From contig CP007053.1 in assembly GCA_000242935.3 (NCBI GenBank), positions 2,837,001-2,901,000 of the forward strand: a stretch of DNA of 64,000 nt, given 5' to 3'. This document shows positions 1 to 64,000 of the stretch, in pieces. Positions within the stretch are counted from its first letter, which is position 1, and each line of letters opens with the position of its first letter. This DNA is from Opitutaceae bacterium TAV5 (GTDB lineage Bacteria; Verrucomicrobiota; Verrucomicrobiia; Opitutales; Opitutaceae). The translations under genes and the position numbers were made by a program. Below the pieces are notes generated by a model that saw only the letters and a list, made by a program, of their open reading frames with translations, did not search any database and was not told the DNA's origin.

Positions 1-455
1 CCCCGGCGGACACGGCGGAGCACACGTATCAGGCGCGCTGGCACCTGCTCACCACGCAGACCCGTCGCGATGCCGGCGCCGGCGCGGTCGTCACCGCCGA
101 CGCCGGCCAGCCCAATCTCGCCATCGTCCCGCTCCTCGCCGACGGGCTCGAAGTCGCCGCCGTTTCGGGCCAGACCGAGCCCGAACTGCTCGGCTGGGAT
201 GTGCGCAAGGACACCGTTCCGCAAAACGTCCCCGCCACCACCGTCACGCACACGCGGCGCGGTTCCGGTCGGCAATCGTTCCTCACGCTGCTGTTGCCGC
301 TTCGCGCCGATGCCGGGCCCGGCAATCCCATCATCAAAACCATCGAGCCTGCCGGTGGCGGCGCCGTTCGCGTCACCCTCGCCGACGGCCGCATCCTTTC
401 GCTCGCCTCCGGCACCGATCCCGACACCCCCGTCACCGTTTCGGAGACCCGCTAA
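1..455 (+). CDS. C-terminal end of a heparinase II/III-like protein (partial)
   Basis: The reading frame is open from the window edge (codons from base 3) to a TAA at 453-455, so about 150 C-terminal residues are visible and the start lies outside. The visible part contains YQARWHLL near its beginning, then TADAGQPNLAIVPL, then VSGQTEPELLGWD, and ends in beta-strand-like sequence (IIKTIEPAGGGAVRVTLADG). The order Tyr-x-x-x-Trp-His, a hydrophobic 'nlaivPL' strand, 'GQ..PELLGW' and a final 'LLPL' strand resembles the C-terminal beta-sandwich of heparinase II/III-like polysaccharide lyases. The catalytic alpha/alpha toroid is not in the window, so substrate and activity cannot be judged. The family call rests on pattern memory only. 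Confidence 0.6.
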   Translation, partial: PADTAEHTYQARWHLLTTQTRRDAGAGAVVTADAGQPNLAIVPLLADGLEVAAVSGQTEPELLGWDVRKDTVPQNVPATTVTHTRRGSGRQSFLTLLLPLRADAGPGNPIIKTIEPAGGGAVRVTLADGRILSLASGTDPDTPVTVSETR

Positions 456-571
456 CAAAACACCTCCCGCCAGTCCGACCTTCCCTTGCCATCTTTGTCG
501 CCGCCATCCTCGGGCCCGCAACGCTCGTCTTGCCGGCCGGCCGGCGCGGCGCTGCTGTCCGCGATGTCGGG

Positions 572-1111
572 TCACTCCCACCGCTTGCGATACAGCACAT
601 GGGGACGCAGCGGGTGATTTTCCGGCACGGCGGGGTGCGGGAAATCGTCGTGCGGGTTGCGGGAAAAACCGAGCCGCTCCATCAGGCGGCGCGAGCGGAA
701 GTTGCTTTCAGTCGTAAACGCGACCAGCTCCGGCAGGCGCAGCGTGTCACGTGCATAAGTCATCGCCATGGAGGCGGCGGCGAAGGCGATGCCGCGGCCC
801 CAGAATTTTTTGTGGAAACGCCAGCCGATCTCGACGCAGGGCGTGAAGTGCGTTTCCCACGCCGGCTCGTTCAAGCCGGTGAGCCCGGCCAACTCGCCGT
901 CCACCTCGACGGCCCAGAGTCCCCAGCCGCGGCGGTCGATGTCGTTGCGCATCCGCTGCATGAATGCACCGCTTTCCTCGTGCGTGAGCGGTTTCAGGAA
1001 AAACCGCATCACCTCCGCATCCGCACACATTGCCGCGAAGGAATCGAAGTCATTGTCGCGCCATTGGCGCAGGGCAGGGGAGGGAGGGTTGGACGTGGTG
1101 GCGGATGACAT
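572..1111 (-). CDS. GNAT-family N-acetyltransferase (RimJ/RimL type)
   Basis: A 179-residue protein, the usual length for a single-domain GNAT of the Acetyltransf_3 (RimJ/RimL-like) type. The N-terminal part contains LRQWRDNDFDSFAAMCAD, the typical first strand and helix with a 'D...' acceptor-side loop. The middle carries WAVEVDGELAGLTGL, then EIGWRFHKKFWGRGIAFAAA, where the R-x-x-x-x-x-G-R-G-I-A segment matches the acetyl-CoA pyrophosphate-binding loop. The C-terminal N-x-x-S-x-R-L-M-E-R-L-G-F element is the standard GNAT helix. There is no signal peptide, so it is cytoplasmic. It faces the upstream partial gene convergently and shows no operon partner. The acetyl acceptor cannot be deduced. 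The ATG at 1111 is the only sensible start. Confidence 0.88.
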   Translation of the reverse strand: MSSATTSNPPSPALRQWRDNDFDSFAAMCADAEVMRFFLKPLTHEESGAFMQRMRNDIDRRGWGLWAVEVDGELAGLTGLNEPAWETHFTPCVEIGWRFHKKFWGRGIAFAAASMAMTYARDTLRLPELVAFTTESNFRSRRLMERLGFSRNPHDDFPHPAVPENHPLRPHVLYRKRWE

Positions 1112-1176
1112 CCGCGTGATGCAGGGTGACGCGAAACCGGTCTGTCAAGACCGGGTGAAAAACGTTTTCGTTTTCA

Positions 1177-1544
1177 ACTACCGATGCGATCGAGCTGATG
1201 CAGGAAGGCAGACGGGATGTCGCCTGCAGGGGTAACGGGAACATCCCGCGTCAACGCCGCCTCCGCATCGCAGACAGAACGTGTGCACGCACGGGCCAGA
1301 TCATCGGAAAAACGCGGAGCCCCCTGTCCCCACCCGTCGCCGAGATGGCTCAGGCTCCGCTTTGGCGCACCAGGCGAACAAATCGCGGGACGTCGAGACT
1401 GTCCACGCGGCGGTTCCATTCGCCTGGCGGGGTGGCGGAGGCGGCCTTGCTGCTGGCGGGCTTGTCGAGGTAATGGAACATCCGGCCGGGGCGGGCGGAA
1501 CATAGCCAGACGGCACGGCTGTCGGAGCGGTTTTTCATGATCAA
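1177..1544 (-). pseudogene. Decayed fucosidase-like (GH29-like) gene, N-terminal fragment plus possible C-terminal scrap
   Basis: From ATG codons at 1544 and 1538 the minus strand reads MKNRSDSRAVWLCS, then GRMFHYLDKPASSK, then GEWNRRVDSLDVPRFVR, and stops at about 1350 after VRQSGA. The F-H-Y-L-D-x-P-A-S ... E-W-N-x-x-V-D-x-x-D-V pattern recalls the start of a GH29-like (alpha-L-fucosidase-like) protein group; a full protein would run several hundred residues further. In another frame 1177-1248 reads TPAGDIPSAFLHQLDRIGS, which vaguely resembles the 'G-x-IP ... L-x-x-IG' end of GH29 domains, so an internal deletion plus frameshift is possible. It lies directly downstream of the sugar-binding protein gene, in the place expected for another glycosidase of module A. 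The fragment is clear; the family assignment is moderate. Confidence 0.5.
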
Positions 1545-1563
1545 TGACTACGGGCATTTTTCA
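1497..1563. repeat. Direct repeat, copy 1 (partner at 4743-4809)
   Basis: Bases 1497-1554 match 4743-4800 over 58 positions with one difference (T at 1535, G at 4781). The match continues more weakly to 1563/4809 (7 of 9). On the minus strand it covers the end of an upstream gene plus the ATG and first 14 codons of the fucosidase-like remnant (NRSDSRAVWLC). Confidence 0.95.
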
Positions 1564-3165
1564 TTTAGCACGTCCCGACTTGCGGTCGAGCTCGCTTTGT
1601 ATCCAGGCGCGGGTGCCTTCCTGCTGGTTTTGCGCCTCAATGGTCTCACTAATGTGACGCAGGAGGACATTGTTGTCGGTGCCGGGATAAAAGAGGAGTT
1701 CGTTGTTGGCCGCGAGGATGAGGTCCTGGCGCCCGATGTTGAGGCGGGCGATGTGGATCTGGCGGGCGAGGTCCTGACGAACGGCGGCGGGCAGGCGAGG
1801 ATTGACGATGGACTTGAATTCCTCGACGGAGCCGGAGGGTTGTACGAGGTTGTTGTTGGCGTTTTCGAGGATGCGCCTGGTATTGCCACCGATGGTGCGG
1901 ATGTTGAAGCCGTCCACGTAGCCGTTGGTGCGGGGGAGAAAAGGCTGGACGAAGCGCGGGGCCTCCACGTCAACGATGCCGGGAAGCCAGTCGCTCAACC
2001 GGGTGAATTTGGCGTTGGAGGTCCTGGAGGTGATAAACTGGAGGAAGTCGATGGCGCGTTCACGGTGGCGGGATTGGCGCAAGATGCCGAAGCTGAGGCT
2101 GACGGTAGTGGCGGCTTCGGAAGCGGGGCCGTACACATGGGCTCCGTATTCGGGATGAGAACGCGAGGGTATCGGGATTTCAAATACCTTGACTTCGAAG
2201 GACGCCTGCTGACGGAAGCTGGGGGCATCCCAACTGCCAGCCGCGATCATGAGGGCGCGGCTTTGCACAAAGTAGAAGGCGGAATCCTCACGGGTGACGG
2301 ACATATAGCCGGGCTGAAGACGCAGGCCGACGTCACGGGTGATGGAAAGCATGCTTTCGATGGCAGGGGTGTCCAGGGACCAGTCGCCACGCAGATAGCC
2401 AATGCCAACCTCGGCGGGGTCCTGCTTCATGGAATAATTGCGCAGGACAGAACGGGCGAGGCGCTGGGTCTGGCTGGCGGCGAGTTTGTCGATGAGATGG
2501 GGACCGTTGGCCTTGGAACCGGCGACGGGGATGACCTTGGCGCCGGTTTTCCCGGCGTAGTCGCGGACACGGTCGCAGATGGCGATGAACTGGTCGAAGT
2601 CGGCGGGGACGGGGGTGTCGCCGAGGATGCGTCTCCAGAGGGAGGCGTTGTAATAGACGCGAACGGTGTGCATGGACATCCCGACGCCATAGTATTCGAG
2701 GAGGTTGGGACGGTAACCTCCGACAAGGCCGTCGATGAAGGTGTCGCGCCATGCGGTGTTTTCGAGGTCGGTGCCCTGGTTATAGGGGTTGGGTTGCTCG
2801 ACGAGATCGGAGAGCGGATGGAAAAAGCGGGAGAGCATTTCATCCTCGCCGGCGGAGAGGCCGCCAATCTGGAGAATGTCGGCGGCGGTGCCTCCGATGA
2901 GTTGGGTCTGTATCCACTGGGCATAGGTGCGCTCGGGGATGGCGAGTTGTTCGATTTTGACTTCGGGGTGGAGTTTTTCGTAGTCACGGGCGAGGGCGTC
3001 GAACGCCTTGCGCAGGCCGCCTTCGAGCTGCCAGTGGGCGAAGCGGATGATCTCGCCGCCTTGAGCCCCGGCGCGGGCGCGTCCGAAGACTTTGAAGAGG
3101 GCAAAGGAAAAGCAGCCGAGGAGCAGGAGGAGGCCGATAATGTTGCCGAGGTTTTCGCGTTTCAT
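1561..3165 (-). CDS. Extracellular sugar-binding protein of an ABC transporter (family 1 type)
   Basis: A 534-residue protein with a hydrophobic N-terminus (IIGLLLLLGCFSFALF) that is either a membrane anchor or, less clearly, a lipoprotein signal (LLGC). The mature part starts EIIRFAHWQLEGGLRKAF, typical of family 1 carbohydrate-binding proteins, followed by the 'LHPEVKIEQ' strand, the ADILQIGG hinge region and a long alpha/beta body. It would capture an oligosaccharide outside the membrane. No permease or ATPase gene lies beside it; the only permeases in the window are at 22240-24020. The GH20 gene upstream ends 35 nt before its ATG, so co-transcription is likely and an aminosugar-containing ligand is a reasonable guess. 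The decayed fucosidase-like fragment follows directly downstream. Confidence 0.85.
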   Translation of the reverse strand: MKRENLGNIIGLLLLLGCFSFALFKVFGRARAGAQGGEIIRFAHWQLEGGLRKAFDALARDYEKLHPEVKIEQLAIPERTYAQWIQTQLIGGTAADILQIGGLSAGEDEMLSRFFHPLSDLVEQPNPYNQGTDLENTAWRDTFIDGLVGGYRPNLLEYYGVGMSMHTVRVYYNASLWRRILGDTPVPADFDQFIAICDRVRDYAGKTGAKVIPVAGSKANGPHLIDKLAASQTQRLARSVLRNYSMKQDPAEVGIGYLRGDWSLDTPAIESMLSITRDVGLRLQPGYMSVTREDSAFYFVQSRALMIAAGSWDAPSFRQQASFEVKVFEIPIPSRSHPEYGAHVYGPASEAATTVSLSFGILRQSRHRERAIDFLQFITSRTSNAKFTRLSDWLPGIVDVEAPRFVQPFLPRTNGYVDGFNIRTIGGNTRRILENANNNLVQPSGSVEEFKSIVNPRLPAAVRQDLARQIHIARLNIGRQDLILAANNELLFYPGTDNNVLLRHISETIEAQNQQEGTRAWIQSELDRKSGRAK

Positions 3166-3200
3166 CGAGAAGAGGATGGCTTTCGTTTGAAAGCTCCGGA

Positions 3201-4676
3201 TTACTCATCTGTCGGATCAGGTGATAAGGGACGGTAATTGACGCCCTGGAAAAGATCACTGGCGAGCAGGGTGCGAAGACGGTTCCGAAAGGAGGCCGGA
3301 TTTTTCCGCCCGGGAGTTGTCCAGGCGACTTCCGCCAAAGCGCACAGACGCGGGAATGCCATGTATTCGAGATCGGAATACTCAGGAACAAGCTCGCTCC
3401 AGAGGCAGGCCTGCACGCCGAGAACGAGGTTGTGCCGGGAGGGGTCGAGGCCGGCAGGGACAGGTTCATAGCCGTAAACTTTTTCCAATGTGGTGATGTG
3501 CGAGCCCATCGCTGGTGGCTCGGTCGCGTGGTCGCCCTGAGCGTAGTCGAAATAACAGTGACTGGACGGGGTCATGACTACGGGGTTGCCCTGTTCGAAC
3601 GCAACCTGCATCCAGGCGGTGTCGTCGCGCCAGGACATCACGACGGCGGTCGGCGAGAGGCCGCCTTCGTGGATATCGTCCCAGCCGACGAGTTGGCGGC
3701 CGCGCGAACGGAGGAAGGTTTCGATGCGGCGCACGAACCAGCTTTGCAGGGCGTCGCCATCGGCGAGCCCGTGCGCGGACATCACGCGGCGCGCGGTCGG
3801 GGAGGCGAGCCACTGGTCCTTCGGCACCTCGTCGCCACCGATGTGGATGCAGGGGGAGGGAAACAGGTCGAGAATCTCGTCGAGCACGTTTTCGAGAAAT
3901 CGGAAAACCGCTTCGGTTGGCGCGAAGGTGTAGCGGTGGATGATCCAGCGGGTTTGCACGGCGGGATTGAAGTCCGGCGCGTCCTGGTTGCCGAACTCGG
4001 GGTAGGCGGCGATGGCGGCGGAGGCGTGGCCGGGCATATCGATCTCGGGCACTACAGTGATGTGACGTTCGGCGGCATAGGCGACGATCTCGCGGATTTG
4101 GTCCTGCGTATAAAAACCACCGTAGCGTTTTCCGTCGCCCTGCGTGCGGTCGTGGAGGAGAGGCGACTCGGCCCGCCATGCGCCGACTTCGGTAAGGCGG
4201 GGATATTTTTTGATCTCGATGCGCCAGCCTTGGTCGTCGGTGAGGTGCCAGTGAAAAACGTTGAACTTGAGCAGCGCCATCAGGTCGAGGAAGCGCTTGA
4301 GCTCATCCGCAGTCTTCATGTAACGAGCGACATCCACATGGACGCCACGCCATGCGAAGCGTGGCTGGTCGCCGATAAACAGGGCAGGGAGTGCGGTGGC
4401 ATTGGCAGCCCGGGCGTTGGCGACGAGTTGCCGAAGGGTTTGCCGAGCGTAAAACAGACCGCGTTCGGTGCTCGCGGCGAGCGTGATGCGACCGCGGGTG
4501 GCGGGAGCATCAGGAGTGATTTCGAGCGTGTAGGCCTCGTCCGACGCCAGGTCGTCGGAAGCGGCTGACATGAGCCGGCAATGAATGTCGGCGGTCGGAA
4601 TATCGGCATGGGCGGACGGCAGGGCATAGCTGCCTTCACGTGATTCGGAGGAAACCGGAAGCGGTATGGTTGTCAT
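3201..4676 (-). CDS. GH20 beta-N-acetylhexosaminidase
   Basis: A 491-residue protein. An N-terminal alpha/beta domain (about residues 1-100) precedes the (beta/alpha)8 barrel, which begins FAWRGVHVDVARYM. FHWHLTDDQGWRIEIK (about 141-156) and VVPEIDMPGHASAA (about 208-221) are strongly conserved GH20 segments. The catalytic Asp-Glu pair lies in HIGGDEVP (D282, E283). These enzymes release terminal GlcNAc or GalNAc by substrate-assisted catalysis. No signal peptide is visible, so the enzyme probably works in the cytoplasm on imported oligosaccharides, which fits the adjacent sugar-binding protein. A perfect 16-bp palindrome lies 10 nt upstream of the ATG. Confidence 0.95.
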   Translation of the reverse strand: MTTIPLPVSSESREGSYALPSAHADIPTADIHCRLMSAASDDLASDEAYTLEITPDAPATRGRITLAASTERGLFYARQTLRQLVANARAANATALPALFIGDQPRFAWRGVHVDVARYMKTADELKRFLDLMALLKFNVFHWHLTDDQGWRIEIKKYPRLTEVGAWRAESPLLHDRTQGDGKRYGGFYTQDQIREIVAYAAERHITVVPEIDMPGHASAAIAAYPEFGNQDAPDFNPAVQTRWIIHRYTFAPTEAVFRFLENVLDEILDLFPSPCIHIGGDEVPKDQWLASPTARRVMSAHGLADGDALQSWFVRRIETFLRSRGRQLVGWDDIHEGGLSPTAVVMSWRDDTAWMQVAFEQGNPVVMTPSSHCYFDYAQGDHATEPPAMGSHITTLEKVYGYEPVPAGLDPSRHNLVLGVQACLWSELVPEYSDLEYMAFPRLCALAEVAWTTPGRKNPASFRNRLRTLLASDLFQGVNYRPLSPDPTDE

Positions 4677-4686
4677 GAGAGGATCG

Positions 4687-4702
4687 TCAGTATTGATACT
4701 GA
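4687..4702. promoter_or_regulatory. Perfect 16-bp palindrome upstream of GH20 (operator candidate)
   Basis: TCAGTATTGATACTGA has two 7-bp arms around a TG centre and sits 10 nt before the GH20 start codon at 4676. Its AT-rich content stands out from the GC-rich surroundings. LacI-type repressors bind such palindromes, but which regulator uses it is unknown. Confidence 0.35.
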
Positions 4703-4724
4703 AATTACGAGTGTCCGGTCATAA

Positions 4725-4784
4725 TCAGGCCAAGGGGGGGAGGGAACATAGCCAGACGGCACGGCTGTCGGAGCGGTTTTGCAT
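4725..4784 (-). pseudogene. Second remnant of the fucosidase-like gene start (19 codons)
   Basis: The ATG at 4784 opens a 19-codon frame whose first 14 codons (MQNRSDSRAVWLCS) match the remnant at 1538, after which the sequence diverges into a short tail (LPPLA) and a TGA at 4725. It lies 9 nt after the stop of the 948-aa gene and before GH20. I read it as the stump of a deleted glycosidase gene. It could instead be a short translated leader for GH20. Confidence 0.45.
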
Positions 4785-4809
4785 GATCAATGACTACGGG
4801 AGTTTTTCA
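4743..4809. repeat. Direct repeat, copy 2 (partner at 1497-1563)
   Basis: Second copy of the 58-nt near-identical direct repeat. It contains the stop codon region of the 948-aa gene (TAG, bases 4794-4796) and the first codons of the small remnant. Confidence 0.95.
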
Positions 4810-7640
4810 AAATCATCCAGACTGGCAGCCTGACGCACACGTATGACGGCCCGCCAGGTCTCCCCCGCAGGCCTCGCACGCGCGGAGTGTCCGCCAGCTT
4901 CCGATGGGGCTTCCGTCAGGACGAGCAGGGGCGATTCAACCGGTCCGGCGTCTCCGGAGGTGATCAAGGTCGCATCGCGCGTTCCCGCCGTGGTGCTGCG
5001 AACCCGTTCGTCGTTCGCATGGTTCTTCATCCATCCAAAACCGGAATCTTTGTTGTAAACCATGCTCCCGGAGAGGCGTTCATAGCCGGCGGCGGGTTGG
5101 ATGTTCGCAGGGCCCACGTCGAACAACCGGACCGGGGCGCCGTCCGCGACGCGGGTGATGATGAGTGCGTTGACCTTCCAATGCTGCGAGGGAGAGGGTT
5201 TGAATCGCAAACGGAGGGAGCCATCGCGGACAACAACCGGGAATGTCCGTTCGGCAAACTCGCCTGCCCGCGCCTTGACGAGGATGCCCGGGTCCACGCC
5301 GTTGGCATCAATCCGAAACGGAGCCGTCTCATTGTCGGCATCGCCGCTCACCAGCGTAACATTGTAAGAGGCATTGGGGAGATCCATGCGGAAATGAAGG
5401 GGGGCCTGATTCTCCGTTCCCGCCGGTGCTTCCGGCCTCCATGCGCCCGTCATCGCCGTGACGCCCACGCAGAGCGAACCGTAACGGGCGGACAGCGTGC
5501 GCCCGTTGAGGCGTTTTTCATCCACTCGCGGCAAAACCGGGGCAAGAGACAGCCGCACATCGTCCAGATGGCAGGCCTCCGTTGTGGTCACTGTGATTTC
5601 CCCGTCGAGACGTCCGAGGCCCAGCGTCCAACGTTCGACCGTTTCGACAGGAAGCCGGGCGGGGAGCCCCCCCGACCATGTGCCCCCTGTTATCTTGCCC
5701 ACAGGCCGGCCAAACAGCATCGGGCGGGCGGTCTGTCCAGCCGACATGCGGGTTTGCCGGGTGGTGATGGTCACCGTCCGTCCATCCTTGCTGGCTTGCT
5801 GGTCAATGTGGGGAGCCATCTCGCCAAGGAACCAGGATTGCCCGTTCTGAAAAAGTTCCACGAACACACCCGCCAAACCGGAGGACGGAGCGGCATCAAT
5901 ATCGTCTGATGAAAGACCGTCATCGGGGCGATCCGGCGTCGTCAGGGCCGACACCCGTGTATCCAGTGATGAATGACGGCCGGAGAGATTGACCGTCCAT
6001 GTCCCCAGGGGCGTTGTTTGCCGCATCTGCCATCCGGCGGTTTCCGGAGCCGGACGCAGGAAATTTGTGGGGATTGGCTCCACGAGTCCCCGGGCGCTGC
6101 TCAGCCAGTAAAAGGACAAGGGGTCAACCACCCGCCGGTTGGATTTTTCGATGTAGTTGCGCAGTTCCCTGATGCGCCCTCTGAGAAGGGGGGATCGGGT
6201 CGCCTGAAAAACCAGTTCGAGCGCGGCGTTGCTGGTGGAGAACGGCGCTGTGTGCCACATGTGTTTTGCGTAGGGCGACATGCCGCAATCCATCATGCCG
6301 CCGGGTTCGAGAAACTTTTCGTAATACTCCTGGTGTCGCTTGATCTGCGCGAGTGCCTCGGGGTCGTCACTCAATTGCCAATACCGTCCCAGGTAGTGCA
6401 GCGTGATTTTCGTGTAATGGGGCGCCGGCGGCCAACCTTTGAGATAGTCCCAGGTGCTCCCTGTGAAACACTGGCCGAGAAGACGAGTCCTCTCCACGGA
6501 CTCCGCCCGGAGTTGTGCGTCGTCAAACAACTCGGCGGCCTGCCTGAGGATGAGGAGGTAGGCGGCGTCCATGTTCGGGTAGCCCGCAAAGCGACCAAAA
6601 ACGAGTTCCCGCCCATATGTCTCTTTCTGGAAAGCACAGGCCCGCCAGTAAAGCCGGGCGAACTTCTCGTGTGTCTCCTCTGTCAGCAATGGCCAGGCAA
6701 GAATGACCGTGTCAAAAAAATTGGGCAGGACAAACCGGTCAACATTCGGATCGGGTGTGCGCAGGGTGCCCGGTTCTCCATAGTGCGAGAGAATCCAGTC
6801 CACGCCTTCCCTGACCCGGACGATGGCTTCGTTTTTCTGGAAAAAACGGCTTCCGGGAGTGACGGCAGCTATCACCATCGCATGCAGGTCAACGCACCGG
6901 TAGGCGATGGTCCAGCCTTCGCGTCCCTTGTGTAGTCCTTCCGAAGTGATGTGAGGGAGCGGGTTTTGGATAAAAAGGCGGGCGCGGTCATCCAGACGCC
7001 CGAGCAGCAGATCGAAATCGGGGCCGGCCTCCCGGCGGCTGTTCTGAATACGATCGGTCTCCAGCGTGTGAAGTTGACTGGCCCGCGCGAACGCAGTCCG
7101 GATTGCCGCGGAGGAGGCTGTGTCCGGATTTTCGATCAGGGAAAAATCATCGAAATCGGCAACGACTTTGGCGTGATCGAAGGAGTGTATCCAGACCGCC
7201 ATACGTGTTGCCTGTTCGGGAGCGATCGCCACGAGTGAATAAGTTGCCCATCCGGCGGACTCGGGGATCGACTTCACGAACTGTTTTGGTGTGTCGATCC
7301 GGTTTCCCTTCGCGTCGAAGAAACGCAGATAAACTCCGATCCCGGCGCCCTGCACGATTCTGGCATGGAAGGTGAGTTTGTAGTCGTTGCCGGGCGTGAC
7401 GGGCAGCTTTTGGGAAAACAGGCTGCTGCCGCTGGTCTCGTCATCGTCGGTTACCCGGAGCCCGAGCCTGCCACTGTGGGCTGCTTCGGGAATGATCCGG
7501 CTCATTCCCTTGTCCGCCGCCGCCACCATCCAGCCATCGGGGCCGTTTTCGAAGCCGGGATCGGGAAAGGGAATGTCGGTGGCGGCCTGGACGGAAGCCC
7601 AGGCCACCACGCCAAACCAAATGGAAAAGAGATGCCTCAT
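4794..7640 (-). CDS. Large secreted carbohydrate-binding / polysaccharide-degrading candidate (948 aa)
   Basis: A signal peptide is visible (MRHLFSIWFGVVAWASVQA). Residues ~22-170 form a CBM4/9-like beta-sandwich, with DPGFENGPDGWMV at the start and KLTFHARIVQGAGIGVYLRF in the middle. Residues ~200-520 are rich in helices (RCVDLHAMVIAAVTPGSRF, FFDTVILAWPLL, NMDAAYLLILRQA), suggesting an alpha/alpha-toroid as in polysaccharide lyases or unsaturated glucuronyl hydrolases. The last ~130 residues (YNVTLVSGDADNE ... APFRIDANGV ... KVNALIITRV) look like a malectin- or rhamnogalacturonan-type beta-sandwich. I do not recognise an exact family. It lies 64 nt downstream of the clan-A glycosidase and belongs to the same apparent operon. 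It is probably an exported enzyme acting on a polymer whose pieces GH20 and the binding protein then handle. Confidence 0.7.
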   Translation of the reverse strand: MRHLFSIWFGVVAWASVQAATDIPFPDPGFENGPDGWMVAAADKGMSRIIPEAAHSGRLGLRVTDDDETSGSSLFSQKLPVTPGNDYKLTFHARIVQGAGIGVYLRFFDAKGNRIDTPKQFVKSIPESAGWATYSLVAIAPEQATRMAVWIHSFDHAKVVADFDDFSLIENPDTASSAAIRTAFARASQLHTLETDRIQNSRREAGPDFDLLLGRLDDRARLFIQNPLPHITSEGLHKGREGWTIAYRCVDLHAMVIAAVTPGSRFFQKNEAIVRVREGVDWILSHYGEPGTLRTPDPNVDRFVLPNFFDTVILAWPLLTEETHEKFARLYWRACAFQKETYGRELVFGRFAGYPNMDAAYLLILRQAAELFDDAQLRAESVERTRLLGQCFTGSTWDYLKGWPPAPHYTKITLHYLGRYWQLSDDPEALAQIKRHQEYYEKFLEPGGMMDCGMSPYAKHMWHTAPFSTSNAALELVFQATRSPLLRGRIRELRNYIEKSNRRVVDPLSFYWLSSARGLVEPIPTNFLRPAPETAGWQMRQTTPLGTWTVNLSGRHSSLDTRVSALTTPDRPDDGLSSDDIDAAPSSGLAGVFVELFQNGQSWFLGEMAPHIDQQASKDGRTVTITTRQTRMSAGQTARPMLFGRPVGKITGGTWSGGLPARLPVETVERWTLGLGRLDGEITVTTTEACHLDDVRLSLAPVLPRVDEKRLNGRTLSARYGSLCVGVTAMTGAWRPEAPAGTENQAPLHFRMDLPNASYNVTLVSGDADNETAPFRIDANGVDPGILVKARAGEFAERTFPVVVRDGSLRLRFKPSPSQHWKVNALIITRVADGAPVRLFDVGPANIQPAAGYERLSGSMVYNKDSGFGWMKNHANDERVRSTTAGTRDATLITSGDAGPVESPLLVLTEAPSEAGGHSARARPAGETWRAVIRVRQAASLDDFEKLP

Positions 7641-7704
7641 ATCAAGAATCCCTACGAGTTCAGATCGGCGGTCGCCTCCGCTTTTTCGGCGATACGGATG
7701 AGGA

Positions 7705-9192
7705 TTATCGGGGGAGGACGCGGAGATGCGTCAGCGACCAGGGAGGCAGGGAGGAGGAAAAGGGGCCGGTGGCGACGGCTCCGCCGGTATTGCCGGCCTC
7801 GTCGATCGAGCCAGCGACTTCCAGCCGTCCGTCCGGGACTTTCTCCAGTGCGACCGTCCTGATCTCGCCGGACTTGTTCAGCACCCAGGCGTGCAGCGCG
7901 CCCTGCCCATCGCGCGCCGCCGAGACGATCACCGCCGGGTCGGAGCTGCTTGCGTCCACCCACCGCGAGCCGGGCAGGTCTTTCAACAGGCGGAACACCT
8001 CATAGCCGGGCGTAGGCCGGTAAGGCGGGGTCATCTCGAAGAGACCGCGCCAGCGGCGAGGGCGTGTCGGCGGATAGGATACCCCGCCTTCAAGGCCGGG
8101 AGGCGCCTCCACCTGCCAGAACATTGGCCACATGCAGGCGATATGGGCGTCACCTCCGGCGATCTGCAAAAACATCTCGCCCTGGGCCAGCGCCCTGACG
8201 GCGGGCGGTATGGAGGGTTCCGGTTCTTTGGGCAGCGCGATGTTCCATTCCAGCACCGTCAATCCGATGCGACCCTGCCCCTTCTCCGCCAATTGGGCGC
8301 GCAGCCGCTTCAGATACTCCGTGTAGGTCCGGGTATTCTCGGGCTCGATCCATTTCCATGCGGAGGTGGTGATCATCGGCCGGGAGCGCTTCCAGCGTTC
8401 CTCGATCGGGCGGCCGCCTCCCCAGTAAAAATGCAGATTGAGGTAATCGGTATAGTCGCCGGCCAGCCGCAGAAAGGTCTCCAGGTGCGGGGTGAAACGT
8501 GGCTGGTTGTTGGGGCTGGCGATAAATTTCAGGTGTGGGGCCACCTGCCGAATCGCCCGGGCGTATTCCACATATACTTCCGCATAGGTGTCACCCGGGA
8601 AAAGGTAATAGCCCGGGTGCCACGGCTCGTTGTCCATGTAGAGATAGCGCACCGGATAACCGCGCTCCACGATCCGTTGCGCCAGCCGCACCGCCTCGGC
8701 GATGCCGTCGGCCCGCCGGTTCATCACCTCGCCGGAGGTCATGTTCACCCCCACGATCGGCTCCGCGCCGATCCGCACGCAACGGGCGACGAACTTGTCC
8801 AGATCCACGAACAATTCGTTGCGATCCCAGTTCGCCCGGCCCACCCGGACCGATTGCCACTGCTGGTCGTGGAGTTCGGGGTTCCAGAGATCGATATAGC
8901 CGTCCACGCCCGGATGCTCCCAATGGAAGCGCGAGGTTTCCTCCCCGCCGGGATAGCGCAGCGCGCCCGCGCGGATCTCGCGCAGACGCTCCTCGACGTT
9001 TCCCGTCTCCCACACCACGTCGAGATCGTTGAAGTAGCTCGTGTTGAAACCCGTCAGGATCGGGCTTACCTGGTGCCGTTCCTCGCCAAAAAAGACGCGT
9101 GCGACATTCGAGGGGAGGGGCTCCGTCGCTGCGCGGACCGCACATGCCGGAAGCAACAACGAAACCAACAAGGCAGGGATTCGGTTATACAT
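7705..9192 (-). CDS. Secreted clan GH-A glycoside hydrolase (GH51/GH39-like)
   Basis: I place the start at the ATG at 9192 rather than 9282 because it gives a proper signal peptide (MYNRIPALLVSLLLPACAVRA), leaving 495 residues. The barrel contains AGALRYPGGEE (about 75-85), which recalls the 'RFPGG' strand of GH51, the acid/base motif YLYMDNEPWH (N188-E189) and the nucleophile strand TVLEWNIAL (E315). HFYWGGGRP and CMWPMFWQ also fit an (alpha/beta)8 retaining glycosidase. A short beta-sandwich follows at the C-terminus (VSAARDGQGALHAWVLN). Arabinofuranosidase- or xylosidase-type activity is plausible, but specificity cannot be read from sequence. It lies within module A, downstream of the pseudopilin gene. 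Confidence 0.8.
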   Translation of the reverse strand: MYNRIPALLVSLLLPACAVRAATEPLPSNVARVFFGEERHQVSPILTGFNTSYFNDLDVVWETGNVEERLREIRAGALRYPGGEETSRFHWEHPGVDGYIDLWNPELHDQQWQSVRVGRANWDRNELFVDLDKFVARCVRIGAEPIVGVNMTSGEVMNRRADGIAEAVRLAQRIVERGYPVRYLYMDNEPWHPGYYLFPGDTYAEVYVEYARAIRQVAPHLKFIASPNNQPRFTPHLETFLRLAGDYTDYLNLHFYWGGGRPIEERWKRSRPMITTSAWKWIEPENTRTYTEYLKRLRAQLAEKGQGRIGLTVLEWNIALPKEPEPSIPPAVRALAQGEMFLQIAGGDAHIACMWPMFWQVEAPPGLEGGVSYPPTRPRRWRGLFEMTPPYRPTPGYEVFRLLKDLPGSRWVDASSSDPAVIVSAARDGQGALHAWVLNKSGEIRTVALEKVPDGRLEVAGSIDEAGNTGGAVATGPFSSSLPPWSLTHLRVLPR

Positions 9193-9317
9193 GATTGGAT
9201 TGGGAGGGGAGGGTGAAAGGGTGATCCGTCCGGCGTGTTCTTCGGTGAAGCCCCGGACGTGATTCCAGAGTATGATGAGCAAGCCAGTGCGGGCTGTTCC
9301 GGCCAGGCGTCCGGTGA

Positions 9318-10169
9318 TCAGAGCTCCGCTGCGAAGTGACCGACCTTGACCTCCCCTTTGGGGATGATTCTCACGCTGCCATCCACCATGACGAACATCG
9401 CGGCGGTGCCACGCGAGGCCCGGTAGGCGATACCGCTCATATGCCCCCCTTCATCCGGCGTGTTGCCCGGCTCGGGAGGAATCACCTCATCGATGTTTTG
9501 ACCGGTGGTGATCGTCCCGGGATAGCCAAGGGTATTGTTGGCGCCGTAACTGGTGCCGGGCATGATCACGGCACTCCCCACCATGATGATTTGAGTCGGA
9601 CGGATGACCGCCCTGTGGAGAACGCCCCGGTGGTTTGTATTGTAGATGACAGAACCGAGGTCGGCGGTTGCCGTCGCTGCCGTGCCCATGAGGCGGGCGT
9701 TGGCGGCGTAGGTGGAGCCAATCGCGTTCTCGTTGGTCGGCGGCCACCCGATCGTGCTGCTTTCGCTGGCAGGCACCAGCGGATCCACCAGCAAGCGCGA
9801 GGCGTTGAGCGCCCGGTTGGAGTCGAACCCCAGATAGGGGCGGATGAAGAAAGCGAAATTGGCATTCTCACGGATTTTGACGCCGTTGGCATCATTCAGG
9901 ATAGAGGCCGCAGCAGGAGGGAAGCGTCCCTTGTTGTCGTCGGTCGCCACCAATACACCCAAACCTGTCTGGCGGAGATGGGAGACTGCCTGCGCCTGCC
10001 GGGCCGACTGCCGGACCGCGGAAACAGTCGGCACGATAATGGCGGCAAGAATGCCGATGATCGCAATGACCGTCAGGAGCTCGACCAGTGTGAACGCGGA
10101 AAAAAAACGAATATTACGGGGAGCAGGATGTCTCGAATCCGAAAGCGATAAAATGGAGCGGGAATTCAT
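9318..10169 (-). CDS. Prepilin-like protein with N-terminal methylation motif (module A)
   Basis: A 283-residue protein with the type IV prepilin signature [19 protein letters not shown] (about residues 25-43), with cleavage expected before Phe and the conserved Glu at +5. It continues as the usual amphipathic helix (VSAVRQSARQAQAVSHLRQ). The rest is a globular domain ending GTAAMFVMVDGSVRIIP. The C-terminal DG motif is present, but the His of the H-X9-DG signature seen in its three relatives here is replaced by Arg. No pilus or secretion genes are nearby. Such proteins are highly multiplied in Verrucomicrobiota and Planctomycetota. This one lies 39 nt downstream of the PEP-CTERM gene and probably shares its transcript. 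Its role in glycan use is unknown. Confidence 0.88.
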   Translation of the reverse strand: MNSRSILSLSDSRHPAPRNIRFFSAFTLVELLTVIAIIGILAAIIVPTVSAVRQSARQAQAVSHLRQTGLGVLVATDDNKGRFPPAAASILNDANGVKIRENANFAFFIRPYLGFDSNRALNASRLLVDPLVPASESSTIGWPPTNENAIGSTYAANARLMGTAATATADLGSVIYNTNHRGVLHRAVIRPTQIIMVGSAVIMPGTSYGANNTLGYPGTITTGQNIDEVIPPEPGNTPDEGGHMSGIAYRASRGTAAMFVMVDGSVRIIPKGEVKVGHFAAEL

Positions 10170-10208
10170 TTTGGAGGCAAGTTATCGGTTGGAGGGGAGG
10201 AAACCGAA

Positions 10209-11051
10209 TCACCGCGTTTCCTCCCTATGGCTGCGAATGCCAAAGATACGGAGGCAACCGACTGCGAGCAACGAGAGAACACCCGCCGTCAAGGCGACGG
10301 TCCCGGGCTCGGGGATGGAGGATATCTCGCGCAGTTGCAGGGCGTTGATCTGCGCCCTGCCTGATGCGGTGGTTATCGAGGTGGCGGTGATGTCCTGGGT
10401 CGGGCTGGTGGCGATAAAGGAACCGAGGACATACTGGCCGAGTCCGCCGGCAAGCTCGGCTTCGGAGGTTCCGGACTTGATGTTGGCATCCAGTGTGACG
10501 CTGCCGCCTCCGGTCGTGGAGAAGATGGTATCGGCCAGTGTGTTACGGGCGGTGCTAACCCAGATCTGGATTTGATAGGTTGCGCCAACCGTCAGGCCTT
10601 GCAGGGAAAAGGTGAAGGTGCCGGCACTTCCATCCGCGTTGATGACGCGGACCGTGGAGGTGAGAAGGGCTTTATAGCTGGGGGACAAGCTGGCAAAGGG
10701 TTCCGCGTTTGGATAGCTGCTTGGGTTGCCTGCATCGGTGCGGCTCCAGCCCGGTGTGGACGCGAACGAAATGATGTTGGGTATGTCGGTGTCCCAGACT
10801 TCGGTAAAGGTGACGCCGTTAACGACAGGATCAGGGTCGGTGCTGACGCTTCTCCTGCCGAAGTTGAGGGCGTAAACGATATCGCCAGTGGTACTGACAT
10901 CGGTGTCGCCGGTGATATTTTGTGGAGTTCCCCATGTGATGGCGGCTGCCTGCATGGGAACGGTGGGAAGCACCGCGATGGCGATTGCGACAAAAAGATT
11001 GCGGCAACGCCGGGCAAGGGGAGAGGAGGAACAGAAAAGCGACGGGTTCAT
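10209..11051 (-). CDS. PEP-CTERM surface/exported protein (module A)
   Basis: A 280-residue protein. The N-terminal export signal is long (FVAIAIAVLPTVPMQAAA near residues 20-37). The body is Ser/Thr/Gly-rich and beta-strand-like, without a recognised catalytic motif. The C-terminus has the PEP-CTERM tripartite signal: SIPEPGTVALTAG, a hydrophobic helix (VLSLLAVGCLRIFGI) and a basic tail (RSHREETR). In organisms with this signal, an exosortase cleaves the tag during surface sorting; no exosortase gene is in the window. It is the first gene of the leftward module A operon, diverging from the LacI gene at 11123 across 71 nt. Possibly a glycan-binding or matrix protein. Confidence 0.88.
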   Translation of the reverse strand: MNPSLFCSSSPLARRCRNLFVAIAIAVLPTVPMQAAAITWGTPQNITGDTDVSTTGDIVYALNFGRRSVSTDPDPVVNGVTFTEVWDTDIPNIISFASTPGWSRTDAGNPSSYPNAEPFASLSPSYKALLTSTVRVINADGSAGTFTFSLQGLTVGATYQIQIWVSTARNTLADTIFSTTGGGSVTLDANIKSGTSEAELAGGLGQYVLGSFIATSPTQDITATSITTASGRAQINALQLREISSIPEPGTVALTAGVLSLLAVGCLRIFGIRSHREETR

Positions 11052-11096
11052 GGCCGCTGACTATTCTCTCCATCTGCATTGCATCCAACAAACCTC

Positions 11097-11116
11097 TTGC
11101 GCATACAGTTGCGTAA
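11097..11116. promoter_or_regulatory. 20-bp imperfect palindrome between module A operon and its LacI gene (operator candidate)
   Basis: TTGCGCATACAGTTGCGTAA has 7-bp arms (TTgCGCA / TGCGtAA, 6 of 7 matching) around a 6-bp spacer. It lies 6 nt before the LacI start codon and 45 nt before the divergent PEP-CTERM start, a fitting place for one repressor to control both directions. The 7-6-7 layout recurs at 40497, 47406 and 48742. Confidence 0.4.
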
Positions 11117-11122
11117 ACCCTC

Positions 11123-12178
11123 ATGACTGCTGCGCCCACATTGCGAGAAGTTGCCAAAGCCGCGGGCGTTCACCAGGCCACCGTAAGCCGGGCCCTGCGT
11201 CATCAGCCGGGCGTCTCCCGGAAAATGGGGGACGCGATACGAGCGCTCGCGACGAAGATGGGTTATGTTCCCGATCCGATGTTAAGTGCGCTGGCGGCCT
11301 ATCGCACGACCCGGCGACCGGCGGCCTTTCACTCGGTCATTGCATGGCTCAACCCGAGCACGATACGCGCGGACTGGAAGCGTTACCGGACATTCCGGGA
11401 GTTCTTTGATTCCGCAGCGTCCCGGGCCCGGGCGCTGGGGTTTCAGCTGGAGGAAGTCGTCCTGCCCGCTGCCGGTGCGGGGGCCGCCCGCGTAACCTCC
11501 ATGCTCAGGGCGCGCAACGTTTCGGGGGTGATCGTCGGCCCGGCTCCCGTGCTTGGCGTCGGGCTGGAAACGATCGACTGGCGGTTGTTCTCGGGAGTAC
11601 GTATCGGGCTTTCGCTGGAGCGGCCGCAGCTGCACTCGGTCGCGCCCCATCATTCGCAAGGCATGTTTACGATCATGCGCGAAGTGGCGGCCCGCGGTTA
11701 TCGCCGGCCGGGTCTGGTCATCTCCACGCATCTGGACGAACGGGTGCAATGGCGCTGGTCGGCGGCATTTCTGAGGGCGCAACTGTGGCTGCCTGCCGCC
11801 AGGAATCGTATTCCTCCCCTGTTTTTTGTCGGCGAGCAGGTACAGGCCGCCGGACTGGTTTCGTGGGCCCGCAAATATCGCCCGGATGTCCTCTTGGCGG
11901 TGGGCAACGAGGTGTCCCTGCCCTTGCTGCGCAGGCAATGCGGCTGGAGAGTGCCGGAAGACATCGGGTTGACGGTGCTCACCCAGCCCGATGAAGACAG
12001 GCCGGTCACCGGTATCCTGGAGAATAATACGGAGACCGGAACCCGGGCAGTGGATTTCGTGGCGGACATGATGACCCGTCAGGAGCGTGGTATTCCCGAA
12101 TACCCGCAAGTCCTGCGGATCACCAACCGGTGGATCGAAAACGGCACCCTGCGTCCAAGGCCGAAGCAGCCGGAGTGA
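11123..12178 (+). CDS. LacI-family transcriptional regulator (module A)
   Basis: A 351-residue protein. The N-terminal helix-turn-helix is clear: LREVAKAAGVHQATVSRALR (residues 7-26), followed by GVSRKMGDAIRALATKMGYVP and a hinge region. The C-terminal periplasmic-binding-protein-like domain is more divergent; its segments include NVSGVIVGPAPVLG, GYRRPGLVIS and the final RVPEDIGLTVLTQ ... VTGILENN. It would bind a sugar or sugar-phosphate effector and release its operator. It is transcribed away from the module A operon, so that operon and its own promoter are the natural targets. It belongs to the same unusual LacI subgroup as the regulators at 53655 and 54754, which share the 'VHQ(A/T)TVS' or '(M)TVSLALR' helix and similar core strands. 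Confidence 0.92.
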   Translation: MTAAPTLREVAKAAGVHQATVSRALRHQPGVSRKMGDAIRALATKMGYVPDPMLSALAAYRTTRRPAAFHSVIAWLNPSTIRADWKRYRTFREFFDSAASRARALGFQLEEVVLPAAGAGAARVTSMLRARNVSGVIVGPAPVLGVGLETIDWRLFSGVRIGLSLERPQLHSVAPHHSQGMFTIMREVAARGYRRPGLVISTHLDERVQWRWSAAFLRAQLWLPAARNRIPPLFFVGEQVQAAGLVSWARKYRPDVLLAVGNEVSLPLLRRQCGWRVPEDIGLTVLTQPDEDRPVTGILENNTETGTRAVDFVADMMTRQERGIPEYPQVLRITNRWIENGTLRPRPKQPE

Positions 12179-12191
12179 ATGGCGTTCAGAT

Positions 12192-16040
<3,849 letters not shown>

Positions 16041-16091
16041 GGTTTCCGCCGGGCACTCACAGGCCAGGTTGCCGTATTCCGGGTTTTGTGG

Positions 16092-17276
16092 TTACGCGTA
16101 AACACCGCCGCCGAGAAGGCGAGGTCCCTCATGGAGGGCGAGAATCTGGCCGCTGGCGAGGCCGCGCTGTGGCGTTGCGAAGCGGACCCGCGCCGTGCCT
16201 TCGCCCGATCCGGGTGTCGGGATCAACGCGATCGGGACGCGCGGGTCGCGGTAACGGACACGGCCTTCGAGCGCGAAGGCGGGCGCGTTCGTTTGACCGG
16301 TGGTATCGTCTGCCGCGGCGAGCGGTCCGGAGGCGGCAGGGAGGACGGGAGCGAGGCCGCCGGGTGTGTTCCATTGCAGCGAATGGATGCGGACTTCGTT
16401 CTGGAAAAGGCCGGGAGCGTCGGGAGCGTCAAAGGCAACGAGGAGGGCATTGTCCGCGGACCGTTTGCCGGTGACGACGTAGGCCTTGTTGTCGGTGTTG
16501 GACGGGATGCCGATGCCCTTGCGCTGGCCCATCGTGAAGTAGTGCAGGCCGCGGTGTTCGCCGAGCACGCGGCCGTCAGTCGCGCGGATGATCGGGCCGG
16601 GCTGGTCGGGGACGTACTGGCGGAGGAAATCCTGCATTTTCACTTCGCCGATGAAGCAGATGCCCTGGCTGTCTTTCTTGTCGGCGGTGGCGAGCCCGGC
16701 TTCGCGGGCGAGGCGGCGGAGCCCGGGTTTTTCGATGTCGCCGATCGGGAAACGGGCGTCGGCGAGCTGTTCCTGGGAGAGGAGGGCGAGGAAATAGGAC
16801 TGGTCCTTGTTGCCGTCGGCGCCTTCGTGGAGCGCCCAGCCGGCGGCGTCCGGCAGCGCCACACGGCGGGCGTAGTGGCCGGTGGCGACAGCCGTGAAAC
16901 CGTGGTCGCGGGCCCAGGCGCGGAACACGCCGAACTTGATCTCGCGGTTGCACATCACGTCGGGATTGGGCGTGAGGCCGCGGCGGTATCCGTCGAGCAG
17001 ATACGCGACGACGCGTTCGCGGTACTCCTCCATGAGGTTGACGACGCGGAAGGGGATGTCGAGCTGGTCGGCGACGCGGCGGGCATCCTCGATGTCCTGC
17101 TGCCAGGGGCAGTGGCCGATGATGTTGTCCTCGTTGATCCAGTTTTTCATGTAGGCGCCCTCGATCGGGACGCCGGCGCGCTTGAGCAGGAGCGCGGCCA
17201 CGGAGCTGTCCACGCCGCCTGACATGGCGACGAGGACTTTTCCGGAGGATTCGGGCTGGGGCGCGGATGCTGTCAT
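16092..17276 (-). CDS. mnmA: tRNA-specific 2-thiouridylase MnmA
   Basis: The ATG at 17276 gives 394 residues, normal for MnmA. The PP-loop motif [18 protein letters not shown] (about 14-31) binds ATP. The first catalytic cysteine is in [15 protein letters not shown] and the second in [12 protein letters not shown], the paired cysteines that pass sulfur to U34. [16 protein letters not shown] and [13 protein letters not shown] are standard MnmA segments. It thiolates U34 of tRNA-Lys, -Glu and -Gln. The start overlaps the stop of the NAD kinase gene by 4 nt (ATGA), so the two are translationally coupled. The much longer in-frame ORF to 18440 is not real, because the extension overlaps NAD kinase. 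Confidence 0.97.
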
Positions 17277-18103
17277 TTCGCGCCGCCGCTCCAGTTGAGC
17301 TTGGTGCGGACGACGGCGAAGTGGGAGTAGTCGGCGCGTTGCACGAGTTTGAGCCGGCGGGTGGAAAGCGAGATGTCGACGGGTTCGCCGGAGGGTGCGG
17401 AGTTGAGGGGACGGCCGTCCACGGTGACCGTGAGGCGCGAGGAAGGGTCGCGGTTGATGACGCGCAGGCAGACCTTGTGATGAAAGATAATGGAGCGGTT
17501 GCTGAGCGTGTGCGGGCAGATGGGCGTCATCGCAAAGACTTCGGCGCCGGGGTGGATGAGCGGACCGCCGGCGGAGAGGTTGTAGGCCGTGGAGCCGGTG
17601 GGCGTGGAGATGATCAGGCCGTCGCAGAGATAGTTGGTGACGAGTTCGCCGTCGGCCTCGACGCCGAGGGTGACGATGCGGGAGTTGCTGGCTTCCTTGA
17701 TGAGGATGTCGTTGAGCGCGGTGGCGTGGCATTCGTCGCCGATGCAGCAGGCGAGAAGCGAGCGCGAGGCGAGGGTGTAGCCGCCGGCGAGCAAGGCGGG
17801 GAAGGAGACGCGGGCTTCGTCGGCGGAAAAGGTGGTGAGAAAACCGAGCGTGCCGCGGTTGACGCCGATGACGGGGACGTCGTGCGTGGCGGCCTCGCTG
17901 ACGACGCCGAGCAGGGTGCCGTCGCCGCCGATGACGCAGCAGGCATCCTGGCCGGCGAGGTAGCCGGCGGGGAGCGGGTGCGCGGCGGTCTCGATGGTGG
18001 CGACGCCGGCGTCGCGCGCGATCGCGACGAGATCGGCGGCCAGTTCGTGCGCGCCGGGTTTTTGTTCGTTGATGACGAAGGCGAGCTTGCGGATGGGCCT
18101 CAT
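17273..18103 (-). CDS. nadK: NAD kinase
   Basis: Start chosen at the ATG at 18103 ([17 protein letters not shown]), giving 276 residues, typical for the family; the longer frame to 18199 only adds a basic, Pro-rich extension. The key motif is [14 protein letters not shown] (GGDG), followed by [13 protein letters not shown] (N-R-G-T-L-G-F) and [20 protein letters not shown], all diagnostic. The enzyme phosphorylates NAD to NADP in the cytoplasm. The 4-nt overlap with mnmA downstream suggests one transcript. The pairing is unusual metabolically but both are housekeeping genes. Confidence 0.95.
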
Positions 18104-18445
18104 GGCGATGGCGGATGGTTGGCGGATGCGGCGGACACGTTTTCTCCCGGCAGGGTGCGGAGGGAAGGGGCGGGAGCGCAAGCCGTCGTTGGCTGGCATG
18201 AGCCATGCTGTTGTAAAAGGCCATGAGCATCATGAAACAACAAACCTGCTGAAACGGGGTCGGGGCCGCCGACCGGCTGGCCGGCGACGGCGGGGATGTC
18301 GCACGCTGTCCGGGTGACAACGGCGGTATCAGGCAAACGCCCGATTGCTTTTCGGGCGGGTTTGAGAGATACTCGGGCGTTCTTTGATGACGCTCGTGAT
18401 CAGCCGGGAGACCTGGGGCAATGATGTCCGAAGTCTCCATCTGAT
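18104..18445. other. Gap upstream of nadK without a recognised gene
   Basis: I see no supported coding sequence. It must contain the nadK-mnmA promoter on the minus strand. A GC-rich stretch near 18255-18300 has GCCGACCGGCTGGCCGGCGA, which can fold on itself. Confidence 0.3.
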
Positions 18446-18647
18446 CATGAACACCACCAATAGCACGTTCGCTTCGGCAGCGTTGCCGGGGCTGGCAGCA
18501 CGCAGGAATGCGCGCCGTCCGGTCCGGGGTATGCTGCCAGGCGATACCGCCACGGCCGCCCAGGCCGCGCGCCTTACACAGGCGCTGGGCCGGTGGGTGC
18601 CTGCGAATCAGTGGCGCAAGGCCGCAAGGTCTTACGTTACTGGCTGA
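18446..18647 (+). CDS. Possible small protein (66 aa), unknown
   Basis: From the ATG at 18446 a 66-codon frame runs to 18647 ([20 protein letters not shown] ... [11 protein letters not shown]). It is Ala/Arg-rich, has no membrane segment or known motif, and resembles no family I can name. Support comes only from position: it fills a gap and is followed 16 nt later by a GC-rich hairpin that could end its transcript. It could equally be chance in GC-rich DNA, so the call is weak. Confidence 0.25.
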
Positions 18648-18662
18648 ACAAAGAAAATAACG

Positions 18663-18692
18663 CCGCCCGGGAGACTTCGGTTTTCCGGGCGG
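18663..18692 (+). terminator. GC-rich hairpin, possible terminator
   Basis: Arms CCGCCCGG (18663-18670) and CCGGGCGG (18685-18692) enclose a 14-nt loop. The T-run sits in the loop rather than after the stem, so function as an intrinsic terminator is uncertain. Confidence 0.35.
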
Positions 18693-18708
18693 TCTCCATT
18701 TACGGGGA

Positions 18709-18840
18709 GGGGAAGTTTGAAGTTGGTAGTTGGAATTTTGCAGTTGGTCTTCGGCTGCGCAGCCCGCTCCTCGCCGCTACCGGGGATCGGAGACCAACTC
18801 CAAATTTCAAACTGCCAACTACCAACATCCAACTTCCCCG
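18709..18840. repeat. Low-complexity AT-rich imperfect palindrome
   Basis: The left arm (18709-18751) is made of GAAGTTTGAAGTTGGTAGTT-like words. The right arm (18791-18839) is its approximate reverse complement (ACTGCCAACTACCAACATCC and neighbours), with about 40 nt of GC-rich spacer. It sits between the possible small gene and the downstream end of the membrane-protein gene. The word style matches the element at 62350-62492. Confidence 0.85.
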
Positions 18841-18855
18841 GCCTCGGCCGGCCCT

Positions 18856-19047
18856 TCATGCCGCCAGCCAGGCGGCGACGGCGCCGAGCGCGGCCAGGAA
18901 AAGGCCGGCGAGGAGCGCGTAGAGGCCCCATTTCAGCGGTTTGGCCAGAGCGATGAGCAGGCCGCCGACCAGTACGCCCACGCAAACCAGCACCAGCCAG
19001 TGCGGGTAGGCGCGGAGCGATTCGAAGGAAAGGAGCGGCGTGTCCAT
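18856..19047 (-). CDS. Small two-helix membrane protein (63 aa)
   Basis: Start chosen at the ATG at 19047. The longer in-frame ORF to 19422 is rejected because its extra part runs through the 25-bp repeat element. The 63 residues contain two clear hydrophobic segments, LVLVCVGVLVGGLLIAL and LYALLAGLFLAALGAVAAWL, joined by a short basic turn (AKPLKWG). It is an inner-membrane protein of unknown function. It diverges from the DUF5069 gene; the 25-bp inverted-repeat pair lies in the shared upstream region. Confidence 0.6.
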   Translation of the reverse strand: MDTPLLSFESLRAYPHWLVLVCVGVLVGGLLIALAKPLKWGLYALLAGLFLAALGAVAAWLAA

Positions 19048-19123
19048 CGTCGGGGGAAAATGCCGAAAGCCTGAAAAGCGGAAAGACTGAAAGGCAGGGA
19101 CCGGAAACCGAAGTGATGTTGAT

Positions 19124-19315
19124 GGAGCGGCGGCATTCCTGCCGCTGCCGCTGCGACGAGGCGCGACAGCGCCTCGCCGTCTCAACGGGGTGCCTCTCGA
19201 TTGCCCATGTTTTCCCCCTCCACTTCCCTTCCCCCCTTCTCTTCTCTCACCTTGCCTCCCCCTCCGATCCGGCGACGCTTCGCGTCGTCTGCAGCGGCAG
19301 GAATGCCGCCGCTCC
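19124..19315. repeat. Paired 25-bp inverted repeat element, copy 1
   Basis: The left arm at 19124-19148 begins GGAGCGGCGGCATTCCTGCC. The right arm at 19291-19315 is its exact reverse complement (ending GGAATGCCGCCGCTCC). Inside are further short hairpins (GAGGCGCGACAGCGCCTC; GACGCTTCGCGTC). Two more pairs with identical arms are at 55809-55955 and 58981-59100. Here it separates the divergent membrane-protein and DUF5069 genes. Confidence 0.92.
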
Positions 19316-19378
19316 GTCAATCCCGGTCCTCCGATTTTCCGGCTTTCCGACCTGCCGGCTTCTTCCCTGAATCCCGCC

Positions 19379-19840
19379 ATGCGTTCCAAACCGATTCCCG
19401 GCTCTACCGGAGAAGTGCTCACGTGCCTGCCGTCGCCTTACCTGCCGCATCCCGCCACCGGGCTGTTGTACCTGCCGCGTTTCCTGGCCAAGTGCCGGTA
19501 TGTGAAGGCGCACGGGGCGCTTCCCGCCAGCTATGCGAAAAATTACAAGCGCGGCATGGACCGGTTCTTGTGCCTGCACCTCGGCATCGATCCGGCGGCG
19601 GTGGAGAAGATCGTTTTCGAATCCGGAACCGACGGGCAGGCGGAGGCGCGTCTGCGCGAACTGCTGCCGGCCGACGTGCGCGCCGCAAAGTGGAATCGCG
19701 AACTGGTGCAGAAAGGCATGACACCCGCCGGGCGCGATTTTCTGAAAGAGGCGCTCACCAACATGGGCTGCGCCGACCGCGTGGACGAAATCATCAGCGT
19801 GCCCGACCTGATCGACTTCGACGAAGGCCGCATCGACTGA
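19379..19840 (+). CDS. DUF5069 domain protein
   Basis: Start chosen at the ATG at 19379 (153 aa); a longer in-frame ORF from 19190 would translate the repeat element. The order is YLPHPATGLLYLPRFLAKCR (about 21-40), then YAKNYKRGMDRFLCLHLGID (about 53-72), then the C-terminal RVDEIISVPDLIDFDEGRID. The 'S-P ... G-L-x-x-L-P-R-x-L-x-K' opening and the 'G-x-D-x-x-x-L-x-L-G-I' segment match DUF5069, a small protein family common in Verrucomicrobiota and Planctomycetota whose function is unknown. It is cytoplasmic with no signal or membrane helix. Confidence 0.75.
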   Translation: MRSKPIPGSTGEVLTCLPSPYLPHPATGLLYLPRFLAKCRYVKAHGALPASYAKNYKRGMDRFLCLHLGIDPAAVEKIVFESGTDGQAEARLRELLPADVRAAKWNRELVQKGMTPAGRDFLKEALTNMGCADRVDEIISVPDLIDFDEGRID

Positions 19841-19842
19841 AC

Positions 19843-19980
19843 GTGCCACGCCGGTGGCACGGGCATCTTGCCCGTGGACGGCGCGAAGCGCCGCCTCTGT
19901 CCGGCGCGAAACACGGGCAGGATGCCTGCGCCACGCGGAGAGGCAACGTTCACGGGCTGGAAGCCCGTGCCACGCCGGGC
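19843..19980. repeat. GC-rich palindromic repeat cluster
   Basis: Right after the DUF5069 stop, GTGCCACGCCGGTGGCAC, then GGGCATCTTGCCC, then GGCGCGAAGCGCC, and finally CACGGGCTGGAAGCCCGTG (19951-19969) form a chain of small hairpins. A close relative of the last one, CACGGGCGGGAAGCCCGTG, is at 60539-60557. A dispersed intergenic repeat family is likely. Confidence 0.75.
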
Positions 19981-20033
19981 TCTCTCCAAACACCGGCTTT
20001 GACGCGCGGCCTCCGACGCGTTTCCTGTGCGGC

Positions 20034-20375
20034 ATGAAGAAAGGCCAGCGCGTCGTCTGCATCAATGACACCTTCTCCGAATTTATCCGGGCCGTTTACA
20101 CCGACCTCCCGGTGAAGGGGAAAACCTACACCATCCGCGAGGTCTTTCTGGGCCGCGAAAAGATCGTGAAGGGCGGCGACAGCGCGACCGTCGGACTGCT
20201 GCTCGAGGAGCTGCACAATCCGCCCGATCCGTTTCACCAGGGCGGGCAGGAACTCGGTTTCACGTCCGAGCGTTTTGCCCCGCTGGAAGAGCTTCCGGAC
20301 GAGGAAGCCCGCGCCGAGGCCGAAGGCGAACTCGTGGAAGCGGGGTCCGGCCACAGCGGGTTCTGGAACAACTGA
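20034..20375 (+). CDS. Conserved hypothetical protein (113 aa)
   Basis: The ATG at 20034 is followed by a plausible globular protein starting MKKGQRVVCINDTFSEF, then LPVKGKTYTIREVFLG. A 'G-x-x-V-V-C-I-N-D ... P-V-K-G-x-x-Y-T-I-R-E' opening is typical of small SH3-like beta-barrel proteins found in Verrucomicrobiota and in phages. The C-terminus is acidic (LPDEEARAEAEGELVEAG). There is no signal peptide. I do not know a function. It stands alone between two repeat clusters. Confidence 0.6.
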   Translation: MKKGQRVVCINDTFSEFIRAVYTDLPVKGKTYTIREVFLGREKIVKGGDSATVGLLLEELHNPPDPFHQGGQELGFTSERFAPLEELPDEEARAEAEGELVEAGSGHSGFWNN

Positions 20376-20468
20376 GGGGGGCGGCGAGCCGCGTGGCGGC
20401 AGGCCTCGACTTTTCCTGCCGGAAAAGTGCCTGCCGGGACGCGGGCGAGATGCCGTCAGCGTTTGGCG

Positions 20469-20536
20469 TAGCTGCGAACGCAAGTTCGCAGGCTCCGGAG
20501 AGGAGGCGATTGCCTGCGAACTTGCGTTCGCAGCTA
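20469..20536. repeat. Perfect 24-bp inverted repeat with 20-nt spacer
   Basis: Left arm 20469-20492 (TAGCTGCGAACGCAAGTTCG...) and right arm 20513-20536 are exact reverse complements. Each arm also carries its own internal near-palindrome (GCGAACGCAAGTTCGC). Confidence 0.95.
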
Positions 20537-20549
20537 CAGCACGCCCCTT

Positions 20550-20617
20550 GCCGCGTCGGTCATGCGCGGCAGAAACGAAAACAGCCGCGTCGGTCATGCG
20601 CGGCAGAAACGAAAACA
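20550..20617. repeat. Exact 34-nt tandem duplication
   Basis: The unit starting GCCGCGTCGGTCATGCGCGG at 20550 repeats without change at 20584. Only two copies exist and there is no spacer, so this is not a CRISPR array. Its end merges into the terminator of the histone-like gene. Confidence 0.95.
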
Positions 20618-20641
20618 GCCGCTCCGGTGAGGGAGCGGCTG
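20612..20641 (-). terminator. Rho-independent terminator of the histone-like gene
   Basis: On the minus strand the 10-bp stem CAGCCGCTCC / GGAGCGGCTG (20616-20641) has a 6-nt loop and is followed by TTTTCGTTT. It starts 35 nt after the stop of the lysine-rich gene. Confidence 0.85.
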
Positions 20642-20676
20642 TGACTGAACAAGAGAATGTCAGCGACGAACGCTGA

Positions 20677-20847
20677 TTACTTCTTCTTGGCGACGGCCTT
20701 CTTGGCAGGGGCCTTCTTGACGACGGCTTTCTTGGCGGGCGCCTTCTTGGCGACGACCTTCTTGGCGGGCGCTTTTTTGGCGACTGCTTTCTTTGCGGGC
20801 GCCTTCTTGGCGGCCGGTTTCTTTACCGTCTTGGTGGCTTTGGCCAT
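20677..20847 (-). CDS. Lysine/alanine-rich histone H1-like protein (56 aa)
   Basis: The ATG at 20847 opens a 56-codon frame that is about 40% lysine. After [10 protein letters not shown] it is a near-regular repeat of a ten-residue unit resembling [10 protein letters not shown], ending AVAKKK. It resembles bacterial histone H1-like and AlgP-type tails that bind DNA non-specifically. A good ribosome-binding site (AGGAG, 8 nt before the ATG) and a strong terminator downstream show it is a real, probably well-expressed gene in spite of its length. It is expected in the nucleoid. It is monocistronic. The repetitive codons would allow copy-number slippage between strains. Confidence 0.85.
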
Positions 20848-21184
20848 GGTTGTTGCTCCTGTATGTTGTGGGTTGTTCTGATAAACGCCGCGCGGAAATT
20901 TTTCCGTTCGGGCCCACCGAGTGGGTTTCGGCGGACAGCAGCAGCTTCAACGTCCGTGGTTTAATTGCAAGTGCGCAGTAAAACTTCTTGTCAGGATTTT
21001 TAACGGTGCTTTCCGGGCCTGTTTCGCATGTACCCGAAATTCGGATACGAAGGGGCGCGACAGAACGGAGGGACGGCGGCATTCCGCCAGCGGGATGGAG
21101 TGAATAACCTGCGGACAACTCCTCGCAACTTCCGTTTGCCAACCGGCCTGTTCGCGGCGAACGTGCGCCGTCCATGAGCGACGT
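20848..21184. other. Gap between divergent histone-like and kinase-like genes
   Basis: No coding sequence is supported. A degenerate relative of the 25-bp element core (CGGCGGCATTCCGCCAGCGG) is at 21071-21090. The AT-rich part at 20970-21010 probably holds the promoters, which I cannot place exactly. Confidence 0.3.
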
Positions 21185-22126
21185 ATGCAAGATCCCTTTA
21201 CCGGCCGAAACACCCGTTTGCGCGGAGCCGCGCTCCCCGGCGCCGCCGGCTGCGCCGCTCTTCAGGACGATCACGAGCGACGACTGGAAGCACTCGCTCG
21301 CCTCCGCGCGGCAGCGGCGGCAGTCGGCATCGCAACGGATCCGGACGACGATCTCGTCCTCTTCCCCGAAGACGAGCTGAGCCTGTTGCGCGGCGCCGAT
21401 CCGCTCTGGGCGGAGATGGCGGCGGCGGTGGATGCGTTTCGCGCCCTCCTGCCGGTGGTGCCGCTGGAGGTGTTCGGTTTTCCCGAGGGAACGGACGACC
21501 CGGTGGGCGACGGCAGCCCGCGCCTGCGCCGGATCGGCAGCGGGGTGGAGGCGTCGGCGTTCGAGGCGGAGGACGGCTCGATCTACAAGTTTTTCCTGCC
21601 CCGCGAGGAGGGCCGCGTGGGCGGCAGCTTCGTTTTCGGCAGGGGCAACGAACAGGCGCAGGAACCGGCGTTGCTGGCGGAAGCGTGTCTGGGGAGCTAT
21701 GGCGACCTGTTCGAAAAGCTCCGGCTCATCCTGGCGCTCGACGGCATGCCGACGGAGGTGGTCGGTGTGACGCCCGAGGGGGTGGTCATCACCAAGCAGG
21801 CGCTCGGCGACCGGTTGCCGGAGGGAACGGATACATCGGCGATGCTGCCGGCGGCCCTGTTGCCGATTCCGGCGCGGTTTCTGCGGGCGCATCGCGATCA
21901 TCCGCGGCTGTTTTTTCATGGCGGGCGCGCCTGGCTGGTGGCCGACCTGCATGCGAAAAATCTGGTGCGGGCAGCCGACGGCGCGTGGCGGGTGATCGAC
22001 CTGCTGGCCGCACCCTGGCCGATGGAGCTGGCCGCCCGTGAACCGCTGATGGCCGACTGGCTGGCGCGCGTGCAGCTCGATCCTGCCGCCGGGTTGCTGC
22101 GCGGAGCGGACGACGCGGAATTGTGA
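21185..22126 (+). CDS. Kinase-fold-like protein, function unknown
   Basis: A 313-residue protein with no signal peptide. Residues ~118-145 read RIGSGVEASAFEAEDGSIYKF, which has the shape of a protein-kinase glycine-rich loop with the ATP-binding lysine after it. Further on, FFHGGRAWLVADLHAKNLVR (about 239-258) resembles the catalytic loop 'D-L-H-x-x-N', and WRVIDLLA the metal-binding 'I-D' strand. Spacing and motifs recall the small kinase domains of mobile 'polyvalent' proteins and the aminoglycoside-phosphotransferase-like superfamily. The first 110 residues are helical and Ala/Leu-rich without a known motif. It stands alone. Call: probable phosphotransferase fold, substrate unknown. Confidence 0.5.
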   Translation: MQDPFTGRNTRLRGAALPGAAGCAALQDDHERRLEALARLRAAAAAVGIATDPDDDLVLFPEDELSLLRGADPLWAEMAAAVDAFRALLPVVPLEVFGFPEGTDDPVGDGSPRLRRIGSGVEASAFEAEDGSIYKFFLPREEGRVGGSFVFGRGNEQAQEPALLAEACLGSYGDLFEKLRLILALDGMPTEVVGVTPEGVVITKQALGDRLPEGTDTSAMLPAALLPIPARFLRAHRDHPRLFFHGGRAWLVADLHAKNLVRAADGAWRVIDLLAAPWPMELAAREPLMADWLARVQLDPAAGLLRGADDAEL

Positions 22127-22170
22127 AACGGTGCGCCCGCGAATGGCGTTTGAAGCGGCATTCTGCAAAC

Positions 22171-22191
22171 GGGCGCACGTGAAGTGCGCCC
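22171..22191. terminator. Hairpin between two convergent genes
   Basis: GGGCGCAC (22171-22178) and GTGCGCCC (22184-22191) form a perfect 8-bp stem with a 5-nt loop. No T-run follows on either side, so it may be a repeat rather than a terminator. It lies in the 113-nt convergent gap. Confidence 0.4.
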
Positions 22192-22239
22192 CTACGATGG
22201 GATCGGAAATTTCAGGACATCGCCACTGGGCAACCGCCG

Positions 22240-23118
22240 TCACTTGATACCGGCGCGGGCGTCGGTGGCGACGATGTGGCGCTGGAACCAGCGGAAAAAC
22301 ACGATGACGGGCAACGTCGCCATCACGGCGCAGGCGAGGATGTCGCCCCACCGGACGGGCGGTTGCGTGAAGAGGTTGGCGAGGCTGATCTGCACGGTGC
22401 GCGTCTCCTCGCGCGTGGCGATCATCAGCGGCCAGAGAAAATCACCCCAATGGACGAGCAGGTCGAGCACCACGACCGTTGCCAGCGCGGGCCGGATCGA
22501 GGGCAGCGCCACGCACCGGAACTGTTTCCAGGCGCCCGCGCCGTCGATCACGGCGGCTTCCTCCAGCGCCACCGGCACGGAGAGGAAATGCTGGCGGAGG
22601 AAATAGATGTTAAACGCCTTGGCGAGGAACGGCACGGTGAGGCCGGCCATCGCGGCCGCATGGCCGCCGGTCAGCCCGAGATCGCGGGCGGTGAAAAACA
22701 TCGGCACGGCGAGCACCTCGACCGGCAGGATAATGAGGATGACCACGCCGGCAAAAAGCAGTTCGCGTCCGCGAAACTCCATCCGGGCAAACGCGTAGGC
22801 GGCGAGGGCGTTGACGAACAGACCGACGCCGCCGATGATGATCACTTGCAACGCGGAGTTGACGAGCGCCCGGCCGAGCGCGGCGCGCCGCCAGGCGTCG
22901 GCGTAGTGGGCAAGCGTCCAGCCGCCGGCTTCGAACCAGGCGCCGGGGCCGGTCCGGAAAATCTGCGACTCCTCGCGCAGCGAGGCCGCCGCCATCCAGA
23001 GCAGCGGTGCGAGAAAGAGGAGCGCGACGCAAACGCTGGCGAACCAGGTCCAGGCGAGACGGAAACGGGGGCCGCCATCGCGAGGGCGGTGAGGTTGGTT
23101 CTGGCGGGCGGTTTTCAT
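22240..23118 (-). CDS. ABC sugar transporter permease (MalG type)
   Basis: Start at the ATG at 23118, overlapping the upstream permease stop by 4 nt. The 292 residues hold six predicted helices, the first being LAWTWFASVCVALLFLAPLL. The EAA loop that contacts the ATPase reads LEEAAVIDGAGAWKQFRCVALP (core EEAAVIDGAGAW, about 198-209). Size and motif match the second inner-membrane subunit of carbohydrate uptake (CUT1) systems. It forms a channel with the neighbouring permease. No ATPase gene is in the operon, which is common for CUT1 systems that use a shared MsiK-type ATPase. Confidence 0.95.
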   Translation of the reverse strand: MKTARQNQPHRPRDGGPRFRLAWTWFASVCVALLFLAPLLWMAAASLREESQIFRTGPGAWFEAGGWTLAHYADAWRRAALGRALVNSALQVIIIGGVGLFVNALAAYAFARMEFRGRELLFAGVVILIILPVEVLAVPMFFTARDLGLTGGHAAAMAGLTVPFLAKAFNIYFLRQHFLSVPVALEEAAVIDGAGAWKQFRCVALPSIRPALATVVVLDLLVHWGDFLWPLMIATREETRTVQISLANLFTQPPVRWGDILACAVMATLPVIVFFRWFQRHIVATDARAGIK

Positions 23119-24020
23119 TCGCGTTCCTCCCGTGTGGAGCGGCGTTGCAGCCAGGTGAGCCCGCCGACCAGCAGCAGGAACAGAAATGCCGCCGCGCAGG
23201 CGCGGCCGAGGTTCTGGCTGACGAACGTCATTTCGTAAACCGACTGGATGAGCGACAGCGTGCTGTTGCCCGGCCCGCCGCGCGTCATCAGGTACGGCTG
23301 CACGAAAATCCGGAACGCGAGGATGATCGTCACCGTGACGACGAACACGATCGTGTTGCGCATGGAGGGCACGATCACGTGCCACACGCGCTGCCACGCG
23401 CCCGCGCCGTCGATGCGGGCGGCTTCGAGCAGCTCCTTCGGCACGGACTGGAGGCCGGCGAGGAATACCATCATCTGCAACCCCGTGCCTTGCCAGATGG
23501 ACATGAACGCGATGGCCGGCAGCGCCAGTGCCGGATCGCGCAGCCACGCCTGCGGCGGCAGGCCGGCGAGGCCGAGCGCCGCGTTGACGAGGCCGGTCTC
23601 GATGCCGCCACCCGCGCCGGTCTGCGCCGGCTGGTAGAGCAGCGTCCACAACACCGCGAGCACGGGCATGGCGACGATGGTCGGCACGAAGAACACGGCG
23701 CGCAGCCACCGCCACGCCGGTTCGGGGCGGTTGACCCAGAGGGCGAGGAAAAACGCCAGCACCGTTTGCAGCGGCACGACGAGCGCGGCGAAGAGGAGGG
23801 TGTTGCCGAAGGCGCGCAGGAAACGGGCGTCGCCGAGCAGGTCGGCGAAGTTGCCGAAGCCGATGCCGCGGGCGCGTTCGGGCGCGAGCAGATCGGCGTC
23901 GGTGAAACTCCAGTAGCCGGCGCGCAGCATCGGCCAGACGACGAAGAGGGCGAGCAACGCCAGCGCCGGGGCGAGAAACCAAGGCGCGGCGCGGCCGCGG
24001 GCGCGTTGCCAGGCGGTCAC
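23115..24020 (-). CDS. ABC sugar transporter permease (MalF type)
   Basis: A 301-residue protein. The start is a GTG at 24020 whose GTGA overlaps the stop of the binding-protein gene by 4 nt. Six helices are predicted, the first being APWFLAPALALLALFVVWPML. The EAA loop reads LEAARIDGAGAWQRVWHVIVP (core LLEAARIDGAGAW, about 197-209). The sequence matches the CUT1 first permease. The Asp/Gly pattern of the loop is intact, so the protein should be functional. Overlaps on both sides indicate one operon with the binding protein and the second permease. Confidence 0.95.
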   Translation of the reverse strand: MTAWQRARGRAAPWFLAPALALLALFVVWPMLRAGYWSFTDADLLAPERARGIGFGNFADLLGDARFLRAFGNTLLFAALVVPLQTVLAFFLALWVNRPEPAWRWLRAVFFVPTIVAMPVLAVLWTLLYQPAQTGAGGGIETGLVNAALGLAGLPPQAWLRDPALALPAIAFMSIWQGTGLQMMVFLAGLQSVPKELLEAARIDGAGAWQRVWHVIVPSMRNTIVFVVTVTIILAFRIFVQPYLMTRGGPGNSTLSLIQSVYEMTFVSQNLGRACAAAFLFLLLVGGLTWLQRRSTREERE

Positions 24021-25441
24021 GGGCGGACCTCCTTTCGGATCGGAGCGGATGCCTCACCCGCGTCACCCCGTTCAGGGTCTTTCGGCCGCGGGCGTGCCGC
24101 GCCGCGGCGGTCGATCACGCGCTGGATTTCGTCCTCGGCCTGGCGCAGGCGGGCGGCGACATCGGCGCCGCGCGAGATGTCGCGCAGGGCGGCGGCGAAA
24201 CGCTGGGTGAGCGTGGCGTAGAAGGGTGTGCGCGGACGCGCCCGCGCCGTCGTTTCCAGTTGTCGGCGGAAAAGCGAGTAGGGAGGCGTTTCGTATTCGG
24301 GAAACGCGGCGAAGGCGGAGCGGCGGCCGGGCACGGCGCCGTTGGCGCGCACGATCGGCTCCACGCCGTGCCGCGGATCGGTGACCCGGCGCAGCCAGAG
24401 CGCGGCGAGTTCCGGATCGCGGGCGTGCGAGGAAATGCCCCAGCACCAGCTCCCGCAGGGCGCGGCGGGTTTCGCACCGGCACGCGGCAGCGGCATGACG
24501 CCGAGCCGGTCGCCCTTGCGCTCAAGGTGCGTGCGCGCCATCCAGTGGCCGCTCCAGTCCATGGCGACCTTGCCGTTGCCGAAGGGATCGGGATCGACGG
24601 GATCGGTGGCCGCGAAGTTTTGGGTAAAAAGCTGCTGCCAGCCTTGCAGGCTGCGGACGTTGGCGTCGCTGGCGAGCACGCCGCGCACGCGGGAGCGAGC
24701 GTTGTGGCCGGCGGGGGCGGGGCCAGCCTCCGCACCGGTTGTCGTTTCAGTTTCGATCAGCGTGCCGCCGCCGCTCCAGACGACGGGGCTGAAGGCGTAG
24801 GTGAACCATTCGTCGGAGCTGTCGTCCATGTGGAGCGCGAGCGGCTCGATGCCGGCATCGCGGAGGCGGCGGCAGGCGGCGAGAAATTCGTCCCACGTCC
24901 AGCCGGCGCTGTCGGGCGGCGGCGGGATGACGCCGGCGCGGGCGAGCAGTTCGCGGTCGTAGTAGAGCACGACGGCCGAATCGAACGCGCCGAGCGCGTA
25001 CAGTTTTCCGTCGATCGTGCCCTGTTCGAGAAGCGTGGGCAGGAAATCGGCGCGGGTCGCGTCGTCGATCCACGCATCGAGCGGCGCGAGCAGGCCGGCA
25101 TCGACGAGCCGGGCGACGAGCGGGCCGTCCATGTCGAAGACATCGGGCAGGTCGCGGGCGGCGGCGGCGATGGCGAGTTTTTCCGTGTACTGGAAGTCGG
25201 GGAAAAACGCGATTTCCACGCGGATGCCGCGCGCGGCGTGAGCGGCGTTGAACGCCTCCGCGATGGCGCGCATGGCCCGGTTTTCGGCTTCCTGCCCCTG
25301 ATGCGACCACACGCGGATGACGCGTTCATCGTCGTCGGCGGGCGCGCGGCGGCAGCCCGAAACCGAAGTCACCACGGACAAAAGAACGATCGCCACGCCG
25401 GTCAGCGCCGCGATCCGTAGATGCAGGCGGGGGGGTTGCAT
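24017..25441 (-). CDS. Sugar-binding lipoprotein of the ABC transporter
   Basis: Start chosen at the ATG at 25441 (474 aa), because it yields a lipoprotein signal: a hydrophobic stretch (IAALTGVAIVLLSVVTSVSG) ending in the lipobox SVSGC. The mature protein begins ERVIRVWSHQGQEAENRAM, then has the typical RGIRVEIAFFPD strand, DVFDMDG, KLYALGAFDSAVVLYYD and WTWDEFLAACRRL, all family 1 solute-binding protein features. KVAMDWSGHW (about 300) is the conserved ligand-domain strand. It heads the operon with the two permeases. The ligand is unknown; no glycosidase lies beside it. Confidence 0.92.
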   Translation of the reverse strand: MQPPRLHLRIAALTGVAIVLLSVVTSVSGCRRAPADDDERVIRVWSHQGQEAENRAMRAIAEAFNAAHAARGIRVEIAFFPDFQYTEKLAIAAAARDLPDVFDMDGPLVARLVDAGLLAPLDAWIDDATRADFLPTLLEQGTIDGKLYALGAFDSAVVLYYDRELLARAGVIPPPPDSAGWTWDEFLAACRRLRDAGIEPLALHMDDSSDEWFTYAFSPVVWSGGGTLIETETTTGAEAGPAPAGHNARSRVRGVLASDANVRSLQGWQQLFTQNFAATDPVDPDPFGNGKVAMDWSGHWMARTHLERKGDRLGVMPLPRAGAKPAAPCGSWCWGISSHARDPELAALWLRRVTDPRHGVEPIVRANGAVPGRRSAFAAFPEYETPPYSLFRRQLETTARARPRTPFYATLTQRFAAALRDISRGADVAARLRQAEDEIQRVIDRRGAARPRPKDPERGDAGEASAPIRKEVRP

Positions 25442-25524
25442 TGCTGTTACCGGGAAGCCATCCGGCGGACATTGCAATGCCCGATGACAGATCGGGGGAA
25501 TTTTTTCAAAGGAGCGGCGCTCCG

Positions 25525-26979
25525 TCAGGCGCACGCATCGAGCGCGGCGTCGAGAGCCTGTTGATCGAGATGCACGCCGATGAACACCAGTTCCTGGCGG
25601 CGGTCGCCGTGCGGCGGCTCCCAGAGGGCGCGGATCGTGGCGGGCAGTTTCTCTTCGGTGATCTGTCCGCGCTCGACGAGCGTGGCGGCCCAGGGGCGCA
25701 GGTATTCGATGCGCGCGATACGGCCGGCGGCGGAGAGAAACGCCATTTCATCGTTTTTTTCCTTCGCCCAGAAAAAACCTTTGGCGCGCAACAGGCCGGG
25801 GATGCCGTCGCGCCCGATCAGCGCACAGACGGCGTCAGCGGAGAGTGGCCGGCGGCGCGTGTACAGGCAGGTCATAATGCCGAAACGCGCGGCGTGATCA
25901 CCGGCGCCGGCGGAGCGCGGACTGGCCGGCGTGGAGCCGGACGCGGAGGTGACGACGGGCGCGGTGCGGGCAGTGCGGCGGCGGAGATTGGCCTCGCCGA
26001 GGGTATTCAGGTTCTGAATCCACGCCGCACTTTTCAGCGAGACCTGCGGATCGAAACGGGACGCGCCGGGCCAGAATCCGGGCCCAAGGCGGGCTTCGCG
26101 GGCCGGGTGGATTTCGGCGCGCGGGTTGAGGCCGGCCAGCAGGGCGGTGACGGTGGCCAGCTCGCCGGCGGAGACGAGATCGGTCTTGTTGACGACGATG
26201 ACATCGGCGCACTCGGCCTGCTCCACCATGAGCTGGAAGACCGGCGTGTCGCCGCCGGCGGCATCGGAAGCGGGCGGGGTGTCCGCAACCACTCTTTCTC
26301 GTTCTCCTTCTCTTTCTCGTTCTCCGGATTGTGGTCTTTCCCGTTCTCGTTCTCCTGCCTGCGTTCCGGGGCGTCTTGCGAGTTCCGGAGCAGGAGAATG
26401 ATCAGGAGAAAGAGAAGGAGGACGAATCCGGACCGGAGAAAGAGAACGAGCAGGAGAAGGAGAACGATTCCCATCGGAAGCGGGCGAGGTGTCCGCCGGC
26501 TGCCGCCAGCCGGCGAGGAAACGGGCGGCGTCCACGACGGTGACGAGCGCGTGCAGGCGGGCGAACTCGCCGAGGGTGCGGCCAAATTCGTTGGGACGCA
26601 GAAACAGGTCGGCGAGGGGGCGCGGGGTGGCGACGCCGGAGCATTCGACGACGATGTGGTCGTAGCGCCCGGAGGCGGCGAGTTCGGCGACGGTTTCGGC
26701 AAGCTGGTCGCGCACGGAGCAGCAGACACAGCCGTTGGTGAGTTCGATCATGCGCGCGGCGGACGCGACAGCGTGGCCGGGCAGCGCCTCGCGGAGGAGC
26801 GCGGCGTCGAGATTGAGAGCACCGACGTCGTTGACGACCAGCGCCACACGCAGCCCGTGCGGTGCGGAGACCAGGCGGGTGAGGAGCGTGGTTTTTCCTG
26901 CGCCGAGGAAGCCGGATACGATCGTGACCGGCGGCAGCCGGGCGGGATCGGTTTCGACGGGAGGAATCAGCGATGGCAT
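25525..26979 (-). CDS. CobW/YjiA-type GTPase with an in-frame 70-residue low-complexity insertion
   Basis: The ATG at 26979 gives 484 residues. G1 is IVSGFLGAGKTTLL (about 20-33), the metal-binding motif is TNGCVCCSVR (C-x-C-C, about 81-90), followed by HIVVECSGVA, G4 is VVNKTDLVS and the C-terminal CobW domain includes FFWAKEKNDEMAF and RQELVFIGVHLDQQAL. Family members are 320-380 residues long. The excess lies between VVDAARFLAGW and FQLMVEQAECADVIVVNKTD: a Ser/Pro then Arg/Glu-rich stretch (RSPSPARSLSP ... GEREREGERER) encoded by a palindrome at 26287-26472 flanked by 24-nt direct repeats. The insertion is exactly 210 nt, so the frame survives. Likely a metallochaperone (zinc or cobalt class); whether it still works is open. 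Confidence 0.9.
   Translation of the reverse strand: MPSLIPPVETDPARLPPVTIVSGFLGAGKTTLLTRLVSAPHGLRVALVVNDVGALNLDAALLREALPGHAVASAARMIELTNGCVCCSVRDQLAETVAELAASGRYDHIVVECSGVATPRPLADLFLRPNEFGRTLGEFARLHALVTVVDAARFLAGWRQPADTSPASDGNRSPSPARSLSPVRIRPPSLSPDHSPAPELARRPGTQAGERERERPQSGEREREGERERVVADTPPASDAAGGDTPVFQLMVEQAECADVIVVNKTDLVSAGELATVTALLAGLNPRAEIHPAREARLGPGFWPGASRFDPQVSLKSAAWIQNLNTLGEANLRRRTARTAPVVTSASGSTPASPRSAGAGDHAARFGIMTCLYTRRRPLSADAVCALIGRDGIPGLLRAKGFFWAKEKNDEMAFLSAAGRIARIEYLRPWAATLVERGQITEEKLPATIRALWEPPHGDRRQELVFIGVHLDQQALDAALDACA
26263..26496. repeat. Palindromic polypurine/polypyrimidine insertion inside the CobW gene, with flanking direct repeats
   Basis: Direct repeats 26263-26286 and 26473-26496 (ATCGGAAGCGGGCG[G/A]GGTG..., 23 of 24 identical) are 210 nt apart. 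Between them the left half is pyrimidine-rich (CTCTTTCTCGTTCTCC words, 26292-26366) and the right half is the purine-rich counterpart (GAGAAAGAGAACGAG words, 26386-26467), making an imperfect inverted repeat. Protein-level duplicates ADTSPASD and ADTPPASD mark the borders. Confidence 0.9.
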
Positions 26980-27193
26980 GGTGGCAACACCAGCAGATGC
27001 ACCGGGAAGAGGAGAGGCAAACAAACGCGTCCGTTTCTGCGGATGTGGCTCGGCTTGAGGAAGGAGGGCGGCGCGGGAGCGCCGGTCACCACAGGCAGGG
27101 ACGCCTGTGGCTGCGGTTTGCGCGTAGCGGCATGCCTCCGTGTGGTTCGACTCCGCTCACCACCCTGAGCTTGCCTCCCTGCATGCCGGTCCG

Positions 27194-28630
27194 TCAGCCG
27201 GAGGCGGGCGTCAGCCTGTAAACGTGCGGTTGGGGGCGGGCGGCGACGCGGATTTGTTCGACGAGGGCACGGATGCGGGTCTGCGTTTCGGCCTCCTGCG
27301 GTTTCATTTTCAGGTAACGTTGCACGACGCCGCGGTTGTAGTTGTCCATGCGGTTGTCGCTGCCGTTCCATTTTTCGACGAGGGCTTCGAGGCGGGCGCG
27401 GACGTCGTCAAAGCTGACGGGATGGGCGACGTCGCGAAGGTGGAAGTGTTCGACCTGGGCGACGCCGCGATCGCCGTGCGCGACGAGGGCGCGCCACTGC
27501 ATGACGAGTTCGAGCACCCCGGCGGCCTGTTTTGCCTGGGGAGTCCCGGGCAGGGTGGCGAGGTTGACGCCGGTGGCGAGTTCGGCGGCGGTCCAGGTAC
27601 GGATGATCTGCTGGTCGATGGCCAGGGTGTAGTTGCCGGGCGCGAGACTCTCGACGACGAGGGTCTCGCGGTTGAGGTCGTCGGTGAAGGGGATGTAATC
27701 GAGGGCGGGCGTGGCGTTTTTTTCGACCGGACAGGGAAGGGCGGCGGCGTTGACGGTGAAAGTCAGGGTGGCGGCGCCATCGGCGGCTGTCCGGGTGAGG
27801 GCGGTGACGGTGGCGTTGCGGACCCTGGTGACGCGGGGATTGGCGCCGGAAGCATCGATGGCGACGTGCGAGACTTCGGCAGGGGCGCCCTGGCTTTGCA
27901 GGAAATAGTAGGCCATGACGAAGTGGCCGGCCTGACGCGGATGGACGCGGTCGGGGCCAACGAGGGTGAAGGCGGGATCGGCCTGCTGGAGTTTCGCGTT
28001 GAGCGTGGTCATGGGACGATGGATCTCGATGAGGCCGATCTTGCCGTCACTGGCGGCGGCGGTGTCGCGGGCGAACTGCGCGCAGTCGGCGAGGGCAAGG
28101 CTGTTGACGCCGGGGAGGTTTGCCGCGGCACGGTCGCTCTGCATGGTTTCGTCGTAGATCGACGGGGTGAGGAGCTGCACGCGCGCGCCGTCGGCCTGGA
28201 GGCGGGCGATGAGCTGTGTCATGTTCTTCCGGTACGCGGCGAGCGCGTCGGCGCGACGTTTGAGGATGTCGGGCGAAGGTTCGGTGGAGCCTGAGGGGAG
28301 TTCGGCGTAGAGGTTGCGGTTCACGTCGTTCATGCCGAGCATGACGGTGGCGACGGTGGGTTTTTTTGCAGCGATGTCCCAGTCGTAGCGACGGAGCGCG
28401 CCGGCGGCGGAGTCGCCGGAGATGCCGCAGTTGAAGATGTCGATGGCGCGGTCGGGGAAACGGGTGGCGTAATAAACGGCGATCCAGGTGTGGTAGTATC
28501 CGTTCTGCGTGACGCTGTCGCCGACGACAGCCCAGCGGTCGCCGTCGCGAAAGAGATCGGCGGTGGCGGCGTGGGCAGGGGAGACAATGAAAACGAGAAC
28601 TGTGAGCAGCAGGGCGGGGAGGTGACGCAT
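27194..28630 (-). CDS. Secreted SGNH/GDSL hydrolase (module B)
   Basis: A 478-residue protein with a signal peptide (LPALLLTVLVFIVSPAHA). Block I is WAVVGDSVTQNG (Ser in GDS), block II NCGISGDSAAG, block III MLGMNDVN and block V DRVHPRQAGH (Asp/His), so the full Ser-His-Asp set is visible. SGNH enzymes of this kind deacetylate sugars or cleave other esters. After ~270 residues comes a beta-rich region (ATLTFTVNAAALPCP; LVVESLAPGNYTLAID), then a C-terminal helical end. It is the last gene of the module B operon, 10 nt after the pseudopilin gene. A carbohydrate esterase role is the best guess. Confidence 0.88.
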   Translation of the reverse strand: MRHLPALLLTVLVFIVSPAHAATADLFRDGDRWAVVGDSVTQNGYYHTWIAVYYATRFPDRAIDIFNCGISGDSAAGALRRYDWDIAAKKPTVATVMLGMNDVNRNLYAELPSGSTEPSPDILKRRADALAAYRKNMTQLIARLQADGARVQLLTPSIYDETMQSDRAAANLPGVNSLALADCAQFARDTAAASDGKIGLIEIHRPMTTLNAKLQQADPAFTLVGPDRVHPRQAGHFVMAYYFLQSQGAPAEVSHVAIDASGANPRVTRVRNATVTALTRTAADGAATLTFTVNAAALPCPVEKNATPALDYIPFTDDLNRETLVVESLAPGNYTLAIDQQIIRTWTAAELATGVNLATLPGTPQAKQAAGVLELVMQWRALVAHGDRGVAQVEHFHLRDVAHPVSFDDVRARLEALVEKWNGSDNRMDNYNRGVVQRYLKMKPQEAETQTRIRALVEQIRVAARPQPHVYRLTPASG

Positions 28631-28640
28631 GCGGGAATGA

Positions 28641-29393
28641 TCAGTAGCGGACGGGCCACTCGGCGAGAAGATTTACACGTCCGTCGAACCAGAGGGTGGT
28701 GCGCTTGTTGCCGTGCGGAGGAGTCTTGGGCAGGGCGTTATACCAGCCGGTTTGTCCTTTGACTTCAGAATAAGGGATAGTCTGGTCCACCTCCACGAGT
28801 GCCCAGGTACGGGAGGCTCCGCCACCTGCGGCTTCCAGTTCGGAGTAACGGAGCGGGCGCACGCCTCCGGGGGGATCGAAGAGCCGGGGGTTGGCGGTAT
28901 CGGGTTCTCCGAAGGCACGTTTGCTGCCGTTGGGTGATTTGGCGGTGTCGAGGTTACACTGGACGGCGAAGGTGCCGATGGACATGGAGTCTTCGATGCC
29001 GCGGGAGGGGCAGTGCAGGAGGGGGAATTTTACCCGCACGCCCGCGCCGGGTTTTTCAGGATCCGGATACCCCATGTAGGGAGCGAGCCGGGCAGGGAGG
29101 GCGGTGTATTCTTTCCATCCATATTCGGCCAGGACTTTGGTATAGATGGGACCGGGGAGCTTGTCTTTATTGTCGCTCACGTAGGCGAGCATGGCGATGC
29201 CGACCTGACGGAGATTGGAGATGCAGCGGACCTGATGCGCTTTTTTGCGGACGCTGCCGATGGTCCCGAGGATGATGGCGGCGAGGATCCCGATAATGGC
29301 GATGACGGCGAGGAGTTCGATGAGGGTGAAACCGGCGGTCATTCCGGAATGAAGACGCGAGCGGGTTGCGGGGTGGACAGGGGATTTTTGCAT
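28641..29393 (-). CDS. Prepilin-like protein with H-X9-DG motif (module B)
   Basis: A 250-residue protein. After a short basic leader, the prepilin motif reads [19 protein letters not shown] (about 21-39), with the +5 Glu present, followed by the helix GSVRKKAHQVRCISNLRQ. Near the C-terminus HGNKRTTLWFDG fits H-X9-DG exactly. It is flanked by the beta-helix gene (10 nt upstream) and the SGNH gene (10 nt downstream), clearly one operon. No prepilin peptidase or pilus gene is present in the window. Function is unknown; it is probably anchored in the inner membrane or assembled at the surface. Confidence 0.9.
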   Translation of the reverse strand: MQKSPVHPATRSRLHSGMTAGFTLIELLAVIAIIGILAAIILGTIGSVRKKAHQVRCISNLRQVGIAMLAYVSDNKDKLPGPIYTKVLAEYGWKEYTALPARLAPYMGYPDPEKPGAGVRVKFPLLHCPSRGIEDSMSIGTFAVQCNLDTAKSPNGSKRAFGEPDTANPRLFDPPGGVRPLRYSELEAAGGGASRTWALVEVDQTIPYSEVKGQTGWYNALPKTPPHGNKRTTLWFDGRVNLLAEWPVRY

Positions 29394-29403
29394 GGCGGCA
29401 GGT

Positions 29404-31053
29404 TTACGGGTTTGTAGTCACGGAGCGGATACGGGCGGCGAGCTGGGCGCGGTAAAGGGAGCGCGGTTCGAGGCCGGGGCGGTTGCTGCCTTCGATATGG
29501 CCGGCGGGTTGCGGGAAATAGCCTTTGCTCTCCACGTTGCCGGAGCAGCCGATGGCGTAGTTTTGCGCGGTGGGCGGCTTCTGGATGATGAGGCGGCGGC
29601 CGTCGGTGTCGCAGCGCCAGGCGACGGAGTGGGCGGCGGCCCAGCCGTGGCCGGTGCCCCAGCTGCCGCGATTGTAGAGGCCGAGGATGGCGGGGTTGCC
29701 GACGGGATTGCGCGTGGTGAGCCCGTCGAAGAGCAGGGCTTGCGGCCAGCGGCGGTGCCCCTCGGAGGGAGCAGTGGAGGAGTCGCTGGAGCAGTCGAGA
29801 AAGACGATGCCGGAATCGAGGGTGGTGCCGTTGCTGATGAAGGCATGGCGGGCGTGGGTGGCGTGGCAGTTTTCGAAGAGGACAAGCTGGGCCTGGAACA
29901 CGCAGAAATTGTAGCGGCGGGCGCCGGTGACGAGGGAATGGGGATCGAGGGCGCGGCAATCGAGCGCGGTGCCGCGGGCGAAGTCGGGGCCGAACTTGAT
30001 GCCGGCGGCGACGAAATGGAGTGCGGTGACGTCGCGCGCCCAGCAATCGAGGGCGCGCCGGAAAACGAGGGCGTCTTTGGCGTGGTCTTCGGACTCTTCA
30101 CCGGCGGTTTCGATGTCGATGCGGAGACGGGCGACGCCGATTTCGGTGAGGAACGGGGCCGTGTCGTATTGGTAAACCGTGCTTTGGCTGAGAGCGCGGT
30201 CGAGGTGGTTGTAGACGGGAGCGTCGAGCGTGAGCGTGGGCTGCCCGGTGGTGCCGTCGCGGTCGATGGCGACGATGTGGCGGAGATAGCGGATGGTCAT
30301 CTCGGCTTCGCGTTCGCCGATCTGCCAGGCAGGATCGGTGTCGGTGCCTCCGCCGTCGACAGTCTGTATCCATGAGTCAGTTACGGGATGTTCGACGACG
30401 ACGGTGTCTCCGGTGGAGAAGGGGGCCGCGTCGGCGACGGCGAAGGTGCGGGAGCCGACAGTGACGCGCGGCGTGACGATGTCGGTGCGGGTGCCGGGGA
30501 CAGGCGTGCGGAATTTGTCGTGCCGGCCGGCGCCGCCGGCCATGAGGACGGGGTTGGGGTCGGCGCCGGTGCGGCGGAGGAGGGTGTCGTGCGCCGGATC
30601 GTCGCCCGAACCGGAGCCGAGCAGGACGATGCCGGAGTGACGGATATGGACGGTGGAGCGGAGTTCGTAGATGCCCGGAGCGAGGAGGAGAGCGCCGCGG
30701 CGTCCGGTGGCGGGGTCGATCGGGTGGTCGGCGAGCGCGTCGAGCGCGGCCTGGAGCCGGGCGGTGTTGTCGCCGGGAGCGGGTTCGAGGGTCGCAAGGA
30801 CAGGAATGGTGGGGATGTCGGGAAGGGAGACGTCGGCTCCCCGGTAGCCGGCATGGCTGAAATCCGGGATGCGGTTGCCTTCGGCGTCGGCGGTGTAGCG
30901 GAGCGCGCCGGTGGCGGAGTCGTAATGGACGAGAGCGGATTGCCACGGCTGGCCGGAGGCCGGTGACGCCCGGGTGATGGCGCCGGCGGCGAAGAGGCCG
31001 GCGACAGCGAGGCTGGCGGTCAGGTGAAGAGCGGAGAGTATTCGCAAGATCAT
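29404..31053 (-). CDS. Secreted right-handed beta-helix protein (pectate-lyase superfamily, module B)
   Basis: Start chosen at the ATG at 31053 (549 aa), which gives a signal peptide (LSALHLTASLAVAGLFAAGA); an ATG at 31125 would add 24 residues in front. The region YRGADVSLPDIPTIP then DNTARLQAALDAL and GALLLAPGIYELRSTVHI is the characteristic N-terminal cap and first coils of pectate-lyase-superfamily proteins. Repeated short strands follow (IVLLGSGSGDD, ALVFRRALDCWARDVTALH, CVFQAQLVLFENCHATH), as in parallel beta-helices. Such proteins bind or cut acidic polysaccharides. No catalytic residues are securely assigned. It is similar in style to the module D protein at 49994. Confidence 0.82.
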   Translation of the reverse strand: MILRILSALHLTASLAVAGLFAAGAITRASPASGQPWQSALVHYDSATGALRYTADAEGNRIPDFSHAGYRGADVSLPDIPTIPVLATLEPAPGDNTARLQAALDALADHPIDPATGRRGALLLAPGIYELRSTVHIRHSGIVLLGSGSGDDPAHDTLLRRTGADPNPVLMAGGAGRHDKFRTPVPGTRTDIVTPRVTVGSRTFAVADAAPFSTGDTVVVEHPVTDSWIQTVDGGGTDTDPAWQIGEREAEMTIRYLRHIVAIDRDGTTGQPTLTLDAPVYNHLDRALSQSTVYQYDTAPFLTEIGVARLRIDIETAGEESEDHAKDALVFRRALDCWARDVTALHFVAAGIKFGPDFARGTALDCRALDPHSLVTGARRYNFCVFQAQLVLFENCHATHARHAFISNGTTLDSGIVFLDCSSDSSTAPSEGHRRWPQALLFDGLTTRNPVGNPAILGLYNRGSWGTGHGWAAAHSVAWRCDTDGRRLIIQKPPTAQNYAIGCSGNVESKGYFPQPAGHIEGSNRPGLEPRSLYRAQLAARIRSVTTNP

Positions 31054-31120
31054 GACGGGGCTTTCGGGAGCGGCACGGGTGATGGTGTGTGTGCGGTGAA
31101 AGGGGGGGCGCTTTGCGCCG

Positions 31121-31180
31121 AACATTTAACATTTAACGTTCAACATTTAACACTGAACACCGAACACCGAACGCTGAATG
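31121..31180. repeat. AT-rich short-word tandem run
   Basis: A run of related words such as AACATTTAAC, AACACTGAAC and ACCGAACACCGAAC, AT-rich against a GC-rich background. A partial reverse complement (CGGTGTTCGGCGGTGT) is at 31212-31227. It lies in the 182-nt gap between the PEP-CTERM and beta-helix genes. Confidence 0.75.
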
Positions 31181-31235
31181 TAACGCTACCGCGCCGAAGG
31201 GGTGTTTATCCGGTGTTCGGCGGTGTATTGGTTTT

Positions 31236-32132
31236 TTAATGGCGTCGGCGGATGACAAGCGTGGCGGCCAGGATAAATCCGGCGGCGAGCGCGGCCCAGG
31301 TGGAGGGTTCGGGAACAGGTGCAGCACTGGCGAGAAGCTGGTCCTGCGTGAGCACGCCGTTGGTGAGGCGGACTTCGTCAATGGTGCCGCCGAAGTTGCG
31401 GTATTCATAAATGCCACCGTCCTTGTTGGAACTGGTGCCGATGACGAAGGGGGCGGTGGAGGCGGTGGCAAGAGCTTTGAGTGAGGCCGTTTTGATGACA
31501 GACTGAACGTCGCCTCCGGCGCTCAGGTCTTGAAGGTAAAAGACGGCGGTGGTGCCGGAGTCGTCGGCAATGACGCTGGCTCCCACGTAGTAGTTTTTCG
31601 CGTTGGCCCCGGTCGTCAGGAAGAGACCGGAGTTGAGGTCGTTGTAGGAGGTGCCCTGATTGGCGGAGTTTCCGAGGCGCAAGTAAAGTTCACCAGTGGT
31701 TTTGACGCCGAAGAGCCAGTTGGCGTTGGCATTGGCACCTGATTCGTAGCCGAACTGGCTGGCGATGATGGCGGGGTTGCTGCCGTTAAATGAGCTGATG
31801 CTGATGTTGGCTTCGATGGTGAAGGATTGGAAGTTGAAGACAGGGCTATCCGCGATGTTGAGGTAGTTTTTGACGGTGCCGGAACTGTCGAGGCTGATGG
31901 CTTTGGTATTGGCGTCGCCAGTCAGGGGGACGGTGCTGCCGAAGGGGGTATTGACCTGGGCGGGAGGAGTGGAACTGGCGGTGAGGTGAAGATTGTTCCC
32001 GGAATAATCGCGGCCGAGGTTGGAAGCGTCTTCGAAGCGCCACCAGCCGATGGTGTCCGCGGCCATGGCGGCGGGGACGGCGAGGATGAGGCTGGTGATG
32101 AGAAGGAGGGGACGGAGGTTTTGTTTTTTCAT
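31236..32132 (-). CDS. PEP-CTERM protein with LamG/concanavalin A-like domain (module B)
   Basis: A 298-residue protein. The signal peptide is PLLLITSLILAVPAAMA. The body is LamG-like: IGWWRFEDASNLGRDYSGN near the start, SFTIEANISISSF in the middle and FGGTIDEVRLTNGVLTQDQL at the end, the classic 'D-E-V-R-L ... L-T-x-x-Q-L' closing motif. The C-terminus carries PVPEPSTWAALAAG, a hydrophobic helix and IRRRH, the PEP-CTERM sorting signal. The LamG fold binds glycans or calcium, so this may be the surface glycan-recognition part of module B. It begins 47 nt after the LacI stop. Confidence 0.92.
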   Translation of the reverse strand: MKKQNLRPLLLITSLILAVPAAMAADTIGWWRFEDASNLGRDYSGNNLHLTASSTPPAQVNTPFGSTVPLTGDANTKAISLDSSGTVKNYLNIADSPVFNFQSFTIEANISISSFNGSNPAIIASQFGYESGANANANWLFGVKTTGELYLRLGNSANQGTSYNDLNSGLFLTTGANAKNYYVGASVIADDSGTTAVFYLQDLSAGGDVQSVIKTASLKALATASTAPFVIGTSSNKDGGIYEYRNFGGTIDEVRLTNGVLTQDQLLASAAPVPEPSTWAALAAGFILAATLVIRRRH

Positions 32133-32179
32133 GATATACGGGCTGATCTGGAGGTGAAAGGAGGATGTGGGCGCGGGCG

Positions 32180-33316
32180 TCAGGTGGTGGTGGCGGCCCG
32201 GGGACGTGCGGTGGTTCTGGCCGTCGTCGCCGGCGGCCGGGCCGAGAGATCGTGCACGGAGCGACGGATGACGAGGCGGGGCGCGATGCGCACGTTTTGC
32301 GAGGGACTGTCGCCGCCGGCGGAGCCGGCCATGCGGTGGAGGAGAAGATCGACCGCCACGCGGGTCATCTCCTCGAAGGGCTGGTCGAGGGAGGTGAGGG
32401 CAGGGGTCATGAGCGGGCAGGCGGAGGTGTTGTCGATGCCGACGACACTGAGCTGGCGGGGGACGGCGATGCCGGCGATGGCGGCGCGATGGAGTAACGG
32501 GAGCGCGAATACATCGCTCGTGATGAGCGCGGTGGGCGCGTCGGTGCCGAGGTTTTTCCAGGTGGCGATGATTTCATCGACCTTTTCCAGAGCCGGACGG
32601 TCGGAGGCGTCGGAGATCTTCTGGAATTCGGTGTAGTTGCGGATGTCGCGCTCCTCGGTGAACTGGCGCCAGGCGTTGACGCGGGCGCGGAAGAAGGAGT
32701 TGTCGGGACAATGGCCGAAGGTGGCGATGCGACGGTGGCCGAGAGACCAGAGATGTTCGGCGGCCATGCGGATGTTCATTTCCTGGTCGATGCTGACGAC
32801 ATCCATCGGGGTGGCGGAGCGGCGTTCACGGTTGAGCAGGACAAGGGGAACGCGCGAAGCCACCCAGTGAAGGAGAGCGGTGTCGGTGTCGGCGGCGTGC
32901 CAGAGAACGCCCCGGACGTCGGACTCGGCCAGCCACTGGGTGAGGCGGGTGGACTCGCCGAGGTGAAAGACGGAGAGGGTGAAATCCTGTTCGTTGAGTT
33001 GCTGGCTGGCCGTGGTGAGGACCTTGCCCATGAGGGTCTGGTAGGTGTTTTCGATCCACTCTTCGTTGGTGGCCTGGCGGGGGCCCTGGGGGCAGACGAT
33101 GAGGACGTTGCGGGTGTTGCTGCCGGCACGGGAGGCGGTCTTGCGGGAGACGTAGCCGAGCTTTTCGGCGATGGCCAGGACACGCTGGCGGGTCTCGTCG
33201 CTGACGGTCAGGGTGCCGCCGCCGGTGCCGGAGAGAATGGCGGAAACGGCGGCCTGGCTGATGCCGGCCTTGCGGGCGATCTGGGCCTGCGTGATTGGGC
33301 GTGGAGGGGTTCGCAT
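32180..33316 (-). CDS. LacI-family transcriptional regulator (module B)
   Basis: A 378-residue protein. The helix-turn-helix is ITQAQIARKAGISQAAVSAI (about 8-27), then GTLTVSDETRQRVLAIAEKL and GYVSRKTAS. The effector domain contains DVRGVLWHAADTD, VPLVLLNRE, DVVSIDQEMNIRMAAEHLWS, GHRRIATFG and ALITSDVFALPLL, all standard LacI/Peripla_BP_3 segments. The last 25 residues are Thr/Ala/Arg-rich (ATTARTTARPRAATTT) and look like an unstructured tail. It is transcribed in the same direction as the module B genes and sits first, so it may be co-transcribed with them. A near-palindromic AT-rich site lies upstream at 33348-33374. Confidence 0.95.
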   Translation of the reverse strand: MRTPPRPITQAQIARKAGISQAAVSAILSGTGGGTLTVSDETRQRVLAIAEKLGYVSRKTASRAGSNTRNVLIVCPQGPRQATNEEWIENTYQTLMGKVLTTASQQLNEQDFTLSVFHLGESTRLTQWLAESDVRGVLWHAADTDTALLHWVASRVPLVLLNRERRSATPMDVVSIDQEMNIRMAAEHLWSLGHRRIATFGHCPDNSFFRARVNAWRQFTEERDIRNYTEFQKISDASDRPALEKVDEIIATWKNLGTDAPTALITSDVFALPLLHRAAIAGIAVPRQLSVVGIDNTSACPLMTPALTSLDQPFEEMTRVAVDLLLHRMAGSAGGDSPSQNVRIAPRLVIRRSVHDLSARPPATTARTTARPRAATTT

Positions 33317-33347
33317 GATGTGGCGGGTTTCGAAGGGAAAGTGGCGG

Positions 33348-33374
33348 TAATTAAGAATAATCTGTTTCTAATTA
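33348..33374. promoter_or_regulatory. AT-rich near-palindrome between divergent LacI and AraC genes
   Basis: TAATTAAGAA ... TTTCTAATTA (arms 8 of 10 matching, 7-nt spacer) is the most AT-rich stretch of the divergent gap and lies 31 nt upstream of the LacI start. It could hold an operator, a promoter, or both. Confidence 0.35.
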
Positions 33375-33501
33375 TAAATAATGTCAAGGCGGTTTTGTTA
33401 TCATGGGAAGGCTTCCGGGAGCCGGTCGGCGGAGGAGACGGTGGCGCCCGGTCTTGTGTCGCCGCCAGGGAGGGCGCAGGGTGGCGGGTGATTTTTGTGT
33501 C

Positions 33502-34299
33502 ATGGCCTCATTCCTGGTTTCTTCTCCGTGGCTTGTTCCTGTGCCGGCAGCGCCCCGCTCCTCGGTGCTGTTTCAGCGGGTGGAGCAGGTTGAGGCGGCG
33601 CGGGTGGCGGAGCGGCACCGGCATGATTTCTGGCAACTGGAGTGGGCACGGAGCGGGGAGTGGGCGCTGGAAACGGATGCCGGCGAGATGCGCCTGAAAG
33701 CGGGGGCGCTGGTTCTGTTTCCGCCGGGGACGTGGCACGCATTTCGGTATCCGGGGCGGGGAGAGTCGTTCCTTTCCGTGAAATTCCATGTGGAGAACGC
33801 GCCCGCTTTGCCGGCGCGGATGTTACCGGTGCCCCCAGGTCGCTTTTACCGGGCATGGCGCGGGTGTCTGGGGGCGCTGCTGGCGGAGGAGCCGGCGCCG
33901 CGCAACCGGTATGTCCTGGCGGGGTTGCTCGACAGTTTGCTGGCGCGCTTGCTGGCGTGGGATACGCGGGAGGAGCGCCTGCCGGGTTGCGTGCGGCGGG
34001 CGCTGGAGCATATCGGCGCGAATGCGGGCCGGTCGCTTACGGTGGCCGAAACAGCAAGGGTGGCGGGCGTGGCTCCGGGTTATCTGGCGGGTGTGTTTCG
34101 CGAAGCGACAGGCCTGACGGTGAAACAGGCCATCGACCGCCAGCGGATGGAACTGGCGAGGTCGCTGCTGCGCTATTCGGAGTGCTCGGTCAGCCAGATC
34201 GCGGACCAGTTGGGGTTTGGGGATGTGTTCACGTTTTCCCGGTTCTTCAAAAAACACGAGGGGCTGAGCCCACGGCGGTTTCTGACATGGGCAGAATAA
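33502..34299 (+). CDS. AraC-family transcriptional regulator
   Basis: Start chosen at the ATG at 33502 (265 aa), since the in-frame extension to 33403 is Arg-rich and not family-like. The N-terminal cupin part (HRHDFWQLEWARSGEW, then LKAGALVLFPPGTWH) is typical of AraC sugar sensors. The C-terminal double helix-turn-helix reads SLTVAETARVAGVAPGYLAG and VSQIADQLGFGDVFTFSRFF, then KKHEGLSPRRFL. It diverges from the module B LacI gene and runs with the three metabolic genes that follow, so these are the likely targets. It would act as an activator responding to a sugar or sugar acid. Confidence 0.93.
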   Translation: MASFLVSSPWLVPVPAAPRSSVLFQRVEQVEAARVAERHRHDFWQLEWARSGEWALETDAGEMRLKAGALVLFPPGTWHAFRYPGRGESFLSVKFHVENAPALPARMLPVPPGRFYRAWRGCLGALLAEEPAPRNRYVLAGLLDSLLARLLAWDTREERLPGCVRRALEHIGANAGRSLTVAETARVAGVAPGYLAGVFREATGLTVKQAIDRQRMELARSLLRYSECSVSQIADQLGFGDVFTFSRFFKKHEGLSPRRFLTWAE

Positions 34300-34330
34300 C
34301 CTGGAGCGGCTATGCCGCAACCGAAGGATT

Positions 34331-34415
34331 GCCCACGAAACACACGGAAGGACACGAAATCCAAACCATCGGATTTCTGTCTCTTCTTTCGTGTCCTTTC
34401 GTGTGTTTCGTGGGC
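34331..34415. repeat. Imperfect palindrome with 28-bp arms
   Basis: Left arm 34331-34358 (GCCCACGAAACACACGGAAG...) and right arm 34388-34415 are reverse complements in 27 of 28 positions. The 29-nt loop contains a smaller hairpin (ATCC...GGAT). It lies between the AraC gene and the isomerase-like gene. The CACGAAACACACGAAA word style suggests another dispersed repeat family. Confidence 0.93.
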
Positions 34416-34511
34416 CAGATTCATGGTTTTTGGGGAAGACGGAGGGCTGAGATTTTGACAAATGAATGAGGAGGAAACGCCATTCTTGCCCAAGGGCCGA
34501 GGGTGTAGGAT

Positions 34512-35441
34512 ATGACAAATCATCCAGTCTCCTTGTTTTCCATGTCATCGCCTCTTTCGGATTTTCGTCCGGTTTTTGCCCCGTCGTCATCGACTGGCCC
34601 GACTCTGCCGCCGCTGGCGGTTTTTACAAAACCATGGCATGAACCGTTGCACGCACTTGCCGGACGGATGGCTGCGCTCGGTGTGGATGGCGTGGAGTTG
34701 CCCGTGCGGCCGGGGTTTCCGGTGACGCCGGAGAATGTTGCGACGATGTTGCCGGAAGCGGTGCGTGTATTCAGGGAACGGGGACTGCGGATTTTCAGCG
34801 TGGCGGGCGAACCGGATGCGGCGCTCGCGCGGGTGTGCGCTGCGGCGGGTGTGCCGGTGATCCGGGTATGCCTGCGCGTGAACGACGGGGAAACTTATCC
34901 TGATGCGGAGGCGCGCTGGCGGCGGCGATTCGACGAATTGCGTCCGGTGCTGGACGAAACGGGTGTGTGCATCGGCGTGCAGAATCATTGCGGGAACTGG
35001 CTGCCGCACGCGATGGCGATCCGGGAGGTGTGCAGGGGGTTCGCGCCTCGTCAGGTGGCGGCCGTGTGGGATGCAGCCCATGCGGCGTTGTGCGGAGAGC
35101 CGCCGGCCATGGGGCTGGATCTCGTGGCGTCGCACCTGTGCATGGTGAATCTGAAGAACGCACAATGGGTGCGGCATGGCGGAGGTGGATCGAGAGCGGC
35201 GAGCGGGGAAGGGCGGGACGGAATGGAGGTGGCGGAGTGGAAGATCGGGTGGTGCCGGGGCGGTGAAGGCATCGCGTCATGGCCGGGCGTCGCGGCGGAA
35301 CTGGCGAGGCGTCGGTTTGCCGGGCCGGTCTGTCTGACGGCGGAGTATTCCGACCCGACATCGGTGGATCGTTTCATCGCGGAGGATGTGCGGCTTGCCC
35401 GCGGGCTGCTGGCGGCGGCGTATGCGGAGGCGCGGACATGA
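34512..35441 (+). CDS. Sugar phosphate isomerase/epimerase-like TIM barrel
   Basis: A 309-residue cytoplasmic protein (ATG at 34512; one at 34542 is also possible). The fold markers are the first strand LAVFTKPW and second strand VDGVELPVRPG, then GVPVIRVCLRV, CIGVQNHCGNW (metal-site histidine), VAAVWDAAHAAL (conserved Asp) and CLTAEYSDPT. These match the xylose-isomerase-like TIM barrel family. Such enzymes isomerise or epimerise keto sugars or inositol derivatives. The TGA overlaps the start of the enolase-superfamily gene by 4 nt (ATGA), so the two are translated together, pointing to consecutive steps in one pathway. Confidence 0.85.
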   Translation: MTNHPVSLFSMSSPLSDFRPVFAPSSSTGPTLPPLAVFTKPWHEPLHALAGRMAALGVDGVELPVRPGFPVTPENVATMLPEAVRVFRERGLRIFSVAGEPDAALARVCAAAGVPVIRVCLRVNDGETYPDAEARWRRRFDELRPVLDETGVCIGVQNHCGNWLPHAMAIREVCRGFAPRQVAAVWDAAHAALCGEPPAMGLDLVASHLCMVNLKNAQWVRHGGGGSRAASGEGRDGMEVAEWKIGWCRGGEGIASWPGVAAELARRRFAGPVCLTAEYSDPTSVDRFIAEDVRLARGLLAAAYAEART

Positions 35442-36997
35442 GTGCGTGGAGCAATATCCGCATTGTCGGCGTGAAGGCATATGTACTGCCCTTGCGGGCA
35501 CGGATGCCGTTCCGGTTCGGCATCTCCTGCGTCACGCGGGTGCCGCATGTCATCGTGCGCGTCGAGGTGGCGGAGAATGGCCGGCGGGCGGCGGGCGTGG
35601 CGGCGGACAACCTGATGCCGAAGTGGTTCACGAAAAGCCCCGACACGACGTTCCGTGAGGATGTGGACGAACTGCGCGAGTCGATCCTGTCGGCGTGCGA
35701 GGTGGCGCGGGCGGCGGGGGAGGGAGGGACCGTGTTTGCTCTCTGGCATGAGGTTCACGGAGAGCAATTGCGCCGCGGAGACGCGCGCGGCTGGCCTCAC
35801 TTGCTGGCAAATTTCGGGGCATCGCTGATCGAGCGGGCCTTGATCGACGCGGCTTGCCGCCTGCATGGATTGACCTTTCATGACGCGCTCGTCCGGAATT
35901 TTCCGGGGATAAGGCTGGAAGCGATTTACCCGGAGCTGGAGGGAACGGCTCCGGCAGAGGCGGTTCCGTCCGGACCGGTATCGCATATGCGGGTACGACA
36001 TACGATCGGGCTGACAGACCCGTTGACCCGGGAGGATCTGAAGGCGGGGGACTGGCCACGCGACGGGCTGCCGGTGTGCCTGGAGGATGTCATCGCCTGC
36101 CACGGTATCCGTCGCTTCAAGATCAAGGTTTCGGATGACACCGGAAAAAATATCGACCGGCTTCGGGCCATCGCCGCCGTGATCGACGCTGCTCCGGGAG
36201 ACGGCGATGCCGTGTTTACGCTGGACGGGAACGAATCCTGGCGGACACCGGAGGCGTTTGAGGATTTCTGGTGTAGTGCCATGAAAGATACGATCTTGAA
36301 AAACTGGTTCCGGCGATTGCGGTTTGTCGAGCAACCGTTGCATCGCGACTGCGCACTGGATGGCGAAGGGATCCGGGCGATGCGGGAGCGGTTGCGGGGG
36401 GCAGGACCGGTGCCGCCCGTGATCATCGACGAATCGGATGCGGATACGGACACGCTGGCGCGTGCGCTCGCAGCGGGTTATGCGGGCACGACGCACAAGA
36501 ACTGCAAGGGAGTGTTCAAGAGCGTGGCGAACCTCGCGTTGCTCCACCGCCGCGCCCGCAGGCTTGCGAGCCGCGGCGAGGGAGCGGGGATTCTCAGCGG
36601 CGAGGACCTGACCAATGTGGGGCCGGTGGCGCTCCTGGAGGATTTGTGCGTGGCGGGAGCGCTCGGTATCGACGATCTGGAGCGCAACGGACACCATTAT
36701 TTCGCGGGGCTGGGCGGTTTCCCTCCGGAGTTGCGCGAGCCGGCGGCGCGACATCACGCGGATGTGTTCACCTCCGTCGTCGCCGGGGGCGCGGGGAGCG
36801 GAGAGGCGCCATCGCATGGCGACGGGCTTGCGACGGTGCGCATTGTCGCCGGGCGGATCGAATGCGCCTCGCTGCATCGGCGGCCGGGGCTTGGGCCGGC
36901 GGAGCTGGCGAACCCGAGTGCGTTGCCCTCGCTGGAGAACGACGCTGACTGGGCGGCAGTCCTCGGTGCGCTGGCAGCTTCGCCGGATGAAGATTAG
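35438..36997 (+). CDS. Enolase-superfamily enzyme (mandelate racemase/muconate-lactonizing type), probable sugar acid dehydratase
   Basis: ATG at 35438, 519 residues, longer than the usual 370-420. The N-terminal cap domain contains VKAYVLPLRARMPFRFGIS. In the barrel, RRFKIKVSDD (K228/K230) supplies the catalytic Lys strand, FTLDGNESW the first metal ligand (D263), LRFVEQPLH the second (E298), and VIIDESDAD the third (D331). TTHKNCKGVFKS provides a lysine (K354/K357) on the opposite face. So the metal set and acid/base lysines are all present. The extra length is mainly in the cap and a C-terminal tail of about 110 residues. The substrate is probably a sugar acid, an inference from the neighbouring isomerase and dehydrogenase. 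Confidence 0.85.
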   Translation: MSAWSNIRIVGVKAYVLPLRARMPFRFGISCVTRVPHVIVRVEVAENGRRAAGVAADNLMPKWFTKSPDTTFREDVDELRESILSACEVARAAGEGGTVFALWHEVHGEQLRRGDARGWPHLLANFGASLIERALIDAACRLHGLTFHDALVRNFPGIRLEAIYPELEGTAPAEAVPSGPVSHMRVRHTIGLTDPLTREDLKAGDWPRDGLPVCLEDVIACHGIRRFKIKVSDDTGKNIDRLRAIAAVIDAAPGDGDAVFTLDGNESWRTPEAFEDFWCSAMKDTILKNWFRRLRFVEQPLHRDCALDGEGIRAMRERLRGAGPVPPVIIDESDADTDTLARALAAGYAGTTHKNCKGVFKSVANLALLHRRARRLASRGEGAGILSGEDLTNVGPVALLEDLCVAGALGIDDLERNGHHYFAGLGGFPPELREPAARHHADVFTSVVAGGAGSGEAPSHGDGLATVRIVAGRIECASLHRRPGLGPAELANPSALPSLENDADWAAVLGALAASPDED

Positions 36998-37069
36998 TCC
37001 ACCCGCCACCACACACATAGCTGCCACCCCCCGGTTGATTGTTCTTATCCTGTTTTATTTCTGAATATT

Positions 37070-38056
37070 ATGAAAAAAAGAATCGGAGTTGTCATTCACC
37101 GGGAACTACGCCGGCGTCTGTTTGCGGAGGCGGACTGGGCGCGACTGAAGACGTTGGGCGAGGTTGTCGCCACAGAGGCGGAGAAGCCGATCAACGCGGA
37201 GCAGGCGGTGGCGTTGTTGAAAGGCTGCGAGATCGCAGTCGGCTCGTGGGGCACACCGGGGCCGACGGCGGGAGTGGTGGCGCATTGTCCGGACCTGAAG
37301 CTGTGGATTCACGCGGCGGGAACGGTGAAGCCTTTTTTCGGCCCGCATCTGGAAGGCCGGGAGCTTCGCATTGCATCCTGCAAGGCGGCTATTGCCCGAA
37401 ACGTGGCCGAACTGGTTCTGGGCGAAATTATCCTCGGGCTGCGTCGCGTGCCGCAGGATGCCGCGGCCAATCGCAACGACATAACGTCAAAGCCGGCCGG
37501 ACTGAAGACGCTGGCGGAGTCCACCGTGGGCATTGTGAGCGCGTCGGAAACGGGGCGGGCTTTGATTGCGTTGCTGCGTCCTTTCGGGTGCCGGGTGCTG
37601 GTGTGGGATCCGTTTCTCGATGAAGCGCAGGCACACGCGCTCGGTGTGGAGCGGGGGGCGGAGATCGTGGAGTTGTGCGCGCAGTGCGACGTGGTGTCGC
37701 TCCATGCGCCGGCCTTGCCGGCGACGCGCCACCTGCTGGGGGCGAAGCATTTTGGGGCGATGCGTGACGGCGCGATTTTCATCAACAGTTCGCGCGGTAC
37801 GTGCATCGACGAGCAGGCATTGATTGCGGAGCTGGAGCGGGGGAGGTTGTTCGCGTTTCTGGATGTGACCGATCCCGAACCGGCCGCGGCGGACAGTCCG
37901 TTGCGGAAGTTGTCCAACGTGATTCTGACATCACACACGGCAGGCCCGCCGTCGGTGTTGATCGGGCGCCAGGTGGTCGAGGACATCGAGGCCACGCTGC
38001 ACGGGGGAGCGCCGCGCCACGTCATCATGGCGGACCAACTGGCGAGGGTGGGGTGA
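37070..38056 (+). CDS. D-2-hydroxyacid dehydrogenase-like protein with altered NAD loop
   Basis: A 328-residue protein of the D-isomer-specific 2-hydroxyacid dehydrogenase family. The catalytic set is intact: Arg in INSSRGTCID (R242), Glu in DVTDPEP (E270) and His in LTSHTAGPP (H289). The nucleotide-binding loop is not canonical: where the family has G-x-G-x-x-G, this protein reads VGIVSASETGRAL, so the first two glycines are Ser157 and Ser159. It may bind NAD(P) differently, or have lost redox activity. It follows the enolase-superfamily gene by 72 nt and may be co-transcribed. A role in reducing or oxidising the sugar-acid product is likely, not shown. Confidence 0.85.
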   Translation: MKKRIGVVIHRELRRRLFAEADWARLKTLGEVVATEAEKPINAEQAVALLKGCEIAVGSWGTPGPTAGVVAHCPDLKLWIHAAGTVKPFFGPHLEGRELRIASCKAAIARNVAELVLGEIILGLRRVPQDAAANRNDITSKPAGLKTLAESTVGIVSASETGRALIALLRPFGCRVLVWDPFLDEAQAHALGVERGAEIVELCAQCDVVSLHAPALPATRHLLGAKHFGAMRDGAIFINSSRGTCIDEQALIAELERGRLFAFLDVTDPEPAAADSPLRKLSNVILTSHTAGPPSVLIGRQVVEDIEATLHGGAPRHVIMADQLARVG

Positions 38057-38074
38057 CGCCGGAAGCTGTTCAAA

Positions 38075-38103
38075 TTGACTCCCTTTGTTGAGGGGCATAT
38101 TGT
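38075..38103 (+). promoter_or_regulatory. Sigma-70-type promoter of the toxin-antitoxin pair, nearly leaderless
   Basis: TTGACT (38075-38080), a 17-nt spacer and TATTGT (38098-38103) form a near-consensus promoter. The antitoxin ATG is at 38111, only 7 nt after the -10 box, so transcription should start at or next to the start codon. Confidence 0.6.
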
Positions 38104-38110
38104 ATTATTT

Positions 38111-38332
38111 ATGAATCGTATTGTTGTCGAACCAGATATTTGCAATGGCCAGCCCACTATCCGGGGAACACGAATCACGGCCCGCACCGTTCTGGAATTT
38201 CTCGCAGCGGGTGACTCCATCGAAAGCGTGCTGGAAGAATATCCGTCACTGACGAGGGAAGATGTGCTGGCCTGCATCGGCTTGTCGTCGGAATTGATGA
38301 GGCATCATTTTTCCATGCTGGAGGTTGCATGA
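38111..38332 (+). CDS. DUF433 antitoxin
   Basis: ATG at 38111, 73 residues. The sequence opens NRIVVEPDICNGQPTIRGTR and continues with RTVLEFLAAGDSIESVLEEY and LTREDVLACIGLSSEL. 'P-x-I-x-x-G-x-P-x-I-x-G-T-R' and 'L-x-x-G-x-S-x-x-x-I-x-x-x-Y-P-x-L-x-x-x-D-V' are the DUF433 signatures. This winged-helix-type antitoxin typically binds its own promoter and neutralises a partner PIN-like toxin. The stop overlaps the toxin start by 4 nt (ATGA), as usual for such pairs. A strong promoter overlaps its start region. Confidence 0.95.
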   Translation: MNRIVVEPDICNGQPTIRGTRITARTVLEFLAAGDSIESVLEEYPSLTREDVLACIGLSSELMRHHFSMLEVA

Positions 38333-38673
38333 GGGGTATTTTGTTCGACGAAAACGTCCCCCGCCGGATTACATTTTCCCCGTCAGCGCCCTTTTCCCAT
38401 GCGACCGACCTCGGAAGCAGTGTGTCGGACTCGGCGATATGGGAATACGCAAAACAAAACCGGTTGGCAATCGTGACAAAAGATACGGATTTTTCTCATC
38501 GGATCATGCTCTCCACTCCGCCGCCATGGATCGTGCATTTGCGATTCGGCAACCTTCCCAAGCGCGAGTTTCACGCACTGCTGGCCCGCCTGTGGCCACA
38601 AATCGAATCCCTGTTGCCAGCCAACAAATTGATCAGCGTTTTCCACGACAAAATTGAGGCCATTGCGGACTGA
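38329..38673 (+). CDS. DUF5615 PIN-like toxin
   Basis: A 114-residue protein. LFDENVPRRI (D and E near the N-terminus), then AIWEYAKQNRLAIVTKDTDF, where the 'T-K-D-x-D-F' motif carries two acidic residues, match the DUF5615 family, a PIN-like nuclease fold that pairs with DUF433. Such toxins are expected to cut RNA when free. The ATGA overlap with the antitoxin makes toxin translation depend on antitoxin translation. The pair sits between the sugar-acid cluster and module C and may be addictive cargo stabilising this accessory region. Confidence 0.92.
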   Translation: MRGILFDENVPRRITFSPSAPFSHATDLGSSVSDSAIWEYAKQNRLAIVTKDTDFSHRIMLSTPPPWIVHLRFGNLPKREFHALLARLWPQIESLLPANKLISVFHDKIEAIAD

Positions 38674-38776
38674 GCCGAGAGGGAGTCCGGGCGAACTCCG
38701 GGCGGATGCTTTTTAACGACTCGGAAAATCCTTTCACTTGGGGCAAGGACGCGACGGGCAAACCGGTGCACGGGGA

Positions 38777-39706
38777 TCATGTCTTTCCGCTGTGTAGATC
38801 AATGGATCCCTCGCGAGTGGTCGCGGATCGGCGACGGACGAGGGAGGCGATGGTCATTATGGAGGCACCGGCAAGGATGGCGGCAGCAGCAGGTTCGGGG
38901 ACGGCAGTGAAGGTTAGCGTGAGGGCGCTGTCGTTGAGGGTAAGGGTGCGATTTTGGGAATTTGCACCGCGAAGAGCAATGAAGAGCTGGTCGCCTTCGT
39001 TGAGCGTGATGCCAGTGAGAGAGTTCGGAACAGGCATCTCTACGCTACCGTCAAAAAGAGTGTAGGTGCCGAGTGCCGTTGTGTTGTTCGAGAGACTCAG
39101 GAGTGTTTCGAGGGTGGTGGCGGTGGTGGTCCCTTGACGGACAACGCCGATGACTATCCTGGCTCCATTGGCACCAGCATTTTTCTCGAGTGTCCATGAG
39201 AGGGATCCGCCAATGTCGTAGACGCCCTCGGTATCAGCGGTGGCGGTGTAGGCGGCAATCAACCAGGGAGGGCGAAAGGCATCCTCGGGAGCGACAGAGG
39301 GATTGCCCGGGCTGTTCCAGAAGATGCTGAGTGCGGATTCGGTAGCGCGGACGTAACCGGTGTTGGCATTGGCGGAGGCTCCATCGGGGGAAGAGGGGGT
39401 GGCGTTGACGGCAAAGCGTGAGTAGGAACTCGACCAGGGCATGTAAATCCAGTCTTGGGGATCGAGAGTGTAAATGGAACCGGAACCAGTCTTGTAGCCG
39501 GCTTGATAATAATAGCTCCAGATGGAGTCGGTGGGGGCAAGGGTGGAGCCATGGCCGTTGCCGGAAAATCCGTCGGTTCCAGATGCGGTCCAACTCGCGG
39601 CGCGGGAAACGTCAGTGGAATCCGACGCGTGGACGGAGTTCGTAAAAAAGACGGCCGCGGTAAGAATTGCGGCAGCCGTGATGTTGATCTGATAATTCAT
39701 ATTCAT
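38777..39706 (-). CDS. PEP-CTERM protein (module C)
   Basis: A 309-residue protein with a signal peptide (QINITAAAILTAAVFFTNSVHA). The body is beta-rich and low in charge, with SIYTLDPQDWIYMPWSSS and LFDGSVEMPVPNSLTG, no recognised enzyme motif. The sorting tag reads AVPEPAAAAILAGASIM, a hydrophobic helix, then LVRRRS. An additional 15-residue tail (TTREGSIDLHSGKT) follows the basic cluster, longer than in the other three proteins. It is the last gene of the short pseudopilin/PEP-CTERM unit of module C, 75 nt downstream of the pseudopilin stop. Confidence 0.88.
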   Translation of the reverse strand: MNMNYQINITAAAILTAAVFFTNSVHASDSTDVSRAASWTASGTDGFSGNGHGSTLAPTDSIWSYYYQAGYKTGSGSIYTLDPQDWIYMPWSSSYSRFAVNATPSSPDGASANANTGYVRATESALSIFWNSPGNPSVAPEDAFRPPWLIAAYTATADTEGVYDIGGSLSWTLEKNAGANGARIVIGVVRQGTTTATTLETLLSLSNNTTALGTYTLFDGSVEMPVPNSLTGITLNEGDQLFIALRGANSQNRTLTLNDSALTLTFTAVPEPAAAAILAGASIMTIASLVRRRSATTREGSIDLHSGKT

Positions 39707-39781
39707 TTTTCAGGTGTAATGAGATTTTAGTTACGATTTGTCTTGTGGGATGAGGGAGGCAGGCGGCGGCGAGGGGGCGGA

Positions 39782-40450
39782 TTACTTCCGCGGAGTCCAC
39801 GGAAGCTCTTTCTGCTCGGCGCTGCCGAGAGGGATTTCCGGAAGAGCGCGGGTTTTTACGTGGCCGTCGAAGTAGGCGAGGTTCGCTTTTTCGCTGTGCC
39901 GGAGCGCCAGCTTGTTGGCGGAGAATCCGGTGAAGTCGCGCTCGGTCGCATCAAGAAAAAGGACGACATGGGCGGCGGGCTGCACCTGGGAATATTTGTA
40001 ACCGGAATTTTTGTTGCTGCCCGGCTCAGGGTTGATCTGGCCGTTGACGAGGAAATTCTTTCCGTAGTCGGATTGATGTGACGCCGTGATGAGAAAGCTG
40101 CCGGCGGGACAGGCAAAGATGCCGGGCGGGCGAATGTCCTTGTCCTGGAGCGAGGTGACCACCCGTTTGTCGGAGAACACGTAGGGAGCGAGTAACTGGC
40201 ACCACGTCATGGTGCCGCCCGTGGCGGTGGGTTTTTCGGTATTGTGCACAACCCTGTCGCGGTTGTCGGCAGCGTGGAGTTGCGCGGCGATGACGAGTTG
40301 ACGGAGGTTGCTGATGCATTGAGCAGTGCGCGCACTGGCACGGACGCGGCTCGCGGTGGGCAGGATGATGGCGGCAAGGATGCCGATGATGGCGATGACG
40401 GTCAGTAATTCGACCAACGTGAACGCAGCGCGTCGGGATGGGGAGTACAT
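39782..40450 (-). CDS. Prepilin-like protein with H-X9-DG motif (module C)
   Basis: Start chosen at the ATG at 40450 (222 aa); the longer frame to 40519 would run into the upstream palindrome. The prepilin motif is [19 protein letters not shown] at about 9-27, followed by ASRVRASARTAQCISNLRQ. The C-terminal motif is RHSEKANLAYFDGHVK, an exact H-X9-DG. It heads a two-gene unit with the PEP-CTERM gene. A 20-bp palindrome 47 nt upstream matches one upstream of the module C GH2 gene, so both units probably answer to the same LacI regulator. Confidence 0.9.
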   Translation of the reverse strand: MYSPSRRAAFTLVELLTVIAIIGILAAIILPTASRVRASARTAQCISNLRQLVIAAQLHAADNRDRVVHNTEKPTATGGTMTWCQLLAPYVFSDKRVVTSLQDKDIRPPGIFACPAGSFLITASHQSDYGKNFLVNGQINPEPGSNKNSGYKYSQVQPAAHVVLFLDATERDFTGFSANKLALRHSEKANLAYFDGHVKTRALPEIPLGSAEQKELPWTPRK

Positions 40451-40496
40451 GATGCTTGTGCGGGTAAAGAGTTTCGGGCGGGTGTGGTTGGAATCA

Positions 40497-40516
40497 ATAA
40501 TTCGACGTTGAATTGT
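40497..40516. promoter_or_regulatory. Module C operator candidate 1 (upstream of pseudopilin)
   Basis: ATAATTCGACGTTGAATTGT has 7-bp arms (ATAATTC / GAATTGT, 6 of 7 matching) around a 6-bp spacer. It shares AATTC-N6-GAATTG with the site at 47406-47425. It is 47 nt from the pseudopilin start codon. Confidence 0.55.
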
Positions 40517-40560
40517 CAAGGGTTAAAATACCCGCATTTTTACATTCGGGAGCATTTTTA

Positions 40561-42558
40561 TCAGGTGCGCGGAGGGGAGGAGAGGGAGCCGGAAAGCTGC
40601 GCCTGGTCCCGGAGCAGGATGTCCAGGGTTTCCGGGGTTACGGGGGGTTGTCCGGGTTCTTCAGGTTCGATGCGGAGGAGAAGATTTTTTTCACTTTCTC
40701 CGGGACGCAGGCGGAGCCACTGGGGAGGGCTTTCCCTGGCGATCACCGTGTGGCCGAGGATGCGTTGGGGGATGCCTTCGGGGGTTTCCAGCCAGACGCG
40801 CAAGATACGGGGAGTCGTTCCGGTGTAGCGGGTATTTGGCGACACACCGATCCAGCCGGTGGAAGGAGGGGGCGGGGGGTCGATCCCGATCCGCCAGCGT
40901 CCGTTGTCCCGCGGAGCCTGCCGGAGAGAGGAGGGCTTTTCCGGAATGGCGGGATCAATGCGCAGAACGAGGTTGGACATTGCGGGGACTTCGAGCGTCA
41001 CGGTGTTGTCAGGGGCGAGGACTCCGAAAGCGGTGATTGCGCCATGGGCGCGGTGACTGACTTCCTCCACATACCAGGGGGCGGCGGGGGGAAAGCTCCA
41101 GCCTTCGAGCCGCAGGCGAAGGCGGCGCTGTGTCGGGTTGGTGTTGGCAACGAGCACACGGCCCTGGCCGGTGTGCGGTTCGCGGGCGGCAAGGAGTGAG
41201 AGGTTTTCAGGAAGCGCGTCGGGAGCGGGGACTTTTGTGAGGTCGAGTCCGCCGGCGAAGGCGCGGGTGTAGAGGCGGGCGGCTTCGGCTCCCTTGGTGG
41301 AGCGGAGGATGGGTTGGAGAGGGGAATTCTGGTCGATGACGTGGGTACCGTTTTTCTTGATTTGTCCGTCGGGCATGTTGGCGCTCTGGGTGAAACGGAA
41401 AACGTAGAGTTCTTTCAGGCCGATGCGGGTGTAGGCGGCGGCGATGGCACCAAAGGCTGCATAATAAGCGGGGGTGTCGAGGGTGTCGGCGGTTTTAAGG
41501 AAGGCGGCGGCGGTGCTGACGTTCATCTCGGAAATGATGAGCGGGGGAATGCCCTGAGGGCGGTCGGCACGCATGGCGGTGAGGACGCGGGCGGCTTGCC
41601 GGTCGATGGTGCGGGGGTCGCGGGTGTAAATCTGAAAGGCATACTGATCGAAGAGGGGCCGGCGGGGGAGGCTGCGCCCGGGGTAATCGTCGTCGATGGC
41701 GGCAAGGGTGAACTGGCCCCAGCCACGCGCGGCATCGCGGGTGTCGGGGCGTCCGGAGCGGGGGAGATAAACGTCGAGGCCGGCGGTGACCGGGGCGGAA
41801 ATAAGGGGAACGAGGTGGCGGTCGTAAAGGCGGTTGACGTCGTCGATGGCGGCGCGAACGGCGTCGGAACCGAGCTGGACGAGAGTCAGGAATTGTTCCT
41901 GGGTGATCGGTTGGGACTCGCGGTGATCGGGTTCGTTGAAGAGCTGGAAGCGGCGAATATCGTAGTGGCGGGCGAGGTAAAAGGCATTGAGGTAGATACC
42001 GCGCCAGTAGGCATGACGGGAGATCCAGTCGGGGGTGCCGTCGGGGTGGTTGAGGGGAAAGCGGCCTCCGGCGAGCGCGTTGCGGGCGCCAATGGTGAGG
42101 GGGCAGAGGATATCGACGCCGAGGCGACGAAATTCGGAGAGGGAATAACAGTCGCCTGTCATGCCTGAACGGCCGCCGCCGAAGATCTGCGCGATGCGGG
42201 CCTCGTGGGCAGGCCAGTCGGCAGCATCGGGTGCGAGCGGGTCGCGGCGGAGTCGGGCGCGGGCGTGTTCAAAGGCGGCGAGGGTGTTCTGGAGGTTCTC
42301 GTCCGGGGAGTTGGCGGGGGGCCGGAGGGGATCATCGGGCCAGGCGGCGAGGGGCCACCAGAAGCGGGCGGCAGTCATGCCGCTGTATTCGATCCAGTCG
42401 GACGCATTGCTCCCGGGGATGTTTTGGCTGGTGTTGTAACCGATGTGTTGAGGCGTGCGCCCGATGACGGCAGCGGGAAGCGTGATGTCGTGCGCGACCG
42501 GGGAGGCAGGCGCGAGCGTGGCGGCGACGAGGGCAAAGAGGATGGGGACTATCTTCAT
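40561..42558 (-). CDS. Secreted clan GH-A glycoside hydrolase candidate (665 aa)
   Basis: A signal peptide is visible (MKIVPILFALVAATLAPASP). The barrel region includes GYNTSQNIPGSNASDWIEY near the start, the acid/base motif RRFQLFNEPDH (N208-E209) and the nucleophile strand PLIISEMNVS (E344), so both catalytic glutamates of a retaining (beta/alpha)8 enzyme are present. DQYAFQIYTRDP and LYVFRFTQSA fit intermediate strands. A beta-sandwich (LVANTNPTQRRLRLRLEGW) and a Pro-rich C-terminal domain follow. I cannot assign a numbered family; GH39- or GH86-like enzymes are closest in pattern. Its ATG overlaps the GH2 stop by 4 nt, so the two are co-translated. Confidence 0.75.
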   Translation of the reverse strand: MKIVPILFALVAATLAPASPVAHDITLPAAVIGRTPQHIGYNTSQNIPGSNASDWIEYSGMTAARFWWPLAAWPDDPLRPPANSPDENLQNTLAAFEHARARLRRDPLAPDAADWPAHEARIAQIFGGGRSGMTGDCYSLSEFRRLGVDILCPLTIGARNALAGGRFPLNHPDGTPDWISRHAYWRGIYLNAFYLARHYDIRRFQLFNEPDHRESQPITQEQFLTLVQLGSDAVRAAIDDVNRLYDRHLVPLISAPVTAGLDVYLPRSGRPDTRDAARGWGQFTLAAIDDDYPGRSLPRRPLFDQYAFQIYTRDPRTIDRQAARVLTAMRADRPQGIPPLIISEMNVSTAAAFLKTADTLDTPAYYAAFGAIAAAYTRIGLKELYVFRFTQSANMPDGQIKKNGTHVIDQNSPLQPILRSTKGAEAARLYTRAFAGGLDLTKVPAPDALPENLSLLAAREPHTGQGRVLVANTNPTQRRLRLRLEGWSFPPAAPWYVEEVSHRAHGAITAFGVLAPDNTVTLEVPAMSNLVLRIDPAIPEKPSSLRQAPRDNGRWRIGIDPPPPPSTGWIGVSPNTRYTGTTPRILRVWLETPEGIPQRILGHTVIARESPPQWLRLRPGESEKNLLLRIEPEEPGQPPVTPETLDILLRDQAQLSGSLSSPPRT

Positions 42559-45500
42559 TGCAGGGCGTGAAGGGTGAGGCGGCGAAGCCAGCCGTCGAAG
42601 TGGTATTCGGGGCCGGAAGCCGTGCCGATCTGGATGCGGGCGTCGGAGGGAAGGGGGGGCGGGGTTTCGATCAGGGTGTCGAGCTTGCCGTCGAGATGGA
42701 GGGTGCAGTGCCGGCCATCGAATGTGATGCGCGCGATGTAGTCCCGGCCGGGTTCGATGCGGGTGCGGCTGGCGAGAGTTTTGATGACGGGGCCGGAGTC
42801 GGAGGCGGTGTTGATTTCGAGGATGAGCTGGCCGCGTTTGTTGAGGAGAAGGCGGAAGCCGTCTTTTTTGTAATTAAATTTTTGATACAGACCGGCGAGC
42901 GAGTTGCCGGGCCGGGTGGCCGCGGCGAAGGCGAGTTCCAGGGCAAAAGGGAGGCCATCGGACGGGATGATGTCGGGGCAGGCCGGGGAGTTGAGGGAGG
43001 CACCGCCCTGGAAGCGGAGCGCGGGGCGGTTGTCGTGAGTCTCGGGCACGGGCGCGGTTTTGGCGGGACGGAGGGCGGGGGCGTTTTTGACGAGATTGGG
43101 GATGGCCCCCTTGGCATCGGGTTGGGTGAAATCCCAGCCGCCAAGGAGCGGGTCCTGGGCGGCGGGGAGCGGCCTGGTGACGGCCGACGGCATCACAGGA
43201 GAGGGCGTGGCGGTGGTTTTGGGGATGACGGCGGGAGCGCCGGCGCCGGCGCGAGTGCCGCCAGTGATGGCGAGGAGCACGAACTGGGTGGGGCCGAGGG
43301 CGGCCTGGATGTCGAGGGTGCGGATTTCTTTATCCGGATGGGGGTTGGTCCAGGCGGTGCTGTAAATGCCGACGGGAGAGTGAAGGAGATTGCGGCCGGT
43401 CCAGGCGATGCGGGAGTTGGGGACGGCGGCAGGCGTCCACCAGTCGGAGGTTTCGAGGCCGTAGCGGATGGGGAGGGTGACGGTGATGGCGTCGGCGTAG
43501 TGAACGGTGATGCGGGCGACGTCCTGGTGGACTTTGGGGGAGGCCCAGGAGGCGGCGTGAAGGAGCCAGAGGGTGTCGGCGCGGCGGGCGACGGGGACGG
43601 CGCGGGCGGCGTCGGGAAGGCGGGTGCCGTGGTCGGTGCCGCGAAGGCTGACGATGGCGCGGCCGGAGTTGCGGGCGGGGTCGATGAGGCGGAAGGGTTG
43701 GCCTGCGAAGTCCATGCGGGTGGGAAAAACTTCGGCTTCGACTTCCATACCGGTGTCGAGGCCGCCTTCGCGTCCAGTGTGGTTGATGAGGAAGAAGCGC
43801 ATGTCGTTGTCTCCCTGGTCGGTCCAGCCGCCGATGCCGTCGTCGGCGATACGGTCGTGGTAGCCCATGTTGGCGTGGGCGGAGAGATCGACAAAGAAGT
43901 GATCGTAGCGGGGAGCGTCGCGGCGGGGGGCGGCACGGGCTCCCTGGTTGATGGCAAGAGAGCTGACGATGCGGGTGACTTTGTCGCTTTCGAAGGCAAG
44001 GGCGTCTTCCCAGCGGAGGTTGTCAAAAAGAAGGGTGCCGGAACCGACCGGGATTTTGACAAGGAGGGCCGGGGTAATGAGAGGAACGGCTGTGGTATTG
44101 TCGGATGAAATACGAAGCGCGGGACCGCCAAGGGGGGCGGTGGATTGCGCCCCTTGGCTGAGGCGGCCGAGGTTGATTTTGGCCCAGAAGAAGTCGAAGG
44201 TGGACAAATTGTCGATGAGCGGATCTTCGGTCTGACGCGCGGCGGTTTTTATGTGTTTGGGGTAATCTTCGAGCTCAGGTTTGAAGGGGAAGAGAGGGGC
44301 CACGGCTGAAAGAGTTTCGCGGGTGTATCCGTGAATCCAGACGTGACCACCGGAGGTCAGGTGATTACGGATGGAGGCAAGCTGGGTTTCCGAGGGCGCG
44401 AAACCGTCGGCGAGGAGGAGAGGGCCGCCCGCGGGCGCGGCCAGGTCAAAAGCGGTGGTGAAGTCGATGTCGGCGGCTCGAAGAGCTGCGGGGATCTTTG
44501 AACTGGTGGACGCGAGGAGCCGAAGCGGGGCGGAGGGGCGGGGATGGTGTTCCAGCGCAGAGCGGATGAGGGATGCGAGTATCCGGCCGGCGAGCGGTTC
44601 GTCGTCGATACGATCCACCAGGTTGAGTTGCGAGAGGATGAAGAGACCCTGGCCGTGAGGAACCTCCAGGAGCGGAGACCAGAGAAGGCCGAATTGCCCG
44701 CCCGTATCGAGCATTACGCGGTAATCGCCGGTGGAAGGTTTCTGAAAGGTTTTTCGGGAGACAAGGTGATCGGGTCGCCACCAGGAAAGTTGGCGGGGAT
44801 CGAGACCGGCGAGGGCAGGGTGAGCATGGGTGCGTGGCCAGGCACGGGTGGAGACATGGGCGGCATCAGGGGCGGGAAGCCAGGGCAGGGCGGAGGCAAG
44901 CGGAGACTGCGCATCTTGCCGGAGAACGAGAACGGAGCCGCCAGCGGCGGCGAAATCGGCGATAATCTGTTGTTCTGCAGGGGAAGGCAGGGTGTCGTTG
45001 CCGATGACGAGGAGGCGGATGCCGGCGATCGTCTGCGGAGCGAGGGTCTTGCCATGCGGGGGCGTCCAGCCGAGCTTGCCCATGGCGGCAGCCGTGTCAC
45101 CGGATGTATCGAGCAGGAAAATGGCAGGAGTTGAGGGAGCGGATCTGGCAAAGGAGGCAAGCGTGGCCCGCGGCATGATGAAGACCGTTTCCTCGAACTG
45201 GTCGAGGGGCTGATTGCGATCACTGCGGACGTGGGCGAGCTGGACCGTGAGAAGGGCTTGCACCGCGGGAGTGTTTCCGGAGCTGTCTGCGAAGGGAAGA
45301 GAAGGAACAGGTATCGGGATATCAAGCACGTTGCGCTCGCCGGACGCGGCTTGTGCGGGGATGGTTTCGCTCCACAGGATACGTTCGCCGATTTTCAGTG
45401 TGCAGAGGAGGTGCATGCGCTCCCAGGCGGTGCGGCTGTCGTTGAAGACAACGACTTTGCGAGTCTGCGTTTTCCCGGCGAAGAAGTTGGGAAAGTATTC

Positions 45501-47357
45501 GAGGGGACGCACGGCAACGGGCTTCAGGGTGCGGGAGCGGTCGCCGATCCACGGGTTAAGACCGGCGACGCCCTGGACGCGGTAGGCGTCGGTGATCATC
45601 TGGAGCGGCGCGGCAAAGGCTTCGCGGAGACGTCCGCCGCGCTCGCGCTCGGTCCAGTCGAAAACGGTTTCTCCCATGTAACTGGACTTGCTTTCGGCGT
45701 CGCCGGTGAGGTGCCAGTATTCGCCGATGACGAGAGGGCGGTCCCATTCGAAACGGGCGCGCCAGGCGGTGTTCTCACCGGTCTGGCGGAGCCAGTAGAG
45801 GTCGTTGGGGAAGACGAAGCCGCTGTGCGGATAGCGTTCGCGCAGGGAATTCCCGACGGAGGACTCCGGATAGTGGATGTTGATGACAGGGAGGCGTCCG
45901 CCCCAGCTGACTTCGGCGTCGCCCTGGAAGGGACGGGTGGGATCGGCTTCAGTGGCGGCGGCGATGAGCTTTTCGGCGATAGCCATGCTGTCGGGATCGG
46001 TGGAGCCCCAGAGGGATTCGTTGGTCAGGCTCCACATGATGACCGAGGGGCGGTTGCGGTGGAGACGGATGAGGCTCCGGGTGTAGTCCAGGACATTGGG
46101 GAGCCAGAGGTCGGTGTGTTCGCGGGAGTATTTTCCGGACATGTTGACCCAGGCGGACTCGGGAATGGCCATGATCCCGAGTTCGTCGCAGAGATCGAGG
46201 ACTGCCGTATTGTTGAGCCCGTGATGGAGACGGATGGCGTTGAAAGGACGGCCGGCAGTGGAGCGGAGTTCGTCGAGGATGCGCGGAGTGGCCCCGAGGG
46301 CCATGTTGTAGAGCGTGCTGTCGCGGAGCAGAACGGTACGAATGCCGTTCAGGTAAAAATCGCGCCCGCGGATTTCAAACTCACGGCAACCGAAACGGAC
46401 GGTGTCGCGATCGATTTCGCGTGTCGGTGTTTCCGTATCGGTTATCCGGATGCGTGCATGGTAGAGAGCCGGAGTATCGGGGCTCCAGAGGACGGGCGCG
46501 ATCCAGTCGCGGGAGAGCGTGACGGTTTTTGTCTCGCCGGGTTTGAGGGTGAGACGACGGGCCGGGAGATCGGTTTGCGGACGGTTGTTTCTGTCAACGA
46601 CGAGGCCGTCGATATCGAGGGTTGCGGGGGCGCGGGTTTCATTGACAAGAGTGGTTTCGAATTCGATGCGGCGCTCTTTGACGAATGTTTTGACAAAGAT
46701 ATCGTCGATGCGGATGGCGGGGAGTATCCGGAGTTCGACGCGTCCCCAGATGCCGCTTGGCGCGCCGGCGGTGGGAGCAACGAAGGTGCGGGTGGCGAGG
46801 TCCACCAGTCCTTCCTGGGCGGCGAGGCCGACGAGGAGGCGGTTTTCGGCGCCATCGGCCTTGAGGAGGTCGGTGATGTCATAGCGGAGCGGAACGAGCC
46901 CCTGCACGGAGGAACCGAGGCGAACACCGTTGAGCCATGTTTCCGTCTTGTGGGAGATGCCGTGAAAGACGAGGTGGACACGTTTTCCGGGAGGGAGTTT
47001 TCCGGGGTAAGTGAAGCGGCGTTCGAACCAGCCGGCGATGCCTGTCTTGCGAATCCACTGGCCGTCTTTGGTGAGGATGCGGTCGATGAAGGTGTGATAA
47101 GGGCTCTGGACAGCGGGGCCGTTGAGAACGCGGGTGCGTCCGGGGATTTTTTGCGGAGACCAGCCCGTTTCGGGGGGAGGGTAATGTAACTCAAGGCCGG
47201 ATACGGGTTGTGCGCGCCATTCGCCTGCCAGGTCGAGCGTGGCGCGTTCGCCGTCATGCAGAATGGCCGGGGCGGGGAGTGATTGCCCGGCGACAAAGGT
47301 TCCCTGCAAGGCCAGGAGCGAAACCAGAATGAACACGGCACGGATACGGGAAAACAT
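42555..47357 (-). CDS. Very large secreted GH2 glycosidase with C-terminal LamG-like domain
   Basis: I prefer the ATG at 47357 (1600 aa; an in-frame ATG at 47384 would add 9) because its distance to the operator candidate (49 nt) mirrors the pseudopilin unit (47 nt) and it starts a cleaner signal peptide (FSRIRAVFILVSLLALQG). Numbering from the upper ATG: sugar-binding jelly roll with DLAGEWRAQPVSG (about 51-63), beta-sandwich, TIM barrel from DFYLNGIRTVLLRD. Acid/base is in IMWSLTNESLW (E456) and nucleophile in LVIGEYWHL (E555). About 800 further residues contain no recognised catalytic domain (a glutamine-amidotransferase-like stretch around LLVIGNDTLPSPAEQQII is possible). The last ~180 residues form a LamG-like domain (LLGGWDFTQPDAKG ... 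FDGWLRRLTLHAL). Substrate unknown. Confidence 0.85.
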   Translation of the reverse strand: MFSRIRAVFILVSLLALQGTFVAGQSLPAPAILHDGERATLDLAGEWRAQPVSGLELHYPPPETGWSPQKIPGRTRVLNGPAVQSPYHTFIDRILTKDGQWIRKTGIAGWFERRFTYPGKLPPGKRVHLVFHGISHKTETWLNGVRLGSSVQGLVPLRYDITDLLKADGAENRLLVGLAAQEGLVDLATRTFVAPTAGAPSGIWGRVELRILPAIRIDDIFVKTFVKERRIEFETTLVNETRAPATLDIDGLVVDRNNRPQTDLPARRLTLKPGETKTVTLSRDWIAPVLWSPDTPALYHARIRITDTETPTREIDRDTVRFGCREFEIRGRDFYLNGIRTVLLRDSTLYNMALGATPRILDELRSTAGRPFNAIRLHHGLNNTAVLDLCDELGIMAIPESAWVNMSGKYSREHTDLWLPNVLDYTRSLIRLHRNRPSVIMWSLTNESLWGSTDPDSMAIAEKLIAAATEADPTRPFQGDAEVSWGGRLPVINIHYPESSVGNSLRERYPHSGFVFPNDLYWLRQTGENTAWRARFEWDRPLVIGEYWHLTGDAESKSSYMGETVFDWTERERGGRLREAFAAPLQMITDAYRVQGVAGLNPWIGDRSRTLKPVAVRPLEYFPNFFAGKTQTRKVVVFNDSRTAWERMHLLCTLKIGERILWSETIPAQAASGERNVLDIPIPVPSLPFADSSGNTPAVQALLTVQLAHVRSDRNQPLDQFEETVFIMPRATLASFARSAPSTPAIFLLDTSGDTAAAMGKLGWTPPHGKTLAPQTIAGIRLLVIGNDTLPSPAEQQIIADFAAAGGSVLVLRQDAQSPLASALPWLPAPDAAHVSTRAWPRTHAHPALAGLDPRQLSWWRPDHLVSRKTFQKPSTGDYRVMLDTGGQFGLLWSPLLEVPHGQGLFILSQLNLVDRIDDEPLAGRILASLIRSALEHHPRPSAPLRLLASTSSKIPAALRAADIDFTTAFDLAAPAGGPLLLADGFAPSETQLASIRNHLTSGGHVWIHGYTRETLSAVAPLFPFKPELEDYPKHIKTAARQTEDPLIDNLSTFDFFWAKINLGRLSQGAQSTAPLGGPALRISSDNTTAVPLITPALLVKIPVGSGTLLFDNLRWEDALAFESDKVTRIVSSLAINQGARAAPRRDAPRYDHFFVDLSAHANMGYHDRIADDGIGGWTDQGDNDMRFFLINHTGREGGLDTGMEVEAEVFPTRMDFAGQPFRLIDPARNSGRAIVSLRGTDHGTRLPDAARAVPVARRADTLWLLHAASWASPKVHQDVARITVHYADAITVTLPIRYGLETSDWWTPAAVPNSRIAWTGRNLLHSPVGIYSTAWTNPHPDKEIRTLDIQAALGPTQFVLLAITGGTRAGAGAPAVIPKTTATPSPVMPSAVTRPLPAAQDPLLGGWDFTQPDAKGAIPNLVKNAPALRPAKTAPVPETHDNRPALRFQGGASLNSPACPDIIPSDGLPFALELAFAAATRPGNSLAGLYQKFNYKKDGFRLLLNKRGQLILEINTASDSGPVIKTLASRTRIEPGRDYIARITFDGRHCTLHLDGKLDTLIETPPPLPSDARIQIGTASGPEYHFDGWLRRLTLHALQ

Positions 47358-47405
47358 GTGGGCGGCGAGTAATACGAAGGGCATGAGGAGTATGGCAAAT
47401 ACCGG

Positions 47406-47425
47406 TTAATTCATCGTCGAATTGA
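47406..47425. promoter_or_regulatory. Module C operator candidate 2 (upstream of GH2)
   Basis: TTAATTCATCGTCGAATTGA has 7-bp arms (6 of 7 matching) and a 6-bp spacer, and shares AATTC-N6-GAATTG with the site at 40497. It lies between the LacI stop and the GH2 start. Confidence 0.55.
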
Positions 47426-47475
47426 ATCAAGCGAAAAATACATGTTCACCAAAAATCAGGGGAAGCGGCTGACGG

Positions 47476-48555
47476 CTATTGCAGGCGGAGAGCCGGGAGG
47501 AGTGAAGAACGCCAGAGGCCGGATGCCGTCTCCACCGAGACGTCGGGAATGAGACGGCTGGCGAAGACTTGCGAGGGGAGGCTGCTGATGGCCTTGTCCT
47601 CGACAAGGCGCACCGCCATCCCTGCCGCCGCGCGAGCCATCGCGTAAAAGGGAATATCCATCGTGGGCATGGCGACCGGGGCTTCGCGCGAAAAGTCTCC
47701 GTTATAGCCAGCCACGACAAGCTGGTCGGGGACGCGGATATCCAGCCGGTAAAGAATGCGAATGAGCCGGAGGGCGCTGAGATCGTCGGGACAAAAGATG
47801 GCATCGATCCCGGGCTTCGTTTGCAGCCAGCTTTCGACTTTGGGTTCCCATCCGGCTCCGAAATCGAGAATTGCCGGTTTGAGACCCCGGGCTGCCAGGG
47901 CCTGCGTGCAGCCCGATTGACGATCGTTGAGACTGTAGTGCATGGAATCGTCGTTGCCCCGGAGAAAGGCGATGCGACGGAGTCCCTTGTCGAGGAGATG
48001 CGTGGTCAGTTCGGCTGCGCCTCGTATGTCATCCACATAGACGGAATTGGTCGCGCGCTTTTCGTTGAGATAAACAACGGGCAGTCCGCTGGCGTCGATG
48101 GCCTCGGCGTAGGCGGGGGGCAAATTGCCCTGATGGACGACCACGAGGGCGTCGAGGTGGGATTGCCTGAAAACGATCGGGAGGGCGCTTTTGTTATTGG
48201 TCAGGTCGGCGGGTATTTTGACCAGAACTACGTGATACCCGTGTTCGGAGGCGGCATCGAAAACGCCGGCCTCGGCCCCGAGCCGGGGGTAATGGACGAC
48301 GCTGCGACTGGCCTCGAAGTAGCCGATGTTGAAGAAGCGTCCGTAGCGCATGGCGCGGGCGCTGGTATCGACGCGATAGCCGCGTTTTGAAGCGAGTTTT
48401 TGCACGCGTTCGAGCGTGGCGGGGCTGAGCTTGACGTTGCTTTCGCGGGGATTGAGCGCTTGGGAAACAGCGCGGTCGCTGAGGCCGAGTTCACGGGCGA
48501 GGTCGCGAATGGAAACTTTTTTGCGAGGTGTCTTCAAAACGGGATGGCTTACCAC
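47476..48555 (-). CDS. LacI-family transcriptional regulator (module C)
   Basis: A 359-residue protein starting at a GTG (48555). The helix-turn-helix is VSIRDLARELGLSDRAVSQA (about 14-33), then LSPATLERVQKLASKRGYRV. The effector domain shows HLDALVVVHQGNLP, VVYLNEKRATNSVYVDD, LRRIAFLRGND, DAIFCPDDLSALRLIR and LVVAGYNGDFSREAP, a complete LacI/PurR-type fold. It is upstream of and in line with the GH2 gene, 91 nt away from its upper ATG. The two near-identical palindromes in module C are the best candidates for its binding sites. The sugar effector is unknown. Confidence 0.95.
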   Translation of the reverse strand: MVSHPVLKTPRKKVSIRDLARELGLSDRAVSQALNPRESNVKLSPATLERVQKLASKRGYRVDTSARAMRYGRFFNIGYFEASRSVVHYPRLGAEAGVFDAASEHGYHVVLVKIPADLTNNKSALPIVFRQSHLDALVVVHQGNLPPAYAEAIDASGLPVVYLNEKRATNSVYVDDIRGAAELTTHLLDKGLRRIAFLRGNDDSMHYSLNDRQSGCTQALAARGLKPAILDFGAGWEPKVESWLQTKPGIDAIFCPDDLSALRLIRILYRLDIRVPDQLVVAGYNGDFSREAPVAMPTMDIPFYAMARAAAGMAVRLVEDKAISSLPSQVFASRLIPDVSVETASGLWRSSLLPALRLQ

Positions 48556-48918
48556 GACTTGTTACGGCGGACGATGCCTATGTCAGGAATTTTTTGCAGA
48601 ACCGTTGCCATCTCCCGAATGCCGTTGCCTGACCGCTTTCCGGATGAGGGCAGAGGGATTCGTTTCCTCCATCTGGTGGCCCGGAGAGATTGGATGCGAA
48701 GGGGGAGACGAGGTCGTTCAGGAAGCTGCCGGAGGCATTCGGAAACACGATAAGGTGTTTCGAGGGTGAAAATGCACGGGCAGAGCGGGGAGTGATCCCG
48801 CCGGTATCAGATGGAGATGATGCCGGCGGATGCCATGAGCGAACAAATCGATCGGATCATGCGTATCCATGATGCGCGCCGAATGTGCTGGCGGAGGGTG
48901 AATGGAGGAGAAAATGCC
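48556..48918. other. Gap between modules C and D
   Basis: No gene is supported in these 363 bases. The only clear structure is the palindrome at 48742-48761. It must contain the promoter of the module C LacI gene and the end of the module D transcript. Confidence 0.5.
48742..48761. promoter_or_regulatory. Perfect 20-bp palindrome (7-6-7)
   Basis: GAAACACGATAAGGTGTTTC has perfect 7-bp arms around a 6-bp spacer. It is 187 nt upstream of the LacI start and 158 nt downstream of the GH105-like stop. It may be an operator or a short transcription-stop hairpin; no long T-run follows. Confidence 0.4.
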
Positions 48919-49983
48919 TCAGCGGACGATGGTTTCGATGGTGAGAAGATGGGCTTGTCCTGATGCGAGCACCACAGGGCCGAAAGCATGGGGGTCGTTG
49001 AGGACGGGGGCCTGGGCCATGTAGTCGATTTTGGTGCCTGCGCCCGGGCAAAGACAGCCACGACAGGTGTGGAAAATATCGAGGTCGTCGGTGATGTAGG
49101 CAAGAAGCCCGCGCATGCCTCTTTCAAAACGGGTACGATGGGCGTTTGTCTCCGGCGTATCGGGGAGGGCGAGCAGGCCGGCCTCCAGTCCGGAGCCGAG
49201 GGCGTAGAGCAGAAGCGCGGAGCCGGAAGTCTCGACGTAGGATGTCGGCTCGGTCATCTCCTGGTGCCAGAGGCCGTCGATATCCTGAGCGCGGGCGCAG
49301 GCTTCGACGTGATCGCGATAAAGGGCGAGCGACTCGGCCTTGCGGGGATGAAAATCAGGCAGGTGGCGGGCGAGTTCGATGAGGGCAAACGCTCCCCAGC
49401 CGTTGCCGCGGCTCCAGTGATCTTCGGAAATACTGCCCGGTCCGGTGAAATTGCGGCCTTGGTGGAGGAGTCCATTGTCGGGATTGCGGAAGAGGCGGAC
49501 CATCTTCGCGGTCTGCTGGAAGGATTCTTCGACGTAGCGGTCGTCGCCCAGGGCGAGGCCGGCGAAGAGCAGGAAGGGTCCGACGGCGAAGGCGACGTCG
49601 ATCCAGGCCAGACCTTTGGCGGCGTCACGCGGACGCGTAAGAATACCGTCGGGGTCGCGCGGGGCATGATTGAGGATTTCCTCGGCGTAGCGGCGGACGG
49701 CATCGCGGACTTCGGGCAGGTATCCGCGCCAGAGAAGGTAGGCCGACGCCGCGCCGCCACAGAGATAGTTGGGAAAATTGGTCCGGAAACGGAGTTCTCC
49801 CCGGATGAAGGGCATGAGCCATTCGCGAATTTGCGCCCTGATCGCAGGGTCACCGGTACCGGTCGCGAGGCGGGCCATGCCATAAAGGGTGACAATGCCT
49901 TCGTAGCGTTCGAAATTGCCACAGATGGTGAGGTGTTTGCGGGCGGCTCCGAGGGCGAGATCGAGGGATCGGATGGATCGCAT
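48919..49983 (-). CDS. GH88/GH105-type unsaturated glucuronyl/rhamnogalacturonyl hydrolase candidate (module D)
   Basis: Start chosen at the ATG at 49983 (354 aa, normal for GH105); the in-frame extension overlaps the beta-helix gene. The alpha/alpha-barrel features include ERYEGIVTLYGMARLA, DAAKGLAWIDVAFAVGPFLL (conserved Asp in W-I-D), FTGPGSISEDHWSRGNGWGA (about 219-238, the W-x-R-G-N-G-W motif) and GLWHQEMTEPTSYVETSGSA. These enzymes remove the unsaturated sugar left by a lyase. No signal peptide is present, so it works inside the cell. It is 10 nt downstream of the beta-helix gene, a fitting partner if that protein is a lyase acting on an acidic polysaccharide. Confidence 0.88.
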   Translation of the reverse strand: MRSIRSLDLALGAARKHLTICGNFERYEGIVTLYGMARLATGTGDPAIRAQIREWLMPFIRGELRFRTNFPNYLCGGAASAYLLWRGYLPEVRDAVRRYAEEILNHAPRDPDGILTRPRDAAKGLAWIDVAFAVGPFLLFAGLALGDDRYVEESFQQTAKMVRLFRNPDNGLLHQGRNFTGPGSISEDHWSRGNGWGAFALIELARHLPDFHPRKAESLALYRDHVEACARAQDIDGLWHQEMTEPTSYVETSGSALLLYALGSGLEAGLLALPDTPETNAHRTRFERGMRGLLAYITDDLDIFHTCRGCLCPGAGTKIDYMAQAPVLNDPHAFGPVVLASGQAHLLTIETIVR

Positions 49984-49993
49984 CGGAGCGAGG

Positions 49994-51649
49994 TCAGTCC
50001 TGTCGCGAGGAGAGCCGCAGCCTGAGCTGGGCTTCGTAGAGATCGGGCGGATCGGGGACCGCTCCGGGGTTTTCGATGCGACACCGGGCGAGGTCTCCGG
50101 TCGGGGTTTCCTCCGGGCGGGCATCGGTGACGATGGCGGCGCCCTGAAGGCCGACGATGGCGCCCTGGGGCATGAGGTTGGCCCAGCCGATCATGTAGTT
50201 GCGGTTGTTGGTGACCTTGATGTTCCAGTTCACGAAACGCGCTCCCATCGGAGGACCGCCGACGCCGCCGTGGTTGCCGTCGTTGTTGAGCGTGATCCGG
50301 GTGCGGATGTTGTCATAGGGGAAATTGCGGTGCGTATCGAACGTGCCATGACTCATGGTGCCGTGCGACCAGACGTTGCCCGCGGAGAAGTGTTCGGCGT
50401 TGAGGCCGTGCATGGGGGTGGTTTCGATCGCGAAATCCTGAAAGAGGATGTCGAAGCTGCGGGTGCGGCAGGTGGTGGCGTGGTGATGTTTGCTCAGGGC
50501 GGGGCGGCTCGCCTTGAGCGTGAAGCCGGTCAGGGTGACACATTTGGAGGCCGCGGTGCCGGGGCCGTTGTCGGCGTCGATGAGGGTGACGTTGCGCAGC
50601 CAGCAATGGATGGCGGCGTTGAACCAGGGGGCGTTCCAGCCTTCGTCCACGTTGTGCAAGGCGGGCGTCCAGACGCGTTCGCGGGCGTAGCTGAGCGTGA
50701 GATTTTCGATGCCGCTTTCACGGATGACGGGGCCGAGCAGGCTGACCTGGGGCTGCCATTCGGAGCGCACGTCGGAGCGGAGGGGCTGGCGAAGGGTGAG
50801 ACGGGAGCCATCGATGGCGGCGACTTCCACGACCCATTGCAGGTGCACGGCGCGCTGGTAGCCGGCGTGGGTTTTTTGCGCCCAGTCATAGGCGTCGGCC
50901 CACGGGCCATCGCCGCAGAGGTTTTTTATGAGCGTGGGGTTTTGCGGGCGGGTGTCGTTCTGGCGCAGGATGATGAAGTCGCCAGGGCGAAGGGCGTCGG
51001 CGGGAGGTGGCGTTGCGAGGACAAGCGTGCGGTCGCCGCGGCGGGCGGGGGCAGACACGGCGCCGAGCGAGGGGCCGGCGTCCCAGCCTTCGGTGAGGCG
51101 TTGGGTCGTCCAGGTAGCTTTGCTCGCGGGCGTGAACCAGACGAGCCCGCCGGACCAGGACCAGCGCGAGGGCAGGCGGCGGTCGGGGGGAGCGCCGGCG
51201 ATTCTGATTTTACCGTCGCGAAAGGCAGTGGAAAGGGGGCGGGTAAAGTGAATGCGCGTGGCATCGCGGGACTGGCCGCGGAGGACCGTCCTGTCGGTGT
51301 TGACGAAGAGGACACCGCTGACGTTGTAGGTGCCGTCGGGAAACCAGATGACGCCGCCGCGGGCCGGATCGACGGAGGCCAGCGCGGCGCGGATGGCTGC
51401 GGTGTCGTCGGCGGAGCCATCGCCCCTGGCCCCGTGGTCGCGGACGTTGATCAGCGGTCCATCCGGCGAGGGGATGGGCTTTTCGCCGTACTGATAGCCG
51501 GCCCAGGAGCAGTTCGGGATGTTGGGATGGGTGTCGGGCGAGGCTGCGTATTCATCCCACAATGACGCCCGGAGCGGAGTGCCGGCGACGTGAAGAAGCA
51601 TGGCGGCAAGGACGATGTTGCGGACGAGGACGGCGGTGGCGGGACGCAT
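49994..51649 (-). CDS. Secreted right-handed beta-helix protein (pectate-lyase superfamily, module D)
   Basis: Start chosen at the ATG at 51649 (551 aa), giving the signal peptide AVLVRNIVLAAMLLHVAGTP. After it, PNCSWAGYQYGEKPIPSPDG and LINVRDHGARGDGSADDTAA form the classic 'G-Y-x-Y-G-E ... V-x-D-x-G-A-x-G-D-G-x-x-D-D-T' opening of pectate-lyase-3 proteins, followed by GVIWFPDGTYNVSGVLFV. Repeating beta-helix coils follow (ENLTLSYARERVW, CWLRNVTLIDADNGPG). It probably binds or cleaves an acidic glycan outside the cell. It overlaps neither neighbour but is only 34 nt from the PEP-CTERM stop and 10 nt from the GH105-like start, so it is part of one operon. Confidence 0.88.
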   Translation of the reverse strand: MRPATAVLVRNIVLAAMLLHVAGTPLRASLWDEYAASPDTHPNIPNCSWAGYQYGEKPIPSPDGPLINVRDHGARGDGSADDTAAIRAALASVDPARGGVIWFPDGTYNVSGVLFVNTDRTVLRGQSRDATRIHFTRPLSTAFRDGKIRIAGAPPDRRLPSRWSWSGGLVWFTPASKATWTTQRLTEGWDAGPSLGAVSAPARRGDRTLVLATPPPADALRPGDFIILRQNDTRPQNPTLIKNLCGDGPWADAYDWAQKTHAGYQRAVHLQWVVEVAAIDGSRLTLRQPLRSDVRSEWQPQVSLLGPVIRESGIENLTLSYARERVWTPALHNVDEGWNAPWFNAAIHCWLRNVTLIDADNGPGTAASKCVTLTGFTLKASRPALSKHHHATTCRTRSFDILFQDFAIETTPMHGLNAEHFSAGNVWSHGTMSHGTFDTHRNFPYDNIRTRITLNNDGNHGGVGGPPMGARFVNWNIKVTNNRNYMIGWANLMPQGAIVGLQGAAIVTDARPEETPTGDLARCRIENPGAVPDPPDLYEAQLRLRLSSRQD

Positions 51650-51683
51650 GGCGGGAGTCGGAATGAGCGGCTGGGCCGCCGGT

Positions 51684-52643
51684 TCAGGGTCTGGAGGCCG
51701 GGGTCCGGAGTTTGCCCGGGGTCGGGAGTGTGTGGCGACGGATGAGAGCGGCCGCTGCGAAGACGAGCAATCCGGAGATGGCGGCAATGGTCGCGGGTTC
51801 GGGGACTGCGGTTGTATGGACGACAGACACGTCGTTCAGGGTGTACTGCACGGTGCCGCTGGCGAGGCCAATGGCGATGGTGTCGAAGGTTGAAACGATG
51901 CTGGCGGTGTCGCTGCCTGTCGCCGTGTAGTCGAAGGCGTTGCCGTCCTTGTCGATACCGGTAATGCGGGCGCTGATGAGGAGATTGCCCGCGTCTTCGG
52001 GATGAAGGGAAAGGGTGAACGTGTAGGTCTGGTTGGTGGTGAGAACGATGGACGTGCCGGCGGTGTTGGCGTTGGTGGAGGAAATGGGGGTGGTGAGATT
52101 GCCGCCATCATTGATGATGAGGGTATTGCTGGCTGAAGTGCGGCGTTCGTTGAGGACAAGCTGGGTGCTTCCGGTGTTGAAGCGGGCGGTGGCGCGATAG
52201 CCGGTATAGGAGATGAAACCGTCGGCGCCCAGATTGCTGCCTGCCTTGTTGCCGTTGGTGCCATGGTCGTCGACGTTGACGTGGCCATTGGCTCCCGCGT
52301 TGTACAGGCCGAGCCGGAAGAAATTGCCGCTGGCCACGTCGGTATCTCCGCTGACGTTGAATTTCACGGTGACGGAGAGCGTCTCGCCCACGCCGACAGT
52401 CGCGGGGTCGAAATAGGAAACGGCATGGACGCTGGCCGCGTTGAGCGTGAGGCCGGTGTTTTGTGTCCAGGAGAGGGTGGGGGTGTCGCCGGTGACGGCG
52501 CCCGAGGAGTACCATCCGGTGCGGGTGGCCGCGCTGAAATCGTCAGCAAAGACGGGGGTTGTCTGCGCCATCGCGTGGCAGACAAGTGCGGGAAGGGTTG
52601 CCAGGAGAATGGCGGATACGGTAGTTGTTTTATGGATATTCAT
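51684..52643 (-). CDS. PEP-CTERM protein (module D)
   Basis: A 319-residue protein. The signal peptide is VSAILLATLPALVCHAMA. The body resembles a carbohydrate-binding jelly roll: FADDFSAATRTGWYSSG at the start (a 'D-D-F-x-x-x' opening typical of laminin-G/CBM-like domains), LSVTVKFNVSGDTD and FRLGLYNAGANGH further on. The sorting tag is AVPEPATIAAISGLLVF, a hydrophobic helix and LIRRH, with a 15-residue Pro-rich tail after it. It follows the pseudopilin gene by 112 nt. No catalytic motif is seen, so glycan binding is the likeliest role. Confidence 0.9.
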   Translation of the reverse strand: MNIHKTTTVSAILLATLPALVCHAMAQTTPVFADDFSAATRTGWYSSGAVTGDTPTLSWTQNTGLTLNAASVHAVSYFDPATVGVGETLSVTVKFNVSGDTDVASGNFFRLGLYNAGANGHVNVDDHGTNGNKAGSNLGADGFISYTGYRATARFNTGSTQLVLNERRTSASNTLIINDGGNLTTPISSTNANTAGTSIVLTTNQTYTFTLSLHPEDAGNLLISARITGIDKDGNAFDYTATGSDTASIVSTFDTIAIGLASGTVQYTLNDVSVVHTTAVPEPATIAAISGLLVFAAAALIRRHTLPTPGKLRTPASRP

Positions 52644-52755
52644 TGTGATGGTGAACCGGGATGATGGCCGGGCGGAGGTGTGAGGACATGCGGCAGCCGG
52701 AAGGGCAGGTCAGTACCTGCCGGTGCTGCCGGAAAAAAGAGGACCGGGCCGTGAA

Positions 52756-53484
52756 TCAGTAGCTGACCGAGAAGTTACGCTGTTTGAGGGTGCCTTTGGC
52801 GTACGTCTTGACGGAGCCGTCGGCATGAACGGCGTTGAGTTTGCCGTTGTGACGGAAGCGGAAGTAACCGTCGTTGTTGACACCGTCGGCATCGTTGCCG
52901 TCGGGGAGAATGTCGTCGGCATTGTTCACGGAGTGAGGAGGACGGCCCATCCAGGCAGGGCCGGTCTCAAGGTCCTGAAGGCGGATGTGGGCGGTGCCGG
53001 TGGTACGCTGGCTGGCGTCCATGTAGAGAATGGTCTCGGAGGGCCGGGTCACCTGTTCCGGGGAGATGCGGACGGGGTAGGTGCTGAGGCTGACATGAAG
53101 GAAGGGGTTGGCGCTATAGGTGCGAGTGATTTCGCTCGTGGAGGGACGGATGGTGCGGGAGGGGCATTCGTCGATGGCGGTGCCTTTATCCTGGAGGCTG
53201 CCGAGCGTGACCTTGGGATTGAGGTAGGGAGCGAGTTCCCTGGTCAGCATGGGGATGTTGCCGGAGGGATAGACACGATTGTCGGTAAGGTAGAGTGCAA
53301 TGGCGACGCCTGTCTGCCGGAGGTTGCTCTTGCACCGTGCGCTGTTGGCGGATTCGCGAACCTTGCCGACAGTGGGAAGAATGATGGCGGCAAGGATGCC
53401 GATGATGGCAATGACGGTGAGAAGCTCGATCAGGGTGAAGGCGGCGCCGGGACGGGGCAGAATCGGTTTGGTGACAGGTTTCAT
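52756..53484 (-). CDS. Prepilin-like protein with H-X9-DG motif (module D)
   Basis: Start chosen at the ATG at 53484 (242 aa). The prepilin motif is [19 protein letters not shown] at about 15-33, followed by [20 protein letters not shown]. The C-terminal motif is [18 protein letters not shown], an exact H-X9-DG, close in layout to the module C protein. It is the first gene of the leftward module D operon and diverges from the LacI gene at 53655. The region between (170 nt) holds weak inverted repeats but no clear operator. Confidence 0.9.
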
Positions 53485-53604
53485 GGGATAGGGCGGAAAG
53501 GAAGGCTGCTGGTTTCGGGTGGTGGAGAAACGACCGCGTCGGTACACGGCGAATTGACTGTGGAAAGCATGTGATGAACGAGTCGGAAACTTGCAATTTC
53601 CCCG

Positions 53605-53624
53605 ATACTCATCACGAAGAGTAC
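53605..53624. promoter_or_regulatory. Weak inverted repeat between module D operon and its LacI gene
   Basis: ATACTC-N8-GAGTAC (5 of 6 arm positions match) lies 31 nt upstream of the LacI start at 53655. Given its weak symmetry, this is only a candidate operator. Confidence 0.2.
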
Positions 53625-53654
53625 GACGTTGTTTTCACCGTCATTCTTTTCGTT

Positions 53655-54689
53655 ATGCCCAACCAACGCGCCATCGCCGCCGCGCTCGGCGTGCATCAGA
53701 CCACGGTATCGCTCGCCCTGCGCGGCGATCCGTCGATCCCGGAAGAAACGCGGCGACGCGTGGAGCAGGCGGCGGTGCGGCTCGGCTACCGGCCCAATGC
53801 CTGGGTGACCTCGCTTATGGCCCACATCCGTTCGGGCCGGGTGGCTTCGAATCGCGGCTGCATCGCGATCCTGCTGGATGCCCGTGACGAGGCTGACGCT
53901 TTCCCCAACGAAACCTACCGGCAGCAATACGAGGGCATGGTGGCGCGCGCGGAGGCGACGGGTTTCCGCATGGAGTGCTTTTACCTCCAGGCCAGAGGCA
54001 TGGATGCCGGCAAGATCGACCGGATCCTGACCGCGCGAGGCATCAACGGACTGGTGCTGGCCGCACCGAAACGGAGCGCGGGCGAGGTGGCGATGAACTG
54101 GGCGCGCTATGCCTGCGCCTCGGTCGCGCACTCGTGGGAAACCCCCGACGTGCACCGGGTTTCCACCGATCATCAACAGAATGTGAACATCGTTTTCCGG
54201 GAACTGCTCCATCGCGGCTATCGGCGGATCGGCATCGCGCTGGCGCCCGAGGCCGGGACGGTGCGGTCGTTCTGGCTGGCGCAGTTGTTGTTGTGGCAGC
54301 ACCACCGGCCGGCGGAGGACCGGGTGCCGATTTATCCGGCAGTGCCGCACTTGCCGAGGCCGGACCGGTTCCGGGCGTGGTACCGGAAGTGGAAGCCGGA
54401 CGCGCTGGTGTGCCTTCTGGGAGAGGAACAACCGCTGGTGGAAGCGGCGGGGCTGCGCGTGCCGGAAGACATCGCCATGGTGTGCCTGAACCGGCCGTCG
54501 CGTAGCCGGTTTTCGGGTACGGAGGAAAATCACCGTGTCATCGGGGCCAATGTCGTCGATCTGGTGGCGGGCCAGATCCTGAAAAACGAATACGGCCTGC
54601 CGGAGCATCCGACCAAGGTTCTGGTCAAGGGCACATGGGTGGAAGGCGAGACGATCCGGGCGAAAGCGGGCAGGGGAAAGCGGGCATGA
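53655..54689 (+). CDS. LacI-family transcriptional regulator (module D)
   Basis: Start chosen at the ATG at 53655 (344 aa); the frame open from 53571 adds no family sequence. The helix-turn-helix begins almost at the N-terminus: QRAIAAALGVHQTTVSLALR (about 3-22), followed by SIPEETRRRVEQAAVRLGYRP. The effector domain shows GCIAILLDARDEAD, INGLVLAAPKRSAG, GYRRIGIALAPEAG, DALVCLLGEEQPLV and VPEDIAMVCLN. It resembles the module A regulator and the next gene. It diverges from the module D operon, its likely target, and lies directly ahead of a second LacI gene (64 nt gap). Confidence 0.93.
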   Translation: MPNQRAIAAALGVHQTTVSLALRGDPSIPEETRRRVEQAAVRLGYRPNAWVTSLMAHIRSGRVASNRGCIAILLDARDEADAFPNETYRQQYEGMVARAEATGFRMECFYLQARGMDAGKIDRILTARGINGLVLAAPKRSAGEVAMNWARYACASVAHSWETPDVHRVSTDHQQNVNIVFRELLHRGYRRIGIALAPEAGTVRSFWLAQLLLWQHHRPAEDRVPIYPAVPHLPRPDRFRAWYRKWKPDALVCLLGEEQPLVEAAGLRVPEDIAMVCLNRPSRSRFSGTEENHRVIGANVVDLVAGQILKNEYGLPEHPTKVLVKGTWVEGETIRAKAGRGKRA

Positions 54690-54753
54690 CATCAAAAAGC
54701 TGGCGCGGCCGGCAGCGCGGGTCGTATTCGTTGGCCATCGTTTGCCGACAGCC

Positions 54754-55836
54754 ATGAACCGCCGCACCTCCCCTCCCGCCTCTGTCACTGCTGCGCCTGC
54801 GGTGCCGCGAACCATGGCCGAACTGGGAAAACTCGCCGGATGCAGTGCGATGACCGTATCGCTGGCCTTGCGAAACAGTCCGCGCGTCTCCGCCGCCACG
54901 CGCAGACGCATCCAGGCACTCGCAGCCAAACACGCGTATCGGCCCAATCCGCTGGTCGTGGCGTTCAACGCGCACCGGCGGCGTTCGCATCCGGCGTTTC
55001 AGGCGACGGTGGGATTTGTAACCTGTTTCGGCACGCGCGCGGGCTGGAAAACACAATTTCCCGCCTACCGGACCTTGCGAAACGGACTCGGAAAACGGGC
55101 CGAGGCGCTCGGCTACACGGTCGAGGAATTCTGGATACGGGACCCGGAGATGCCGGCCCGCCGGCTCCGGCAGATCATCGAGGCCCGGGGCGTGCGGGGT
55201 CTGGTGCTCGCGCCCCTGCCCGCCGACGGTTTCACGCTGCCCGCCTTCGACTGGTCGGACCTGGCGGTGGTGGCGACCGGCTACTCGATCCGGAAACCCG
55301 ACTTTCACCGGGTCTCGCACGACTACTTCCATGGCATGATGCTGGCGCTGGAGCGTTGCCGGGCAAAAGGCTACCGGCGCATCGGCTTTTTTGTGGACCG
55401 GCGCGTCAACCGGGTGATCTACAATCTGTGGCTGGCGGCCTGGCTGGCCGAACAACGCACGACGGCCGGAGCGCCACGTCTCGAAGCCCTGCTGACAGAA
55501 CCGGACACGCGGCCGGACCTGGCGGGATGGGCGCGCCGTGAGCGGCTGGACGCGGTGGTGGGGCTGGATGTCCGGGAGCTGGAAGCGCGCGGCATGACGC
55601 TGCCGCCGGGCGTGGCGCGGGTGGCGCTCAATGCCGACGAGGCGGGCGCCGGGCGACGGCAACCCGGCATCAGTCGCAATTTTGCCGGACTCGGGGCCGC
55701 TGCGATGGACCGGCTGGCGGGATTGTTGCATGCCAACGATTACGGCGTGCCGGCCTGTCCGCAGACCACGTTGATCGCAGGCACATGGATGGGCGACCGG
55801 TTCCTGCCGGAGCGGCGGCATTCCTGCCGCTGCTGA
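54754..55836 (+). CDS. LacI-family transcriptional regulator whose last residues come from a repeat element
   Basis: Start chosen at the ATG at 54754 (360 aa); the upstream TTG at 54742 is less likely. The helix-turn-helix is MAELGKLAGCSAMTVSLALR (about 21-40), then RVSAATRRRIQALAAKHAYRP. The effector domain contains GVRGLVLAPLPADG, DLAVVATGYSI, RVSHDYFHGMMLALERC, GYRRIGFFVD and LDAVVGLDVRELE. The final residues, ERRHSCRC, are encoded by the left arm of the 25-bp inverted-repeat element at 55809-55833, with the stop right behind it. The native C-terminus was therefore probably replaced. It runs in the same direction as the FAD oxidoreductase and fucosidase genes, its likely targets. Confidence 0.92.
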   Translation: MNRRTSPPASVTAAPAVPRTMAELGKLAGCSAMTVSLALRNSPRVSAATRRRIQALAAKHAYRPNPLVVAFNAHRRRSHPAFQATVGFVTCFGTRAGWKTQFPAYRTLRNGLGKRAEALGYTVEEFWIRDPEMPARRLRQIIEARGVRGLVLAPLPADGFTLPAFDWSDLAVVATGYSIRKPDFHRVSHDYFHGMMLALERCRAKGYRRIGFFVDRRVNRVIYNLWLAAWLAEQRTTAGAPRLEALLTEPDTRPDLAGWARRERLDAVVGLDVRELEARGMTLPPGVARVALNADEAGAGRRQPGISRNFAGLGAAAMDRLAGLLHANDYGVPACPQTTLIAGTWMGDRFLPERRHSCRC

Positions 55837-55955
55837 CGACGCGAAGCGTCGCCCTGTTCGGGAAAGTCGGGGAAGGTTTGAGTAAACCGCGGTGCTCACC
55901 GGCAAAGGGCGAGGCGCGTTGCGCCTCGTCGCAGCGGCAGGAATGCCGCCGCTCC
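55809..55955. repeat. Paired 25-bp inverted repeat element, copy 2
   Basis: Left arm 55809-55833, right arm 55931-55955, identical to the arms of copies 1 and 3. The inside again holds small hairpins (GACGCGAAGCGTC; GAGGCGCGTTGCGCCTC). It reaches into the coding end of the LacI gene. Including it, the gap 55837-56020 before the FAD gene holds nothing else that I recognise. Confidence 0.92.
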
Positions 55956-56020
55956 GTTACGTGACGGACGGGCACGTTTACTGTTAAAACAAACGGACCC
56001 TTGGCCGCTCCGGCATCCGG

Positions 56021-57436
56021 ATGCTGAGTGCCAGCATCATGCAAACCCGACTTTCCTGTGCAGAACCTTCCCGGAGCATCCCGGTCGTTGCCGATGCGGA
56101 TGTGATCGTTTGCGGCGGCGGACCCGCCGGCGTCGCCGCCGCTCTGAGCGCGGCGCGGAGCGGTGCCCGTGTCGTGCTGATCGAATTACAGGGATGCCTC
56201 GGTGGCGTATGGACCGCCGGGCTCCTCGGCTTCATCATCGACGGCAATGCGGAGACCGGCGTGATGGCGGACATCCTGCGGGGGATCACCGCATGGCAGG
56301 ACGGGCGCGGCCCGCAATTCTGCGATCGCCCCGTCAGTGCAGAGCGCCCGCGACGCGGCGTTTCCTACAGTGCAGAGACCATGAAAGTCGCTCTGGAAGA
56401 CCTTTGCGCCAGCGCGGGAGTGCGCGTGCGCCTGCACACGCGTGTGGTCACTGCGCTCAACGACGCGCAGGGACGACTCACCACCGTCATCACCGAATCG
56501 AAAAACGGACGTGAAGCCTGGCGCGCCCGCGTGTTTGTCGATTGCACCGGCGACGGCGATCTCGCGGCGCAGGCGGGTTGTGCGTTCGCCTTCGGGCGCG
56601 ACGATCCGGAGCCTCGCACCGCCGGCCCCCGGACCGGACAAACCCAGGCGATGACGCTCATGGGACTCGTCACGGGTCCGGATTACGGGCAGGTGTCGCA
56701 CTTTGTCACGGGAAGGGTTTTTGACAACGGGCAAGGCAAGGATGCCCTGGTGGCCGAATTCGGGCGCGCCGGTTTCGCGCTTTCCTACAGCCGCCCGACC
56801 CTCTTCCACATCCACGACCGGCTGTATGCGCTCATGGCCAACCACGCTTACGGATACTCCGGCATCGATGCTGACGATCTCACGGCGGCTACCCTTGCGT
56901 CCCGCGCCGAAGTTTTTTCTGCGGTGCGGGCCTTGCGACGGCTCGGCGGCGTGTGGGCTCACCTCGAGCTGGTGGCCACGGGCAACCATATCGGCGTTCG
57001 CGAAGGCCGGCGTATCGCCGGACTCATGACGGTGACACGTGAGGACCTGATCAATGGCGCGCGTTATCCGGACGCCGTCACGCATGTCACCTTTCCCGTC
57101 GACGTCCACGCAACGGCGCGCAGTCCGGGCAACGGGTCGCCGGGCGCGGCAGCCAACGGTTATTCCAACGAAGGTGTCCATGCCCGTCCCTACGACATTC
57201 CGTTCGGCGCGCTCGTGGCCCGAGATGTGGATGGCCTGCTGCTGGCCGGGCGTTGCATCAGCGGCGACTTCATTGCGCATGCGAGCTACCGTGTGACGGG
57301 TTATTCGGTCGAGCTGGGCGAAGCCGCCGGCCGCGCTGCGGCCTGGTGCGCACGCCGGGGAGTGTCGCCGCACAAGGTCGCCTGGCGACAGATTGTCGCG
57401 GAGGACGATCCGCCGGCGGGGAGCGGGAGTGCCTGA
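56021..57436 (+). CDS. FAD-dependent oxidoreductase (FAD_oxidored family)
   Basis: A 471-residue protein (ATG at 56021; one at 56039 is also possible). The dinucleotide-binding motif is DVIVCGGGPAGVAAALSAAR with the closing acidic VVLIE, followed by GGVWTAGLLGFIIDG. The middle shows RVFVDCTGDGDLAAQAGCAF, a diagnostic segment of PF12831-type FAD oxidoreductases, and the C-terminus DGLLLAGRCISGDFIAHASY with YSVELGEAAGRAA. Proteins of this family sit in many glycan loci and oxidise a sugar or polyol; the exact substrate is unknown. There is no signal peptide. It lies between LacI and fucosidase genes in one direction, which suggests fucose or fucoside metabolism. Confidence 0.9.
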   Translation: MLSASIMQTRLSCAEPSRSIPVVADADVIVCGGGPAGVAAALSAARSGARVVLIELQGCLGGVWTAGLLGFIIDGNAETGVMADILRGITAWQDGRGPQFCDRPVSAERPRRGVSYSAETMKVALEDLCASAGVRVRLHTRVVTALNDAQGRLTTVITESKNGREAWRARVFVDCTGDGDLAAQAGCAFAFGRDDPEPRTAGPRTGQTQAMTLMGLVTGPDYGQVSHFVTGRVFDNGQGKDALVAEFGRAGFALSYSRPTLFHIHDRLYALMANHAYGYSGIDADDLTAATLASRAEVFSAVRALRRLGGVWAHLELVATGNHIGVREGRRIAGLMTVTREDLINGARYPDAVTHVTFPVDVHATARSPGNGSPGAAANGYSNEGVHARPYDIPFGALVARDVDGLLLAGRCISGDFIAHASYRVTGYSVELGEAAGRAAAWCARRGVSPHKVAWRQIVAEDDPPAGSGSA

Positions 57437-57518
57437 CCGCGGGAAACGAGGGACCGCTCTTCGGGGTTGCTATCTTCCGGAGGACCTACTTGTCAGGACG
57501 GGAATTTCTTTTCCGTCC

Positions 57519-58979
57519 ATGTCGTCACTCCTCCCTCCCTTTGCCCCGGTTCCGACACCTGCGCAGCTCGCTTGGCAGCGCACCGAAACCAATCTGTTCG
57601 TGCATATTTGCGTGAACACGTTTACCGGACGCGAGTGGGGCGACGGCTCCGAATCTCCGGCGATTTTTAATCCGACCCGGCTCGATTGCCGCCAGTGGGC
57701 GCGTGTCGCCCGCGAGGCGGGAATCAGGATCGGTATCCTGACGGCGAAACATCACGACGGTTTTTGCCTGTGGCCGACGGCGACGACGGACCACTCGGTA
57801 AAGACATCGCCGTGGAGGGGAGGGAAGGGCGATCTGGTGCGCGAATTTGTTGATGCCTTCCGGGCCGAGGGGCTGAAGGTCGGCTTGTATTTGTCGCCAT
57901 GGGACCGTCACGAACCGTGCTATGGCGATTCGCCGCGCTACAACGACTTTTACTGCACGCAACTGACGGAGTTGCTGACCCACTACGGCGAGTTGCACGA
58001 GGTGTGGTTCGACGGCGCGTGCGCCGAGGGGCCGAACGGACGCAAACAGGAATACGACTGGAATCGGTTTTTCGCCTTGGTGAAAAAGCTGCAGCCGGGC
58101 GCGGTGACGTTTGGCGACGGCGGCACCGACGTGCGCTGGGTGGGCAACGAGCGCGGGTTTGCCAACGAAACGTGCTGGGCCACCGTCGATCCTCGGACGG
58201 TGCGGTTTCCGGGTGATTCGGGCATCAACCAGGCCAACGACGCGGCGGCGCGCGAGGAGCTGAAGCGGCATTTCGGCAGCGGCGACGCGCCCGATCCGGC
58301 AGGTCGCGAGCCGCGCGTATGGCGTCCGGCGGAGTGCGACGTATCGATCCGCCCCGGCTGGTTTTATCACGCGGAAGAGGACGACAAGGTGAGGTCGGTC
58401 GAGAATCTGGTGGACCTGTATTTCCGCAGCGTGGGTCGCAACGGCCTGCTGTTGCTCAACATTCCCCCGACGCGCGAAGGGTTGTTTCACGAGAACGACA
58501 TCGCGGCGATCACCGGTATGCGGCGCGAACTGGACCGGATCTTTGCGAAGGACCTGGCACGCGCGGAGGGCGTTCGCGTGATGGCGGATAACGAACGCGC
58601 GAGCGGTCCCTGCGCGGTGGTGGAGTACCTGGCGGAGTCGGTCTGTGACGGAAATCCGGACACCTGCTGGGCCGCGCCGGAGGGCGTCACGAAGGCGGTG
58701 CTGGAGATGACATTCTCCGGCGGCAAAACCGGAGCGGAGGCGGAAGGCGTGACGGTCAGTGTACTCTGTTTCGAGGAGCCCGTGCAACACGGTCAGCGGA
58801 TCGCGGCGTATCGCGTCGAGGCCGAGGTGGGCGGCACATGGACGGAAATCGCTCGCGGCACGACGATCGGGCGCAAGAAACTCGACCGGCTGGCGGCGCC
58901 GGTGAAGACGCGGCGGTTGCGGTTGACGATCGACGAGGCGCTCGCGCCGCCGGCGTTGTCGGCCTGGCGGGTGTATTGA
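57519..58979 (+). CDS. GH29 alpha-L-fucosidase
   Basis: Start chosen at the ATG at 57519 (486 aa). The barrel starts RTETNLFVHICVNTFTGREW, then GIRIGILTAKHHDGFCLWPT, a hallmark of GH29 with the two active-site histidines. KVGLYLSPWDRHEP and the nucleophile strand LHEVWFDGACAEG (D165) follow. WFYHAEEDDKVRSVENLVDL and NGLLLLNIPPTREG close the domain. The last ~120 residues form an F5/8-type-C-like beta-sandwich (AESVCDGNPDTCWAAPEG). It lacks a signal peptide, so it works inside the cell on imported fucosides. It lies 82 nt after the FAD oxidoreductase. Its stop is 1 nt from the left arm of the third 25-bp element. Confidence 0.95.
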   Translation: MSSLLPPFAPVPTPAQLAWQRTETNLFVHICVNTFTGREWGDGSESPAIFNPTRLDCRQWARVAREAGIRIGILTAKHHDGFCLWPTATTDHSVKTSPWRGGKGDLVREFVDAFRAEGLKVGLYLSPWDRHEPCYGDSPRYNDFYCTQLTELLTHYGELHEVWFDGACAEGPNGRKQEYDWNRFFALVKKLQPGAVTFGDGGTDVRWVGNERGFANETCWATVDPRTVRFPGDSGINQANDAAAREELKRHFGSGDAPDPAGREPRVWRPAECDVSIRPGWFYHAEEDDKVRSVENLVDLYFRSVGRNGLLLLNIPPTREGLFHENDIAAITGMRRELDRIFAKDLARAEGVRVMADNERASGPCAVVEYLAESVCDGNPDTCWAAPEGVTKAVLEMTFSGGKTGAEAEGVTVSVLCFEEPVQHGQRIAAYRVEAEVGGTWTEIARGTTIGRKKLDRLAAPVKTRRLRLTIDEALAPPALSAWRVY

Positions 58980-58980
58980 C

Positions 58981-59100
58981 GGAGCGGCGGCATTCCTGCC
59001 GCTGCCGTGAATCGACCGGACTCTCGTGAGCATCCCGCGGAATGTTTTACGGGACCGGAGCTTCGTCCGGCAAAAGCAGCGGCAGGAATGCCGCCGCTCC
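58981..59100. repeat. Paired 25-bp inverted repeat element, copy 3
   Basis: Left arm 58981-59005, right arm 59076-59100, identical to the arms of copies 1 and 2. It fills the gap between the convergent fucosidase and sufE genes and could act as a shared transcript end. Confidence 0.93.
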
Positions 59101-59106
59101 GGTCGC

Positions 59107-59532
59107 TCAGGCGGAGGCGGGTTGCAGGCAGGATTGGGCGAAGGCCTTGATATAACGGCGGAGGCTGGCGAGGGCGTTGCTGCGGTTGGCCGAGAGCGCC
59201 TGCGGGAGGCCGACTTCGGCGAGAAAATCCGGCTCGGTGGCGAGGATGTCGGCGGGCGTCTCGCCGTTGTAAAAATCGCACATGAGGGCGGCGATGCCTT
59301 TGGAAATCTGCGCGTCGGCATCCATATGGAAATAGCAGCGGCCGTCGCGCAGTTCGGGCTGGAGCCAGAGGCGCGAGATGCAGCCGGGGAGGAGCCGGTC
59401 GTCGGTGTGGTAGCGGGCGTCGAGCGCGGCATAGCGGCGGCCGAGCGTGAGGAGGTGGCGGAAGCGTTCCTCGTCGTCGGGCAGCAGCGTGAAGGTTTCG
59501 ACCAGCGCGTCGCGTTTTTCGGAAAGTGTCAT
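59107..59532 (-). CDS. sufE: SufE-family sulfur acceptor
   Basis: Start chosen at the ATG at 59532 (141 aa), the standard size. Segments are DDEERFRHLLTLGRRYAAL, then LLPGCISRLWLQPE, where the Cys is the conserved sulfur-accepting residue, then FHMDADAQISKGIAALMCDF and NGETPADIL, typical of SufE. SufE takes sulfur from the SufS cysteine desulfurase for iron-sulfur cluster assembly. No other suf gene is nearby, so it may be a stand-alone copy. It converges with the fucosidase gene. Confidence 0.93.
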   Translation of the reverse strand: MTLSEKRDALVETFTLLPDDEERFRHLLTLGRRYAALDARYHTDDRLLPGCISRLWLQPELRDGRCYFHMDADAQISKGIAALMCDFYNGETPADILATEPDFLAEVGLPQALSANRSNALASLRRYIKAFAQSCLQPASA

Positions 59533-59659
59533 GGCGCAGAAACCGCAACTGTGGCGCAGGAGCGGGATTCTCGCCAGCGGAGTTTTCCCGAATTTTTGCG
59601 GGCGGCGCACTGGCGACCGGTGCGAACGGAGGCTGCAACGACGGGCGATGACCGCGCGG

Positions 59660-59857
59660 TCACCGGCCGGTGAGGCTGGCAATAATGAGGACGAAGGCGG
59701 CGATAACGATCGCCACCCCGACCATCAGCGCCGTGGCGATCAGCGGGGGATTGTAGTTGCGGTTTTCGGGAACAACACGGCGTCGGCGGCTGACCTTGGC
59801 CGGCTGGTGGTCAAGGTGAGGGGTGATGGGCGGCGGGAGAGGATCGGAAGAGGGCAT
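59660..59857 (-). CDS. Small single-helix membrane protein (65 aa)
   Basis: The ATG at 59857 gives 65 residues: a Pro-rich and basic N-terminal half (PLPPPITPHLDHQPAKVSRRRR) shown here only in part by its core ITPHLDHQPAKVSRRRR, then one hydrophobic helix, LIATALMVGVAIVIAAFVLI. The positively charged cluster before the helix predicts a cytoplasmic N-terminus. It is 127 nt upstream of sufE, same strand. No family is recognised. The clear helix makes a real gene likely. Confidence 0.55.
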   Translation of the reverse strand: MPSSDPLPPPITPHLDHQPAKVSRRRRVVPENRNYNPPLIATALMVGVAIVIAAFVLIIASLTGR

Positions 59858-60070
59858 GTTCAGGGCGTCCTGTCGCTCAGGGAGACAGGAGGGGAAGACG
59901 GGTTATCGCGAAAAGGCCGGCGTCCGCCAGAGACGGACGCCGGCTGCAGGTGCAGGATCAGGCAATGCAACGGGGACGAGCAGGAAAAGCGTCGCGCGAG
60001 CACAGCAAGGTGAACAGAAACCGGACGAGGGGCGGACGGAAGGGAGGCGATATCGGCTCCCGGAAACCCC

Positions 60071-60421
60071 TCAGCGGTGCGCGAGGGCGGTCTCCTCGCC
60101 TTCCGGAGCGGGGCCGGGACCGCCCGCACCGCGGCCCGGTTTGCCCGGGCCGCGCGGCGGCGGGGCGGGAAATTCGTCGGCGGTGAGCTGGCCGTCGCCG
60201 TTCTTGTCGAGCGCCTTGAGGACGGCCGAAGCGTTGGCGATCTCTTCGGCGGAGAGGACGCCGTCCTTGTCGGTATCGAAAAGGGCGAGGATCGGATTGA
60301 CGCGCGGAGGCGGCGGACCGCCGGAATCGTCGCGAGGACGGTCGGGCTGGGCCAGGCAGGCGACGGAGGACAGGAGGGCGGCGGCGAGCGCGCAGGAAAC
60401 AAGGCGGGTTCGGATTTTCAC
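60071..60421 (-). CDS. Secreted EF-hand calcium-binding protein (116 aa)
   Basis: The start is a GTG at 60421. A signal peptide is visible (LVSCALAAALLSSVACLAQ). Two EF-hand loops follow: DTDKDGVLSAEE and DKNGDGQLTADE, each with the 1, 3, 5, 7, 9 and 12 ligand pattern (D-x-D-x-D-G-x-L-x-x-x-E). The C-terminus is Pro/Gly-rich. Such small EF-hand proteins are common in Verrucomicrobiota and Planctomycetota and are probably periplasmic calcium binders. It stands alone. Confidence 0.85.
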   Translation of the reverse strand: MKIRTRLVSCALAAALLSSVACLAQPDRPRDDSGGPPPPRVNPILALFDTDKDGVLSAEEIANASAVLKALDKNGDGQLTADEFPAPPPRGPGKPGRGAGGPGPAPEGEETALAHR

Positions 60422-60630
60422 AGGTTTTGTGGTGGTTCGCCGGTACGATAGGCCCGCTCTGTAAGGGGATGATGTCGGAAGGCCGGAAATTTGTTAGCGG
60501 TGTGTAAATGCAGGGCGACGCTTCACGCCGTCCACGTCCACGGGCGGGAAGCCCGTGCCACTTCCCGGGCAGTCTTCCCTTCCCATGACACCGGCAAAAT
60601 GCAGCGAGGCCGATCCGGCGGCCGTCTGCT
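60422..60630. other. Gap between EF-hand and histidine kinase genes
   Basis: No gene is seen. A hairpin CACGGGCGGGAAGCCCGTG (60539-60557) belongs to the same repeat style as the cluster at 19843-19980. Confidence 0.5.
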
Positions 60631-62349
60631 TCAGGCGGCCGCCAGCCGTATTTCGGCGCGAAAACCGTGCGGGCTGCGGTTGGCGAACTGCACCGAACCC
60701 CGGCAGGCTTCGACGGCGCTTTTCACGATCGCCAGGCCGAGGCCGACCCCGCCGGTTTCGCGCGAGCGGGCAAATTCGGGACGGTAGAAGGGTTCGCCCA
60801 GCCGCGTGAGTGTGTCGGGAGCTACGCCGGGGCCATCGTCCTCGATCACGATGACGACGGAGGATCCGTCGCCGGATGACGCGCTTGCCTCCTCGGCGCG
60901 GGCGGACAGGGTGATCGGCCCGGGCGCATCGCCGGCATAGCGGAGGGCGTTGCGCACGAGGTTGCCGAGCGCGCGGGCGAGCAGTTCGGGATCGGCGCGG
61001 ACGGCCAGGCCCGGGGAGACGGAGGCGGCCACCCGGTCTTCGGCGCCGGCGGCCTCGCGGGCGATCACCCGCGCGACGAGCGGCGCGAGTTCCATGGCGG
61101 CGAGGTCGACGTGGCGCGGCCGAAGGCCGGCGCGGGTGAGGGTGAGCAGTTCGTGGACGAGCGCGGACATCTGCTGGACTTCTTCCCGGACGTTGGCCAC
61201 GGAGGGTTGCAGGTCCTCGCCGGCGCGTTCTTCGAGAATGCCGACCGCAAACTGCATGCGGCCGAGCGGCGAACCGAGCTCGTGGGCGATGTCGCCGAGG
61301 AAACGGCGTTGGCCGTTCACGAGATGATCGAGCTGGCCGGCCATGCGGTTGACGGCGCCGCCGAGCCGGCCGATCTCGTCGCCGCGGCGCTCGTCCACAC
61401 GGGTGTCGAAATGGCCTTCGGCGATCCGTTCGGTGGCGCGCGTGAGCTGGCCCAGCGCACGCGTGATGCTGCGCACGAGCGGCAGCCAGAACAGCACGGA
61501 AAAACCGAGGGTGACCAAGGCGGTGAGAAGCCAGGGCTTGAAATCGAGCAGCAGCGCCGCGGAGCCGAGCGACGGGGCGCGCAGGAGCAGCACGGGGCCG
61601 GACGACAGAAACGGCGACCGCGCCTGGCCGGCGAGGCGCGGCAACCGGACGCCGATCCACCAGGCGGCGGGTTCGCCGGCACGGACGAGAAACCGTTCGC
61701 CGGATGTATCGCCGGGAGGGTGAGCGGTGGCGGCAGCGGGAGAAGCGGGGGCCGGATTCCCGTCCGGAAGCCTCGCGAAGGGTGTGGCGCCATCGGCGTC
61801 GGGAGCATTGGTGGCGGGATCGTCGCGCTTGTCCGCGCCGGTTTTCGGGGTGGCTGACCGCGTGCGGGATTCCGGTTGCATGCGCGGATCGTCGCCGGCG
61901 GGAAAACCGGGCCGGAGGAAAAACGGGACTTCGGAACCGGTTTCATCCGGAAAACGCCCGCCGGGCAGAAACCGGCGGCCGGGTGGCAACAGGAGCGGCG
62001 GTCCGCCGCGCAGGGCGACGACGCGGATGCGCACGTCGTCGGGCAGGGAGGTCTCCGGGCCGGCGAGTTGCCGGCCGGCGGGCGAAAAGAGGGAAAACTC
62101 GACGCCGTAAGCTTCGCTGAACTGCGCAAGCAGTGCGTCGTGCGAGGCGAGGGGTTCGTTGCGCAGCCGGGCGGTGATGACATCGGCCACGGCCTGCACG
62201 CGGTTGCCGGAGGAGCCGGCGACGAGGGCATCCCAGCGGAAGCCGGAGTGCGTCAGCAGGAAGGCGCCGGCGGCGGCGGCCAGCAACAGGAGGTTGAGGA
62301 GCAGCCAGAGCGAGACCTTGAGCGAGAGGGGAAAGGCGATGCGTTTCAT
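60631..62349 (-). CDS. Sensor histidine kinase
   Basis: A 572-residue protein. The first membrane helix is VSLWLLLNLLLLAAAAGAFL, followed by a ~230-residue periplasmic part that is Pro/Gly-rich in its second half, then a second helix (LLTALVTLGFSVLFWLPLV). A HAMP region (AEGHFDTRVDERRGDEIGRL) leads to the HisKA phosphoacceptor FLGDIAHELGSPLGRMQF. The ATPase domain has the N box ALGNLVRNALRYA, G1 VIEDDGPGVAPD and GGVGLGLAIVKSA. It is a CpxA/EnvZ-type kinase of the OmpR pair. It follows the response regulator gene with 143 nt between them, mostly filled by a palindromic repeat. Confidence 0.95.
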   Translation of the reverse strand: MKRIAFPLSLKVSLWLLLNLLLLAAAAGAFLLTHSGFRWDALVAGSSGNRVQAVADVITARLRNEPLASHDALLAQFSEAYGVEFSLFSPAGRQLAGPETSLPDDVRIRVVALRGGPPLLLPPGRRFLPGGRFPDETGSEVPFFLRPGFPAGDDPRMQPESRTRSATPKTGADKRDDPATNAPDADGATPFARLPDGNPAPASPAAATAHPPGDTSGERFLVRAGEPAAWWIGVRLPRLAGQARSPFLSSGPVLLLRAPSLGSAALLLDFKPWLLTALVTLGFSVLFWLPLVRSITRALGQLTRATERIAEGHFDTRVDERRGDEIGRLGGAVNRMAGQLDHLVNGQRRFLGDIAHELGSPLGRMQFAVGILEERAGEDLQPSVANVREEVQQMSALVHELLTLTRAGLRPRHVDLAAMELAPLVARVIAREAAGAEDRVAASVSPGLAVRADPELLARALGNLVRNALRYAGDAPGPITLSARAEEASASSGDGSSVVIVIEDDGPGVAPDTLTRLGEPFYRPEFARSRETGGVGLGLAIVKSAVEACRGSVQFANRSPHGFRAEIRLAAA

Positions 62350-62492
62350 GGGCGGAGGGGAAGTTTGGAATTTGAATTTTGGAATTTGAAGTTGGCAGTT
62401 TGTAGTTGGGTTCCGACCACCGATTCATGTCACCAATTTCCAAATACAAATTTCAAATTACAAACTTCCAGCTTCAAAATTCAAACTTCCGG
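62350..62492. repeat. Low-complexity AT-rich palindrome inside a two-component operon
   Basis: The left half has GGAAGTTTGGAATTTGAATT-like words and the right half their approximate complement (ACAAATTTCAAATTACAAAC). It fills almost the entire gap between response regulator and kinase. Same style as 18709-18840. It could form a long hairpin in the mRNA. Confidence 0.85.
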
Positions 62493-63233
62493 CTACTCCG
62501 GCCTTGCCGGCTCCGGCTCCACGAGCATGTAGCCGGCGGAGCGGAGGGTACGGATGAAGCGCGGGTTGCGGGCGTCGTCGCCGAGCTTGCGGCGGAGCGA
62601 GGAAATGTGCACGTCGATGGAACGGTCGAAGGCGTCGAAGTGGCGTCCGCGGATTTCGTCGAGCAGGACTTCGCGGGTTTTCACGCGGCCGCGGGCGGAG
62701 GCGAGGCTCGCGAGCAGGTCGAATTCCACGGGCGTGAGCACGAGGGGTTCGTCGTCGAGCACGGCGATGCGGGCATCGAGGTTGATGCGCAGCGGGCCGA
62801 CGACGCGCTCGGCCGGCGGCGGCTCCTCGGCCGGCGCGCGGACGGACCGGCGCAGGATGGCCCGCAGGCGGGCGAGCAGTTCGCGGGTGGAAAAGGTCTT
62901 GGGCACGTAGTCGTCGGCGCCGACCTCGAGGCCGACGATGCGGTCGGTCTCGTCGCCGCGCGCGGTCAGCATGAGGACGGGGATGTCGCATTTCTGGCGG
63001 ATGCGCTTGAGCACGGCAAAACCGTCGAGCCCCGGCAGCATGACGTCGAGGAGGACGGCGTGCCAGGGAGCGTTGTCGGCCGTGGCCCGTTCGACGCCGG
63101 CGAGGCCGTCGTGCACGGCGGTGACATCAAAACCGAGCGGACGCAGGTAATCGGCCACGAGCAGGCAAAACTTGCGGTCGTCGTCGATGAGGAGGAGCCG
63201 GGTGCGGCCGCCATCGGGATCAAATTCTGTCAT
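62493..63233 (-). CDS. OmpR-family response regulator
   Basis: Start chosen at the ATG at 63233 (246 aa); the longer in-frame ORF is not supported. The receiver domain has LLLIDDDRKFCLLVADY, the phosphoacceptor Asp in AVLLDVMLPGLDG, VLMLTARGDETDRI and YVPKTFSTRELLAR (Lys). The DNA-binding winged helix contains LVLTPVEFDLLASLASARGR, SIDVHISSLRRKLGDD and FIRTLRSAGYMLV. It is transcribed first, then the kinase, in a common arrangement. The regulon is unknown. Confidence 0.97.
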   Translation of the reverse strand: MTEFDPDGGRTRLLLIDDDRKFCLLVADYLRPLGFDVTAVHDGLAGVERATADNAPWHAVLLDVMLPGLDGFAVLKRIRQKCDIPVLMLTARGDETDRIVGLEVGADDYVPKTFSTRELLARLRAILRRSVRAPAEEPPPAERVVGPLRINLDARIAVLDDEPLVLTPVEFDLLASLASARGRVKTREVLLDEIRGRHFDAFDRSIDVHISSLRRKLGDDARNPRFIRTLRSAGYMLVEPEPARPE

Positions 63234-63369
63234 GAAAGGAGTCGGATGTGTCGCTGCACAATGCCGGATTCCGGGCCGGTGGCAGCTAACTTTACACGGG
63301 CTTGACACAAGGGTTTCGGCGGAAGCCGTTGGCCGGGGTCGGCGACCGGGATGACTCGCGGGAATGACA

Positions 63370-63398
63370 AAACGCCGCCCGGGGGCCGGACGGCGTTT
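63370..63398 (-). terminator. Rho-independent terminator of the malic enzyme gene
   Basis: On the minus strand AAACGCCGTCCGG pairs with CCGGGCGGCGTTT (13 bp, one G-T pair, 3-nt loop) and is followed by TGTC, so the T-run is short. It lies 58 nt beyond the malic enzyme stop. The rest of the 63234-63456 gap contains the response regulator promoter. Confidence 0.8.
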
Positions 63399-63456
63399 GT
63401 TGGCTGCCAATGCAGGGGATGATGTGACGAAGGGGAGGCCGCGGGAGCGCGGGCGT

Positions 63457-64000
63457 CTACACGTAGTCGCGGTACTCGGGCTGGAACATGCTCGCCTGGA
63501 TGGTGGCTTCGAGGTCGGCGGGACGCGGCAGGTTGGCGACGTTGGCCTCATATGCTTTTTCGGCCACGGCGACGGCAATCCCGAGCGAGACGTCGCGGAT
63601 CTTCGACAGCGGGGGATAGACGCGGCCCATCGCAAGGTCTTCCTTCGAGACGAGAGCGGCCAGCGTACGGGCCGAGGCGAGGAACATCGAGTCGGTGACT
63701 TCGGCGGCTTCGCAGGCGAGCGCGCCGAGGCCGACGCCGGGGAAGATGTAGACATTGTTGCCCTGGCCGGGGACGAGCGTGCGGTCGCCGAGCTTCACCG
63801 GAGCAAAGGGGCTGCCGGTGGCGACGATGGCGCGGCCTTCGGTCCATTTGTAGATGTCGGCGGGAACGGCTTCGGTCTGGGAGGTCGGGTTGGAGAGCGC
63901 GAAGATGACAGGCTGCTTGTTGAGCTCGCCCATGCGGCGGACGATGGCCTCGGTAAAGGCGCCGGGCTGGCTGGAAACGCCGATCAGCACGGTGGGTTTC
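63457..64000 (-). CDS. Malic enzyme, C-terminal part (partial)
   Basis: The reading frame is open from the window edge to a TAG at 63457, about 180 residues. It reads KPTVLIGVSSQPGAFTEAIV, then VIFALSNPTSQTEAVPADIY, RAIVATGSPFAPV and LVPGQGNNVYIFPGVGLGAL. These are the diagnostic NAD(P)-binding and C-terminal segments of large (MaeA-type) malic enzymes, which decarboxylate malate to pyruvate. The final part (VAEKAYEANVANLPRP) matches the usual end. It links central carbon metabolism to NAD(P)H. The N-terminal half is outside the window. Confidence 0.93.
   Translation of the reverse strand, partial: KPTVLIGVSSQPGAFTEAIVRRMGELNKQPVIFALSNPTSQTEAVPADIYKWTEGRAIVATGSPFAPVKLGDRTLVPGQGNNVYIFPGVGLGALACEAAEVTDSMFLASARTLAALVSKEDLAMGRVYPPLSKIRDVSLGIAVAVAEKAYEANVANLPRPADLEATIQASMFQPEYRDYV

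Follow-up and report, generated by a model that had tools for sequence, protein, structure and literature searches.

How did a cobW-family GTPase gene of the termite-gut bacterium Opitutaceae bacterium TAV5 come to carry a 210-nt palindromic stretch within its reading frame, and what kind of element is that stretch? The DNA analysed here (the window) is 64,000 nucleotides long and spans positions 2837001–2901000 of a 7,317,842-bp contig, in a genome of 7,417,673 bases and two contigs; the published chromosome measures 7,317,842 bp and the plasmid 99,831 bp (PMC4358385). We use "YR" (pyrimidine/purine) for a hairpin in which a pyrimidine-rich stretch is followed by its purine-rich complement.

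The insert and its host gene

The host gene encodes a protein of 499 amino acids in which Pfam recognised cobW (E 3.8e-44, in two stretches) and CobW_C (E 1.6e-17); the top NCBIfam model, zinc chaperone ZigA, scored under its cut-off (277 vs 600 bits). The features of the locus, in window coordinates and in the order in which the gene is read, are as follows.

25525–27024, minus strand: cobW-family GTPase gene with the insertion (499-aa ORF, Pfam cobW and CobW_C)
26719–26733, minus strand: GCVCC (residues 98–102; coordinates derived from residue numbers), which we take to be the conserved CxCC motif, preceding the insert in the protein
26472–26496, no strand assigned: second direct repeat, 24 of 25 positions identical to the first
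26287–26471, plus strand: YR hairpin with a pyrimidine-rich arm, a GC-rich centre and a purine-rich arm, oriented as the other TAV5 copies
26442–26467, plus strand: outer purine arm of the hairpin, pairing with 26299–26324
26299–26324, plus strand: outer pyrimidine arm of the hairpin, 92% complementary to its partner
26262–26286, no strand assigned: first direct repeat, bordering the hairpin on its left; it resembles a degenerate REP and sits where other copies have GCGGGCGTCYCGCCCGC
26179–26190, minus strand: intact NKTD (G4) motif after the insert, placed by sequence and orthologue alignment

The direct repeats measure 25 nt (24 nt in the first-pass annotation), are 96% identical and are spaced 210 nt apart. 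The frame stays open across the insert and on both sides of it, with the GTPase motifs intact. The added length is divisible by three and holds no in-frame stop, so the protein is extended, not cut, gaining about 70 residues that are Ser/Pro-rich and then Arg/Glu-rich ahead of the G4 motif. The outer inverted arms are 26 nt long, and several more arm pairs are present. Folded as single-stranded DNA, positions 26287–26472 reach −48.6 kcal/mol, where shuffled sequences average −29.7 (z −6.1, matched by 0 of 200 shuffles), and the coding-strand RNA of the hairpin stretch folds at z −4.9 (0 of 200). These results uphold the first-pass annotation, which had described an in-frame 210-nt insertion between near-identical direct repeats, built of a pyrimidine-rich half and its purine-rich complement and placed before G4 without breaking the frame. 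The strand asymmetry to which it also drew attention is real as a purine/pyrimidine bias, but no function of the bias was seen. Across the whole window Rfam returned one tRNA and nothing else at its gathering threshold, and a plasmid collection gave no match. Structure prediction of the protein from eight sequences reached a mean pLDDT of 45 and a pTM of 0.48. Residues 176–260 fall below pLDDT 50, and since the same holds for most of the C-terminal part, we build no claim on the predicted fold of the insert.

Comparison with orthologues points to an insertion. All 22 aligned cobW orthologues (21 distinct, L012 being identical to L066) lack the insert. From a conserved Asp to NKxD the TAV5 protein measures 113 residues, against 40–49 in 20 of the 22 orthologues, 57 in L015 and 79 in L063. 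Subtracting 70 codons, so that one 24-nt repeat is kept, leaves 43 residues, inside the common range, and subtracting both repeats leaves 35, under all 22. From these lengths, the ancestral gene most likely carried a single copy of the 24-nt sequence. In genome G026 the L063 orthologue carries, at this linker of CobW, an independent purine-rich tract that encodes Glu/Arg-rich sequence and contains GAGAACGAGGAACGAG words, so this site tolerates length change. Elsewhere in G026, L188 holds a long purine hexamer array (positions 230–450).

The first-pass annotation had proposed looking in close relatives for an empty site with one copy of the 24-nt repeat, and none was found in the same-genus genome G001. 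Matches to cobW in this genome were no better than E 3e-25, the insert used as query had none, and a strict YR hairpin was absent. Flank segments of 15 other YR copies were also searched there; 13 gave a locus, of which none was collinear past the element and none formed an empty site, three of the 13 having little sequence on the far side (50, 1260 and 1543 bases). Three loci (L036, L048, L051) yielded short non-collinear pieces, and three additional weak flank pieces were left out of this check. An association of YR loci with breakpoints was considered for the loss of collinearity and dropped, given that TAV5/G001 blocks are short generally and that three loci had little sequence.

YR copies and their flanks in TAV5

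Used as a query against its own genome, the insert gave 54 matching pieces at E ≤ 0.001, itself included. Of 51 candidates from the first look 40 were scored, and merging the pieces by hand left about 22 places besides the insert, which is thus a member of a dispersed family. The best copies are 75–79% identical over query positions 8–209 of 234, centre included. Copy counts exclude a low-complexity place at 780267 (L035), the flank tests exclude the partial copy L043, and the alignment and frame tests used 15 of the 22 other copies (a 16-copy alignment). By a simple gene caller, 19 of the 22 overlap no called gene and eight TAV5 copies lie 8–31 nt past a stop codon. The remaining three overlap an ORF (L032, L038, L052), which we judged in each case to be either weakly supported or called with too early a start.

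The shared centre bears directly on whether the insert could have grown in place, a purine-rich Arg/Glu linker being expanded by hexamer slippage and inverted template switching. Such growth would account for the hexamer units, and purine tracts coding for Glu/Arg-rich sequence do stand at the same linker in L063, long, and in L015, shorter. Slippage would not, however, give a match of 75–79% to distant copies with a common centre, which already disfavours growth in place; we consider it very improbable.

In the 15 other copies 41 of 45 forward frames are open; dinucleotide shuffles average 6.6 and random window stretches 17.6. On the reverse strand, the orientation in which cobW reads its insert, 11 of 45 are open, against 8.5 and 24.5. 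Shuffling mixes both halves of the element and is an unfair null, so we draw no claim of selection from open frames.

In the usual TAV5 layout a REP is followed by two bases, then CCACTC...GATTCCGG, then a second REP, the two REPs being mostly in the same orientation by eye. Among 21 copies, 16 have a REP-like palindrome within 45 nt to their left and 16 to their right, 13 have one on each side and 19 on at least one, with automatic copy boundaries visibly misplaced in L037 and L038; eight of the 21 lack one on one or both sides, two of them on both. The same pattern fits 251 of 5,000 random 45-mers of the window. Exact sites across the genome number 256 for GTGGCRCGGSNNTCNNNSCCGYG and 205 for GCGGGCGTCYCGCCCGC, with none for either reversed control; a single site may fit both patterns, as one did among 100 sites listed for GTGGCRCGGSNNTCNNNSCCGYG. 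The flanking modules are thus GTAG-type REP/BIME units (palindromes of 20–40 bp, a GTGG tag, high copy number), which the YR hairpin itself is not. In most GTAG-20 elements of O. terrae GTGG replaces GTAG, according to the text of PMC3733652, and the GTGG tag of TAV5 fits this pattern.

GTGG-tagged REPs also occur in the window away from the insert. Only exact and one-mismatch sites were counted, since three mismatches bring the pattern to chance level (8 vs 5.0 expected).

19854–19973, no strand assigned: three GTGG-tagged REPs, two exact and one with 1 mismatch
60539–60561, minus strand: single GTGG-tagged REP, exact

The first-pass annotation had also seen palindromes of the same style elsewhere. 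This holds for the genome, where the YR copies lie, but not for the other palindromes of the window, which are of different kinds; apart from the insert, TTCTCSTTCTC (at most one mismatch) turns up as two isolated occurrences, at 28589 and 44922. A recurrent palindrome with CGGCGGCATTCCTGCCGC in inverted pairs, apparently another family, stands at 19119–19320, 55808–55956 and 58980–59101. Positions 20468–20537 hold a perfect 26-nt inverted pair starting with GTAG (GTAGCTGCGAACGCAAGTTCGCAGGC), like a GTAG-tagged REP dimer, and further inverted repeats at 34331–34415, 18709–18839 and 62371–62485 comprise a 29-nt pair (97% complementary) and two AT-rich pairs.

At cobW itself both flanks fit the loose REP pattern at ≤1 mismatch, which 251 of 5,000 random 45-mers also do, and stand about six bases off the consensus. 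The 24-nt repeats hold the positions of REPs and resemble degenerate ones; that they come from REPs is our judgement. Similarity between the two flanks is higher within loci than across them (22 loci, permutation p 0.0045), with 96 of 5,000 permutations when the window copy is removed (21 loci). This fits duplication on insertion or REP–REP recombination.

We regard it as probable that a composite REP–YR–REP copy whose spread is linked to REPs was inserted into a tolerant CobW linker. A composite with YR arms of TTCTCN-like hexamers, bounded by REP palindromes, would have spread to about 23 TAV5 sites, mostly intergenic. One copy would have entered the variable CobW loop between the CxCC half and the G4 motif, and its 210 nt without a stop would then have been read as a linker of some 70 residues. 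Spread may have gone through the REPs: a REP-associated tyrosine transposase (RAYT) may have carried the composite, or a donor with REPs on its flanks may have recombined with a target resembling a REP, which would leave REP-like direct repeats. To our knowledge, a RAYT would not be expected to duplicate its target on transposition. The protein presumably still works, the linker being permissive. The idea of a small element that moves by itself, or of amplification, tolerated as a linker is thereby kept in part: the family is dispersed and the frame open, but with REPs beside most copies the element may move or recombine together with them.

YR hairpins across the Opitutaceae

The pattern TTCTCNTTCTC N15–45 GAGAANGAGAA occurs in 21 of 61 family genomes (38 sites in G004 alone), with a reversed control of zero in all. 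A class-wide draw of 188 genomes, counted by family label, gave it in 9 of 18 from the same family and 1 of 170 others. TAV5 contributes one strict match, its other hairpins having longer centres. As a DNA query the insert matched 18 of 57 genomes, TAV5 among them; every one of the 18 belongs to the family, and the 20 genomes of other families gave no match.

At places picked from the listed matches in G004, G017 and G024, 61 of 62 hairpins overlap no called gene. Their contexts, for hairpins at least 300 nt from a locus end, are given for the three genomes in that order.

Between tandem genes: 12, 11, 11
Between divergent genes: 3, 8, 2
Between convergent genes: 6, 3, 2
No gene on one side: 0, 1, 2
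Overlapping a gene: 0, 0, 1

Hairpins this strong, eight of which in TAV5 closely follow a stop codon, could in principle be captured intrinsic terminators or RNA regulatory hairpins. Yet divergent genes flank 13 of the 62 hairpins in the three genomes, and the insert has no T tract after its hairpin; it does not fit the definition of an intrinsic terminator as a GC-rich stem with a T tract at a gene end. The arms, moreover, pair with their own partner no better than with those of other copies: permutations reaching the observed value numbered 4988 in G004, 4541 in G017, 2266 in G024 and 2163 in TAV5, each of 5,000, with own-arm complementarity in G004 below cross-arm. A consensus RNA fold of the 16 copies has 26 pairs, of which one shows two-sided change, and a covariation term of +1.55 kcal/mol. 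The arm comparison speaks against an RNA structure that is being maintained and favours a pair of inverted copies of one common arm type; a conserved RNA structure of the YR hairpins is supported by neither analysis. We give an origin as terminator or regulatory hairpin hardly any credence.

The hairpin might instead be a MITE-like element in its own right, bearing terminal inverted repeats (AATCGTTCTC...GAGAACGATT) and mobilised by another transposase, the REPs merely accumulating in the same places and the 24-nt repeat being a long target-site duplication. Termini AATCG...CGATT do recur, by eye, in the hairpins of G004, G017 and G024, with no obvious REPs within 30 nt, and a duplicated target would agree with the linker length of 43 that one repeat copy gives. 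At L044 a putative transposase of YhgA-like type (Transposase_31, E 3.5e-21; positions 3348–4322) is encoded about 250 nt from the YR copy, and as far as we looked only beside that one. Set against this are the REP-like palindromes beside 19 of 21 TAV5 copies. Searches with three Y1_Tnp queries, too, gave no relative close to the YR copies tested, whether in TAV5 or in the three other genomes. Twenty-four nucleotides is unusually long for a target-site duplication. On balance we think such independence unlikely and keep to the REP-linked composite.

Known repeat classes share parts of this design. Bacterial MITEs, as described in the text of PMC10969869, are short, have inverted repeats and occur in many copies, and the inverted arms of YR hairpins are likewise terminal inverted repeats. 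For the YR hairpins neither a mother transposon, with three Y1_Tnp queries, nor a defined target duplication was found; the direct repeats at cobW and some other copies are confounded by REPs. BIMEs and REPINs (PMC2817692, PMC3116915, in the parts consulted) place REP modules around a spacer and accompany a REP-flanked RAYT gene, as in TAV5, whereas the spacer of the YR composite is a long hairpin of recurring Opitutaceae design and its REPs are mostly uninverted. The Rickettsia palindromic elements (RPE) of Ogata (2000, 2002), as summarised in PMC10969869 and PMC3733652, are palindromes of about 150 bp in frame in unrelated genes. The cobW insert resembles them as an in-frame insertion that keeps its gene open, but RPE belong to another phylum, and most YR copies lie outside called genes (19 of the 22 others) and are flanked by REPs; the two are set apart here by their descriptions.

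REPs and a RAYT cassette inside other TAV5 genes

REPs entirely inside ORFs have been reported before, the GTAG-type ones most often in O. terrae, where in 2013 the most intragenic GTAG-type REPs were counted and both uvrA genes found interrupted (BMC Genomics 2013, PMC3733652, main text). TAV5 belongs to the same family and also has REPs in frame in two UvrA-type genes. Across 64 TAV5 stretches (337,463 bases) we found 174 REP-like sites, of which 18 lie inside an ORF; 14 of these have coding signal before and after them. Five genes hold 12 of the 14, and the remaining two (L044, L210) resemble chance matches within ordinary coding sequence. The five genes are among 39 regions (L209–L247) drawn in the order in which exact GTGGCRCGGSNNTCNNNSCCGYG sites were listed, passing over REP sites at YR loci and one at position 50. 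The survey covered REPs at least 150 nt from a locus end, and its in-ORF counts are a lower bound, as the gene caller missed the RAYT cassette described below, flagging none of the eight REP hits at the isochorismate synthase locus L248, and missed the degenerate cobW repeats too. The in-frame clusters are as follows.

L209: residues 261–288
L211: residues 441–474
L232: residues 389–435
L237: residues 246–282
L240: residues 450–474

The genes encode a PabB/TrpE-type enzyme, two UvrA-type proteins, a GH2 mannosidase and a TGT ORF with a methyltransferase end. By NCBIfam, pabB and one UvrA exceed the cut-off and the second UvrA-type protein falls under it. All three genes aligned to solved homologues have extra residues in TAV5: UvrA 437–509 vs 445–477 of 9gxk, the PabB-type enzyme 232–302 vs 246–256 of 7pi1, and the mannosidase 237–289 vs 245–264 of 2vjx.

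One of six Y1_Tnp loci in TAV5, L088, has REP clusters on both sides, with nine REP matches around a Y1_Tnp domain that exceeds the Pfam cut-off and scores just under that of NCBIfam REP_Tyr_transpos (E 1e-20, 74.1 vs 80 bits). It is thus a RAYT gene flanked by the same REPs that occur in the genome, and it lies inside another gene.

L088 424–2823 (G000:C1:4440148–4442547): REP–RAYT–REP cassette in an isochorismate synthase gene, 800-codon open frame
L204 (G024:C104:3485–5641): equivalent cassette at the same site, from another genus, 724-codon frame

The 800 codons run from an N-terminal isochorismate synthase part through REPs, RAYT and REPs to a complete Chorismate_bind domain, and the frame exceeds the cut-off of TIGR00543 isochorismate synthase. 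The RAYT parts of TAV5 and G024 are 62% identical over 186 residues. Among the matches listed for 31 family genomes, the enzyme parts stand side by side without the cassette in 27, G001 included, and G010 and G011 show no adjacent pair; the TAV5 cassette locus was also aligned with the loci of five relatives from this isochorismate synthase comparison.

The principle of in-frame REPs is therefore known, and the YR hairpin family, apparently undescribed, is the new part. The cobW insert is mostly a hairpin of about 185 nt, unlike the 20–40 bp REPs of O. terrae, and the running text of PMC3733652, as distinct from its figures and supplements, does not mention such a family. Among titles and opening lines of abstracts, literature on in-frame palindromes, REP/RAYT systems, O. 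terrae repeats and Verrucomicrobia palindromes held no description of a YR hairpin, and full-text searches with YR sequence words brought up no paper on bacteria of TAV5's group. Within the same scope, and mostly outside subscription journals, literature on RAYT and isochorismate synthase described no transposase inside that gene.

A broader reading, possible but in our estimate somewhat doubtful, is that YR hairpins form an undescribed, Opitutaceae-restricted, hexamer-built palindromic mobile family, joined in TAV5 to the REP/RAYT system and inserting composites and a RAYT gene in frame, so that REP systems would be a source of new linkers and domains. In-frame palindromic insertions, so far represented by those of Rickettsia and the REPs of O. 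terrae, now include a long composite hairpin from a further genome of the latter's family. The cobW, uvrA-type, pabB-type, tgt, mannosidase and isochorismate synthase genes offer a set in which the cost or use of repeat-encoded linkers could be measured. The near confinement of YR hairpins to one family among the genomes searched, together with a RAYT in frame in a metabolic gene of two genera, provides leads on how REPs spread.
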